Positions 1 to 34,775 of a DNA stretch of 34,775 nt are shown piece after piece. Origin of the DNA: a virus. The notes below the pieces were generated by a model that saw nothing but the letters and a program-made list of their open reading frames with translations, was not told the origin of the DNA and did no database searches. The translations under genes and the position numbers were made by a program. Every line of letters begins with the position of its first letter. Positions within the stretch are counted from its first letter, which is position 1. The stretch spans positions 1-34,775 of IMG/VR virus record IMGVR_UViG_3300032053_004246; one strand, written 5' to 3'.

Positions 1-245
1 CTTGTAATAACATTCATTGCCTCTAAAATTTTCAATTCGCGTTGGATTGTTCGTTTATTTAATCCCGTTCCTTTTTTCCATTGTGACAAACTGATGGCGT
101 CCATTTTCTTTTGAAATCCATACGTTTTGCGAAGAAGAAATATAATCATTCGCAACTGTGATCCACTAAACGGGAATTTGGCAATTGCTTCCATTAGTTC
201 GTTTGCAATCCTAGTATAGCCATTTTCTAATTGCGGATTTGCCAC
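1..245 (-). CDS. Replication protein O-like, N-terminal part (cut by window edge)
   Basis: About 81 residues can be read before the window ends. The translation begins VANPQLENGYTRIANEL and continues with LRMIIFLLRKTYGF, ISLSQWKKGTGLNKRTIQ and ILEAMNVI. This is the pattern of the phage replication protein O N-terminal domain, a winged helix that in lambda binds origin iterons and loads the replicative helicase. The start is a GTG eight bases after a GGGGGG purine run and two bases after the stop of the DUF559-type gene, so the two are probably co-translated. The C-terminal part, which would contact the helicase loader, lies outside the window. No iteron array is visible in the part that is present. 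The family call is strong; the origin function is inferred from the family. Confidence 0.85.
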   Translation of the reverse strand, partial: MANPQLENGYTRIANELMEAIAKFPFSGSQLRMIIFLLRKTYGFQKKMDAISLSQWKKGTGLNKRTIQRELKILEAMNVIT

Positions 246-246
246 A

Positions 247-780
247 TTACCATCCCCCCTTGTTTGAATACTTTGATCTAAGCTCATGGATGATCGGGAT
301 TGCTACGTTCCATGCTTCTATGGCGCACTCAGCGGGATTCTTAACAACCTCGCTTCCCGAAAATCGCAGAATCTTATAACCTCTCTTCACTAATTCGCGC
401 TCTCTCCTCTTGTCTCTCGCCACTTGTTGTTTGGTTTTTTCGTGCCAATCGTGGCCGTCTAGTTCGATTGCAACCTTGGGGACTTCGTCACCAATTTTGT
501 ACAAATTCTTTCCATCCTTCGCGTTTAGACTTGTCTCCATAAAGTGCATGTATAAATCGACTTCAAAATCAATATAGTAATTGCCGACTTTCCTTTGTGG
601 AAAAAGTGGGATTTTAAGTGGGGAATTAGAACATAGAAGCTGCCATTCGACATAGAATAATTGCTCAATAGGGGAGGTTATTCCATAAGTCTCAAAATCG
701 TTGCAGACATTCCGTTCCCACTCCTCCGCGACGTTTGCAGAAGCACTTTGAATTTTAGCAATTACATTGTCTGCGTACAT
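247..780 (-). CDS. DUF559/Vsr-like PD-(D/E)XK endonuclease
   Basis: A 177-residue protein with the layout of the DUF559 / very-short-patch-repair-like nuclease fold. It has a SPIEQ helix (E39), YYIDFEVD (D71), AIELDGHDWH (E106, D108), a basic RDKRRE stretch and LRFSGSEV near the end. The acidic residues plus the ELDG core are what the family uses for metal-dependent DNA cleavage. I chose the ATG at 780 because AGGGAAG stands just before it; an in-frame ATG at 798 has no ribosome site. The gene overlaps the zinc-ribbon gene by 19 bases and ends two bases before the replication O-like gene, so it belongs to the replication/recombination operon. Its role there (repair, recombination, or attack on competing DNA) is unknown. 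Confidence 0.75.
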   Translation of the reverse strand: MYADNVIAKIQSASANVAEEWERNVCNDFETYGITSPIEQLFYVEWQLLCSNSPLKIPLFPQRKVGNYYIDFEVDLYMHFMETSLNAKDGKNLYKIGDEVPKVAIELDGHDWHEKTKQQVARDKRRERELVKRGYKILRFSGSEVVKNPAECAIEAWNVAIPIIHELRSKYSNKGGW

Positions 781-974
781 TTCTTCCCTTTCAAACATTT
801 CAAACAGATATTATTATGCCCCCCTGTGCCGTCTCGGAACTGCTGCTGAAATTCCTTTATCAGTTTCGGCTTCTTGCAAACTCTACACCTTCTCCACTTA
901 ACAGTCCTCGGTCTTGGAAGGCGGCTCTTGAGTAAGTAACTACTTGTTGAGTAAGCAAAGATGTCGTGAGCCAT
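762..974 (-). CDS. Small zinc-ribbon protein
   Basis: A 70-residue basic protein with two CxxC knuckles, CRVC and CLKC, separated by about 22 residues, followed by GKKC. This spacing is typical of a zinc ribbon that binds nucleic acid. The first 28 residues have no recognisable motif and may be partly mis-started. The ATG at 974 lies inside the last codons of the upstream HNH-like gene (35-base overlap) and has a GAGG about 12 bases upstream, which is long. The gene runs into the DUF559-type nuclease. I do not recognise a named family. A role as a nuclease accessory or DNA-binding protein in the recombination block is inference from context. Confidence 0.55.
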   Translation of the reverse strand: MAHDIFAYSTSSYLLKSRLPRPRTVKWRRCRVCKKPKLIKEFQQQFRDGTGGHNNICLKCLKGKKCTQTM

Positions 975-1212
975 ATTTAAAAATCCTCAAGTATTCTTTG
1001 GCCAATTGTCTTAACTTCTCTGTGTAAAGTTCTGGATAATTATGAACTGCCGTATGACAGATGCGGCATAAAGGAACGGCGTTTTCGTCATTTCCCCGCC
1101 GAGTGTGAACGTTGTCATGTAAGTGGTGAGGGTCTGAACCCGGAAATCCACATAGGGCGCATGGTTGCTCTCTCAGCCACTTTAAATATTTTAGGTTCTT
1201 GATCTTTTTCAT
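940..1212 (-). CDS. HNH/YbcO-like putative nuclease
   Basis: A 90-residue protein with a clear zinc-bound HNH-type core: C18-x2-C21, HH at 29-30, then C49-x2-CH (52-53) and H57, with the text PLCRICHTAVH. The arrangement resembles the YbcO/Ref (DUF968/DUF1364) small phage nucleases found in lambdoid recombination regions; that assignment is by motif order only. The ATG at 1212 starts MKKIKNLKYLKW. Upstream codons in the same frame, from a TTG at 1275, read through a hairpin and look non-coding. No good Shine-Dalgarno precedes the ATG, so translation may depend on upstream ribosomes or on the leader structure. It sits between a hypothetical gene and the zinc-ribbon gene in the replication operon. 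Confidence 0.7.
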   Translation of the reverse strand: MKKIKNLKYLKWLREQPCALCGFPGSDPHHLHDNVHTRRGNDENAVPLCRICHTAVHNYPELYTEKLRQLAKEYLRIFKYGSRHLCLLNK

Positions 1213-1228
1213 AAAGAGGCAGGGAGCC

Positions 1229-1257
1229 GGGGAGGCGGAAGCTAACCCTACCTCCCC
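1229..1257 (-). other. GC-rich hairpin in the leader of the HNH-like gene
   Basis: Arms GGGGAGG (1229-1235) and CCTCCCC (1251-1257) are perfect complements around a 15-base loop. A second short inverted repeat, GAGGC-CTGA-GCCTC, adjoins it at about 1261-1274. Both lie in a 69-base gap between genes and no T-run follows on either strand, so this is not an ordinary terminator. It ends 16 bases before an ATG that lacks a ribosome site. Confidence 0.5.
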
Positions 1258-1281
1258 AAGAGGCCTGAGCCTCAACTCCCA

Positions 1282-1629
1282 TCAAGTTCCGGTTCTTCGC
1301 TCGGCATTTTTTGACGCCAATAAACTGCGTGCCGTGTCCCAATGTCTCATGGCGATCTGATAACGAATTTTTGCGTCTAAAGCCTCTTGCTTCATTCGCG
1401 CTAAATCAATTCTGAAATCTTCCCACTCTTTAGAAGTGCGAGCCTTTCTCTCTTTCTCTGCGTTCGTGCTTCCCTCTGCTTTATCAGTCAGATAAGCGAG
1501 ATAGTCATTTTTCCGATCTTCAGTTGAATCAGATAAGCCTTGCTTTGCCGCCCATTCAGGCCCGAATTTCGCGGCCTCAACGTCGTATTTAACAAGGCGA
1601 TCTTCCAAATCTTGCGGGGAAAAATCCAT
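1282..1629 (-). CDS. Hypothetical early phage protein, helical
   Basis: A 115-residue, charged protein with no recognised family. It begins MDFSPQDLEDRLVKY and its second half (KEWEDFRIDLARMKQEALDA) reads as one long amphipathic helix that could pair as a coiled coil. The start has GGAG six bases upstream. It follows the ssDNA-binding protein by eight bases and ends just before the leader of the HNH-like gene, so it is part of the replication/recombination transcript. Small helical proteins at this place are often accessory to the recombinase or the SSB, but nothing in the sequence shows that here. Confidence 0.65.
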   Translation of the reverse strand: MDFSPQDLEDRLVKYDVEAAKFGPEWAAKQGLSDSTEDRKNDYLAYLTDKAEGSTNAEKERKARTSKEWEDFRIDLARMKQEALDAKIRYQIAMRHWDTARSLLASKNAERRTGT

Positions 1630-1637
1630 ATTGCTCC

Positions 1638-2138
1638 TTAGAAAGGTATATCATCTATAAATTCATGTTCTGGTGGAGCGCCCTCATCATTCGGAACGAG
1701 TTGCTCTTTGTTGGATGATTTTAAATCTTTGAGTTGAACAGCGTTTACCATCTCAAGTTGCGCAGTTGTTAGTACCGCCTTGAAAAGGACTGCATATCGT
1801 GTATCGTCTTTGGTTGAGCCTGTGCGCTTGATCTTGTAAACACAATCAAGCCCGTATTCTTCCTTGGCGTCCAGAATCATGTCCCGCATTGGCGCCCCGC
1901 CTTGAAATATCTTGGCAACCATCTTTCCGGTTTCGTCTTTTGTGATGAAGTTAATCCTAAACCTAAAACTCAATCCTTTCATCCATGCGGGGTATTCGTT
2001 TCGATCTCCATATCGCTGATAGAACGTCCGGGGCTGTCCCCTAAACACGCCCTCAACTGATTTACCATCTTTGATCTTGATAAAAAGACCCCCACCACCT
2101 TCTTTTTTTGCTTTCTCCATGTCATTCCATCCACTCAT
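1638..2138 (-). CDS. ssb: Phage ssDNA-binding protein
   Basis: A 166-residue protein that begins MSGWNDMEKAKKEGGGG and ends EFIDDIPF. The acidic tip DDIPF is the hallmark tail by which bacterial-type SSBs recruit partner proteins. The body carries a basic/aromatic region (FRGQPRTFYQRYGDRNEYPAW, then FRFRINF) that suits single-strand binding on a beta-barrel. The gene would coat DNA during replication and recombination. The ATG at 2138 is preceded by AAAGGAGG and overlaps the exonuclease stop by four bases (ATGA), which ties its expression to that nuclease. An exonuclease plus SSB pair next to each other is a usual phage recombination unit. The tail motif is seen; the OB-type fold is inferred. 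Confidence 0.75.
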   Translation of the reverse strand: MSGWNDMEKAKKEGGGGLFIKIKDGKSVEGVFRGQPRTFYQRYGDRNEYPAWMKGLSFRFRINFITKDETGKMVAKIFQGGAPMRDMILDAKEEYGLDCVYKIKRTGSTKDDTRYAVLFKAVLTTAQLEMVNAVQLKDLKSSNKEQLVPNDEGAPPEHEFIDDIPF

Positions 2139-3181
2139 ACGACCTCCTTTTCTTCGAATTCTTCTGTGTCCACACCCTGCCAAAACTTTAAAAAATCCAC
2201 CTTTTCTTTTAATCTGTTTACGATCTCGTCAAAATTCGGAAATTCTACCTTGATTTCTTCGATCACCTTCAAGTTAAGCTCGGTCATTTTCTTTCCCGTG
2301 ACACACCGGCCTAAAGTCCGGTTCCATTGCGCAACTTTCCCCTTGATCTTATCGTCAAATTCTTTTTGATCTTTGTACCCGTAAAGTTTTGTTAGATAAT
2401 TGGAGTAAGCGATTTTCCAGTTGGCCGAAAATCGGTTGTCGCTGAAAACGACTTCCTTTTCGATAGGCGGGAGTTCATCCGACTTTAAAAAGTTGGTCAT
2501 TGTCACTATGTCTTTTTTGTACTCTTCTTCCACGAGTGATGGATTGAATACCGGCAGTTCCAACATTCGTAAATCGTCCTTGGAGATATAGACAATATGG
2601 GCTTCATGCAGATTCTTGCATTTGAGATAGTGATAGGCTTGCAAGGTGTGTTGTTTATTCGCGCCGCTTGATTCATACTTCTCAAACATGAACCCTGAAC
2701 AACTCTTGATTTCCAACACGATGGTTTTTAGCCCCTCTGGATAAGTGGTTGAAAGATACTCAATGATTTTTCGGGTCGCTCGGCCAAAGAACTCAGGCAG
2801 TTCAAGCAATTCAATTTCTCTTTTAGCCTTTTCCCAGTCTGGCTTGCCCCCCGCGAGAAAGTCCAGCTTCCCCGTAACTTCCAAAAGCCCCGAATATTGA
2901 AAAGACAACCAGGTTTGCTCTGCTAATAGGATTCCCGCTCGTCTCAAGACCATCTTCACAATCCATTCCATCATGTTCCCGGCCTCAAACTTGCGGAGCG
3001 ATCTAGCGTTAGGCGGGTTAGTTGGCGGCGTTCCTTTCATTTTGAGATAGCGGTCAACATAAGCCCCGCCAAGCTCTGAGGCCCACATTCTATTTCGGGC
3101 CTTCATTTCTTTTTCAACCCGGCTTTCTAAACTTTCATTCCAAATTTTGTAGAATGTCCATGATACTGGTTGATTATTCAT
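2135..3181 (-). CDS. PD-(D/E)XK (RecB/Cas4-like) exonuclease
   Basis: A 348-residue protein with the ordered motifs of the PDDEXK nuclease fold: an early acidic helix FEAGNMMEW (E67), GKLDFL (D107), VLEIKS (E157, K159) and QAYHYL (Q181, Y183), the last being the RecB-type QxxxY signature. Such phage nucleases chew one strand of double-stranded DNA to give single-stranded tails for annealing. The cysteines are not arranged like the iron-sulphur cluster of Cas4. The C-terminal third is lysine-rich and helical, without a known domain. The start at 3181 overlaps the previous gene by ATGA, and the stop overlaps the SSB start in the same way. No RecT/Erf-like annealing protein is visible beside it. 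Confidence 0.75.
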   Translation of the reverse strand: MNNQPVSWTFYKIWNESLESRVEKEMKARNRMWASELGGAYVDRYLKMKGTPPTNPPNARSLRKFEAGNMMEWIVKMVLRRAGILLAEQTWLSFQYSGLLEVTGKLDFLAGGKPDWEKAKREIELLELPEFFGRATRKIIEYLSTTYPEGLKTIVLEIKSCSGFMFEKYESSGANKQHTLQAYHYLKCKNLHEAHIVYISKDDLRMLELPVFNPSLVEEEYKKDIVTMTNFLKSDELPPIEKEVVFSDNRFSANWKIAYSNYLTKLYGYKDQKEFDDKIKGKVAQWNRTLGRCVTGKKMTELNLKVIEEIKVEFPNFDEIVNRLKEKVDFLKFWQGVDTEEFEEKEVV

Positions 3182-3504
3182 TTGCCGTCTCGCTTTCTGG
3201 CACATTCACGGCGATCGTCGTTGTGAACGTAGCCTTCACCGTCCTGCGAGACTGTGTATTCATGACCTTCATCTGGGTCTTTCGGGATTTGCTTTCTAAT
3301 AGGCTTGATCTCCACTGTGTACTTCTGCCCATCGGCGGGATCGGTGATCTCACTAATAATTGAATCTGTTGTGAATTGCGTCTTTTCCCAGTGTAGTTCA
3401 GGTGTTGCTTTGCGAATTTTGGCTAAATTCCAGCAAGCGTGAGTTTCCTTACTCGTAAATCGACTTTCCAAATCTTTGAAAACCTCTTGTAAAAAAGTAT
3501 TCAT
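3178..3504 (-). CDS. Hypothetical early protein
   Basis: A 108-residue protein, start MNTFLQEVFKDL at 3504 after a CAGGGGG ribosome site; an in-frame start seven codons further up looks worse. The N-terminal 25 residues form an amphipathic helix. The rest is mixed and polar, with a Lys/Glu/Asp-rich C-terminus ending RRECARKRDGK. I do not recognise a family. Its stop overlaps the exonuclease start by four bases, so the two proteins are made together. It may act with the exonuclease, but that rests on position only. Confidence 0.6.
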   Translation of the reverse strand: MNTFLQEVFKDLESRFTSKETHACWNLAKIRKATPELHWEKTQFTTDSIISEITDPADGQKYTVEIKPIRKQIPKDPDEGHEYTVSQDGEGYVHNDDRRECARKRDGK

Positions 3505-3532
3505 AAAACCCCCTGCCCTTGACATTCAGCCC

Positions 3533-3736
3533 TTAATTGATAGACTGATTATCAAGATTTGATTTGCCTCGGTACATCCGAGGCCGGGCGTGAGAATCCT
3601 GACCTGATTCTTGCGCCCTTTTTATTCCCTCCAGAATCACCCTCAATCCCTCCGCAAACGCCTTGAGATAATCTGCCGCGATCTCAAGGTGAGGCTTCGG
3701 GCCTTGCAAAATGCCTACTGCAACTAGACGTTTCAT
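3533..3736 (-). CDS. Hypothetical small protein
   Basis: A 67-residue protein starting MKRLVAVGILQG with a strong AAAGGAGGTGAAACC ribosome site. The middle (YLKAFAEGLRVILEGIKRAQ) is an amphipathic helix and the C-terminal 20 residues are polar and basic. The start overlaps the upstream 62-residue gene by ATGA. No family is recognised. The good ribosome site and the tight overlap argue that it is translated. Confidence 0.6.
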   Translation of the reverse strand: MKRLVAVGILQGPKPHLEIAADYLKAFAEGLRVILEGIKRAQESGQDSHARPRMYRGKSNLDNQSIN

Positions 3737-3921
3737 GGTTTCACCTCCTTTGCTTCAAATTCTTCGTTAATAAATTTCATTAAATTTTCGGCAATAAATT
3801 GAATTTTTGCTGATAAAGTTATAATCGCTACTTCACTAAATTTATTGTTTAGTGCTGTTCCAACAGCATCAATCAATTCTTTTGCAATCGAGTTTAATAT
3901 TTCTTTTTCATCTAATGTCAC
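3733..3921 (-). CDS. Hypothetical small helical protein
   Basis: A 62-residue acidic protein, almost entirely helical by pattern (ILNSIAKELIDAVGTALNN, then IQFIAENLMKFINEEFEA). It begins with GTG after a GGGGGG purine run. Base composition is more AT-rich than in the structural genes, as in the rest of the left 6 kb. It overlaps the next gene by four bases. No family is recognised, and no membrane segment is long enough to be convincing. Confidence 0.55.
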   Translation of the reverse strand: MTLDEKEILNSIAKELIDAVGTALNNKFSEVAIITLSAKIQFIAENLMKFINEEFEAKEVKP

Positions 3922-3945
3922 GTTTCCCCCCGCCGCTAGTTGCGA

Positions 3946-4152
3946 TTAATTGTTTTTCGCTTCGTCTCGCAGTTTCTTACACTCCGCACAAAGCAAGACT
4001 ATTCCTACCTCTGCGCGGTACGTAGCTATCAATTCATCTTTCGGAAAATCCTCGCAGCAATCGTCACATTCGGCTGTGTCGGGTTCGGTGTCCCTTTCTC
4101 GCGGTGACATTGTTTCTTGCTCCCCAATGACTCTGTTGCCTAAAAGGATCAT
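3946..4152 (-). CDS. Small zinc-ribbon protein (two CxxC)
   Basis: A 68-residue protein with CDDC near residue 29 and LLCAEC near residue 54, giving a CxxC-x(22)-CxxC zinc ribbon of the kind seen in TraR/DksA-like and other small phage regulators. It lacks the DksA acidic coiled-coil tip. The longer start at 4152 overlaps the upstream gene stop by ATGA and has GGGGG before it. A shorter in-frame start at 4110 (MSPRERD) is possible. The function is unknown; a nucleic-acid or RNA-polymerase contact is the usual guess for such a ribbon. Confidence 0.6.
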   Translation of the reverse strand: MILLGNRVIGEQETMSPRERDTEPDTAECDDCCEDFPKDELIATYRAEVGIVLLCAECKKLRDEAKNN

Positions 4153-4805
4153 AAATCCCCCTCTCTTACTCGATGTTTTTCCCTTCGTTTTGCTAAATTG
4201 TTAGCCTTCCACCCTGAACAATTATTAACTTCGGGTGATGTCTCTGGCGTGGTGTGTAGAATATTTTTTGCTTGAGCAAGCGATTCTGTTTGCTTTGATA
4301 ACCATGTGCTCTCGGTGCCAAGTGAAATTTCCATCTGCCCTGAAATACACTTGCAGTGTTTTCGATCACCCTGTTTGAAATCGCCGGACTTAGTTCGTGG
4401 GAGATGTGCCAGCACTGATGGGTCTGCCAGTTGATGTCGTAGATTTGAAAGAGGGCGTGCCGCTTCCGCTTTATTCGCCGTTCTATCGGCCCGAAACGCA
4501 GGGCTGTTAGCTCTTGACCTACTCTTAGGGCTTGGATTAATTGAAGCATGGTTCACCTCCCACGCCCCTTTTAAATGCAAATCCCGCCCCTTCAAAAGCA
4601 AATCGGTTTTTTTGATAGATTGATTTTTAAATGGTTTCTGTGGTAGACAATCAGACGCGATATATCTTATACGACCTTGATTATATGCCAGAAAAGCCCT
4701 ATTAACATCCAAACACGGCCCGGACGCGCAAACGGTGACATCCGGCAAAGGAATTTCCGCCTGCGACTTACTGCCGAGCCATGTTTGGATATTGCCGGAT
4801 GTCAT
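4149..4805 (-). CDS. Hypothetical protein (frame uncertain)
   Basis: A 218-residue reading frame with an excellent ribosome site (AGGAGG, eight bases before the ATG at 4805) and a stop that overlaps the next gene by ATGA, as neighbouring genes do. The protein is polar, rich in Ser, Lys and Arg, with a CASGPC motif near residue 26 and HCKC near residue 155, and has no recognised domain. Part of it (4193-4549) is also open in another frame that has its own GGGAGGTGAACC ribosome site and would give 118 residues beginning MLQLIQALRVGQ. Both cannot be ordinary genes, unless this is a true dual-coding stretch. I prefer the longer frame because of its exact stop/start overlap. Confidence 0.5.
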   Translation of the reverse strand: MTSGNIQTWLGSKSQAEIPLPDVTVCASGPCLDVNRAFLAYNQGRIRYIASDCLPQKPFKNQSIKKTDLLLKGRDLHLKGAWEVNHASINPSPKSRSRANSPAFRADRTANKAEAARPLSNLRHQLADPSVLAHLPRTKSGDFKQGDRKHCKCISGQMEISLGTESTWLSKQTESLAQAKNILHTTPETSPEVNNCSGWKANNLAKRREKHRVREGDL

Positions 4806-4885
4806 ATACTCACCTCCTAAATCTTGTTGTCAAATAATGCAAGCAAATAATATTTCATACGCCCTACTTTTTTATGAGAGGGTAA

Positions 4886-4903
4886 GGGGAGGTTGCCCTC
4901 CCC
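4886..4903 (-). other. GC-rich hairpin with GCAA loop
   Basis: On the minus strand GGGGAGG-GCAA-CCTCCCC forms a perfect seven-pair stem with a GNRA-type tetraloop. It lies in the 124-base gap before the 218-residue gene. No T-run follows, so it is not a standard terminator. Between hairpin and gene there is a 13-codon frame (4817-4858, minus) that starts MKYYLLALF and ends within the next ribosome site. It could be a leader peptide, with weak support. Confidence 0.5.
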
Positions 4904-4929
4904 CGCCCCTTGCGAGGCCCCTCAAATTA

Positions 4930-5148
4930 TCAATCAATAATAATCTTATACGTATCATCATCTAGCCAATTACCCTCCCACGTGCTATCGGATGGCCACA
5001 GCTCCTCACAATCGTGTAGTGCGCTGGCCTTGTCGTCGTACCGCATACCCTCTTGCGGGTAATTGCCGCCGGAGTCAATCAGATACCACCCACGCTCATC
5101 TTGCTCTGCCCTGATTGTCATCATTGTTTTTTTCATTGTATATTTCAT
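4930..5148 (-). CDS. Hypothetical early protein
   Basis: A 72-residue acidic protein. The text RGWYLIDSGGNYPQEGMRYDDKASALHDCEELWP suggests a small alpha/beta domain, and Trp/Asp-rich residues end it (WEGNWLDDDTYKIIID). I take the ATG at 5148 (MKYTMKK), preceded by AAAGGG; a GTG at 5166 overlaps the upstream gene by eight bases and is an alternative. No family is recognised. It is the second gene after the palindromic promoter and is likely expressed early. Confidence 0.6.
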   Translation of the reverse strand: MKYTMKKTMMTIRAEQDERGWYLIDSGGNYPQEGMRYDDKASALHDCEELWPSDSTWEGNWLDDDTYKIIID

Positions 5149-5158
5149 ATTCCCTTTC

Positions 5159-5425
5159 TTAAGCACTTTTTTTCGCGTTCTCTTTTATTTTTTCCCAGTT
5201 CCACCGCATGTCGGGGGCAACCCCATCAAGGGGTAATGATAATGTATGACCATTTTTGGTGATCCAGGCCTCAATCCGCAGGTATCCGCTGGCCTCACTT
5301 GCCATATAATCTATATGTCCGATGTTATAGTCGCCACTTAGTACGTCCCGCAATTCTGCTACGCCTTTTCGGTCTGCGGGTAGGACTGTTGCAAGATCAA
5401 TTGTTGTAATGTCTATTTTTTTCAT
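5159..5425 (-). CDS. Hypothetical early protein, first gene after promoter
   Basis: An 88-residue protein starting MKKIDITTIDLATVLPADRKG, with GAGAGGGAAAATG as ribosome site and start. It contains an acidic middle (DVLSGDYNIGHIDYMASEASGYLRIEAWI) and a Trp-rich, lysine-rich C-terminus (MRWNWEKIKENAKK). No family is recognised. It is the first gene downstream of the near-consensus promoter at 5508-5535, with a leader of about 75 bases that holds a small hairpin. It would therefore be controlled by whatever binds the palindrome in that promoter. Upstream in-frame codons from an ATG at 5473 run through the hairpin and look like leader. Confidence 0.6.
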   Translation of the reverse strand: MKKIDITTIDLATVLPADRKGVAELRDVLSGDYNIGHIDYMASEASGYLRIEAWITKNGHTLSLPLDGVAPDMRWNWEKIKENAKKSA

Positions 5426-5447
5426 TTTCCCTCTCCTCACGGTTTTT

Positions 5448-5462
5448 CGAGTCCGTGACTCG
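5448..5462 (-). other. Small hairpin in the early leader
   Basis: CGAGTC-ACG-GACTCG on the minus strand forms a perfect six-pair stem in the untranslated leader, about 25 bases before the start at 5425. No T-run follows. It could shape translation of the first early gene or be incidental. Confidence 0.35.
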
Positions 5463-5507
5463 TTGCGCGTCATGCGCCCTGCTATTTAATTTTCAATTTC
5501 TATCATC

Positions 5508-5535
5508 ATTATATATCTTGCGCAAGATATGTCAA
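5508..5535 (-). promoter_or_regulatory. Near-consensus sigma-70 promoter with palindromic operator in its spacer
   Basis: On the minus strand TTGACA (5535-5530) and TATAAT (5513-5508) match both consensus hexamers exactly, with a 16-base spacer. The spacer is contained in a perfect 18-base palindrome, ATATCTTGCGCAAGATAT (5513-5530). A protein bound there would cover both hexamers. Transcription would start near 5501 and enter the early genes from 5425 leftward. A second, slightly diverged copy of the palindrome is at 5743-5768. Confidence 0.8.
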
Positions 5536-5538
5536 TAA

Positions 5539-5733
5539 TTATTTTATATGATTTTCACTTTTTTTATCGTCTTTAGGTGTTGCAGATATATCCTTGGTTT
5601 TTAAACGTTTTTTGAGTTCTCTGGTTTCGACTGCCAGTTTGGCAATTTCTGATCTACGCTCTGGTGAGAGTTTTGAGGCTCTCAATCTGGCCATTGCTTG
5701 TGCGTGTGGATTTTTTTTATTTTTAGATTTCAT
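5539..5733 (-). CDS. 64-residue basic protein between two operator copies; candidate regulator
   Basis: A very basic protein: the first 10 residues are lysine-rich, then AMARLRASKLSPERRSEIAKLAVETR forms two amphipathic helices, followed by a charged tail. The LSPERRSEIAKLAVETR pattern recalls short helix-turn segments of the kind MTPEERSEIARKAA seen in small phage and plasmid proteins of unknown or DNA-binding role. The two palindromes lie just beyond its two ends: one ten bases upstream of the start, one overlapping the downstream promoter. The start has no clear ribosome site and sits right beside the upstream palindrome, so the message may have a very short leader. That it binds the palindromes is inference; it is the closest gene and the right kind of protein. 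Confidence 0.55.
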   Translation of the reverse strand: MKSKNKKNPHAQAMARLRASKLSPERRSEIAKLAVETRELKKRLKTKDISATPKDDKKSENHIK

Positions 5734-5742
5734 TCTAATATA

Positions 5743-5768
5743 TTGACATCTTGCGCAGGATATGTCAA
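5743..5768. promoter_or_regulatory. Second operator-like palindrome in a divergent gap
   Basis: TTGACAT (5743-5749) and ATGTCAA (5762-5768) are perfect inverted arms around a CTTGCGCAGGAT centre. The core matches the palindrome at 5513-5530 with one change, and the similarity continues through GTCAA-TTATTTTA for nearly 40 bases as a direct repeat. Both arms supply a TTGACA on opposite strands, but no good -10 box follows at 16-18 bases on either strand. It lies between the divergent 64-residue gene and the plus-strand lipoprotein gene. Confidence 0.65.
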
Positions 5769-5813
5769 CATTATTTTAGATTGATAATAAGAAGGCAAGT
5801 AAAAAGCGAATTT

Positions 5814-6254
5814 ATGCTTTATATAAGTTTAATCATTATGGTGTTTCTAACTGGTTGTGGTGGTACACGATGGGAAACCCTGCCAATTGGCATTAAAATT
5901 GAGGATGAAATGCTTGTTGATTCAACAAAACTTGCGGTCAAAGAATTAAATGAAGCCCTTGGTGATGTATTCTACATCGGAGGAAAACAAATTATGATTG
6001 AATGTGGCGGTCTTTCTGATTCTGATAATGAACACGGTCATGCTGAATACGAAGGATTTGATACAATTAATTCTTGTGATATTAGGATAGATTGCGCCTT
6101 TTCACAAGTGAGCCATCTGATTGAACATGAATTATTCCATTGTCTTGGATTTGATGAAAATGATCATGTTGATAATTCAGAGTGTGTTTTCAATCTACCT
6201 GTTGGACAAATTATTTGTCCTGAAATGATTGACCTATTTAATAGCGAATATTGA
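5814..6254 (+). CDS. Lipoprotein with metzincin-like zinc-protease motif (moron candidate)
   Basis: This is the only plus-strand gene in the window. The 146-residue protein starts MLYISLIIMVFLTGC, a short lipoprotein signal with lipobox LTGC (C15), so the mature form should be anchored to a membrane. Near the C-terminus HELFHCLGFDENDH (105-118) gives HExxHxxG and a later His. In metzincins the third zinc ligand is usually three residues after the Gly; here that place is Glu and the His comes three residues further on. A Met in CPEMID (137) could supply the Met-turn. Cysteines at 64, 88, 94, 110, 124 and 135 may form disulphides, consistent with an exported protein. The ribosome site is poor, with AGAAGG about 17 bases upstream. 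The gene is AT-rich and ends 12 bases from the convergent outer-spanin gene. Catalytic activity is inferred from the motif. Confidence 0.7.
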   Translation: MLYISLIIMVFLTGCGGTRWETLPIGIKIEDEMLVDSTKLAVKELNEALGDVFYIGGKQIMIECGGLSDSDNEHGHAEYEGFDTINSCDIRIDCAFSQVSHLIEHELFHCLGFDENDHVDNSECVFNLPVGQIICPEMIDLFNSEY

Positions 6255-6265
6255 GGGGTATTTGA

Positions 6266-6529
6266 TTATCTACACGGCTCCATCTGAGTCTTTACCTGTT
6301 GTAGGCATGTAAGAATATCTGACATATTAGCGTCGTATTTCCTTAACTCTTCCCCCTCGCATTTATTCGGTGCACAGTTCACTTCTCTTAATCCGTTCGT
6401 GAGAATATCGTCTGCACAAGCGGGCATCACGCATTTGAAATTATTTGCTGTTGCTGGGGAGATGACCGGAGCGCAGGCGATTAAGTTCATCACGAGATAG
6501 CTTGTCATTAAGGATGGCATCAGTAACAT
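6266..6529 (-). CDS. Outer-membrane spanin lipoprotein (Rz1-like)
   Basis: An 87-residue protein starting MLLMPSLMTSYLVMNLIAC, a lipoprotein signal with lipobox LIAC (C19). The mature part is short, with several cysteines, and fits an o-spanin that sits in the outer membrane and joins the inner-membrane spanin to fuse the membranes in the last step of lysis. Its start lies inside the inner-spanin gene in another frame, with AGGAGG (6536-6541) seven bases upstream, an unusually clear internal ribosome site. It overlaps that gene by 89 bases and runs 175 bases past its stop, an overlapped Rz/Rz1 layout. It is less proline-rich than lambda Rz1. Confidence 0.8.
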   Translation of the reverse strand: MLLMPSLMTSYLVMNLIACAPVISPATANNFKCVMPACADDILTNGLREVNCAPNKCEGEELRKYDANMSDILTCLQQVKTQMEPCR

Positions 6530-6722
6530 GATGGCCCTCCTGTTCTGCCTTTTCAGCTTCGACAATAGATAGGCGTACTTTTGATTGGTGTTGTAAGACT
6601 TCTGCATTTAAAGCCTTTTCTTGTTTTAGAGCCTCATCAGTTCCCCGACCTTTAAAGTACCAAGTGACTGCAACCGCCACAGCTCCGAGAAACGACAAGG
6701 CCGCTAGGATAATTTGAATCAT
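6441..6722 (-). CDS. Inner-membrane spanin (Rz-like)
   Basis: A 93-residue protein with one N-terminal membrane segment (MIQIILAALSFLGAVAVAVTWYF) followed by a charged helical periplasmic part (ALKQEKALNAEVLQHQ...), the build of i-spanins. It would pair across the periplasm with the o-spanin encoded in the overlapping frame. The start overlaps the holin-candidate stop by ATGA. Length is at the short end for Rz. The order holin candidate, Rz, Rz1 supports the call more than sequence similarity does. Confidence 0.8.
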   Translation of the reverse strand: MIQIILAALSFLGAVAVAVTWYFKGRGTDEALKQEKALNAEVLQHQSKVRLSIVEAEKAEQEGHHVTDAILNDKLSRDELNRLRSGHLPSNSK

Positions 6723-6946
6723 GCCCTGCTTTTTGCATTGAGGCTCAACCCACAGAAAATCAGCAGGCCGTCAAAGATATATCCCTCGATCACTGGATCA
6801 CCGATCCCATAAGCCTTGAGCGCTGAAATGACGGCCATGCCGATAAATCCTAAGATTGACCGTGCACCTTTTAGCTTATTGATTAGAGGAATCGCATCGA
6901 AAGCACCGGCCAGAAAATCAAATATCTGAGCAATTAAACTTTGCAT
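6719..6946 (-). CDS. Small membrane protein, holin candidate
   Basis: A 75-residue protein starting MQSLIAQIFDFLAG with AAAGGAG six bases upstream; an ATG five codons earlier overlaps the previous gene by ATGA and is also possible. Two membrane-capable stretches are visible: around SILGFIGMAVISALKAYGI and around IEGYIFDGLLIFCGLSL. The first 25 residues form an amphipathic helix. Size, two segments and position just before the spanins fit a holin, which would release the endolysin by making holes in the inner membrane. No specific holin family is certain. Confidence 0.65.
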   Translation of the reverse strand: MQSLIAQIFDFLAGAFDAIPLINKLKGARSILGFIGMAVISALKAYGIGDPVIEGYIFDGLLIFCGLSLNAKSRA

Positions 6947-6957
6947 GTATTCTCCTT

Positions 6958-7167
6958 TCATCGTTTCTTACCGCCCCATTCCTTCAAGTGTGAGCCAAGG
7001 ATTTCAAGTGATTCGTTGCTTAAACTCTTCGGCACGTAGGCAGGCGCGGACTTGCCAGACTTTTTTGCGGCATACGCTGCGCCGAATAAACCAGCTTGAC
7101 GCTTGCTTACGATAGGAGTGTGCCTACGTGCTTTCTTTCCTGACTTCTTACAACATGCTCCGGGCAT
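6958..7167 (-). CDS. Small basic protein with KxxRxHTPIVS...LFGAAYA motif
   Basis: A 69-residue lysine-rich protein. The text KKARRHTPIVSKRQAGLFGAAYAAKKSGKSAP resembles a short motif that recurs in many small phage proteins (basic run, HTPI.S..Q..LFGA, Lys/Ser/Pro linker) whose role is not known to me. Two cysteines (CC) stand near the start. AGAAGGAG precedes the ATG, and the stop overlaps the next gene's earlier start. It lies inside the lysis cassette, but nothing suggests a membrane role; it may be a small virion or nucleic-acid-binding protein. Confidence 0.65.
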   Translation of the reverse strand: MPGACCKKSGKKARRHTPIVSKRQAGLFGAAYAAKKSGKSAPAYVPKSLSNESLEILGSHLKEWGGKKR

Positions 7168-7203
7168 ATTATTCTCCTTCTGGAAGCCACCAGCACCACT
7201 GTC

Positions 7204-7263
7204 TTATTTCTTCTTCTTTTTTGATTTCTTCTTCAAGGATGCCTCCTTTCTTATTTTCGCCAT
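7204..7263 (-). CDS. Possible 19-residue lysine-rich micropeptide
   Basis: In the 83-base gap between two genes a short frame reads MAKIRKEASLKKKSKKKKK. Its ATG overlaps the end of the upstream gene and has no ribosome site. A TTG inside it (LKKKSKKKKK) does have AAGGAGG at good spacing. Ten of the residues are lysine. It may be a real micropeptide or a chance product of an A-rich gap; support is weak. Confidence 0.2.
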   Translation of the reverse strand: MAKIRKEASLKKKSKKKKK

Positions 7264-7460
7264 AAGGCGGGTCGGGGGTCTCGACACTCTCCGACTTTCC
7301 AATCGTAGATATAGATATGTCCTTTGATGAGGGATTTGATACTGCATGCGACGTAGCCGAAGATTGAGCCTTTGAATTCCGGTTCTTTGACTTCATGGCA
7401 TTGATAGTCATAATCCCCGTACACTTTCTGCCATCTACATTTTATTTTGGGTTCGCTCAT
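7251..7460 (-). CDS. Hypothetical small protein after endolysin
   Basis: A 69-residue protein, MSEPKIKCRWQKVYGD at its start, with cysteines at 8, 20, 39 and 58 that could bind zinc (the CHEV and ECRD contexts do not form a standard CxxC ribbon). Beta-strand-like text VACSIKSLIKGHIYIYDW occupies the middle. The start overlaps the endolysin stop by ATGA, which is the main reason to choose this frame over the others open here. No family is recognised. Confidence 0.6.
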   Translation of the reverse strand: MSEPKIKCRWQKVYGDYDYQCHEVKEPEFKGSIFGYVACSIKSLIKGHIYIYDWKVGECRDPRPALWRK

Positions 7461-7894
7461 GCAGGCCACCTGTAACCTAAAACTTTCTGAATGGAGAACC
7501 ATGCCACACTGACAGTGTTCCCTTGATTGCCGCCAAGAATGGCAATGACATCGTCGGGCTTCCGACCCATATAAAAACCAACATGTCCCTGATGCAGATC
7601 GCCACGGGACATAATAACGACACACCCATAGGCCGGAACCTTGATTTCCTTGCCCCACGATAACCATGATCTCGCTTGCGCCGATCCGGTTCCTATTTGA
7701 CCGGCCTTCATCATGCACCAATTCACGTAAGACGAGCACCAAGCGATCTCGTCGTCAGCCGCTTTCAATGTCGTGGTCTTATGGTATTCCAAGATGCGTG
7801 GATTGTTGTTTGACCCCGGAATCTCTGCCTGCCCGAGTTCCGTTTTTGCCATCGCAAGCCAAAGTGGCTCAAATTGTTCGATCACTTCAATCAT
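7457..7894 (-). CDS. Endolysin, TIGR02594-type (NlpC/P60-like) amidohydrolase
   Basis: A 145-residue protein that matches the TIGR02594 phage lysin pattern from end to end: AKTELGQAEIPGSNNNPRIL, then EIAWCSSYVNWCM with the likely nucleophile C53, GTGSAQARSWLSWG, GHVGFYMG with catalytic H104, and ILGGNQGNTVSV with N123 as third residue. Such proteins cut peptide links in peptidoglycan. There is no signal peptide, so export to the wall needs the holin. The start overlaps the upstream gene by four bases. The length is normal for a single-domain lysin, with no wall-binding domain, as is usual for phages of Gram-negative hosts. Confidence 0.85.
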   Translation of the reverse strand: MIEVIEQFEPLWLAMAKTELGQAEIPGSNNNPRILEYHKTTTLKAADDEIAWCSSYVNWCMMKAGQIGTGSAQARSWLSWGKEIKVPAYGCVVIMSRGDLHQGHVGFYMGRKPDDVIAILGGNQGNTVSVAWFSIQKVLGYRWPA

Positions 7895-8100
7895 GTCACC
7901 GCCCTTAATAATGCGTCGCGTCGCGCAATTAACCCGTGATAAAAACCGATCAATTCCCCGAGCGCAATTTCACCTTTCATATATTTTTCTTTAGTCGTGC
8001 AATCTAAACAGGTTTCGGCCACTTCAACCAGTCGCCTCTCTTCGATTTCATCCTCATTGCGAGGTGGATTCCAATTAGCATCAGAAGGTTTGAGTGTCAT
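7891..8100 (-). CDS. Hypothetical small helical protein
   Basis: A 69-residue protein, acidic in its first half (NEDEIEERRLVEVAETC) and helical, with a C-terminal segment ELIGFYHGLIARRDALLRAVT. It is joined by ATGA overlaps to the gene before it and to the endolysin after it. No family is recognised. Position suggests a structural or lysis-timing accessory, without proof. Confidence 0.6.
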   Translation of the reverse strand: MTLKPSDANWNPPRNEDEIEERRLVEVAETCLDCTTKEKYMKGEIALGELIGFYHGLIARRDALLRAVT

Positions 8101-8387
8101 TTGCCCATCATTTCCTTTTTGAATCCGTTTCTGTCCATATCCTCGCTGGCCTTCTCAAAGACGCTTTTCTTGGCCGTTGCGTAGGCCCCTTTTTGAAACA
8201 TCTTTTTCAAGTCCGGCGGAAGTTCGTCCGCGTTCATCACCACTTCTTCGCTCTTGTATTTGCTCTCTTTCCCTTCGCCTTCATTCCACGACCGATTGAA
8301 TATGTATTTCCCATCGTCGGTCTGCCTGATTGAAACTGATACTTTGTCATCCATACTCCCTCTTATTGGTTGTGATATGTCATTCAT
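8097..8387 (-). CDS. Hypothetical protein downstream of the large internal protein
   Basis: A 96-residue, highly charged protein. The start at 8387 overlaps the large gene's stop by ATGA and has AGGAGG seven bases upstream; a second ATG at 8354, preceded by AGAGGG, would drop 11 residues. Beta-like text VSVSIRQTDDGKYIFNRSWNEG leads, then a Lys/Asp-rich helix. No family is recognised. Confidence 0.65.
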   Translation of the reverse strand: MNDISQPIRGSMDDKVSVSIRQTDDGKYIFNRSWNEGEGKESKYKSEEVVMNADELPPDLKKMFQKGAYATAKKSVFEKASEDMDRNGFKKEMMGK

Positions 8388-11300
8388 GCTTGGCCTCCTG
8401 CCTCTATGATCTGATCAAGGACTTTCTCCGAGACGATCTTCTTTTTATAGAGATCGCTGATGTATTCAAATTTCTGCTCCGGCGTCATGGGCGCGATCTT
8501 CTTCAAGATGAATTGCGTGCGTGCGCCGTTCTCTACGCCAAGCTGCTTAATCTGTGTTTCAATCCAGCTCACGCCTTTCTGTTTGTCCTCAAGCATTTCA
8601 AGCGCTTTATCGAAAACCGGCTCGTCGGCCTGCAGTAGTTTCTCGAAACGCGCTGACTTTTCTTCCGGCTTGAGCGTGTCAATCCCTTCGATGAAATCCT
8701 TGGCCTTCTGAAATACGATAGTCCGCTCGTCGGCCTGTTCTGTGACTGCGGCTTGTATTTCCTTCTCGTCGGCCTGCTGATTGACAACGCCGGACCTGAA
8801 AAATCTCTTTGCCGCCGGATATTTCACATAAGCGGGCCTGCCCTTCTCCGGCTTGCCTACTGTAAATTGAGTAAGCCCGCCGCCAGTAAGTGAGCCGACC
8901 AGTTGCTCAAGTTTAAGCGGGGATAATCCACCCTTCTTTTTACCTGCCTCGTCTGTGGTCGTGAATAGATCGCCGACCTTTTTGAATATCTCCGGCGTTG
9001 TTCCTTTTGATTGCAGATAAGGCGAAGCGTTTTTGAGACGTTCCGGCACGACGTTCTGATGGAAAAACATATTGCGATTTGTCGCGTATTCTACCGGTGC
9101 TTTGAGTATCGGGTTCATAGAGCCGATCACGCTTTCCGTGCGCTCCTGCATATTCTCGCCGCTGATGTTGATAGGCGATATGTTTTCAAAGAAATCGACC
9201 GCGTATTTGCCAAGCGCTGCAGCATCTTTCTTGTGTGCAAATTCAACTGACGCCTCGATTAAATTTGCAAATAACTGCGCTGTCTCTCTTTTCGGTATGC
9301 GGTAGTAATCGCGTATCTTCCGCCCTTCGTCGTCCTCAAAGTATTTCGGCTGACCGTTTTCTTCGTAGCGCGGAATCATCCAATAGCGTTTGCGTTCTTC
9401 GTCCGGCACTTCGTAGTAGTCCTTCATGTTCTCATCTGAAAAATTCTGCATGGCTAAAGCAAGCGTCGGAAGTCCGACTACTGTGGCAAGGCGGGCCCAC
9501 GCCGTCGTTGCTTCCTTGCGTCCTGTCCGTCCTGCTAATCGTGCGAAGTCCGAAGCGGCACCTTGCACGCGAGCGTTTAAAAACATGAATAACAAGTTGC
9601 CCTGCTTGGTGAGATTGCCGTGGCGTGCGAAATCAGGACTGCCGGAAAAGTTGCGCACTTCCGTCACGATCTCTGCGAGTTTCTCTCGCGCCTGTTCCGG
9701 CGTCATTTTGTCCAGTCCCTCGATGCGCATACCGCGTTTGAAGCCAAGTAGCTTTGTCGTTTCCTCGACGGCATTTGAGAATTTAGCGACGTTATCGAGT
9801 ATCACGGTTTTCGGTGTTTTAAGGAATCTGGCCCCGCGTTCGCCCCAAGTTTTCTTGCCCTTGATATTCAGCGTTTCTTTGAACGCGCTCGGTGTTAGCT
9901 CGCGCTGAATTGTGGAGTTCGCCGCGCCGCTTTTCAGGAAATCCATGTAGAGTTTATTCGGCTTGCCGAAGTTTCCGGTCATGGAGCTATAAAGCGAATA
10001 TATCCAGTCGGACGGGAATCGAATCAAGTCGGACGGTTTCTTAATGCCATACTTCGAGATCAGAGCTTGGCGCGGTAGATCGGCAAACCATAGGTTGACG
10101 ACCTGAAATCCTGCGTTTGCTCCGGTCGCACCCCACCTGAACGGCTGCGCTGCCAATGCGGCGGCTTTGCTCATAATACCTGCTTGCGTCTTGTTCAATC
10201 CCTCAATGGCCTTCGCAACTTCCTTGTTGACGGCCATGTATTTCTTCTCGCCGTTCTCAAGGTAAGCGACTTTCTCGAATCCCTGCGCTGGCGCTTCGCC
10301 TTCTTCGAGCACCTTGATTGCCTCACCGTTCTTATCGACTGCGGCGACCTTGCCAAGTTCCTGCATTTTCAGGTTCTTCTCGGCGAGTATGCGCGACTTC
10401 ACGATGTTTTCCGCGCTGGCCTGCAGCATATTGCCAAGTTTGAAATCCTCGGATGATATGCCGGTGATCTTCTTCGTCAGGTCTTGTGTTGTGGCGATTT
10501 TCTTGCCGGTGCCTGCTATCCCCTCGAAGTCCTCCATGTATTTCATCACCTTGAACGGCGCGTAAAAGTCGTTGCTCTCTTTTATCGCCTTGTAGAGTTC
10601 CTCGCTCATGCGGCCGGAATCGACCTGCAATCGCAGGGCTTTGTCCATCTGCGATTGATATGCCTTCGCTTGCTTCTCTACGAGCTTGTAGTTTTCGGCT
10701 CCGAGTTTCCGGCGTAAGCCGTCCAAGCCCGCACGGGTTTCGTCAAGCGTCCAGTTCGCCACCTTCTTCGCCTCTGGGTCGGTGCGCAACCGGCTCTCCG
10801 TGCGTTTCAAGAAAAGATACTTTTGGAAATCGTCTGCAATCCTGCTGATCGGGTCTATGACTGACTTCTGAAATTCAATCACGTCTGCTTGCGTCTTGCC
10901 TGCCGCGCCTGCAATCTGCTCGAATTTTCGGCCTAGCTCAAGCGCTGGCTTCTTTATGCCCGCCTGCGCATACACGTCGCGTTCAAGATGCGTGAGCGGT
11001 GCGTATTCGGAAGTTAGCTCCGTCTGCGCCTTGCGGAAAAAGTCGCGTGTCCGCTCCTTTGTAAAAAACCCCGCTTTCTCTGCAGGGCTGAAAACCCTCT
11101 CGGCTTTATCAAGCGCCGCTTGCTCTTTCGGTAAGGGCCTACCTTGCGGCTTGAATCGCTCGCGTTCTAAAAGTGTTTTCGCGCCGGGAAACATCTCGAT
11201 AGCAGTCGCGCCCTTTTCGGATTTCAGCGTTTTGAAAAAACTGCCAAGCACGCGGTCGATAGTTCCGGCCTTCGTCTTTCCCTTCGCACTCTGGAAAAAG

Positions 11301-12925
11301 ACTTTATCACCTTGTTTGAATTCGGTTATCTGTGTGCCCTTCCGATAGTCCACTACGGCGTCACGCATCTGGCGTGTTGCAACTTCGCGTGTAAGGTCGC
11401 CGTTCATGTAGGCGTTGGTTATTTCGGCATACTTCTGACCGTCATATTTCGTATTGTCTAAGAATTTGGCAATATCTGCCTCGGCGAAACCGCCAAGTTT
11501 CTGCGCGTCCGCGACAAGACCGAATTGCGTCTCAAGGAATTTGGGTGTGTGTGGAATTTCTTTTACAGGAACGCGACCATTTTCCGCCAAATTCCCAGCG
11601 GGTTCTTGTCGAACGCCTCCAAAAAACCCGGCTTCCGCGCCAACTCGGCCTTCCGGCGTTGCAGGCGGCACCAACCGTTCTGGTTCCAGAGGTACTCGAA
11701 CGCCTCCGATTCCTTCTGGCTCACCTGTCTGTACTCTTGATGCTCGACCGACTTCACGTAGTACATTACCGACCCCCTCAACTACTTTTGCCAATTCGGC
11801 TTCTTTACCCATATTATAGCTTGTTTCAGTCTGCGCTGGCAATGCCCTTTTCCAAGGCTGGGCAAAGAATGGGTCGGTAGGGGCTGCCGGTGCGATTGTA
11901 GGCCCGGAAGGGCCTCCACTTAAATCAGCGGGCAATCTGATTGCCGGAGCAGGCGCGGGTCTGACGTATCGCCGCACCGGCTCGACGTAAGGTTCGGCTG
12001 CCATTGTGGCTGCTTGCGGTGGCGTGCCTTCTGCTTCCCGCCCGAAAAGATACTCACGCTCAATCTGGGCTTTCTGATCTAGGACCCCTTCGCGAATCGC
12101 CTGCTCTTTGGCGGCCGCACGTGCTTCGATTGCCGCTGGCGCACCCGCCCTGCTTTCTGCTATCGTCTGCCCTATCTTCTCGATGAATGGATGTTGTGCG
12201 CCTTCGCTTGGCCCCATAGCGCCCAGCCCGCCCAGAGTCACGCCGGAGCTTACTATGTCTGAAACGTCGCCGCCTTCTGCAGCCGCTTGTGCGGAGCCAT
12301 AAGCGCCGGTGCTTGCAACGCGGGTCGGCATATTGTAGCCGCTTACACCGTGCAGGGCTTTGCCAAACATGACGCCTTTAAGAAATGCTTCGCCTGCCGC
12401 TGCTGGTCCTTGATCTGCCGCCGAGAGCGCGTCCATAGCGCCCATGCCAACCGGCCCAGCGGCACCGCCAAGCGTGTATTTTGCAATCGCGCCCGGCGCG
12501 GCACCCACACCTTCGTAAATCTTTGCCATTGTCGGGCTATAAGCAGCCATGCGCGGCGGTTCCTTCGGCGCGACTGCCTCTGCTTGACCGCTCATGTAGT
12601 TCCCAATTTGGGAATAAATATCTTCGGCGCCCTGTGTGGCTGGGTTTATGCGTGCGTTCACGCCCGCCACTTTGCCAAGTAGCCCGCTGACATTCGCGCC
12701 AGTATGCCATAGATCGGCGAAGCTCGATAAGACACCCTTGCCAAGCGCCTCGCCTGTATCGGATAGTCCTGTGCCGAGATCGGTTGCAGCGCGACGTATC
12801 AAGCCGGGCTTGGGTGGCGGTTCGGTTTCTGCAAGGTAAGCGTCTGGGTCGAATTCCGCAAGGTAAGCGTCGGGATTGAAACCCGTCTCTTTCTCTTTAA
12901 GGTATTCATCGGGATTGAAACCCAT
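8384..12925 (-). CDS. Very large putative internal virion/ejection protein (LPD38-like)
   Basis: A 1513-residue protein, by far the largest here. It opens with three copies of an NPDxYL-type motif (FNPDEYL, FNPDAYL, FDPDAYL) within 33 residues. A Gly/Ala-rich part (roughly 100-260) with membrane-active-looking helices follows, then long charged helices (about 570-820), and a C-terminal half containing LFMFLNARVQGAASDFARL and a YYRIPKRE segment. The last part resembles the large polyvalent-protein-associated domain LPD38 found in giant phage internal proteins; I cannot confirm this without a profile search. Proteins of this size at the end of a podovirus structural cluster usually sit inside the capsid and leave with the DNA to make a channel through the cell envelope. 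I see no lysozyme or transglycosylase catalytic motif. The start at 12925 lacks a good ribosome site. Confidence 0.75.
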   Translation of the reverse strand: MGFNPDEYLKEKETGFNPDAYLAEFDPDAYLAETEPPPKPGLIRRAATDLGTGLSDTGEALGKGVLSSFADLWHTGANVSGLLGKVAGVNARINPATQGAEDIYSQIGNYMSGQAEAVAPKEPPRMAAYSPTMAKIYEGVGAAPGAIAKYTLGGAAGPVGMGAMDALSAADQGPAAAGEAFLKGVMFGKALHGVSGYNMPTRVASTGAYGSAQAAAEGGDVSDIVSSGVTLGGLGAMGPSEGAQHPFIEKIGQTIAESRAGAPAAIEARAAAKEQAIREGVLDQKAQIEREYLFGREAEGTPPQAATMAAEPYVEPVRRYVRPAPAPAIRLPADLSGGPSGPTIAPAAPTDPFFAQPWKRALPAQTETSYNMGKEAELAKVVEGVGNVLREVGRASRVQTGEPEGIGGVRVPLEPERLVPPATPEGRVGAEAGFFGGVRQEPAGNLAENGRVPVKEIPHTPKFLETQFGLVADAQKLGGFAEADIAKFLDNTKYDGQKYAEITNAYMNGDLTREVATRQMRDAVVDYRKGTQITEFKQGDKVFFQSAKGKTKAGTIDRVLGSFFKTLKSEKGATAIEMFPGAKTLLERERFKPQGRPLPKEQAALDKAERVFSPAEKAGFFTKERTRDFFRKAQTELTSEYAPLTHLERDVYAQAGIKKPALELGRKFEQIAGAAGKTQADVIEFQKSVIDPISRIADDFQKYLFLKRTESRLRTDPEAKKVANWTLDETRAGLDGLRRKLGAENYKLVEKQAKAYQSQMDKALRLQVDSGRMSEELYKAIKESNDFYAPFKVMKYMEDFEGIAGTGKKIATTQDLTKKITGISSEDFKLGNMLQASAENIVKSRILAEKNLKMQELGKVAAVDKNGEAIKVLEEGEAPAQGFEKVAYLENGEKKYMAVNKEVAKAIEGLNKTQAGIMSKAAALAAQPFRWGATGANAGFQVVNLWFADLPRQALISKYGIKKPSDLIRFPSDWIYSLYSSMTGNFGKPNKLYMDFLKSGAANSTIQRELTPSAFKETLNIKGKKTWGERGARFLKTPKTVILDNVAKFSNAVEETTKLLGFKRGMRIEGLDKMTPEQAREKLAEIVTEVRNFSGSPDFARHGNLTKQGNLLFMFLNARVQGAASDFARLAGRTGRKEATTAWARLATVVGLPTLALAMQNFSDENMKDYYEVPDEERKRYWMIPRYEENGQPKYFEDDEGRKIRDYYRIPKRETAQLFANLIEASVEFAHKKDAAALGKYAVDFFENISPINISGENMQERTESVIGSMNPILKAPVEYATNRNMFFHQNVVPERLKNASPYLQSKGTTPEIFKKVGDLFTTTDEAGKKKGGLSPLKLEQLVGSLTGGGLTQFTVGKPEKGRPAYVKYPAAKRFFRSGVVNQQADEKEIQAAVTEQADERTIVFQKAKDFIEGIDTLKPEEKSARFEKLLQADEPVFDKALEMLEDKQKGVSWIETQIKQLGVENGARTQFILKKIAPMTPEQKFEYISDLYKKKIVSEKVLDQIIEAGGQA

Positions 12926-12929
12926 TATA

Positions 12930-13505
12930 TTATAACCCCTGTAATTTCATAATTCTTGCTGCACGAGGATCGTTCGGATTCGCCTTCGCCCATGCGACCG
13001 CTTGGCTGTTTTTAGAAGGCGCTGACGCTGCGGGGGCTGGCGCTGGCGCTGGCGCACCTGCCGGTTTTACGCCAAGTGCGACGCCAAGTTGCGCCATTTT
13101 GTCGCCGCCTTTATTGCCCGGCGTGCCCACATAACTTTTCAAAGTATCTTTAAAAATCGGGTCTGCAACTATCAATTCGGGATTCGCTCGATATTTTATG
13201 CGAGTTTCTTCATCTACATTCGCCATCGTTGTCATGGCCGCATTTTTCCGCTGTGGTGTTTTGAATATATTTGCTGCGCCGGGCCCATTAGGGGTGCCTA
13301 CCCTGCCTAACTTCTCGGTGCGTGCTATATTATAGGGGTTAGCCTGTCGAAGTTCCTCTGCCTTCTCCATTTTTTTTACATCATAATCCCACTGTTCCTC
13401 ACGTTTTTTTCCTTCGCGTTTTGTTTCGTAGCTGCGTTTCGACGATTCGAGCATCGCATCGCCGATGGCTTCAAATGCCGCGCCTAACCCTTCACCTATG
13501 CCCAT
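12930..13505 (-). CDS. Putative internal virion protein
   Basis: A 191-residue protein: MGIGEGLGAAFEAIGDAMLESS at the start, a Lys/Glu-rich helix, a middle domain (ANVDEETRIKYRANPELIVADP) and an Ala/Pro linker (PAGAPAPAPAPAASAP) before a C-terminal tail AVAWAKANPNDPRAARIMKLQGL. A closing AxxWAxxNPxDPRAxxI segment of this kind is common in phage internal or head-associated proteins. AGGAGG precedes the start. Its place between the 328-residue and 1513-residue genes matches the small ejection-protein slots of P22-like and T7-like phages. Confidence 0.65.
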   Translation of the reverse strand: MGIGEGLGAAFEAIGDAMLESSKRSYETKREGKKREEQWDYDVKKMEKAEELRQANPYNIARTEKLGRVGTPNGPGAANIFKTPQRKNAAMTTMANVDEETRIKYRANPELIVADPIFKDTLKSYVGTPGNKGGDKMAQLGVALGVKPAGAPAPAPAPAASAPSKNSQAVAWAKANPNDPRAARIMKLQGL

Positions 13506-13513
13506 ATATCCTC

Positions 13514-14500
13514 CTATTGCTTAACCCACCTGTGATTTCGCCATATATAGGTTGTTCCACCCCAATTCATTGTTTGCCCTTCCTGTGGGGTTGCTCTTTC
13601 CCCTACTTGTAGGGGTGCAGTTGACGGCCCTGCGCCACCGTATTGCTCTCCAACCGTACTGTACATATCTTCGTTGCCGTAACCTTCAAGGTTAAGATAA
13701 TCGATTTCCCGTTGACGAACCGCATCTTCCGCTTGAGCACGTGCGGTGTACTCGTCAATCGCGTGGCCTTCCGCCTCTGCCTTTGCGACAAGTTGTGCTT
13801 TGTATATATCCACATTAGACGCGTGATTTTGAGTTGAGTAGTCAAGACCCGCACCGATCAGATTTACATCTGCTGCTTTGTTCTGCAACGCGGTTGTCAC
13901 TCCAAGCTTGCTTTCTTCGGTGCCGGTCGTGCCGTATAGCTGGCTTAAGTTAGTTCCCATCGTGCCGGCTGCTTGTGCGCCAGCAAGCCCTTGCTCCTGC
14001 GCCCATTGCTGTGATGCAACATATTCCTTCTCACGCGCTTGCTGAACTCCACTTGTCGCTTGACCGATCTGAGTAAGGTAATCGGTCGCTAATTGCTCCG
14101 TGCCTCTATATCCTTCTGAATCGTTGATCGTCCCGCCAAGCGCTTGATCGCCCCGCATTTGCTCATGTGCTAGCCCGTAGGCTTTCTCCATCGGTTTGAG
14201 TGTATTTGCTAATTCTGTATTCCAATAATCTGCGGATAGCGTGACTGGCTTCGCCGTCCAGTTCGTGAGTTTGTTAAGCGTGGTATCCGTCGCGCCCTTC
14301 ACGTTGCCCGGCAGATAGTCGTTCAGCCCTTTAGCTGTATAGGATATTGGCGCTGCGTTGAGAGCTTCGCCTAGCTTCTCGTTAATATCAACGGTGCCTG
14401 CTTTAGCTGTCGGTGTGGGGGGTTGAGCTCCTTGTACTGCATTGAAATTCTGCCAAGGCTTTGCGCTTGCCAAGCTTCTGAAAGATGATGTTATGCTCAT
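13514..14500 (-). CDS. Putative internal virion/ejection protein, Ala/Gln-rich
   Basis: A 328-residue protein. The N-terminus (MSITSSFRSLASAKPWQNF) is followed by a Pro/Thr linker, a helical core rich in Ala, Gln, Thr and Glu (TDYLTQIGQATSGVQQAREKEY onward) and a C-terminal tail QTMNWGGTTYIWRNHRW. Long polar helices with few hydrophobic clusters are characteristic of DNA-ejection proteins. AAGGAG precedes the start. The Trp-rich tail may contact the large 1513-residue protein. No enzymatic motif is visible; the role is inferred from order. Confidence 0.65.
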   Translation of the reverse strand: MSITSSFRSLASAKPWQNFNAVQGAQPPTPTAKAGTVDINEKLGEALNAAPISYTAKGLNDYLPGNVKGATDTTLNKLTNWTAKPVTLSADYWNTELANTLKPMEKAYGLAHEQMRGDQALGGTINDSEGYRGTEQLATDYLTQIGQATSGVQQAREKEYVASQQWAQEQGLAGAQAAGTMGTNLSQLYGTTGTEESKLGVTTALQNKAADVNLIGAGLDYSTQNHASNVDIYKAQLVAKAEAEGHAIDEYTARAQAEDAVRQREIDYLNLEGYGNEDMYSTVGEQYGGAGPSTAPLQVGERATPQEGQTMNWGGTTYIWRNHRWVKQ

Positions 14501-14509
14501 TGTCGCTCC

Positions 14510-14824
14510 TTACCGCCAGTTCAATTTCGGACTGGTTTTTATTGGCATGCCTGTCAACTTATACGGCATGCCGAGATCGCCGGTGGACACGTCCGGCGCG
14601 TTAAATTCAGGTAGATTCGCGTTGATGCGCGGTTGTGGTTGTTTATTAACTGCCGTGCCAATATCGGCCCACGGGTCTTTCGTCATACTGCCCATTTTCG
14701 ATTTTTTATCAAATCCGCCACTATCCGACCCTGCCGATGCGTTTATCGCCATGCTGCCGATTGAAGTAACGCCCGCAATTATAGCCGGAACTAACGCTTC
14801 AATTCCTGTGCCTGCTGAAATCAT
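14510..14824 (-). CDS. Small structural protein, paralogue of the upstream gene
   Basis: A 104-residue protein that aligns with its neighbour at 14834-15181. Both start M[IL]SAGTG[IL]E, both have a hydrophobic Gly/Ala helix next, and both end with [SD]IG[ST]AV, a Pro-rich strand and L[AG]MPY..TGMP or TGAMP. The gene has an AGGAGG ribosome site. The pair probably arose by tandem duplication. The hydrophobic N-terminal helix (ALVPAIIAGVTSIGSMAINA) could insert in a membrane during DNA ejection. No family name is known to me. Confidence 0.65.
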   Translation of the reverse strand: MISAGTGIEALVPAIIAGVTSIGSMAINASAGSDSGGFDKKSKMGSMTKDPWADIGTAVNKQPQPRINANLPEFNAPDVSTGDLGMPYKLTGMPIKTSPKLNWR

Positions 14825-14833
14825 AGTTCCCTC

Positions 14834-15181
14834 CTAGTACGCCCGTCGTTTTGATAAATCCGGCATTGCCCCCGTATTGTAAGGCATTGCTAGCGTGCCT
14901 GCGATTGGTGCAGTATATTGCGGTAGCGGGCGATTCACGATTGGCGGACGGGCAACTGCACTGCCGATATTCGAGTATACATCCTGCGCCATAGCCTTCT
15001 GCGCTGCGCTCCGATTCGGCCCCTTCTGATATTTCGCTTCATTTGCTGCGTTCGCTTGGTCTGCCGTCATTGCCGCTGTAAGCCCTGCACCTGCCGCTTG
15101 AAGCACCCCGCCAAGCACATCTTTAGTCGTCAAGCCCACCTTATCCAGTTGTTTCTCAAGTCCCGTTCCCGCTGATAGCAT
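14834..15181 (-). CDS. Small structural protein, paralogue of the downstream gene
   Basis: A 115-residue protein starting MLSAGTGLEKQLDKV after an AGGAGG site; a GTG two codons upstream is too close to that site. Residues 20-50 are an Ala/Gly-rich helix (LQAAGAGLTAAMTADQANAANEA). The C-terminal half is Pro-rich (VARPPIVNRPLPQYTAPIAGTLAMPY) and ends in a basic KRRAY. It matches the 104-residue protein just downstream in layout and motifs. Such small Gly/Ala plus Pro proteins at this place are probably minor virion components. Confidence 0.65.
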   Translation of the reverse strand: MLSAGTGLEKQLDKVGLTTKDVLGGVLQAAGAGLTAAMTADQANAANEAKYQKGPNRSAAQKAMAQDVYSNIGSAVARPPIVNRPLPQYTAPIAGTLAMPYNTGAMPDLSKRRAY

Positions 15182-15190
15182 AGCCACCTC

Positions 15191-15658
15191 CTATAAATAA
15201 TGAAGTACCGCTTCGTTAATCCATTCATCGTTTTCCATAAACTCGTGCGGATCAATATGCCCAAGAACGAACCCAAACTTTTTGAGAATTTCGATCAGCC
15301 GAGTATCTGTCTCTCTCACTCGTGCAACGATCTTATGCACGCCCCGTTCTTTCAGAAACCTGATGCCTTCTTGCATCGCAGTAAGCGCCTTGCCTTGCTT
15401 CTGATGTTCTTCCGTCACCATCACGCCGACAACTGCGGTCGTGCTCGTGCGCATTGTAAACCGCACGAATCCGATGACTTCCTGATCGTCCAGAATCATG
15501 CCAACATTACAGCCGCAAATCTGCTCGATGTTCTGAAAGTCATGCAGCTTGGGCAGTGAATTGAACGTCCTGAAAGCGTTTCGATAGCAAGGGTCGTAAA
15601 ACCAGTCGTACATAATCTTCGCGTGCTGATCAGGTTCGTATGGTGTCAATTTAATCAT
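15191..15658 (-). CDS. GNAT-family N-acetyltransferase
   Basis: A 155-residue protein with the GNAT pattern: a central strand IGFVRFTMR and VGVMVTEEHQKQGKALTAM, where V-x-x-x-x-Q-x-x-G-K/A is the acetyl-CoA pyrophosphate loop, followed by a long helix and a VARVRETDTRLIEILKKFGF segment. Members transfer an acyl group from CoA to an amine; the substrate cannot be told. The stop/start junction with the upstream gene is TAATG. GNAT genes do occur inside phage structural clusters, where they may modify a virion or host protein or ride in the capsid. This one sits between tail and ejection genes. Confidence 0.75.
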   Translation of the reverse strand: MIKLTPYEPDQHAKIMYDWFYDPCYRNAFRTFNSLPKLHDFQNIEQICGCNVGMILDDQEVIGFVRFTMRTSTTAVVGVMVTEEHQKQGKALTAMQEGIRFLKERGVHKIVARVRETDTRLIEILKKFGFVLGHIDPHEFMENDEWINEAVLHYL

Positions 15659-16269
15659 TAAAACACCTGTGCTGGTAAAAAAGGAACGTAGGTCACTCGT
15701 ACCTCTCCCTGATACCAGTAGTTATAGGCATTTCCTGCATCGCAATCGATCTGAGTCATGATAAGAACTCCCATGTACTGTATTTCCGACCAATTTAATC
15801 CCCATGCCGGATGATCCGTATCATTTGTAACATCCTGCCATCCACTCCATATAACCCCTGTGGTTCCGTTCGTTATGGTCCCGAGTGATACTAGTGTTCC
15901 CCCAAGATTCGATTTCCAGTATGGAGCTAGCCACGATTCAATCCAACCCGTTCCGCCGCCTGTGAATAATGCGTCGTATTTAACTCGAATTTCCACTTTT
16001 GTAATCGCACCGAGATACGTTCCGGCACTGTTTGTCTGGTCGCCAAGTTCCCACATCGTCCATGTCTCTGTGGGGGCGGCTGTGATAGAGGCATACGTCG
16101 TATCATTCCCATCGTAGTAATTCGCGGCGTTCGTGATGACACCGTGCGTCGATTCAACATGATTTGTATAATACGTAACCGTCGTGGTTGTAGTTCCACA
16201 CGCTGGCGCAGATATGAATGTGCTGAATAAAGCAATGACCGATAACAATAATAGTTTCAGGCTTTTCAT
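15658..16269 (-). CDS. Secreted-type tail-region protein with N-terminal signal
   Basis: A 203-residue protein starting MKSLKLLLLSVIALFSTFISAPAC, a textbook Sec signal (basic tip, long hydrophobic core, AxA-like end), with AAGGA eight bases before the ATG. The mature part is rich in Thr, Tyr and Trp (TETWTMWELGDQTNS, WIESWLAPYWKSN, WYQGEVRVTYV) and looks like a beta-sandwich that could bind carbohydrate. A signal is unusual for a virion protein. Either it is a surface decoration or secreted factor made during infection, or the N-terminus serves another purpose. It overlaps the GNAT gene by one base. Confidence 0.65.
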   Translation of the reverse strand: MKSLKLLLLSVIALFSTFISAPACGTTTTTVTYYTNHVESTHGVITNAANYYDGNDTTYASITAAPTETWTMWELGDQTNSAGTYLGAITKVEIRVKYDALFTGGGTGWIESWLAPYWKSNLGGTLVSLGTITNGTTGVIWSGWQDVTNDTDHPAWGLNWSEIQYMGVLIMTQIDCDAGNAYNYWYQGEVRVTYVPFLPAQVF

Positions 16270-16285
16270 ATTTAAATTCCTTGAA

Positions 16286-17038
16286 TTAACTCGCGTTAAG
16301 TTCATAAATGACCCATACCTGAAGAAACAACGCTCCTGTAGTTGCTGGAAGTTCTACCACCACGATATTGCCAGCCTCTATGTCCTTCGTTATAGCTCCT
16401 GATTCCTTTTCTTTCTCCCCTGCTCCCGTAGCTACTGTAGCAATCGCTGCATCTGCTGTAATCGGATCGGTAAACTCTTCAAAATTAACTGAGTAAGCTC
16501 GATTGGCATCTAGTTTAATGCCGCAATTTGTCACGGTGATTCCGAACGGCGCCCACCCTGCTTCCACTGGTAGAATCGGGATATGGGCGATCTGTGCTTT
16601 CACATATTCAGGCAGGATAATTGTTTTAGAAAACATGAGCGGCTGCCCATACATATGACCATCTGCAATGTTGCCTATAGCCGCCGTGACCGTGCCCGTT
16701 GCTCCATCCACGCTAAACTTCTCTGTTATCCCTCCGTCGCTGTACATCTTCAAATCATTACCGTCCCAAATGTGAACGTCCGCCCCGTCCATGATCAGGT
16801 TGCCGGTCATAGTGTCGCCGGTCACGTCGAGTGCGTTTGTATGCGGGTTCAGCGCGGCGACGTGAGCTGATAGCTCAGTGTAGATATTGTCAAATTCCGT
16901 ATCGTCGTTGTCCGCGCTAATCACTCCGCCAGTCACACGGTCGTAGATGCGCGAGAGGGTCGCGCCTGCAATCAGCCCGAAGCCCGCTACGACTGCAATT
17001 GCCAGTGTGCCTGCCAAGAATCTTTTGAATCTGCTCAT
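16286..17038 (-). CDS. Tail-fibre-like protein with N-terminal hydrophobic segment
   Basis: A 250-residue protein. Residues 1-27 (MSRFKRFLAGTLAIAVVAGFGLIAGA) form a signal or anchor segment. Then comes fibre-type text: IYTELSAHVAALNPHTN, DVTGDTMTGNLIMDGADVHIWDG and SVDGATGTVTAAIGN, where the GDTMTGNL phrase is a standard phage tail-fibre repeat. The C-terminal part is beta-rich and ends FLQVWVIYELNAS. AGGAG precedes the start. As with the next gene, an export-like segment on a fibre-type protein is odd. The protein may be membrane-linked at assembly, or the segment may insert into the tail. Confidence 0.65.
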   Translation of the reverse strand: MSRFKRFLAGTLAIAVVAGFGLIAGATLSRIYDRVTGGVISADNDDTEFDNIYTELSAHVAALNPHTNALDVTGDTMTGNLIMDGADVHIWDGNDLKMYSDGGITEKFSVDGATGTVTAAIGNIADGHMYGQPLMFSKTIILPEYVKAQIAHIPILPVEAGWAPFGITVTNCGIKLDANRAYSVNFEEFTDPITADAAIATVATGAGEKEKESGAITKDIEAGNIVVVELPATTGALFLQVWVIYELNAS

Positions 17039-17047
17039 GTATTTCTC

Positions 17048-17293
17048 CTATACTTTTCCAATTCGCCTGAATATACCGTCCACTTGCTCCTGCACTCGAT
17101 CCACTTCGCGCCGCACTTCGTCTTTGGTCGCAACTTTATCGTGCCGCTCTCGGCAATCGCCGGAGAAATTGACAAATTCCCCACGCAATCCTTTGATTTC
17201 GTCCTTCATTGAACCGACGATAATGCCAAACGTGATGTTGCTAATCACCACCACGCCCGCGATTGCCGCTTCTAGAATCAGGCCGTCTGCCAT
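17048..17293 (-). CDS. Small membrane protein with coiled coil (holin-like or accessory)
   Basis: An 81-residue protein: one membrane segment (LEAAIAGVVVISNITFGIIVG) followed by a charged coiled coil (DEIKGLRGEF, then DEVRREVDRVQEQVDGIFRRIG). The form is that of XhlA-like or spanin-like small phage proteins, but with the membrane segment first. AAAGGA stands eight bases before the ATG. It lies between two fibre-type genes, away from the lysis cassette, so a lysis role is uncertain. It could anchor or chaperone the neighbouring proteins that carry signal-like segments. Confidence 0.6.
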   Translation of the reverse strand: MADGLILEAAIAGVVVISNITFGIIVGSMKDEIKGLRGEFVNFSGDCRERHDKVATKDEVRREVDRVQEQVDGIFRRIGKV

Positions 17294-17306
17294 ATCGAAG
17301 TCCTTT

Positions 17307-18716
17307 TCACGCGTTGTTATTATCCAAAAAAAACGCAGGCATACCGCCAGTCCACGCGCTCTGTAATGCCCGCGCAGGAGCGGTAGCAGGTAATGCCCCC
17401 GTTGTGACCGCAAAATCGGCAAATCCCACTGGCTCGATAACTGGACTAGTGTCAATGTCCAGATTGCCCGGCCAGCTCGTAGGCAATATTCCGATCCGTC
17501 CAGCGGTAGCTGACAAACATTGGCAACCCGCAGTCGTGCCGGTGGCGTTCACTGCGACGGCAATAAAATAAAGGGTATTTGCTGATAACGTAATATTTAA
17601 CGCTGTGCCAGCAGCTCCCCACGCTTGCGCCGCAGTTGTAAAGGCCAGTTCCGCCGTCAGGCGGGCGCTATCCGAATCTCGATAGATTGCGACCCTATAA
17701 ACATTCGTGGTCACGCCAACCCCGAAAAACCTGATCTTATTCACAACCAAATCAGCGTTCAATTTCAGATAAGCGCATCGAGCAATAGATGTGGAAATAT
17801 TGGTCGGAGTTGCGTTTAGCGGATTATGCAGCATTTGTCTTAATGCCAAGCCGGGATTTCCATCGCCCATATTTCCCGCGATCTTTCCCCACCAAGTAGG
17901 GTTTGAACCAGCAGGAGTCGCGCCGATTATATTGCCGCCGGATCGCTGTAGATATTGACCGTCATTCACCGCGCCCATCGTTAAAAGTGCTGCGCCGCTT
18001 TCTCTCAGTCCCCTGATGTCTGGAGAAGCCGCTGACCCTCCGATTTGGCCCGCAAAAGCAACAACATCGGCATCTGAAATTTTCGTATTCAGATTCGCAA
18101 GTGTGTCGGCGTTGTGTTGCGCCCCGGCAAGATTATGTGCCGTCGGTGTCCGTGCATCAGTTAATCGGGAATCTCCTTCTTTTATGGCGTTACTACCATT
18201 GATCGAAAAATTTGCAGATGATGTTCCTGTATCGGTGTTTTGAGTATGATCCAAAGAATTTGAATGATCTAATGAATTACTGTGGTCTAAACTATTACTG
18301 TGCTTTTTGCTGACTGCATCTGCTAAATTTATTTCTGTCTGCGCATAGGTATCAAGTGTGGATTTATTACTATGTGAATGGTCAAGGGAATCGGAGTGGT
18401 CTAAAGAATTGCTATGGTCAAGAGCGTTGCTATGATGAGGATTGGGCAAATTGTCGTGATCTGATTGTTTGAAAGTCGATGTCCCTGCATCAAGTTGTGC
18501 TAATGCTATGACCCCATCTTCATTCGGATCATACACAGCTTTGGTCATATCGCCAGAACCACCACCCTCACCTCCCATCGCTATAAACTCAGCGCCTTTT
18601 TTTACGTAAGTCTTGCCTGTTTCTGTTACAAAGACAATCAACCCCTCCGGCCATATTGTGTCTTTATCTGACTCAGTAGGCACAACTAGACTATGCAATT
18701 CAGCTGTTATTATCAT
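17307..18716 (-). CDS. Tail fibre with His-rich hexapeptide repeats
   Basis: A 469-residue protein. After an N-terminal domain (1-60) come two blocks of a DHSNSL hexapeptide repeat, at residues 94-116 and 139-158, split by a helical spacer. Then come fibre phrases EGDSRLTDARTPTAHNLAGAQHNADTLANL and NDGQYLQRSGGNIIGATP. The C-terminal 200 residues (from about TWWGKIAGN) look like a beta-sandwich head, rich in Thr and Ala, with TLYFIAVAVNATG. The last domain would contact the host. The Leu every sixth residue fits a beta-helical or triple-stranded shaft, and the regular histidines could bind metal as in other phage fibres (inference). The following gene starts 13 bases on. Confidence 0.75.
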   Translation of the reverse strand: MIITAELHSLVVPTESDKDTIWPEGLIVFVTETGKTYVKKGAEFIAMGGEGGGSGDMTKAVYDPNEDGVIALAQLDAGTSTFKQSDHDNLPNPHHSNALDHSNSLDHSDSLDHSHSNKSTLDTYAQTEINLADAVSKKHSNSLDHSNSLDHSNSLDHTQNTDTGTSSANFSINGSNAIKEGDSRLTDARTPTAHNLAGAQHNADTLANLNTKISDADVVAFAGQIGGSAASPDIRGLRESGAALLTMGAVNDGQYLQRSGGNIIGATPAGSNPTWWGKIAGNMGDGNPGLALRQMLHNPLNATPTNISTSIARCAYLKLNADLVVNKIRFFGVGVTTNVYRVAIYRDSDSARLTAELAFTTAAQAWGAAGTALNITLSANTLYFIAVAVNATGTTAGCQCLSATAGRIGILPTSWPGNLDIDTSPVIEPVGFADFAVTTGALPATAPARALQSAWTGGMPAFFLDNNNA

Positions 18717-18728
18717 ATTTTATAACCT

Positions 18729-19208
18729 CTACAATTCCGTATATCGTGTCCAGATTTCAAACAAGCACGTAACTGTGCCCGGATTTGCCGTTGCCGTTGC
18801 CGATTGACCGATGAAATTCAGATACAACTGCAATGCCGCTGCTACGTATCGCCCGTGTTGATCGGTCGGAAAATAAACTGCGACATGATCCATCGCCGCA
18901 TTGCCGTGCACGTCTGCCGCCGCTACGATAGCTCCGGTTGAAATCATCACATCTATATCAGTGGCATCTGCGAGATCAGCGTCCGCATTAACTGCCGTAC
19001 CGACGGCATACGCGATTGTCTTAGCGCCACCTGCCGTTCCTGCCGGCGCTGCGTTCTTAATGAAAAACCCGTGCAAGATGCAATTTGCAGGAATAGGAGA
19101 GAGCGCAACGCCAGTACCGACATACGTGGCGTTGGCAATCACGTTCACCGTCTGATTGATAATTTCTTTCCGCCAAACTGACCCCATAATTCTCGTAACG
19201 TTGCCCAT
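18729..19208 (-). CDS. Small structural protein
   Basis: A 159-residue protein with Ala/Thr-rich, beta-strand text (VNVIANATYVGTGVALSPIPANCILHGFFIKNAAPAG, then YFPTDQHGRYVAAALQLYLNF). The ATG at 19208 overlaps the previous gene stop as TAATG and has GGGAGGG upstream. Longer in-frame upstream codons fall inside the previous gene and are rejected. Composition resembles minor tail or decoration proteins. No family is recognised. Confidence 0.65.
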   Translation of the reverse strand: MGNVTRIMGSVWRKEIINQTVNVIANATYVGTGVALSPIPANCILHGFFIKNAAPAGTAGGAKTIAYAVGTAVNADADLADATDIDVMISTGAIVAAADVHGNAAMDHVAVYFPTDQHGRYVAAALQLYLNFIGQSATATANPGTVTCLFEIWTRYTEL

Positions 19209-19555
19209 TAGTCCCTCCCATTTCCAACTGCCGTAACGACACAAGTTCCGCTTGTGGACGCAGTTGTGACTTTCCAGCGATACGCCGATGCAATAGTGCC
19301 AACGATCAACTTCGTTGTGCTTTCGTTGGCTGCGGTAGTCGTGTGCGTAATGCCCGTATCGTCCCAATTTGTACCGTCATTCGTCTGCTGTAACTTCACT
19401 GCTGGCTGCACACCTACGAGATCGGCAAATACAAGTTGAAAAGAGACGTTCACATAATCGCGCAAGTAGAATTCTTCCGACAAATTTGTCACATTATCCG
19501 TGTCGAATGGAATCGCCGTCTGACATTCGCTATAACCCGAAAACTGTCTATCCAT
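19208..19555 (-). CDS. Small structural protein, beta-rich
   Basis: A 115-residue protein: LRDYVNVSFQLVFADLVGVQPAVKLQQTNDGTNWDDTG followed by SAYRWKVTTASTSGTCVVTAVGNG. The QxSNDGxNW-type phrase is common in small beta-sandwich proteins of phage tails. AAGGAGG precedes the start, and the gene is translationally joined to the next one by TAATG. It lies directly behind a terminator (19582-19606), so its level may be set by read-through. Confidence 0.65.
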   Translation of the reverse strand: MDRQFSGYSECQTAIPFDTDNVTNLSEEFYLRDYVNVSFQLVFADLVGVQPAVKLQQTNDGTNWDDTGITHTTTAANESTTKLIVGTIASAYRWKVTTASTSGTCVVTAVGNGRD

Positions 19556-19581
19556 GATGTTCCTCCTTGGTTGTGCATAAC

Positions 19582-19606
19582 AAAAAGGGGCTCGCTCGGA
19601 GCCCCT
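19582..19606 (-). terminator. Rho-independent terminator
   Basis: On the minus strand AGGGGCTC-CGAGC-GAGCCCCT forms a perfect eight-pair stem, followed by TTTTG. It lies between two minus-strand genes, 26 bases before the next start codon, leaving no room for a new promoter. It probably acts as a leaky attenuator. Confidence 0.85.
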
Positions 19607-19628
19607 CTATATTCTGCACAAAAGCTAA

Positions 19629-20216
19629 TTACAGTTTCGCTCTCAGATACTCAATCATGATGCCGTGCAGGATAACCACGTCTGCTCCGGGGGCAAGACC
19701 GCCGGACGATGTATCCAACTCACATAGAATATGCAACATCTTGGCCGGGTCAAGCGTGGCGGAATCAATCAAACCCGCTTCTGTTTTCTGGATGGCATAA
19801 GCCACACCTTCGCACGGATCATCGGCAATCGCCGTATCAAGTGCGGTTGCTGCTGCGGCAAGTGCTTCACCGAACGCAAACTGAGCGTATAGAATCTTCC
19901 AGAGTGCGCTTTCTGCGACATCGACGGAATCCGTTGACCAGACCGCGCTGATCTTCACCGGTGCTTCCGTTGATAGATTAAACGGAATGTCGGTCAGCCA
20001 GTGATAATCCTCGCCGTCCGCACCCGGCTGAACCCCTCCGAATCCAAGTGCATTTACATCAGTCACTACTGGCGTGCCTGCGCCAAGTGTGATCTGCACC
20101 TGTGCCTCTGCGCCCGCAGGCCCGACTGCTATCGACGGTACGCACGGCAAAAACACCCTCACCCACTCTGCTACGTCTCCGCGATTAACGTGCGGAAAAT
20201 CTCCTCCTGATCGCAT
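19629..20216 (-). CDS. Structural protein with MRSGG start
   Basis: A 195-residue, Ala- and Asp-rich protein. I chose the ATG at 20216 (MRSGGDFPHVNRG) because GGAGC precedes it; codons further up cross the terminator at 20242-20267. Its first five residues are the same as those of the major capsid protein and close to those of the two decoration-type proteins. The body (VQITLGAGTPVVTDV, EAPVKISAVWSTDSVDVAESALWKILYAQFAFGEAL) is mixed alpha/beta. It lies between two terminators. No family is recognised; a virion role is inferred from position. Confidence 0.65.
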   Translation of the reverse strand: MRSGGDFPHVNRGDVAEWVRVFLPCVPSIAVGPAGAEAQVQITLGAGTPVVTDVNALGFGGVQPGADGEDYHWLTDIPFNLSTEAPVKISAVWSTDSVDVAESALWKILYAQFAFGEALAAAATALDTAIADDPCEGVAYAIQKTEAGLIDSATLDPAKMLHILCELDTSSGGLAPGADVVILHGIMIEYLRAKL

Positions 20217-20241
20217 AACTGCTCCTTTCTTGGTTGCCCAA

Positions 20242-20267
20242 TAAAAAAGGCAGCAAACGCCGCCCTT
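20242..20267 (-). terminator. Rho-independent terminator
   Basis: On the minus strand AAGGGCGGC-GTTT-GCTGCCTTT pairs over nine positions (two wobbles) and is followed by a T-run. It sits 21 bases after one gene and 25 bases before the next start on the same strand. Confidence 0.8.
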
Positions 20268-20288
20268 CAAGTTGCAAAATAAAATCTC

Positions 20289-20498
20289 CTATTCCGTCAA
20301 CTTTTTTTCTATCTCATCGTATGCTTCTTTGCTCACCGGCAGGATCGTGCCCTGTTTCATCTGCACCATGTAATGCACCTCGCCCGCAATCGTCTCTTCG
20401 TAAGAGTGCGAAATCTCGTCGAGGTCCATGATGATCTTGTGATTCTCGCCCTTCGCGTCCTTCGAACTGCCGTGTTTCGCTTTCAGAAACCGTGCCAT
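20289..20498 (-). CDS. Hypothetical small protein after the propeller gene
   Basis: A 69-residue charged protein, MARFLKAKHGSSKDAKGENHKIIMDLDEISHSYEETIAG at the start and a Lys/Glu-rich C-terminal helix. AGGAGGAGAAC precedes the ATG. It is closely spaced after the 598-residue gene and ends in front of a terminator, so it ends a transcription segment. No family is recognised. Confidence 0.65.
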   Translation of the reverse strand: MARFLKAKHGSSKDAKGENHKIIMDLDEISHSYEETIAGEVHYMVQMKQGTILPVSKEAYDEIEKKLTE

Positions 20499-20507
20499 GT
20501 TCTCCTC

Positions 20508-22304
20508 CTAGCAACCTGTTGGCCTGCACTCGTTACTATACGGTATGATAGGCATATTGATGCGCAGCATCTTGCTCGCGGTATTATCGGTCGCAGCCGT
20601 TACGTTGTAGATACCGAACCACATGCGGCCCCCACTTGTTACAGGTTCCACAAAATTCGTATCCGCATTTACTCCACCGAAATATGGTTTCGGATAATAC
20701 CCGTCCATTGCCGCGGAGCTCCATCCGGACTTATATGAAAAAAATGATCCGCTATAATCTGTCGCCGCGGTAGTATCTAATAAACCCCAGATCAGGCGAC
20801 CCGCGTAAACCGTCATGCTTGCCAGAAGACTTGATGAAGTACTGCCGCCCCATAATGCCTTACTTCGGTATCCCCCCCATACGCCGCAATAGGGAAGGAT
20901 CTTTGCTGCTGTGCTGTCAGTAGCGGCTGTCGTGTTGTATGTACTGACAAACAACACCCCGTAATGCGATAACAGGCCGTGGTAATACCCTAGATTATCC
21001 GCGTTCGCACATGGAGAGATACTCGCTTTATTCGTTACTGACCATGCCGCCCCCGAATACCATACAAGCTTGCTCCCCGTCGCGTCGGTCGCTGCGGTTG
21101 TGTTGTAGGTGCCTGCCGCAATCCAGTTGACCATGGCCTTCGCTGTCGATGAGTAATACGGGTAAATACACATAACGAGAGCTTGATCGTTTGCGTGCGC
21201 TCCCATCGTGGCTTTTGTGATCGTCGTCCATGCCATTGTTGAGAGCGTGCAGACGAGCAGCTTCATCGCCGTCGCGTCGGTCGCAGCCGTCGTGTTGTAA
21301 GTCGAGATATAGAGAATCCCGCTGCGCTCTACGGCATTTCCGACAACCGCTAGGCCCAAATCCGCATTTACTCCGCCCATCGTTGATTTTAGCACGCGAG
21401 TCCATGACGTTCCGTTTGTCGTGTACGCCACGGTCGCTGCGGTGCCATCGGTCGCCGCGGTCACGTTGTAGGTGCCAACCCATAACTTTCCGTCGCTCGT
21501 GACGGCAAGTGGCGTGACGTAGGAGTCTGCATTTACGAATCCGATGGTCGCCTTCGTGATCGTTGACCACGTTCCCGCGGCGATGTCGTAAACGATGAGC
21601 TTTGCCCCGGTGCTATCGGTCGCCGCGGTCGCGTTGTAGGTTCCGCGATATATCTTGTCTTGGAAAATAATGCCTCTGCAATATCCCTGAAACACATCCG
21701 CGCTGACGCCGCCCATGTCTGACTTGAAATAGGTCTGCACGTCCGGATCGCGAAATAACGTGTCCTGCAACGTTGACCATTTGGTCATGGCGATTGACGG
21801 TATATGCCCTTGGTCCGGGCTAATCGTGTTCTCGACGCTCGCCCCAAGGCTCATACCATCGGCGGTGCCGCCGTCTATGTCGGGGGTATCAAGATCATAG
21901 TTGTTGCGCGTCTTGGGTGAGAATCGGGTCTCGTACCAGTTCGTGCCGTCATATTTAAGAGAAATTTTTGTAACTGCTGTGGCGGTTGTTTTGATGAGCG
22001 TATCGTCGGCCAGCACTACGTTCGTCGGCCAAACAAACGTGCGCCCGCCCGCGCCGTCCTGCGCGAGCACAAGCGTAAGCTCCTGCCCTTCCCGCCCGTT
22101 CTTGATCGTGGAGCTGGTGACGTTCGCGGTGAGCGTCATTTTAAACATGGAGCAGATTTCGGCATCGAATTCGGGTGTCGCGCTGAAACTTTTACTATCC
22201 AGCCCGCCTGCCATGCGTAGACTCATGGCAAGCCGCTGCAAATAAGAGCGTAATTCAGGGTCTATATTCGACGGCGGTTCGTCTATAACTATCGGTAAAG
22301 ACAT
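20508..22304 (-). CDS. Predicted seven-bladed beta-propeller tail protein (TAATD repeats)
   Basis: A 598-residue protein. The first 150 residues form a connector domain with phage-tail text (RTFVWPTNVVLADDTLIKTT, KYDGTNWYETRF). From about residue 200 on there are seven repeats, each some 45-60 residues and each carrying a [GS]xYN-x-TAATD-x-T/S phrase: NATAATDST, NVTAATDGT, NTTAATDAT (twice), NTTAATDST, DTTAATDYS and NVTAATDNT. Seven such units would close a seven-bladed propeller, with TAATD probably the tight turn between strands, analogous to an Asp-box. Between them come WxTITKA and GGVNAD turns. The protein starts with a good ribosome site 16 bases inside the previous gene. It is probably a tail or receptor-binding part. 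The ends are seen in sequence; blade geometry is inferred. Confidence 0.75.
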   Translation of the reverse strand: MSLPIVIDEPPSNIDPELRSYLQRLAMSLRMAGGLDSKSFSATPEFDAEICSMFKMTLTANVTSSTIKNGREGQELTLVLAQDGAGGRTFVWPTNVVLADDTLIKTTATAVTKISLKYDGTNWYETRFSPKTRNNYDLDTPDIDGGTADGMSLGASVENTISPDQGHIPSIAMTKWSTLQDTLFRDPDVQTYFKSDMGGVSADVFQGYCRGIIFQDKIYRGTYNATAATDSTGAKLIVYDIAAGTWSTITKATIGFVNADSYVTPLAVTSDGKLWVGTYNVTAATDGTAATVAYTTNGTSWTRVLKSTMGGVNADLGLAVVGNAVERSGILYISTYNTTAATDATAMKLLVCTLSTMAWTTITKATMGAHANDQALVMCIYPYYSSTAKAMVNWIAAGTYNTTAATDATGSKLVWYSGAAWSVTNKASISPCANADNLGYYHGLLSHYGVLFVSTYNTTAATDSTAAKILPYCGVWGGYRSKALWGGSTSSSLLASMTVYAGRLIWGLLDTTAATDYSGSFFSYKSGWSSAAMDGYYPKPYFGGVNADTNFVEPVTSGGRMWFGIYNVTAATDNTASKMLRINMPIIPYSNECRPTGC

Positions 22305-23851
22305 GGCCTCTTTCCCAAAATCCTTGCTGGCATTTCCATCTTGTATAACTGAAACGTCTCGCCGAGACGGTTATTGCCAAGTTGTATTTGCAAATGCTGA
22401 CCTGTGTAGTTCAGTTTATCCAGTGCGGCATATACAACGCTTCTAGCCGAGCCGTAAGTTGATGAGCCATATATGCCAGTCCCGTAAATCGAAGCAGCTG
22501 CGTTCATAAGAAGTTGATCTGCTATACCGCCACTCGTTTGAAATCCCCATTTCAGGTAGAAATCGAGATTATAGTTGCCGACTGATAAGGCGTAAGGCAC
22601 CGGCGGCTTGCATCTGATTGTTTTTGTGAAGTCAACAACCTTGCTGTTCCAGTATGCGTTAATTGCGGCGGTGTTATAATTCAAAGCTGTGCGTGACCAT
22701 CGAAACGCATTGCCAACGTACCCGCCGGATATGATTGTCGGCACACTTGATTCAGTTCTTACGAGAATCGAACCCGCCGCTTGCGGTTGCATCGGCCACC
22801 AAGCGCCAGTATCGAGATCAAGCACCCATAACTGATTATTCGACGTGCTTCCACCGGTGGGGATTTGCAATAAGTACCATCGGTTGATCGAGTCATAAGC
22901 TGCACACGCTCGATGCTGCCACACTCGATTGATCGAGTCGCTCTTGGCCGGGTCCCATAGATTCTTGATATTCTCGCTTAGCAAGTATGGATTAGCAGAA
23001 CCATCAAAGCCATACACGCCGGATTGACCAAGGCCGATCAGTGCTTTGACCAACTTGCCTTCGATCTTCACATCGCAAACTTGCAGAGTGGCTTGCGCAA
23101 CGCAACCGACGGACAGAAAGTCCTGATCGTGCTGAAAGCTCGTGCCGCCCTGATGCGTAACTCGATCTCCACCCTCTTTTGTGAATAGATAGAGCACTCG
23201 ATCAAGTGCTCCACAAGCCGAGCCACCGGCTATCTCGCCCGACCGGACCATCCAGTAGTTAGTCCAGCCTGCTTCTGGCGCGCCCGGATCGCTATGATAA
23301 AAGCGGTTCGGATAGGCGGCGGTGTTCCCGATCACATTGAAGTTACCCCACTTGCAACCGCACTTACCGGCAGGCGCACTAGCAAGGTTCGCGCAAACAT
23401 TCGCATCGTCTTTTTTAAACGGCGGATCGCGCATATCCGATACACCGATGAATAGTCCGCCAAACGTCCAGCCGTAAACTTGTGCGCCACCTGTAACCGT
23501 AGCTGTACCTGTCACAGGGTCCCAAGTTGTCGCGCCGCTGTTCCATTTGCAAATCGTATCGTCAATCACAGCCAGCAGATAAGTATTGCTGCCGCCTTCC
23601 ACTTGATAATCAAACAGCCCGCGAAAGATACTTGTCGCACCAACCGGAGCTGCGTTCATTACCAGATTGCCAAACATCTTTTGCAACGGCTGATTCGGCC
23701 CTTTACAAAACACGTCTAGGCAGAGAGGTGATTGATTCTGTTCCAAGTTCATGCCTGAATCCGTGTTCACATAACCGCCGGAAAAATCCTTCAGTTCAAA
23801 CGGCGGGTCCATCCACGGATACGGCCCTTTCGTGTCTTGTTCGTAACTCAT
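22289..23851 (-). CDS. Tail hub/nozzle-type propeller protein (P22 gp10-like position)
   Basis: A 520-residue protein. The opening PFELKDFSGGYVNTDSGMNLEQNQSPLCLDVF matches the common start of short-tail nozzle or stabilisation proteins (glycine-rich turn, NQSP, then DV/N). The rest has repeated aromatic-Gly strands (LFDYQVEGGSNTYLLAVIDDTICKWNSG; VYGFDGSANPYLL; WVLDLDTGAWWPM) of a propeller-like fold. It is in the slot of P22 gp10, the DNA-stabilising tail protein, and would close the portal channel. Start and previous stop overlap as TAATG. The propeller nature is inferred from strand texture. Confidence 0.65.
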   Translation of the reverse strand: MSYEQDTKGPYPWMDPPFELKDFSGGYVNTDSGMNLEQNQSPLCLDVFCKGPNQPLQKMFGNLVMNAAPVGATSIFRGLFDYQVEGGSNTYLLAVIDDTICKWNSGATTWDPVTGTATVTGGAQVYGWTFGGLFIGVSDMRDPPFKKDDANVCANLASAPAGKCGCKWGNFNVIGNTAAYPNRFYHSDPGAPEAGWTNYWMVRSGEIAGGSACGALDRVLYLFTKEGGDRVTHQGGTSFQHDQDFLSVGCVAQATLQVCDVKIEGKLVKALIGLGQSGVYGFDGSANPYLLSENIKNLWDPAKSDSINRVWQHRACAAYDSINRWYLLQIPTGGSTSNNQLWVLDLDTGAWWPMQPQAAGSILVRTESSVPTIISGGYVGNAFRWSRTALNYNTAAINAYWNSKVVDFTKTIRCKPPVPYALSVGNYNLDFYLKWGFQTSGGIADQLLMNAAASIYGTGIYGSSTYGSARSVVYAALDKLNYTGQHLQIQLGNNRLGETFQLYKMEMPARILGKRPCLYR

Positions 23852-24822
23852 TATTCAGTTGATAGCTCCGAAACATCGTCAAGATTATCCGTCTCGCTCA
23901 TGTGATCTGTAGCCGCACGCCCCGGATAAATTATATCGTCACCTACCCAAGTTTCAATCAGTTCGAGTTGATCGAGCCCTCTGTTGTATTTCTCTTCTGA
24001 TATGCTGGCTTGCGCAAGATCGTAGTTCTTGCGGTAGCCGTCGGCTTTGAGTGCTTCGAGAAAGTAAGGAATTGTGAATTCCGGTAGGTCCGGGATGTCC
24101 TCGGCAAGCTCCATATCGAACGGTGCACGATAGAAGGGATAGCGAATTGTATCGGTGCAAGCGGCCTTCGGCCAGAATCCGACTTTTGGATATTGGCAGC
24201 GTGCTTTGCCGCGTGGAATGACTGCAAGTGTAACTGCACCTGCGGTGGCCGTGAGAAAGCTACTCAACGCCGTTTCGCATCTGCAATTGTAAATCTCAGT
24301 AAATAACTTGCTGCCGGGAACGAGCGTACTGGAATTGGTGGGGTTTAGCGTAAGCTCTTCGTAATCTTCGTACCCGCCGACTTTACCGCGAAACAGCACC
24401 TTCTTGCTGCGATCGTCAACGTGATCTACGTTTGTCTTGATTGATACAACCGACGCTGCCGCTGGTTGCCCCTGTACCTCCGAGAGCCCCCAGAAATAAG
24501 CTGCTCTTGGCTGGCCCGTCTGTGTTTCGTCTGGATCGTGTTGCAGCACCCATTCACGCGAACGCATGTGAATCTTCGGTGCGCCGTTTGTCGCGTTGAT
24601 AAACTTGATCGGCAGTAGAAGGTTCACGTCACTGCGGAGATAATAATCTCGTGTGCCGGAAACAAGCGCAAACGATCCTTCGTCTTTCGCAAATTCATGT
24701 GATTTATTGTAAACTTCGCGTATGCGATTGTAAGTGTATTGAATGACTTGCGAGGCAATAAGCGAGCCATCATCGCATTCGCGTTGCAAGAAAGACAAGA
24801 TATTCGTGAGGTTCCAGATCAT
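23851..24822 (-). CDS. Head-tail connector/adaptor-like protein
   Basis: A 323-residue protein from the ATG at 24822 (MIWNLTNILSFLQRE); a TTG four codons upstream is an alternative and neither has a ribosome site. The N-terminal helices (SLIASQVIQYTYNRIREVYNKSHEFA), then the phrase GTRDYYLRSDVNLLLPIKFIN, resemble adaptor proteins that follow the coat in short-tailed phages (P22 gp4 position). The C-terminus holds a helical FLEALKADGYRKNYDLAQASISEEKYNRGLDQLE segment and an acidic tail. It would ring the portal and receive the nozzle protein. It lies after two hairpins that fill the gap to the decoration gene. Confidence 0.6.
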   Translation of the reverse strand: MIWNLTNILSFLQRECDDGSLIASQVIQYTYNRIREVYNKSHEFAKDEGSFALVSGTRDYYLRSDVNLLLPIKFINATNGAPKIHMRSREWVLQHDPDETQTGQPRAAYFWGLSEVQGQPAAASVVSIKTNVDHVDDRSKKVLFRGKVGGYEDYEELTLNPTNSSTLVPGSKLFTEIYNCRCETALSSFLTATAGAVTLAVIPRGKARCQYPKVGFWPKAACTDTIRYPFYRAPFDMELAEDIPDLPEFTIPYFLEALKADGYRKNYDLAQASISEEKYNRGLDQLELIETWVGDDIIYPGRAATDHMSETDNLDDVSELSTE

Positions 24823-24840
24823 AAGTTTAAGCAAGCGTTA

Positions 24841-24860
24841 GGCGGGGATTGCTCCCCGCC
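24841..24860 (-). other. GC-rich hairpin with GCAA loop
   Basis: On the minus strand GGCGGGGA-GCAA-TCCCCGCC forms a perfect eight-pair stem with a GNRA-type loop. A second stem, CCTCAA/TTGAGG, lies just before it at about 24872-24891. Both occupy a 77-base gap before a gene whose start lacks a ribosome site. No T-run follows. Confidence 0.55.
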
Positions 24861-24899
24861 CTAGCCTGTTCCTCAAGAGGGTAGTTGAGGGTTGAAAAC

Positions 24900-25478
24900 C
24901 TATAAAAACTTCACAAGCACTGTATCCGCCGCGTTATCATCTGCTGCTGCTGCGACACCAATCGCGTGTGTCGTTGTGTCCAGTTCCATCTCCTGCAACT
25001 CTGCATCGGATGGTGCGGTCGCAATTGCTGGATCAACTAAGTAACTATCACACACACCGTCCGTTACAGGATCACAGACCACAAGATTACCGGCGACAAT
25101 ATCATCGTCGCCGTTCGTCCTGACCGTTGCAAAGTCGCCCCGCACTGGCTCCTGTATGAGCATCCAGTACGTACTGCCTACGATTGACTCTGGGACAGGA
25201 ACGTCTAGTTCAGGTGCAATGCCCGCAAATGAGCACGCACCACCAGTTAGCGACTCTGCCAGAAGATTTGTCACAACATTTTCCGCTGAGAAATACAACA
25301 CAGCATACGATGCGATAACGTTGGCAAGACAGGCCGTATGCACTTGCACCAGTCGATACAGCAACCCTTCGACTTCATACTTCGAGCCCAGCAACGCCAT
25401 TCGCTCCGGCTGATTCTCTATCAACGCAAATTGTGAAGGTTTAAACGGCGTTGCTGCGGAATATCCGCCTGATTTCAT
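24900..25478 (-). CDS. Head decoration-type protein, paralogue 2
   Basis: A 192-residue protein starting MKSGGYSAATPFKPSQF. It aligns along its length with the 190-residue product just upstream: QPERMALLG.K.E, VLY[FY][ST]A.NVVTN, SESLT, SFAGIA, LDVPVP[EQ]S, GSTY[WY]ML.QEP.RGD, TNGDDDIV.G, DGVCDSYLVDPA and a shared ADTV.VKFL end. The genes share a 32-base identical stretch. The beta-rich text and position right after the coat gene fit capsid decoration proteins, or alternatively minor coat subunits. GAAAGGAG precedes the start. One copy has extra cysteines. Confidence 0.65.
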   Translation of the reverse strand: MKSGGYSAATPFKPSQFALIENQPERMALLGSKYEVEGLLYRLVQVHTACLANVIASYAVLYFSAENVVTNLLAESLTGGACSFAGIAPELDVPVPESIVGSTYWMLIQEPVRGDFATVRTNGDDDIVAGNLVVCDPVTDGVCDSYLVDPAIATAPSDAELQEMELDTTTHAIGVAAAADDNAADTVLVKFL

Positions 25479-25505
25479 GCTAACTCCTTTCTCATGGTGT
25501 ATTTT

Positions 25506-26078
25506 CTATAAAAACTTCACCATTACTGTGTCTGCCGTATTGTCGTCGTCCACAATCGCAACGCCGATAGCATCCAGCGTGCAGTTCAATTGCATTGTCT
25601 GCAACTCGCCATCTGTCGGAGCGCCCGCTGCGGCTGGATCAACTAAGTAACTATCACACACACCATCGGCATCTGCGATCACAAGATCGCCAACGACAAT
25701 ATCGTCGTCCCCGTTTGTGTTGATCAGCGTCATGTCACCTCTTATCGGCTCCTGCATCAGCATGTAGTATGTGCTGCCTGCCAGCGATTGCGGCACCGGT
25801 ACGTCAAGCGTCCATGCAATGCCCGCAAACGAAGATGGGAGTGCAGTGAGCGATTCACTTGAATCGTTTGTCACGACGTTCGGCGCGGTGTAATACAAGA
25901 CTGCGTTCGACGGAATCACACCGCCGATGCAAAGCGTATGCACCTTGACGAACCGATACGTGAATTGCTCGATTTCGAACTTCTCGCCTAGCAGTGCCAT
26001 CCGTTCCGGTTGATCTTCGCTTTTGCAAAACTGCGTGGGCCTGAACGGTGCCCCTGATGAATATCCACCTGGTTTCAT
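25506..26078 (-). CDS. Head decoration-type protein, paralogue 1
   Basis: A 190-residue protein starting MKPGGYSSGAPFRPTQF with GAAAGGAG upstream. It is the first of two tandem paralogues behind the major capsid gene. The acidic loop TNGDDDIVVGDLVIADADGVCDSY and the end TADTVMVKFL are shared with its partner. Beta-strand alternation and lack of long helices fit a trimeric decoration domain on the head surface. The gene starts 15 bases after the coat stop, so it should be made in large amounts from the coat message. No named family is certain. Confidence 0.65.
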   Translation of the reverse strand: MKPGGYSSGAPFRPTQFCKSEDQPERMALLGEKFEIEQFTYRFVKVHTLCIGGVIPSNAVLYYTAPNVVTNDSSESLTALPSSFAGIAWTLDVPVPQSLAGSTYYMLMQEPIRGDMTLINTNGDDDIVVGDLVIADADGVCDSYLVDPAAAGAPTDGELQTMQLNCTLDAIGVAIVDDDNTADTVMVKFL

Positions 26079-26093
26079 ATTACTGCTCCTTTC

Positions 26094-27161
26094 TTACGCT
26101 GTTTTAAATCCGAAACATACGCCGTGACACTTCGCCACATCGTACGCCAGCACCGCGCGGGTCTTGACCTTGCTGATATTGACGTCCTGATCGGCCGTCT
26201 CAATCCACTTGCCCATTGCGAAGTTGGCTTTCTTTTCGACATACAGTCCGAAATGCGACGTGTTGATGAAATAGACACGCCCCGCGGCTGCCGTTCCCAT
26301 GTTCGTGTGATCGTCCGGGAAAACCGGCACGACGCCCTTAATGACAAAGTTCGGGAACATCGTGCTCGCCGTCTCGTCACTGCGTTTGTGACGGTCGTTG
26401 GAATCAAGCATACCTTCCCAACCGTCCCAAAGGTCCCACTGCGCGACGACCAAATCCGGCCAGCGTTTCGTGCGCTTCGTGGGGTTTTCCTTGCTCTTGC
26501 CTTTCGGCGTGTTGCGCACGCAAAGACTGAACATAGCCCGCACTTCGGGTTTCAGCCGGGTGGCAATTGCACCTGCGTCGAGAACCGATACGTCTTTGAA
26601 CTGATTGCGCCAGAACACATCAGCGCCCGCGATTCTGCTCAATCCGCCTGCGTTGTAAGCCACTGGATTGGTTGTCGGATCGTCGGCAATCAAAGCACGA
26701 ATACCAAGCATAGCTTTTGGATCAGTACCGAGGTTATGCAGGCCGTCCTCGAATTTATCCTCGACCTCAGCAAGTGCATCCTGATATGCCGCTGCGGCTA
26801 GATCAAACACTCTGCTATCCGAATCGTTTTCCTCAATTGAATCAATGTCCACACGTGCGGCTGTTCCGAGCTTGCGCGGCATGAATGACGCCGCTTTCAT
26901 CTCAGGATGTCCACTTGTGTTGTACTTCTCAAACCGACCCATCCACTTCGCGCCGCCTTGTCCTGCGGTTTTCAGTGTGAATTCCACACCGCGACCGTAA
27001 GCGCCTACGTGGATTGCTCCTACTTCCGATAGGTAATTATAGAAGTAGGACTGTCCATACACCTGATCTGCAAACCCGCCCGCGTTCTGCAACTTCGTGC
27101 GAGTTGCGTTCAATCGCATCGTAATTTTACTAATTTCTGGTGTTTCGCCTCCGCTTCTCAT
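26094..27161 (-). CDS. Major capsid protein
   Basis: A 355-residue protein, MRSGGETPEISKITMRLN at the start, with AAAGGAG upstream. After an N-terminal arm there is a helical spine region (FDLAAAAYQDALAEVEDKFEDGLHNLG), then a loop with basic residues, and the C-terminal phrase AGRVYFINTSHFGLYVEKKANFAMGKWIETADQDVNISKVKTRAVLAYD, the closing pattern of HK97-fold coats in which a strand carries a Tyr/Phe pair and the last domain binds its neighbour. It follows the scaffold gene, as in P22-like phages. No N-terminal delta domain or protease is seen, so assembly is on the separate scaffold. Length is normal for this coat class. Confidence 0.8.
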   Translation of the reverse strand: MRSGGETPEISKITMRLNATRTKLQNAGGFADQVYGQSYFYNYLSEVGAIHVGAYGRGVEFTLKTAGQGGAKWMGRFEKYNTSGHPEMKAASFMPRKLGTAARVDIDSIEENDSDSRVFDLAAAAYQDALAEVEDKFEDGLHNLGTDPKAMLGIRALIADDPTTNPVAYNAGGLSRIAGADVFWRNQFKDVSVLDAGAIATRLKPEVRAMFSLCVRNTPKGKSKENPTKRTKRWPDLVVAQWDLWDGWEGMLDSNDRHKRSDETASTMFPNFVIKGVVPVFPDDHTNMGTAAAGRVYFINTSHFGLYVEKKANFAMGKWIETADQDVNISKVKTRAVLAYDVAKCHGVCFGFKTA

Positions 27162-27176
27162 CTTGATCTCCTTTCA

Positions 27177-28166
27177 CTAGACACCGAGGCCGTTCTGCTC
27201 CACATCTTGCCGGGCAATGTCAAACACGTTGCCCTTAGCGAGCAGTTGGCCGTCGGTTCTGATTGGTGGTTTTCCACCCGGAGGTAGCTGTGCGCCGCGT
27301 AAACCTGTGGTGATGGTCTTGTTGGTTTTCTCTAGCTTCTCTAGCCTGTCTCGTAAGGCAGGCGTCGAGACATACTGCCAAGCGATGTCAAGGCACTCAG
27401 ACCCGCTGATCTTGCCATCTATGATTAAATTAATGGCTCGCTGACCAAGCGGGGTGAGCTGTGGCTCTCCGCGCTCGTTCACTGTGACGTTACCGGTCTT
27501 GTCTCTCACCGCAAATTCAGGGTATTTCTTCGAAGCGATAGTCACCGCTTCGATTCCCCGGCTGCGGTTTTCAGCCCGGACACCCGAATTATCAAATCCA
27601 TCTAGTCGGGCTTGCAGCTTATTGATCAGCACGTCTCGTCGTTGCAGTTCTTGATTGAAGTATTTCTGTCCCTCTTCCCAATTCGATATGGTCGACGGGT
27701 CGATGGGTGCTTCCGGCACCGCATCGGGTGCCAGCAACCCATCGGGTGACTGAATATACCCCAAAACTTGCAACCTCCGCGTGATCTCACGCAATCCCTT
27801 CTTCGGGTCTGTCCTAAGCATCTGTTCAAGACCGCGATACGCATTCACTTCCTTTGCGAGTTCCGGCGTAATCTGATTTCTCGACATCTCCTGCGTTTTC
27901 TTTGTGAGATAACCTTGCAACCGCTTTCTCACCTCAAGTGCTTTCGGCTTGAGTTCCTCCGGTACGTCTTTCTCTAGGGCTGTGAAAATTGCCTCGTCTG
28001 AGTCCGCGCCCTCAACAGACACTTCGTCTGCGGGTTCGTCGCCCTGCGGTGGTTCCGACGGTGTTTCTTCACCGGCTACCGGTGGTTCGCCCTCCGGCGG
28101 GAGTCCGGCATCTTCTACCGGTGGTTCCTGCGTGGTCGGGTCGAGTCCTTCGCCTGCTGAAAACAT
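27177..28166 (-). CDS. Scaffolding protein
   Basis: A 329-residue protein with an acidic, Pro/Glu-rich N-terminal 60 residues (EPPVEDAGLPPEGEPPVAGEE...), a helical charged core (EELKPKALEVRKRLQGYLTKKTQEMSRNQ) and a C-terminal coiled coil plus basic end (LRDRLEKLEKTNKTITTGLRG, then KPPIRTDGQLL). Disorder, acid, helix and a basic C-terminus that binds the coat are the features of phage scaffolds. It lies directly before the major capsid gene and directly after a terminator-like hairpin, with AAGGAGG before its ATG. It would be absent from the mature head. Confidence 0.75.
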   Translation of the reverse strand: MFSAGEGLDPTTQEPPVEDAGLPPEGEPPVAGEETPSEPPQGDEPADEVSVEGADSDEAIFTALEKDVPEELKPKALEVRKRLQGYLTKKTQEMSRNQITPELAKEVNAYRGLEQMLRTDPKKGLREITRRLQVLGYIQSPDGLLAPDAVPEAPIDPSTISNWEEGQKYFNQELQRRDVLINKLQARLDGFDNSGVRAENRSRGIEAVTIASKKYPEFAVRDKTGNVTVNERGEPQLTPLGQRAINLIIDGKISGSECLDIAWQYVSTPALRDRLEKLEKTNKTITTGLRGAQLPPGGKPPIRTDGQLLAKGNVFDIARQDVEQNGLGV

Positions 28167-28182
28167 GTGTCCTCCTTACGGT

Positions 28183-28219
28183 AATAAAAAACCCCGCAAG
28201 GCTTATTCCTTGCGAGGTT
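28183..28219 (-). terminator. Rho-independent terminator/attenuator before the scaffold gene
   Basis: On the minus strand AACCTCGCAAGG-AATAAG-CCTTGCGGGGTT pairs over 12 positions (one wobble), followed by TTTTATT. It is 17 bases before the scaffold start, so no separate promoter fits; it probably lowers but does not stop transcription into the coat genes. Confidence 0.85.
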
Positions 28220-28241
28220 CAGTTTCTTAACTTGCTAACTA

Positions 28242-28595
28242 TCAGTGCGGGCGCTTATATGTTGAATTCGCCCTGCTTGTTTTCGTTCCCTGTCCGGCGT
28301 ATGAATAAATCTTGCCTGCCGTCGGGATGAACTTCTTTTCTCTATCAACTGGCTTCAAGTTATATTGCTTGCGTAAATCCTGCAACTGCGAGCGCGTTGC
28401 CACATGGCACTCGAATGTCTGGCTATCAAACGAATTGAACTCTTCACCCCAGCCGTTGACTAACGGCGGGAGTCGTTTCATTTTCTCGCCGCACTTGCAA
28501 ATCTGCGGAGTGCCTGCGTCTATGTCCGCGACTTTCTCGAAGCGTTCGTCTATCGTGCCACACTTGAGGCATTTGTGATCATTTCTTGGCATCAC
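28242..28595 (-). CDS. FmdB-type zinc-ribbon protein
   Basis: A 117-residue protein. The first 40 residues hold HKCLKCG (C9, C12) and ICKCGEKMKRL (C33, C35), the FmdB-like putative regulatory zinc ribbon: CxxC, acidic spacer, then CxC followed by a MKRLPP-type turn. The C-terminal 60 residues are polar and basic (DLRKQYNLKPVDREKKFIP, then TSRANSTYKRPH). It starts at a GTG (or the ATG one codon in) overlapping the portal stop, and ends before the terminator. Small zinc ribbons between portal and scaffold occur in several podoviruses; their job is unknown. Confidence 0.7.
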   Translation of the reverse strand: MMPRNDHKCLKCGTIDERFEKVADIDAGTPQICKCGEKMKRLPPLVNGWGEEFNSFDSQTFECHVATRSQLQDLRKQYNLKPVDREKKFIPTAGKIYSYAGQGTKTSRANSTYKRPH

Positions 28596-30727
28596 ATCCC
28601 CCCTGTCGGTTCTCCACCTGCCGCCCCTTGCGGTAAGCCGGGCGGTGCGCCTGCCACCTTATTCGCTTGCCCTTGTATCTGCCCGGCGGTCGGCGGGTTC
28701 GGGCTGACCTGCGGCATGGCAGGTGGTGCAATCTCGCCAGTCGCCCTCTCTTCCTGCATCTTCTTTCGGTCGATATGCAACTTGATGTGTGCCCCTAGAT
28801 TTGGCGCTTGCGCAACCACTGGCATGTGATCGGCTAAATGCACATCGTCATCATCATCCTCTGCGGGTGGCATGACCGGCGCTCCAGCAATCGCTTGTTG
28901 GTTCTCCATGCTCGCTTTCTCGTGTTGCTGTACGAGATACGCACCGTATTCTTCTTCGCTGCGTCCTTCCGTATCTGGCGACGGTTTAATCACGTCACCG
29001 TAGCTAAGTGCTTCTGCAATCTTGCGAAGTAACTTTTCTTTCTGAAATAGTTTTTGTATTTTCGGGTCTGGGTCTTTACTTACAATCTCGTATAGTTGTG
29101 TGCCTTGCTGTACTCGTACTGCGCTATCGATCTTGCGTGCGCTTTCAAGATTGACACTTACATGATACGCAATACCATCCGCTACTTCCGGTCCGACCTC
29201 AGGATACTCGACCTCGCCTTTATCACCCACGATCTTGACAACTTCATTCTCGGTCGTTGTCTTGAGGCAAACATGCAGGAATTTCTCGTAAGCGCTATTG
29301 CAAGCTGCGCCAAACGTACTGGCTGTGTCACTTGCGCCTGCACTTGCGTATTGGCCTTTAAGCGCGGTCTTGGTCGCCTTTTCTTCTTTCCCGCTGCCAG
29401 CGCTCATAAAATCAAATGACTGCAACGTCTTGTCGATCATGTCATCCATCATGGTAAGGACCGCGAGCGCACCTTGCGGTATGTCCGCGCTCTGCCGTTC
29501 TCTTACCTTGCCAGCGACAAGCGCTTGATCCTTAAACACCCTAAGCGCACGATTGCGAGCTCGTTCGAGCGTCTTGCGCATCTTCTTGTCGACCGCACCT
29601 GCTTCAATGTCCAGCCCGTGATTGTAATTCATCACGTCGGAAGCGAGTTTATTTTTCAACTTGAGCGAGTATTGTATTTGCACGTCCGCGTCCATCAGGT
29701 CTGACTGCGGTTCGAGCGTGTCAACCGTGTATTGCTCGTTGGGAATCCATTCGACCGACGGGTTTTTGAAATCATACTCCGGCTCGGCAATCCATAACGG
29801 ATCGTCGCAACCGGCTCCGAACACAAGCACGCGGCCAGTCTCTAGGTCGTAAGCATTGCGTAACCATAACCATTTCACATCGTCGTAGGCGTTCGCCTGC
29901 AACTTCTCGACCTCAGCATCGATACTGATACCCTCTACAATTCCCGGCTTGCATTTATCCCGCAATAGGGTCTGATTGATATTGCCGAGTCTAGTCAAAT
30001 GACTCATAGGGAGCTGATAATCGTAAAAGAAATACAGTCCGTCTGATATGCGGGCAGTGCCCGGCTGACGCCTGATGCGATACGGCGAGACGGATTTCAG
30101 AAATGGATGAAATAGCTCGTCGTTACTAAAACTCACCTCGTAATTTGTGTTGATTGTGTGACCGATGAGAAAAATACAGCGGTTATAAGCAAGCGCGTAT
30201 TTGAGTGCGCTGCGCAACTCGAACATCATGCCCGTCGTTTTCTTTTTGAGCAACGCGGTGAGCGTTTTAGCAACCTTGGTCATGTCATGCTTGATCGGCA
30301 TACCGGTCTGCGGGTCGATCTTTCGCTGGCCTGCCTCGTCATATTCAAACACAACATCATTGTCTGGCTCAACCACGGCCTCCGGGTCTTGATAGATAAG
30401 CGACGGGATACGCGATTTGAGGGCTATCTTGTGCTGTGGAAACGGGATTTGAATATCTCGCGCATCTGCAACGTCATCATAGATTTTGCCGTCCAGCACG
30501 TTGCGAATACGATCCATGCGCCCTTTATGCTCCGAATCCTTGAAATACTTGCGGCTTGATTCGTGCCTGACGCGCCAAAGTCGTTTCTCATCTTCCGTCA
30601 ACTTCATCTCGTCCGAAATAACCTGCGCAGAAATAGGTTGATCCTCAGCCTTCACGTCCATCGGGTTCTCAGGGCTTGGTGATGCGCCTGAATAGTCCTG
30701 CACGCTCTTTATTTTGGTTGGAGGCAC
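28592..30727 (-). CDS. Portal protein
   Basis: A 711-residue protein with typical portal features: an N-terminal charged helix (LTEDEKRLWRVRHESSRKYFKDSEHKGRMDRI), the phrase IPFPQHKIALKSRIPSLIYQDPEAVVEP of the wing domain, WIPNEQYTVDTLEPQSDLMDADVQIQ and, around residue 440, the FDFMSAGSGKEEKATKTALKGQYASAGAS clip/stem part. The C-terminus ends in a Pro/Gly-rich tail, after an acidic patch EDDDDDVHLAD. Length fits the large portals of short-tailed phages. GTG is used as start after AAGGAG. Twelve copies would form the DNA gate at one capsid vertex and bind the terminase during packaging. Confidence 0.8.
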   Translation of the reverse strand: MPPTKIKSVQDYSGASPSPENPMDVKAEDQPISAQVISDEMKLTEDEKRLWRVRHESSRKYFKDSEHKGRMDRIRNVLDGKIYDDVADARDIQIPFPQHKIALKSRIPSLIYQDPEAVVEPDNDVVFEYDEAGQRKIDPQTGMPIKHDMTKVAKTLTALLKKKTTGMMFELRSALKYALAYNRCIFLIGHTINTNYEVSFSNDELFHPFLKSVSPYRIRRQPGTARISDGLYFFYDYQLPMSHLTRLGNINQTLLRDKCKPGIVEGISIDAEVEKLQANAYDDVKWLWLRNAYDLETGRVLVFGAGCDDPLWIAEPEYDFKNPSVEWIPNEQYTVDTLEPQSDLMDADVQIQYSLKLKNKLASDVMNYNHGLDIEAGAVDKKMRKTLERARNRALRVFKDQALVAGKVRERQSADIPQGALAVLTMMDDMIDKTLQSFDFMSAGSGKEEKATKTALKGQYASAGASDTASTFGAACNSAYEKFLHVCLKTTTENEVVKIVGDKGEVEYPEVGPEVADGIAYHVSVNLESARKIDSAVRVQQGTQLYEIVSKDPDPKIQKLFQKEKLLRKIAEALSYGDVIKPSPDTEGRSEEEYGAYLVQQHEKASMENQQAIAGAPVMPPAEDDDDDVHLADHMPVVAQAPNLGAHIKLHIDRKKMQEERATGEIAPPAMPQVSPNPPTAGQIQGQANKVAGAPPGLPQGAAGGEPTGGM

Positions 30728-30748
30728 GTTTCTCTCCTTAAACCGGCA

Positions 30749-30773
30749 GGGAAGAGCTGGCCATAGCCCTCCC
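30749..30773 (-). other. Imperfect hairpin in the portal leader
   Basis: On the minus strand GGGAGGGCT-ATGGCC-AGCTCTTCC pairs over nine positions (two G-T wobbles). It lies in the 51-base gap before the portal gene. No T-run follows; AAGGAG of the portal follows seven bases on. Confidence 0.4.
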
Positions 30774-30778
30774 CTCCT

Positions 30779-31102
30779 TTACCGCGTACCGCTAATTGTA
30801 TTTGTCGCGGATCGCGGATTTATCTTACAATTTCGCGGCTGAATCTGCCATAAGCTACCGATAATAAATGTTTTGCAACTCACATCAATCGCTTGGTCAC
30901 CGTAACGCTGGTTGTATATATGCACGCTCTTATAATCCCTGTAACCGGTGTAAGTGTAGATTAGCGAGCACGTAACGCCAAAAGCACACGCAATCGCTAC
31001 CAGCTTCTTGCGCCGAAACATGAAGCCAAACGCGCAAAAGAAAAGGGCTCCGAAGAGCCCTAGTATTATCTTTACGATACTTTTTCGTTCGTCTCTATCC
31101 AA
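30779..31102 (-). CDS. Small membrane protein
   Basis: A 107-residue protein with two membrane segments: IVKIILGLFGALFFCAFGFMF and KLVAIACAFGVTCSLIYTYTGY, separated by a basic RRKK turn, so both ends likely face the periplasm or both the cytoplasm. The remainder is polar, with two cysteines. The start is TTG with GGAGG eight bases upstream, and overlaps the previous gene by eight bases. A membrane protein between terminase and portal is unusual; it may be a moron or a superinfection-exclusion factor (inference). Confidence 0.55.
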   Translation of the reverse strand: MDRDERKSIVKIILGLFGALFFCAFGFMFRRKKLVAIACAFGVTCSLIYTYTGYRDYKSVHIYNQRYGDQAIDVSCKTFIIGSLWQIQPRNCKINPRSATNTISGTR

Positions 31103-31388
31103 CTGCGGCCTCCCCTATTGTTTTAGCGCCGCCTGCTTTCCTTCGCATGTCCTTCCGAATCGTCTCGACTATGGCCGGAGGAATTGCGTTCACCTCCATT
31201 GTCTCCGCCGGTATCTTGCTGTAGAACTCCATGACTGGAAAGCTCTCGTGCTTTACACGCACAGATAGTGCTGCGTATTCCGTTTCTTCCTTCACACCAA
31301 CAACCTCTGCATCTGGCGGTACTACGCCAAACCCTTTCAACAATAACTCAATCGCTTTCAACGGCACCAGCACATTCTTCAACCCCAT
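31095..31388 (-). CDS. Hypothetical protein between terminase and membrane gene
   Basis: A 97-residue protein: MGLKNVLVPLKAIELLLKGFGVVPPDAEVVGVKEETEYAALSVRVKHESFP then a helical KIPAETMEVNAIPPAIVETIRKDMRRK. GGGAGG precedes the ATG. The beta part (VVGV...ALSVRVKHE) is followed by a Pro-rich turn. No family is recognised. It is made with the terminase transcript. Confidence 0.65.
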   Translation of the reverse strand: MGLKNVLVPLKAIELLLKGFGVVPPDAEVVGVKEETEYAALSVRVKHESFPVMEFYSKIPAETMEVNAIPPAIVETIRKDMRRKAGGAKTIGEAAVG

Positions 31389-31405
31389 ATATCCTCCCTT
31401 TGTTG

Positions 31406-33100
31406 TTATTCATCATCTTCCTCATCAAAATCATCATCATCCTGCAACACATCGTGCTTTCGTGTACTTTCAGGTTCGGGCTCACTATAAAACGCCTTTC
31501 TCATTTGGATTTCACCTGCTAGTCGAATCACGCAATCGTCAAACATTCCGGCGGGCGCTCCCAGACTGCCATCGTCCAGAACTGCAAACGTCCGCAATTC
31601 CATGTGCGTGCGTGAATGACTTGATAGCACGTCGCCGTTGCTTAACGCTTCGGCTAGATCGTTAATCATAAGCGGCTTGGTCTTGCTGTTAGTCTCCCAA
31701 CCGTATTCTTTCAACATGATTTTATTCGTCTTATCCTCCACCATGCGAATATAAAGCATCGGATAATTGCGTTCCTTCAGCTTGGCGACCGTCGCATAGC
31801 CGATGCTGTTCTTCTCCGGCGATCCGTAGGCCGTGTTGTAGTAATAGCCCATCGTCTCAAAGACCTCAGCCAGTTTCTCCGGCACGGTCCTGCCGTGCCA
31901 GACTGCGATTTCTTCCATCGTACTGCATCGCATGACCCCGATTGTTGAGAAGTCCGGCTCTCGATTGCCTGTCTGAATCTTACCTTCGGCAACGTCTGCA
32001 AATATCACATACGTTTCTTTCGGTATTGGCATTTCGTAAATACGCAACTGCCCGTTTTCGTTTGCTTCTTTCTTAAATGTGCGTTTGCCGTCTGCCTGCG
32101 TCATGCGAAGGAACCCGCGAAAGATCGACTTCTTTGCCTTGCTTGCCATGCGGTCAACATCTGCACGCACGAATCGCTTGCGGCCAGTCGCAATAAACGC
32201 TTCCTCAATGCTCCCCGGATACTCTTGTTGAAAAAGCAGCGCGTCGCCACCGCACTTGTTCCGTATTCTCCACCGTCGCCAATAGAGTTGCTCGTCGGTC
32301 AAGTTGACCTTACGCCCCTGCCAGATATACTTGCGCCGGATTTCTTCTTCATCAGCCGTGAACGTCATGCCTGCCGGAACCGCCATATGATAGCGGGAAT
32401 CAATAAACCACGGCAGGAAAACCAGTGCGTAATCATTATCGCCGTTCTGCGCTCCGATCACGAGATCGTAAAACCATCCGCCCTCTCCGTTGGCCGTGCT
32501 CTCGATAATGACCATCGTGTCAGGATCGTCGTCGTTCACGCATTGAAGCAGGCCAAGCATGACGGTTGCGGGGTCACGCCAGAAGGCAACCTCGGACGGA
32601 TGCAGATAGTCAATTGTCATGGACCGACCAGCAGTTACATCAAGCGCTGTCTCGACCAGCAATTTCGAGCCCAAATTGTGAAAGAACATCTCTCGACCGC
32701 GTGGCGCACTTTGCGTCGGCAACGCTGGCCGAAATTCAGGGTCTTGATAATTCCAAAACCGTCTCGTTATCTCAAAGATTTCGTTTGCACTGTCCTTCTC
32801 GTGGCTGATTACCATGCCAACGCGATTGAACCGCGTCGTAACCTTGTGGTAAATCCACCCTTCAATTAAGGTGCTGATTCCCTCGCGGCGAGCTTTCAGC
32901 GTTACAATTCTGATCGGCTTACCTGCTGCCTCCTGCTTACGCCGCGCTTCCCAAACAATTTGCTGTGGTTCGTTGTATCGCCAAGGAATTAATTTCCCCT
33001 TATAAACAATCTGCAAAAGCTTTTGATTATGGTATTTTGCATCACGTTGTAATTTCTTCGCTTTTGGTTTCAGCTTCTTCGTCCATAAACAATCGCTCAT
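31406..33100 (-). CDS. terL: Terminase large subunit
   Basis: A 564-residue protein from the ATG at 33100 (MSDCLWTKK). It has a deviant Walker A KARREGIST (69-77), a helicase-like Walker B region TIDYLHPSEVAFW with catalytic E170, and IIESTANGEGGWFYD (199-211) as coupling motif. The C-terminal RNase-H-type nuclease has VIFADVAEG (D369), ERNYPMLYI and DDCVIRLAGEI (D521-D522). It drives DNA into the head by ATP hydrolysis and cuts the concatemer. The extreme C-terminus is acidic (QDDDDFDEEDDE), as in P22-like terminases that bind the portal. It overlaps the small-subunit gene by 59 bases; the start is chosen by the family N-terminus and by GGGG upstream. Confidence 0.9.
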   Translation of the reverse strand: MSDCLWTKKLKPKAKKLQRDAKYHNQKLLQIVYKGKLIPWRYNEPQQIVWEARRKQEAAGKPIRIVTLKARREGISTLIEGWIYHKVTTRFNRVGMVISHEKDSANEIFEITRRFWNYQDPEFRPALPTQSAPRGREMFFHNLGSKLLVETALDVTAGRSMTIDYLHPSEVAFWRDPATVMLGLLQCVNDDDPDTMVIIESTANGEGGWFYDLVIGAQNGDNDYALVFLPWFIDSRYHMAVPAGMTFTADEEEIRRKYIWQGRKVNLTDEQLYWRRWRIRNKCGGDALLFQQEYPGSIEEAFIATGRKRFVRADVDRMASKAKKSIFRGFLRMTQADGKRTFKKEANENGQLRIYEMPIPKETYVIFADVAEGKIQTGNREPDFSTIGVMRCSTMEEIAVWHGRTVPEKLAEVFETMGYYYNTAYGSPEKNSIGYATVAKLKERNYPMLYIRMVEDKTNKIMLKEYGWETNSKTKPLMINDLAEALSNGDVLSSHSRTHMELRTFAVLDDGSLGAPAGMFDDCVIRLAGEIQMRKAFYSEPEPESTRKHDVLQDDDDFDEEDDE

Positions 33101-33380
33101 AAAGCCCCATTGCATTGCCCTCGACTTCAACGTGCTGACGCGCTTTCCCGTATGCTTGATCGAGCGCATAGGTTATTGCATAAATGTCGGGCGGCTTCTC
33201 GTAAACGGCAGGCCCGTCCTTCGTCTCCTTCTGGACTACAACACCCTTTATCAACTCACGAAGTTTCTCTCTGCACAGCGGGCCTTCTAACTTCATGGCC
33301 TCGACAAACTCCTGCCGATCTTTTGAAACCATCCCCTTCGGACGTCCAGCACCCGGCCTTTTTCCACCGTTTTTCCCCAT
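33042..33380 (-). CDS. terS: Terminase small subunit-like protein
   Basis: A 112-residue protein with GKNGGKRPGAGRPKGMVSKDR at the start, the basic Gly/Arg/Pro-rich phrase of many phage small terminases, followed by a helical part (EFVEAMKLEGPLCREKLRELIKGV) and YAITYALDQAYGKARQHVEVEG. The last phrase is common in terminase-associated small proteins. It would recognise the packaging site and load the large subunit. The ATG at 33380 is chosen because the longer upstream extension runs through a terminator. It overlaps the large subunit by 59 bases. The call is by motif and order. Confidence 0.75.
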   Translation of the reverse strand: MGKNGGKRPGAGRPKGMVSKDRQEFVEAMKLEGPLCREKLRELIKGVVVQKETKDGPAVYEKPPDIYAITYALDQAYGKARQHVEVEGNAMGLYERLFMDEEAETKSEEITT

Positions 33381-33424
33381 AACTGATTTCTTACGATTGA
33401 TTTTCAGTTTGTTTCGGACAAAAG

Positions 33425-33454
33425 AAAAGCCACGCAAGTAAATGCACGGCTTTT
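33425..33454 (-). terminator. Rho-independent terminator before the packaging genes
   Basis: On the minus strand AAAAGCCGTGC-ATTTACTT-GCGTGGCTTTT pairs over 11 positions (two wobbles), followed by CTTTTG. It separates the right-end small genes from the terminase, and the packaging start is 45 bases away. Confidence 0.8.
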
Positions 33455-33464
33455 GGTTGCAAAT

Positions 33465-33656
33465 CTAACTATGGGTAGTTTTAGCATACCGATGTTGCAA
33501 GGGCAAGCAATTATTTTCATAATTCTTTCGCATTGTTTCTTGTTCTTCTAAAGTCATATCTACAAAAGTCCTGATAGGCCCATGTTTTTCTTTATCTATT
33601 TTACCTAAGATGTTTACCGGCGGTTTCTCTATTTTCGGTCTGATAATTCGCCTCAT
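33465..33656 (-). CDS. Hypothetical small basic protein
   Basis: A 63-residue protein, MRRIIRPKIEKPPVNILGKIDKEK followed by a helical TFVDMTLEEQETMRKNYENN and a polar tail. It overlaps the upstream gene by ATGA and ends before the terminator, so it closes that transcript. No family is recognised. Confidence 0.6.
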   Translation of the reverse strand: MRRIIRPKIEKPPVNILGKIDKEKHGPIRTFVDMTLEEQETMRKNYENNCLPLQHRYAKTTHS

Positions 33657-34021
33657 TTTCCCAACTCCGTTACATACATCGGCGGCTCGTATCGGTGGCT
33701 GATAAGTCCCACTTCCTCAAATCTCTGCTCTAGCCTACTCATCACCCGCCGCTTGATACGCCAAATCGTATAGCGTGAACGGTTAATCCGAATGGTTGGC
33801 TCTTCCGAATATGCCTTGATAATCACATGCAATTCATTATCCGACAATTCGGAGAGAACATGAGCGATTCTAAAAAACGTTATCCACACGTCCATAAAAC
33901 ATGGCTCTGCCTTCCTGCTCCCCATTGATACTAGATCGTGATTGCCGGGCAATCTAGGCGGTCGCAAGAACTTTTCATTAACGAACCACCGGAGTATCCT
34001 GTGGACGTTATCGAAGGTCAT
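33653..34021 (-). CDS. Possible late transcription regulator (helix-turn-helix)
   Basis: A 122-residue protein. The middle is helical: FMDVWITFFRIAHVLSELSDNELHVIIKAYSEEPTIRINRSRYTIWRIKRRVMSRLEQRF. The phrase IRINRSRYTIWRIKRRVMSRLEQ resembles the recognition-helix end of RinA/ArpU-type and sigma region-4-like phage late activators, in which a basic helix follows an R-x-x-x-R. Its place just before terminase fits such a regulator, which in other phages turns on the packaging and structural genes. The start overlaps the acidic gene by ATGA. The assignment is tentative. Confidence 0.5.
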   Translation of the reverse strand: MTFDNVHRILRWFVNEKFLRPPRLPGNHDLVSMGSRKAEPCFMDVWITFFRIAHVLSELSDNELHVIIKAYSEEPTIRINRSRYTIWRIKRRVMSRLEQRFEEVGLISHRYEPPMYVTELGK

Positions 34022-34263
34022 TCACTTTCCCCTTCTGTTTCTGCTTCGGGATCTTCAACCCCCTCTGGGAACGGCTCCTCGTCAACTATCTCCCTGCCGA
34101 TTGTCGGACTCGGCGGCGGACAAGGTGCGTGGACGTCGCCCGGTTCTTCTTCGTCCTCGTCGTCATCTTCAATCTCACCCTCCCCAGCAACAGTGTTTTC
34201 CCCTTCGGCTTCTTCTTCGTCTTGATCTTCTTCATCGTTGAAAATACCTCCGTCCTCGCTCAT
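34018..34263 (-). CDS. Very acidic small protein
   Basis: An 81-residue protein of which about 36 residues are Asp or Glu, with a single Arg. Its first 45 residues are nearly all acidic, followed by a Pro run (CPPPSPTIG) and another acidic tail. GGAGGAAACC precedes the ATG at 34263; an in-frame ATG at 34290 or 34293 also has a GGAGGG and would add nine or ten residues. The composition is like DNA-mimic or chaperone proteins, but length and pattern match no known anti-restriction protein that I can name. It overlaps the putative regulator gene by ATGA. Confidence 0.6.
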   Translation of the reverse strand: MSEDGGIFNDEEDQDEEEAEGENTVAGEGEIEDDDEDEEEPGDVHAPCPPPSPTIGREIVDEEPFPEGVEDPEAETEGESE

Positions 34264-34318
34264 GGTTTCCTCCCTAATGGGTTTTGACATCATTCCCTCC
34301 CTAATCTGTCATTTTTTT

Positions 34319-34576
34319 TCACCAACACCACTCGTCAACAATTCGCTTCTTCCCGATTGTCAGCAAAGCAATGTGTTCAGGGAACGTAAGCCCCGCCACT
34401 TGATAATGGTGTGTCCTGCCGTCCTCTGACTTTTCCCAAAAATGGATTGCCATTCCAGAGGGCACAATTTCACCCGATTTTATACGGATAATCATATCCT
34501 CAAGAGCATCAACGCAAGTCCACTCACGACTATCGCCTTTAACCTCAGCTCGTTTGCGGGCAATCTCATCCACCAT
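34319..34576 (-). CDS. Hypothetical small protein
   Basis: An 85-residue protein: MVDEIARKRAEVKGDSREWTCVDALEDMIIRIKSGEIVPSGMAIHFWEKSEDGRTHHYQVAGLTFPEHIALLTIGKKRIVDEWCW. The first part is helical and acidic, then a strand-rich middle (MAIHFWEKSEDGRTHHYQVAG) and a Trp/Cys end. AGGAGG precedes the ATG, or the GTG one codon in. No family is recognised; it looks like a small early/middle phage protein with one alpha/beta domain. Confidence 0.6.
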   Translation of the reverse strand: MVDEIARKRAEVKGDSREWTCVDALEDMIIRIKSGEIVPSGMAIHFWEKSEDGRTHHYQVAGLTFPEHIALLTIGKKRIVDEWCW

Positions 34577-34594
34577 TCCCTCCTAATATCCCAA

Positions 34595-34645
34595 CAGTGG
34601 GCGGTAGCTCCGGTACACGGCGGATGTGCCATACCGCCCCGACTG
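34595..34645 (-). other. Long inverted repeat in a gap near the right edge
   Basis: GGGCGGTA (34599-34606) and TACCGCCC (34632-34639) are perfect complements, and CAGT (34595-34598) and ACTG (34642-34645) continue the stem after a two-base bulge, around a 25-base loop. It lies between the DUF5131-like gene and the 85-residue gene, where I see no convincing protein. Function unknown. Confidence 0.5.
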
Positions 34646-34658
34646 CGGGAATCAAAGA

Positions 34659-34775
34659 TCATTTTGGGAACTCCCTTATTAACAAGTCCTTTGGTATCGG
34701 TTCTTTCTTTGCCATTTGTTTCATAAAGAAAGGCACGCCCGCTGCTTGGCATTGATCGCGGATTGATCGCGCCCA
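34659..34775 (-). CDS. Gp37/Gp68-like (DUF5131) protein, C-terminal fragment
   Basis: Only the last 38 codons are in the window. They read WARSIRDQCQAAGVPFFMKQ, then KEPIPKDLLIREFPK and stop. The SxRDQCxxAGVPFFxKQ phrase and the closing IREFP are the C-terminal signature of the phage Gp37/Gp68 family (DUF5131), whose full members start with a Cys-rich, radical-SAM-like region. That part lies beyond the window edge. The reaction carried out by the family is not settled. It is probably the last gene of the transcript that enters from the right. Confidence 0.75.
   Translation of the reverse strand, partial: WARSIRDQCQAAGVPFFMKQMAKKEPIPKDLLIREFPK

Follow-up and report, generated by a model that had tools for sequence, protein, structure and literature searches.

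A lone plus-strand gene in an incomplete phage contig encodes a predicted lipoprotein with a divergent matrixin-like domain

The only plus-strand gene of a phage contig (5814–6254) probably encodes a lipid-anchored envelope protein that is built like a matrix metalloprotease, as judged from its sequence and its predicted structure. The window that we analyzed was the whole IMG/VR record IMGVR_UViG_3300032053_004246, an incomplete phage contig of 34,775 nt. On balance, we lean toward the reading that the gene is an acquired moron and that its product is an envelope-anchored lipoprotein whose matrixin-like zinc-protease domain is small and divergent. We put proteolytic activity of the lipoprotein at about an even chance.

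The CDS (5814..6254, +) was annotated from its ORF, coding statistics, hhalign and AlphaFold2 as a predicted lipoprotein of 146 aa with a matrixin-like domain, and its 146 codons specify MLYISLIIMVFLTGCGGT...HELFHCLGFDENDHVDNSECVFN. A frame of this length did not occur in any of 5000 simulated sequences (first-order, with the local dinucleotide make-up). The GC content by codon position was 0.52/0.30/0.22, as is typical of a coding gene rich in AT. By codon usage, frame 0 was the best of the six, yet it scored below the phage's own genes (negative score against phage usage). That is, ORF 5814–6254 is a genuine gene and no chance frame. Its GC3 of 0.22, compared with 0.42–0.62 in the large genes of the phage that we took as examples, fits the expectation for a recently acquired moron. 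In addition, it was the sole convincing plus-strand gene, with every other credible gene on the minus strand. The other long plus-strand ORFs were all antisense to good minus-strand genes; therefore, the statement of the earlier note that this is the only plus-strand gene stands.

The lipobox that the same note had read is present as LTGC at residues 12–15 (5847..5858, +). It follows a hydrophobic stretch (IIMVFLTGC, residues 7–15) and fits the pattern [LVI][ASTVI][GAS]C, with Cys15 as the would-be lipidated residue and Gly at +2, leaving a Cys-rich mature protein of 132 aa. The n-region carries no positive charge when translation starts at the ATG at 5814, and a charged n-region is obtained from the in-frame TTG at 5781. 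A possible ribosome-binding site, AGAAGG (5790..5795, +), is separated from the ATG by a rather long distance of 18 nt. In enterobacteria-like hosts, Gly at +2 directs lipoproteins to the outer membrane by the Lol rule, which predicts outer-membrane sorting here if the host is of this kind.

We searched with the single protein against Pfam, PHROGs, PDB sequences, phages, plasmids, and viral and genome contigs and found no relative. When the active-site helix was instead sought with degenerate DNA patterns, viral and bacterial contigs yielded HExxHC proteins, including phage proteins that Pfam recognizes as Peptidase_M10. The exact HExFHCLGF pattern matched no viral contig, patterns from the two-row alignment A1 were poor and found nothing, and a GFD-specific pattern gave chance frames mostly, but it recovered protein L045 too. 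An HMM was then built from 13 phage and bacterial matrixin-like proteins. Since this set had been selected by motif, we used two controls that keep the motif. The lipoprotein scored 27.9 bits, whereas the maximum among 500 motif-keeping shuffles was 23.4, and none of 3000 real protein segments into which HELFHCLGF was grafted at the same place scored as high (maximum 24.9, mean 12.6, sd 2.9). True members that were left out one by one mostly scored 58–100, indicating that the lipoprotein is a very divergent relative. The hhalign probability was 97.4% over mature residues 3–102, and this probability and the grafted controls together argue for remote matrixin-like homology. The profile of the 13 relatives had karilysin and MMPs as its first PDB matches. 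Thus, the profile search against metzincin families that had been proposed gave a divided answer: the single protein matched no Pfam family, PF00413 (Peptidase_M10) included, but it resembles the 13-protein matrixin-like profile, and its remote relatives do match PF00413.

AlphaFold2 with the 13-row alignment gave a model with pLDDT 82 and pTM 0.80, in which the elements follow the order E-H-E-E-E-E-H-H; this alignment is shallow, was assembled by us and may pull the model toward the matrixin fold. The top PDB matches of the aligned model in Foldseek were MMP-10, proMMP-7, proMMP-9 and MMP-1 (TMq 0.59–0.65, best E 4.8e-4), and the matches in BFVD were a phage M10 protein and a Lactobacillus phage Zn-dependent protease. 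These values point to a zincin fold in a model that depends on the supplied alignment. The single-sequence AlphaFold model had pLDDT 39 and found nothing in Foldseek. The element order (helix, strands, active-site helix, C-terminal helix) agreed between the single-sequence and aligned models. Residues 103–116 had pLDDT below 50; that is, Glu115, His118 and the Met-turn equivalent (mature residues 101 and 104 onwards) are placed in an unconfident loop, and a check of His/Glu clustering in the predicted fold met this same loop.

The active site combines conserved and altered residues. HELFHCLG at residues 105–112 (6126..6149, +), identified from sequence and alignment, is the HExxHxxG zinc-binding and catalytic motif (H105, E106, H109, G112) that had been claimed for this protein. 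The spacing to the third ligand is indeed unusual: metzincins have His or Asp at motif position 11, and Glu115 (6156..6158, +) stands there, where aligned relatives carry His. The next His is His118 (6165..6167, +) at position 14, three residues past the canonical one, and is a displaced candidate for the third ligand. Ser-Glu-Cys at residues 122–124 (6177..6185, +) aligns with the Ser-x-Met of the Met-turn, so that the Ser is kept and Cys124 occupies the Met column. In addition, Phe108 falls in a column where relatives carry Gly (the residue after the HE region). Cys88 (6075..6077, +), recognized by comparison with relatives, lies 17 residues ahead of HExxH on a predicted edge strand (CDI); many of the phage and bacterial relatives have, along with the Cys after HExxH, an edge-strand Cys 14–21 residues before HExxH, a feature that was not built into the search. 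This Cys could form a disulfide with the Cys after HExxH, which would suit a periplasmic protein. The description of the protein as metzincin-like therefore holds for the fold at the level of remote homology and fails by the strict definition, as the third His/Asp and the Met-turn Met are absent from the aligned columns; read from its sequence, the lipoprotein is not a bona fide metzincin by motif (HExxHxxGxxH/D plus Met-turn). It may nevertheless work like one despite these changes, and with a loop extended by three residues, His118 could take the place of the third ligand.

The third-ligand Glu and the Met-turn Cys also mean that the lipoprotein may be inactive. A catalytically dead, matrixin-derived lipoprotein would act by binding, for example by covering a receptor or by engaging a protein of the envelope, and the replacement of both diagnostic positions outside HExxH, as well as of the Gly after HE by Phe, is what such a pseudoprotease might show. 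However, dead enzymes usually lose HExxH first; in this protein HExxHxxG and its general base are preserved, and a zinc site could yet be completed by the Glu or by His118 in its displaced position. We therefore consider the pseudoprotease somewhat unlikely.

We examined the setting of the gene. The left end of the contig (1–299, −) interrupts a gene for a lambda-type replication protein O (PF04492, E=1.2e-21), and the phage genome is therefore incomplete there; neither an integrase nor a repressor was found within the 34.8-kb contig, and the missing integrase says little for the same reason. A leftward early operon on the left encodes an HNH protein and a Cas4/RecE-like nuclease, the truncated replication protein O also marks this side as the early region, and a CHAP-domain endolysin, identified by database search (7457..7894, −), lies on the right, in agreement with the position between lysis cassette and early region given in the earlier note. 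The neighbors convergent with the lipoprotein gene (6266..6961, −) were assigned from a weak PHROG match and inspection: a Rz1-like lipoprotein with a LIAC lipobox (6266–6607, −, by inspection), whose frame is nested within that of a Rz-like protein (6441–6722, −, by inspection and a PHROG match with E=0.11 only), and a holin-like protein (6719–6961, −, by inspection). Only 11 bp separate the Rz1-like gene from the ORF at 5814–6254. Judging by the spanin pair, the host would be Gram-negative. Searches with the terminase, the portal and a 1513-aa late protein found no close kin of the phage, the terminase being 27–32% identical to those of many phages, so that no empty insertion site could be compared. 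This 1513-aa protein (8384–12925, −) has an LPD38 polyvalent-protein domain (PF18857) near its C-terminus. At the six loci that we compared, the relatives of the CHAP endolysin (L002–L016) shared no further gene, and no matrixin was found in the five of their records that were searched.

Two operator-like palindromes were found by motif search. O1, ATCTTGCGCAAGAT (5515..5528), fills the spacer of a consensus sigma-70 promoter of the leftward early operon (5508..5535, −; TTGACA-16-TATAAT, 12/12 in a promoter search). O2, ATCTTGCGCAGGAT (5748..5761), lies in the spacer of a putative promoter directed toward the lipoprotein gene (5743..5771, +); the 34.8-kb window has no zero-mismatch copies of the motif besides O1 and O2. 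We inferred this promoter from TTGACA (5743–5748), a 17-nt spacer ending in TGT and CAACAT (5766–5771); it would be of the extended −10 type, its −10 matches the consensus at only 3/6 positions, and the promoter is weak by consensus. The two palindrome copies (ATCTTGCGCARGAT) flank a gene for a 64-aa basic protein (5539..5733, −; ORF), each between the −35 and −10 of a promoter, and this gene is divergent from the lipoprotein gene. The 64-aa protein had no family and no structure match, and as these searches were blank we dropped it as a candidate repressor. The palindrome pair looks like operators of a phage repressor, and from the shared motif one regulator may serve both the early promoter and the promoter of the lipoprotein gene.

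The low GC3, the lone strand and the putative promoter of its own point to a moron-like insertion, in line with the suggestion that the gene is a moron. As an autonomous insert, its compositional mismatch and lone strand are seen directly and its promoter is putative; neither a terminator nor a notable RNA fold was found at its 3' end.

The place of the gene beside the Rz/Rz1-like genes and the CHAP endolysin raises the alternative of an accessory lysis protein, that is, a protease of the envelope that would assist in cell opening by the spanins or the endolysin, and the phage-derived Mtz/Tim of Listeria sensitizes cells to lysins (PMC8235301). However, the gene is on the opposite strand and hence off the late transcript, its putative promoter contains the early-operon operator, a normal spanin pair is already encoded, and the matrixin gene on another phage contig (L068) has no lysis genes beside it in the stretch that was read; we regard a role in lysis as improbable. 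That the protein is an orphan lipoprotein of a different fold with an accidental HExxHxxG agrees with the lack of family matches in standard searches, with the empty fold search of the single-sequence model and with the tendency of alignment-driven AlphaFold models to lean to the fold of the alignment, but it is more doubtful still, because none of the 3000 grafted controls reached the profile score of the lipoprotein, the hhalign match spans 100 residues and so is not confined to the motif, and the element order agrees between the two models.

For the anchored matrixin-like protein that we favor, the following course can be proposed. The protein would be exported by Sec, lipidated at Cys15 and retained in the outer membrane, the +2 residue not being Asp, and would fold with disulfides in the periplasm. 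Zinc would be bound by His105 and His109 plus Glu115 or His118, with Glu106 as the general base, and a host envelope protein would be cleaved. Since its putative promoter holds an early-operon operator, the gene would be expressed from this promoter under the early-operon repressor, which would place its expression in early infection or at induction and not alongside the late lysis genes. By analogy with Mtz/Tim of Listeria, the effect would probably be on the host surface or wall, as an altered receptor or a weakened wall. A stronger version, which we think has little chance of being right, makes the lipoprotein part of a new metzincin-derived subgroup, namely, an anchored protease with a Glu or displaced His as third zinc ligand and Cys for the Met-turn Met, which a shared operator would turn on along with the early operon and which would trim proteins of the host surface against rival phages.

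Membrane-anchored metzincins had been supposed to be rare in phages. This was not supported: a single degenerate pattern brought up nine or more distinct matrixin-like proteins that carry an anchor or are lipoproteins, and M10 phage proteins are named in BFVD. In viral contigs, the first pattern gave TM-anchored proteins (L022, L023, L024, L032, L040 and L041) and proteins with a probable lipobox (L019, L020 and probably L036). The TM-anchored proteins L022, L023, L032, L040 and L041 are from large phage contigs (150–390 kb) and share HELGHCLGLAHDD and the edge-strand Cys. Small HExxHC lipoproteins were found in phages (L033 and L045) and, of the same type, in a bacterial contig (L048). On L068, an unrelated 38-kb contig of the L020 phage (also L026, L027 and L029), the lipoprotein matrixin (6088–6735, −) is the only reversed gene of about 16 in 14 kb, which matches the arrangement at 5814–6254; in L024 and L036, the matrixin gene is co-directional with its neighbors. 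Two adjacent proteins of L068 (8390–9282) consist nearly entirely of Gly/Asp/Asn/Tyr/His dipeptide-like repeats (GYGNGHGDGDG). The lone reversed AT-rich gene is thus an unusual variant of anchored phage proteases and not a unique find.

Anchored matrixin-like proteins occur here and there in phages that are not related to one another, in some cases as a single reversed insert. Knowing their substrates would reveal whether proteolysis is a means by which phages remodel the host envelope. In the literature searched, we found no functional studies of such phage proteins apart from the phage-derived Listeria pair. An active lipoprotein would amount to a metzincin-type enzyme that lacks two supposedly defining residues, and to a direct test of how necessary the third His and the Met-turn are.

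Finally, we compared the lipoprotein with known systems. In the anchored phage matrixins (L019, L020/L066/L068, L022, L023, L024, L032, L036, L040 and L041), as in the lipoprotein, the N-terminus carries an anchor (a lipobox or a TM segment) and the matrixin-like domain comes after it; HExxHC is common to all, and the edge-strand Cys occurs in several of them. Unlike the lipoprotein, these proteins keep HExxHxxGxxH/D and Ser-x-Met, and pairwise identity is only 17–25%. L033, L045 and L048 (HExxHCxGxH) share its lipobox, an edge-strand C-x-[IV] and HExxHCxGF, L033 with 34% identity over the aligned part, but they differ in a much shorter N-terminal part (about 80–110 aa) and a normal third His. 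With matrixins (PF00413 Peptidase_M10; karilysin and MMP catalytic domains) it shares the helix/strand order, HExxHxxG and a C-terminal helix after the Met-turn region, and it differs in its Glu for the third His, its Cys for the Met-turn Met, its shorter length (132 aa mature), its many Cys residues and its lipid anchor. Ltp of phage TP-J34 is not known to carry a protease motif. The likeness to Ltp and other superinfection-exclusion lipoproteins of temperate phages is that of a phage-encoded, lipid-anchored accessory protein (PMC3952083). The Listeria pair of the metzincin Mtz and the lipoprotein Tim is of phage origin, has a CI/Cro-type switch and alters the Listeria wall, sensitizing the cells to phage lysins (PMC8235301). 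We rejected a TIMP-like partner for our lipoprotein, as none is encoded next to it, the Rz1-like lipoprotein aside. In Listeria, Mtz is secreted, has the canonical HExxHxxGxxH/D and Met-turn, acts in a Gram-positive host and has its lipoprotein as a separate TIMP-like partner (Tim); what the two would have in common is a phage-borne, extracytoplasmic metzincin-type protein at the host envelope, where the action on the envelope is that of Mtz (PMC8235301).
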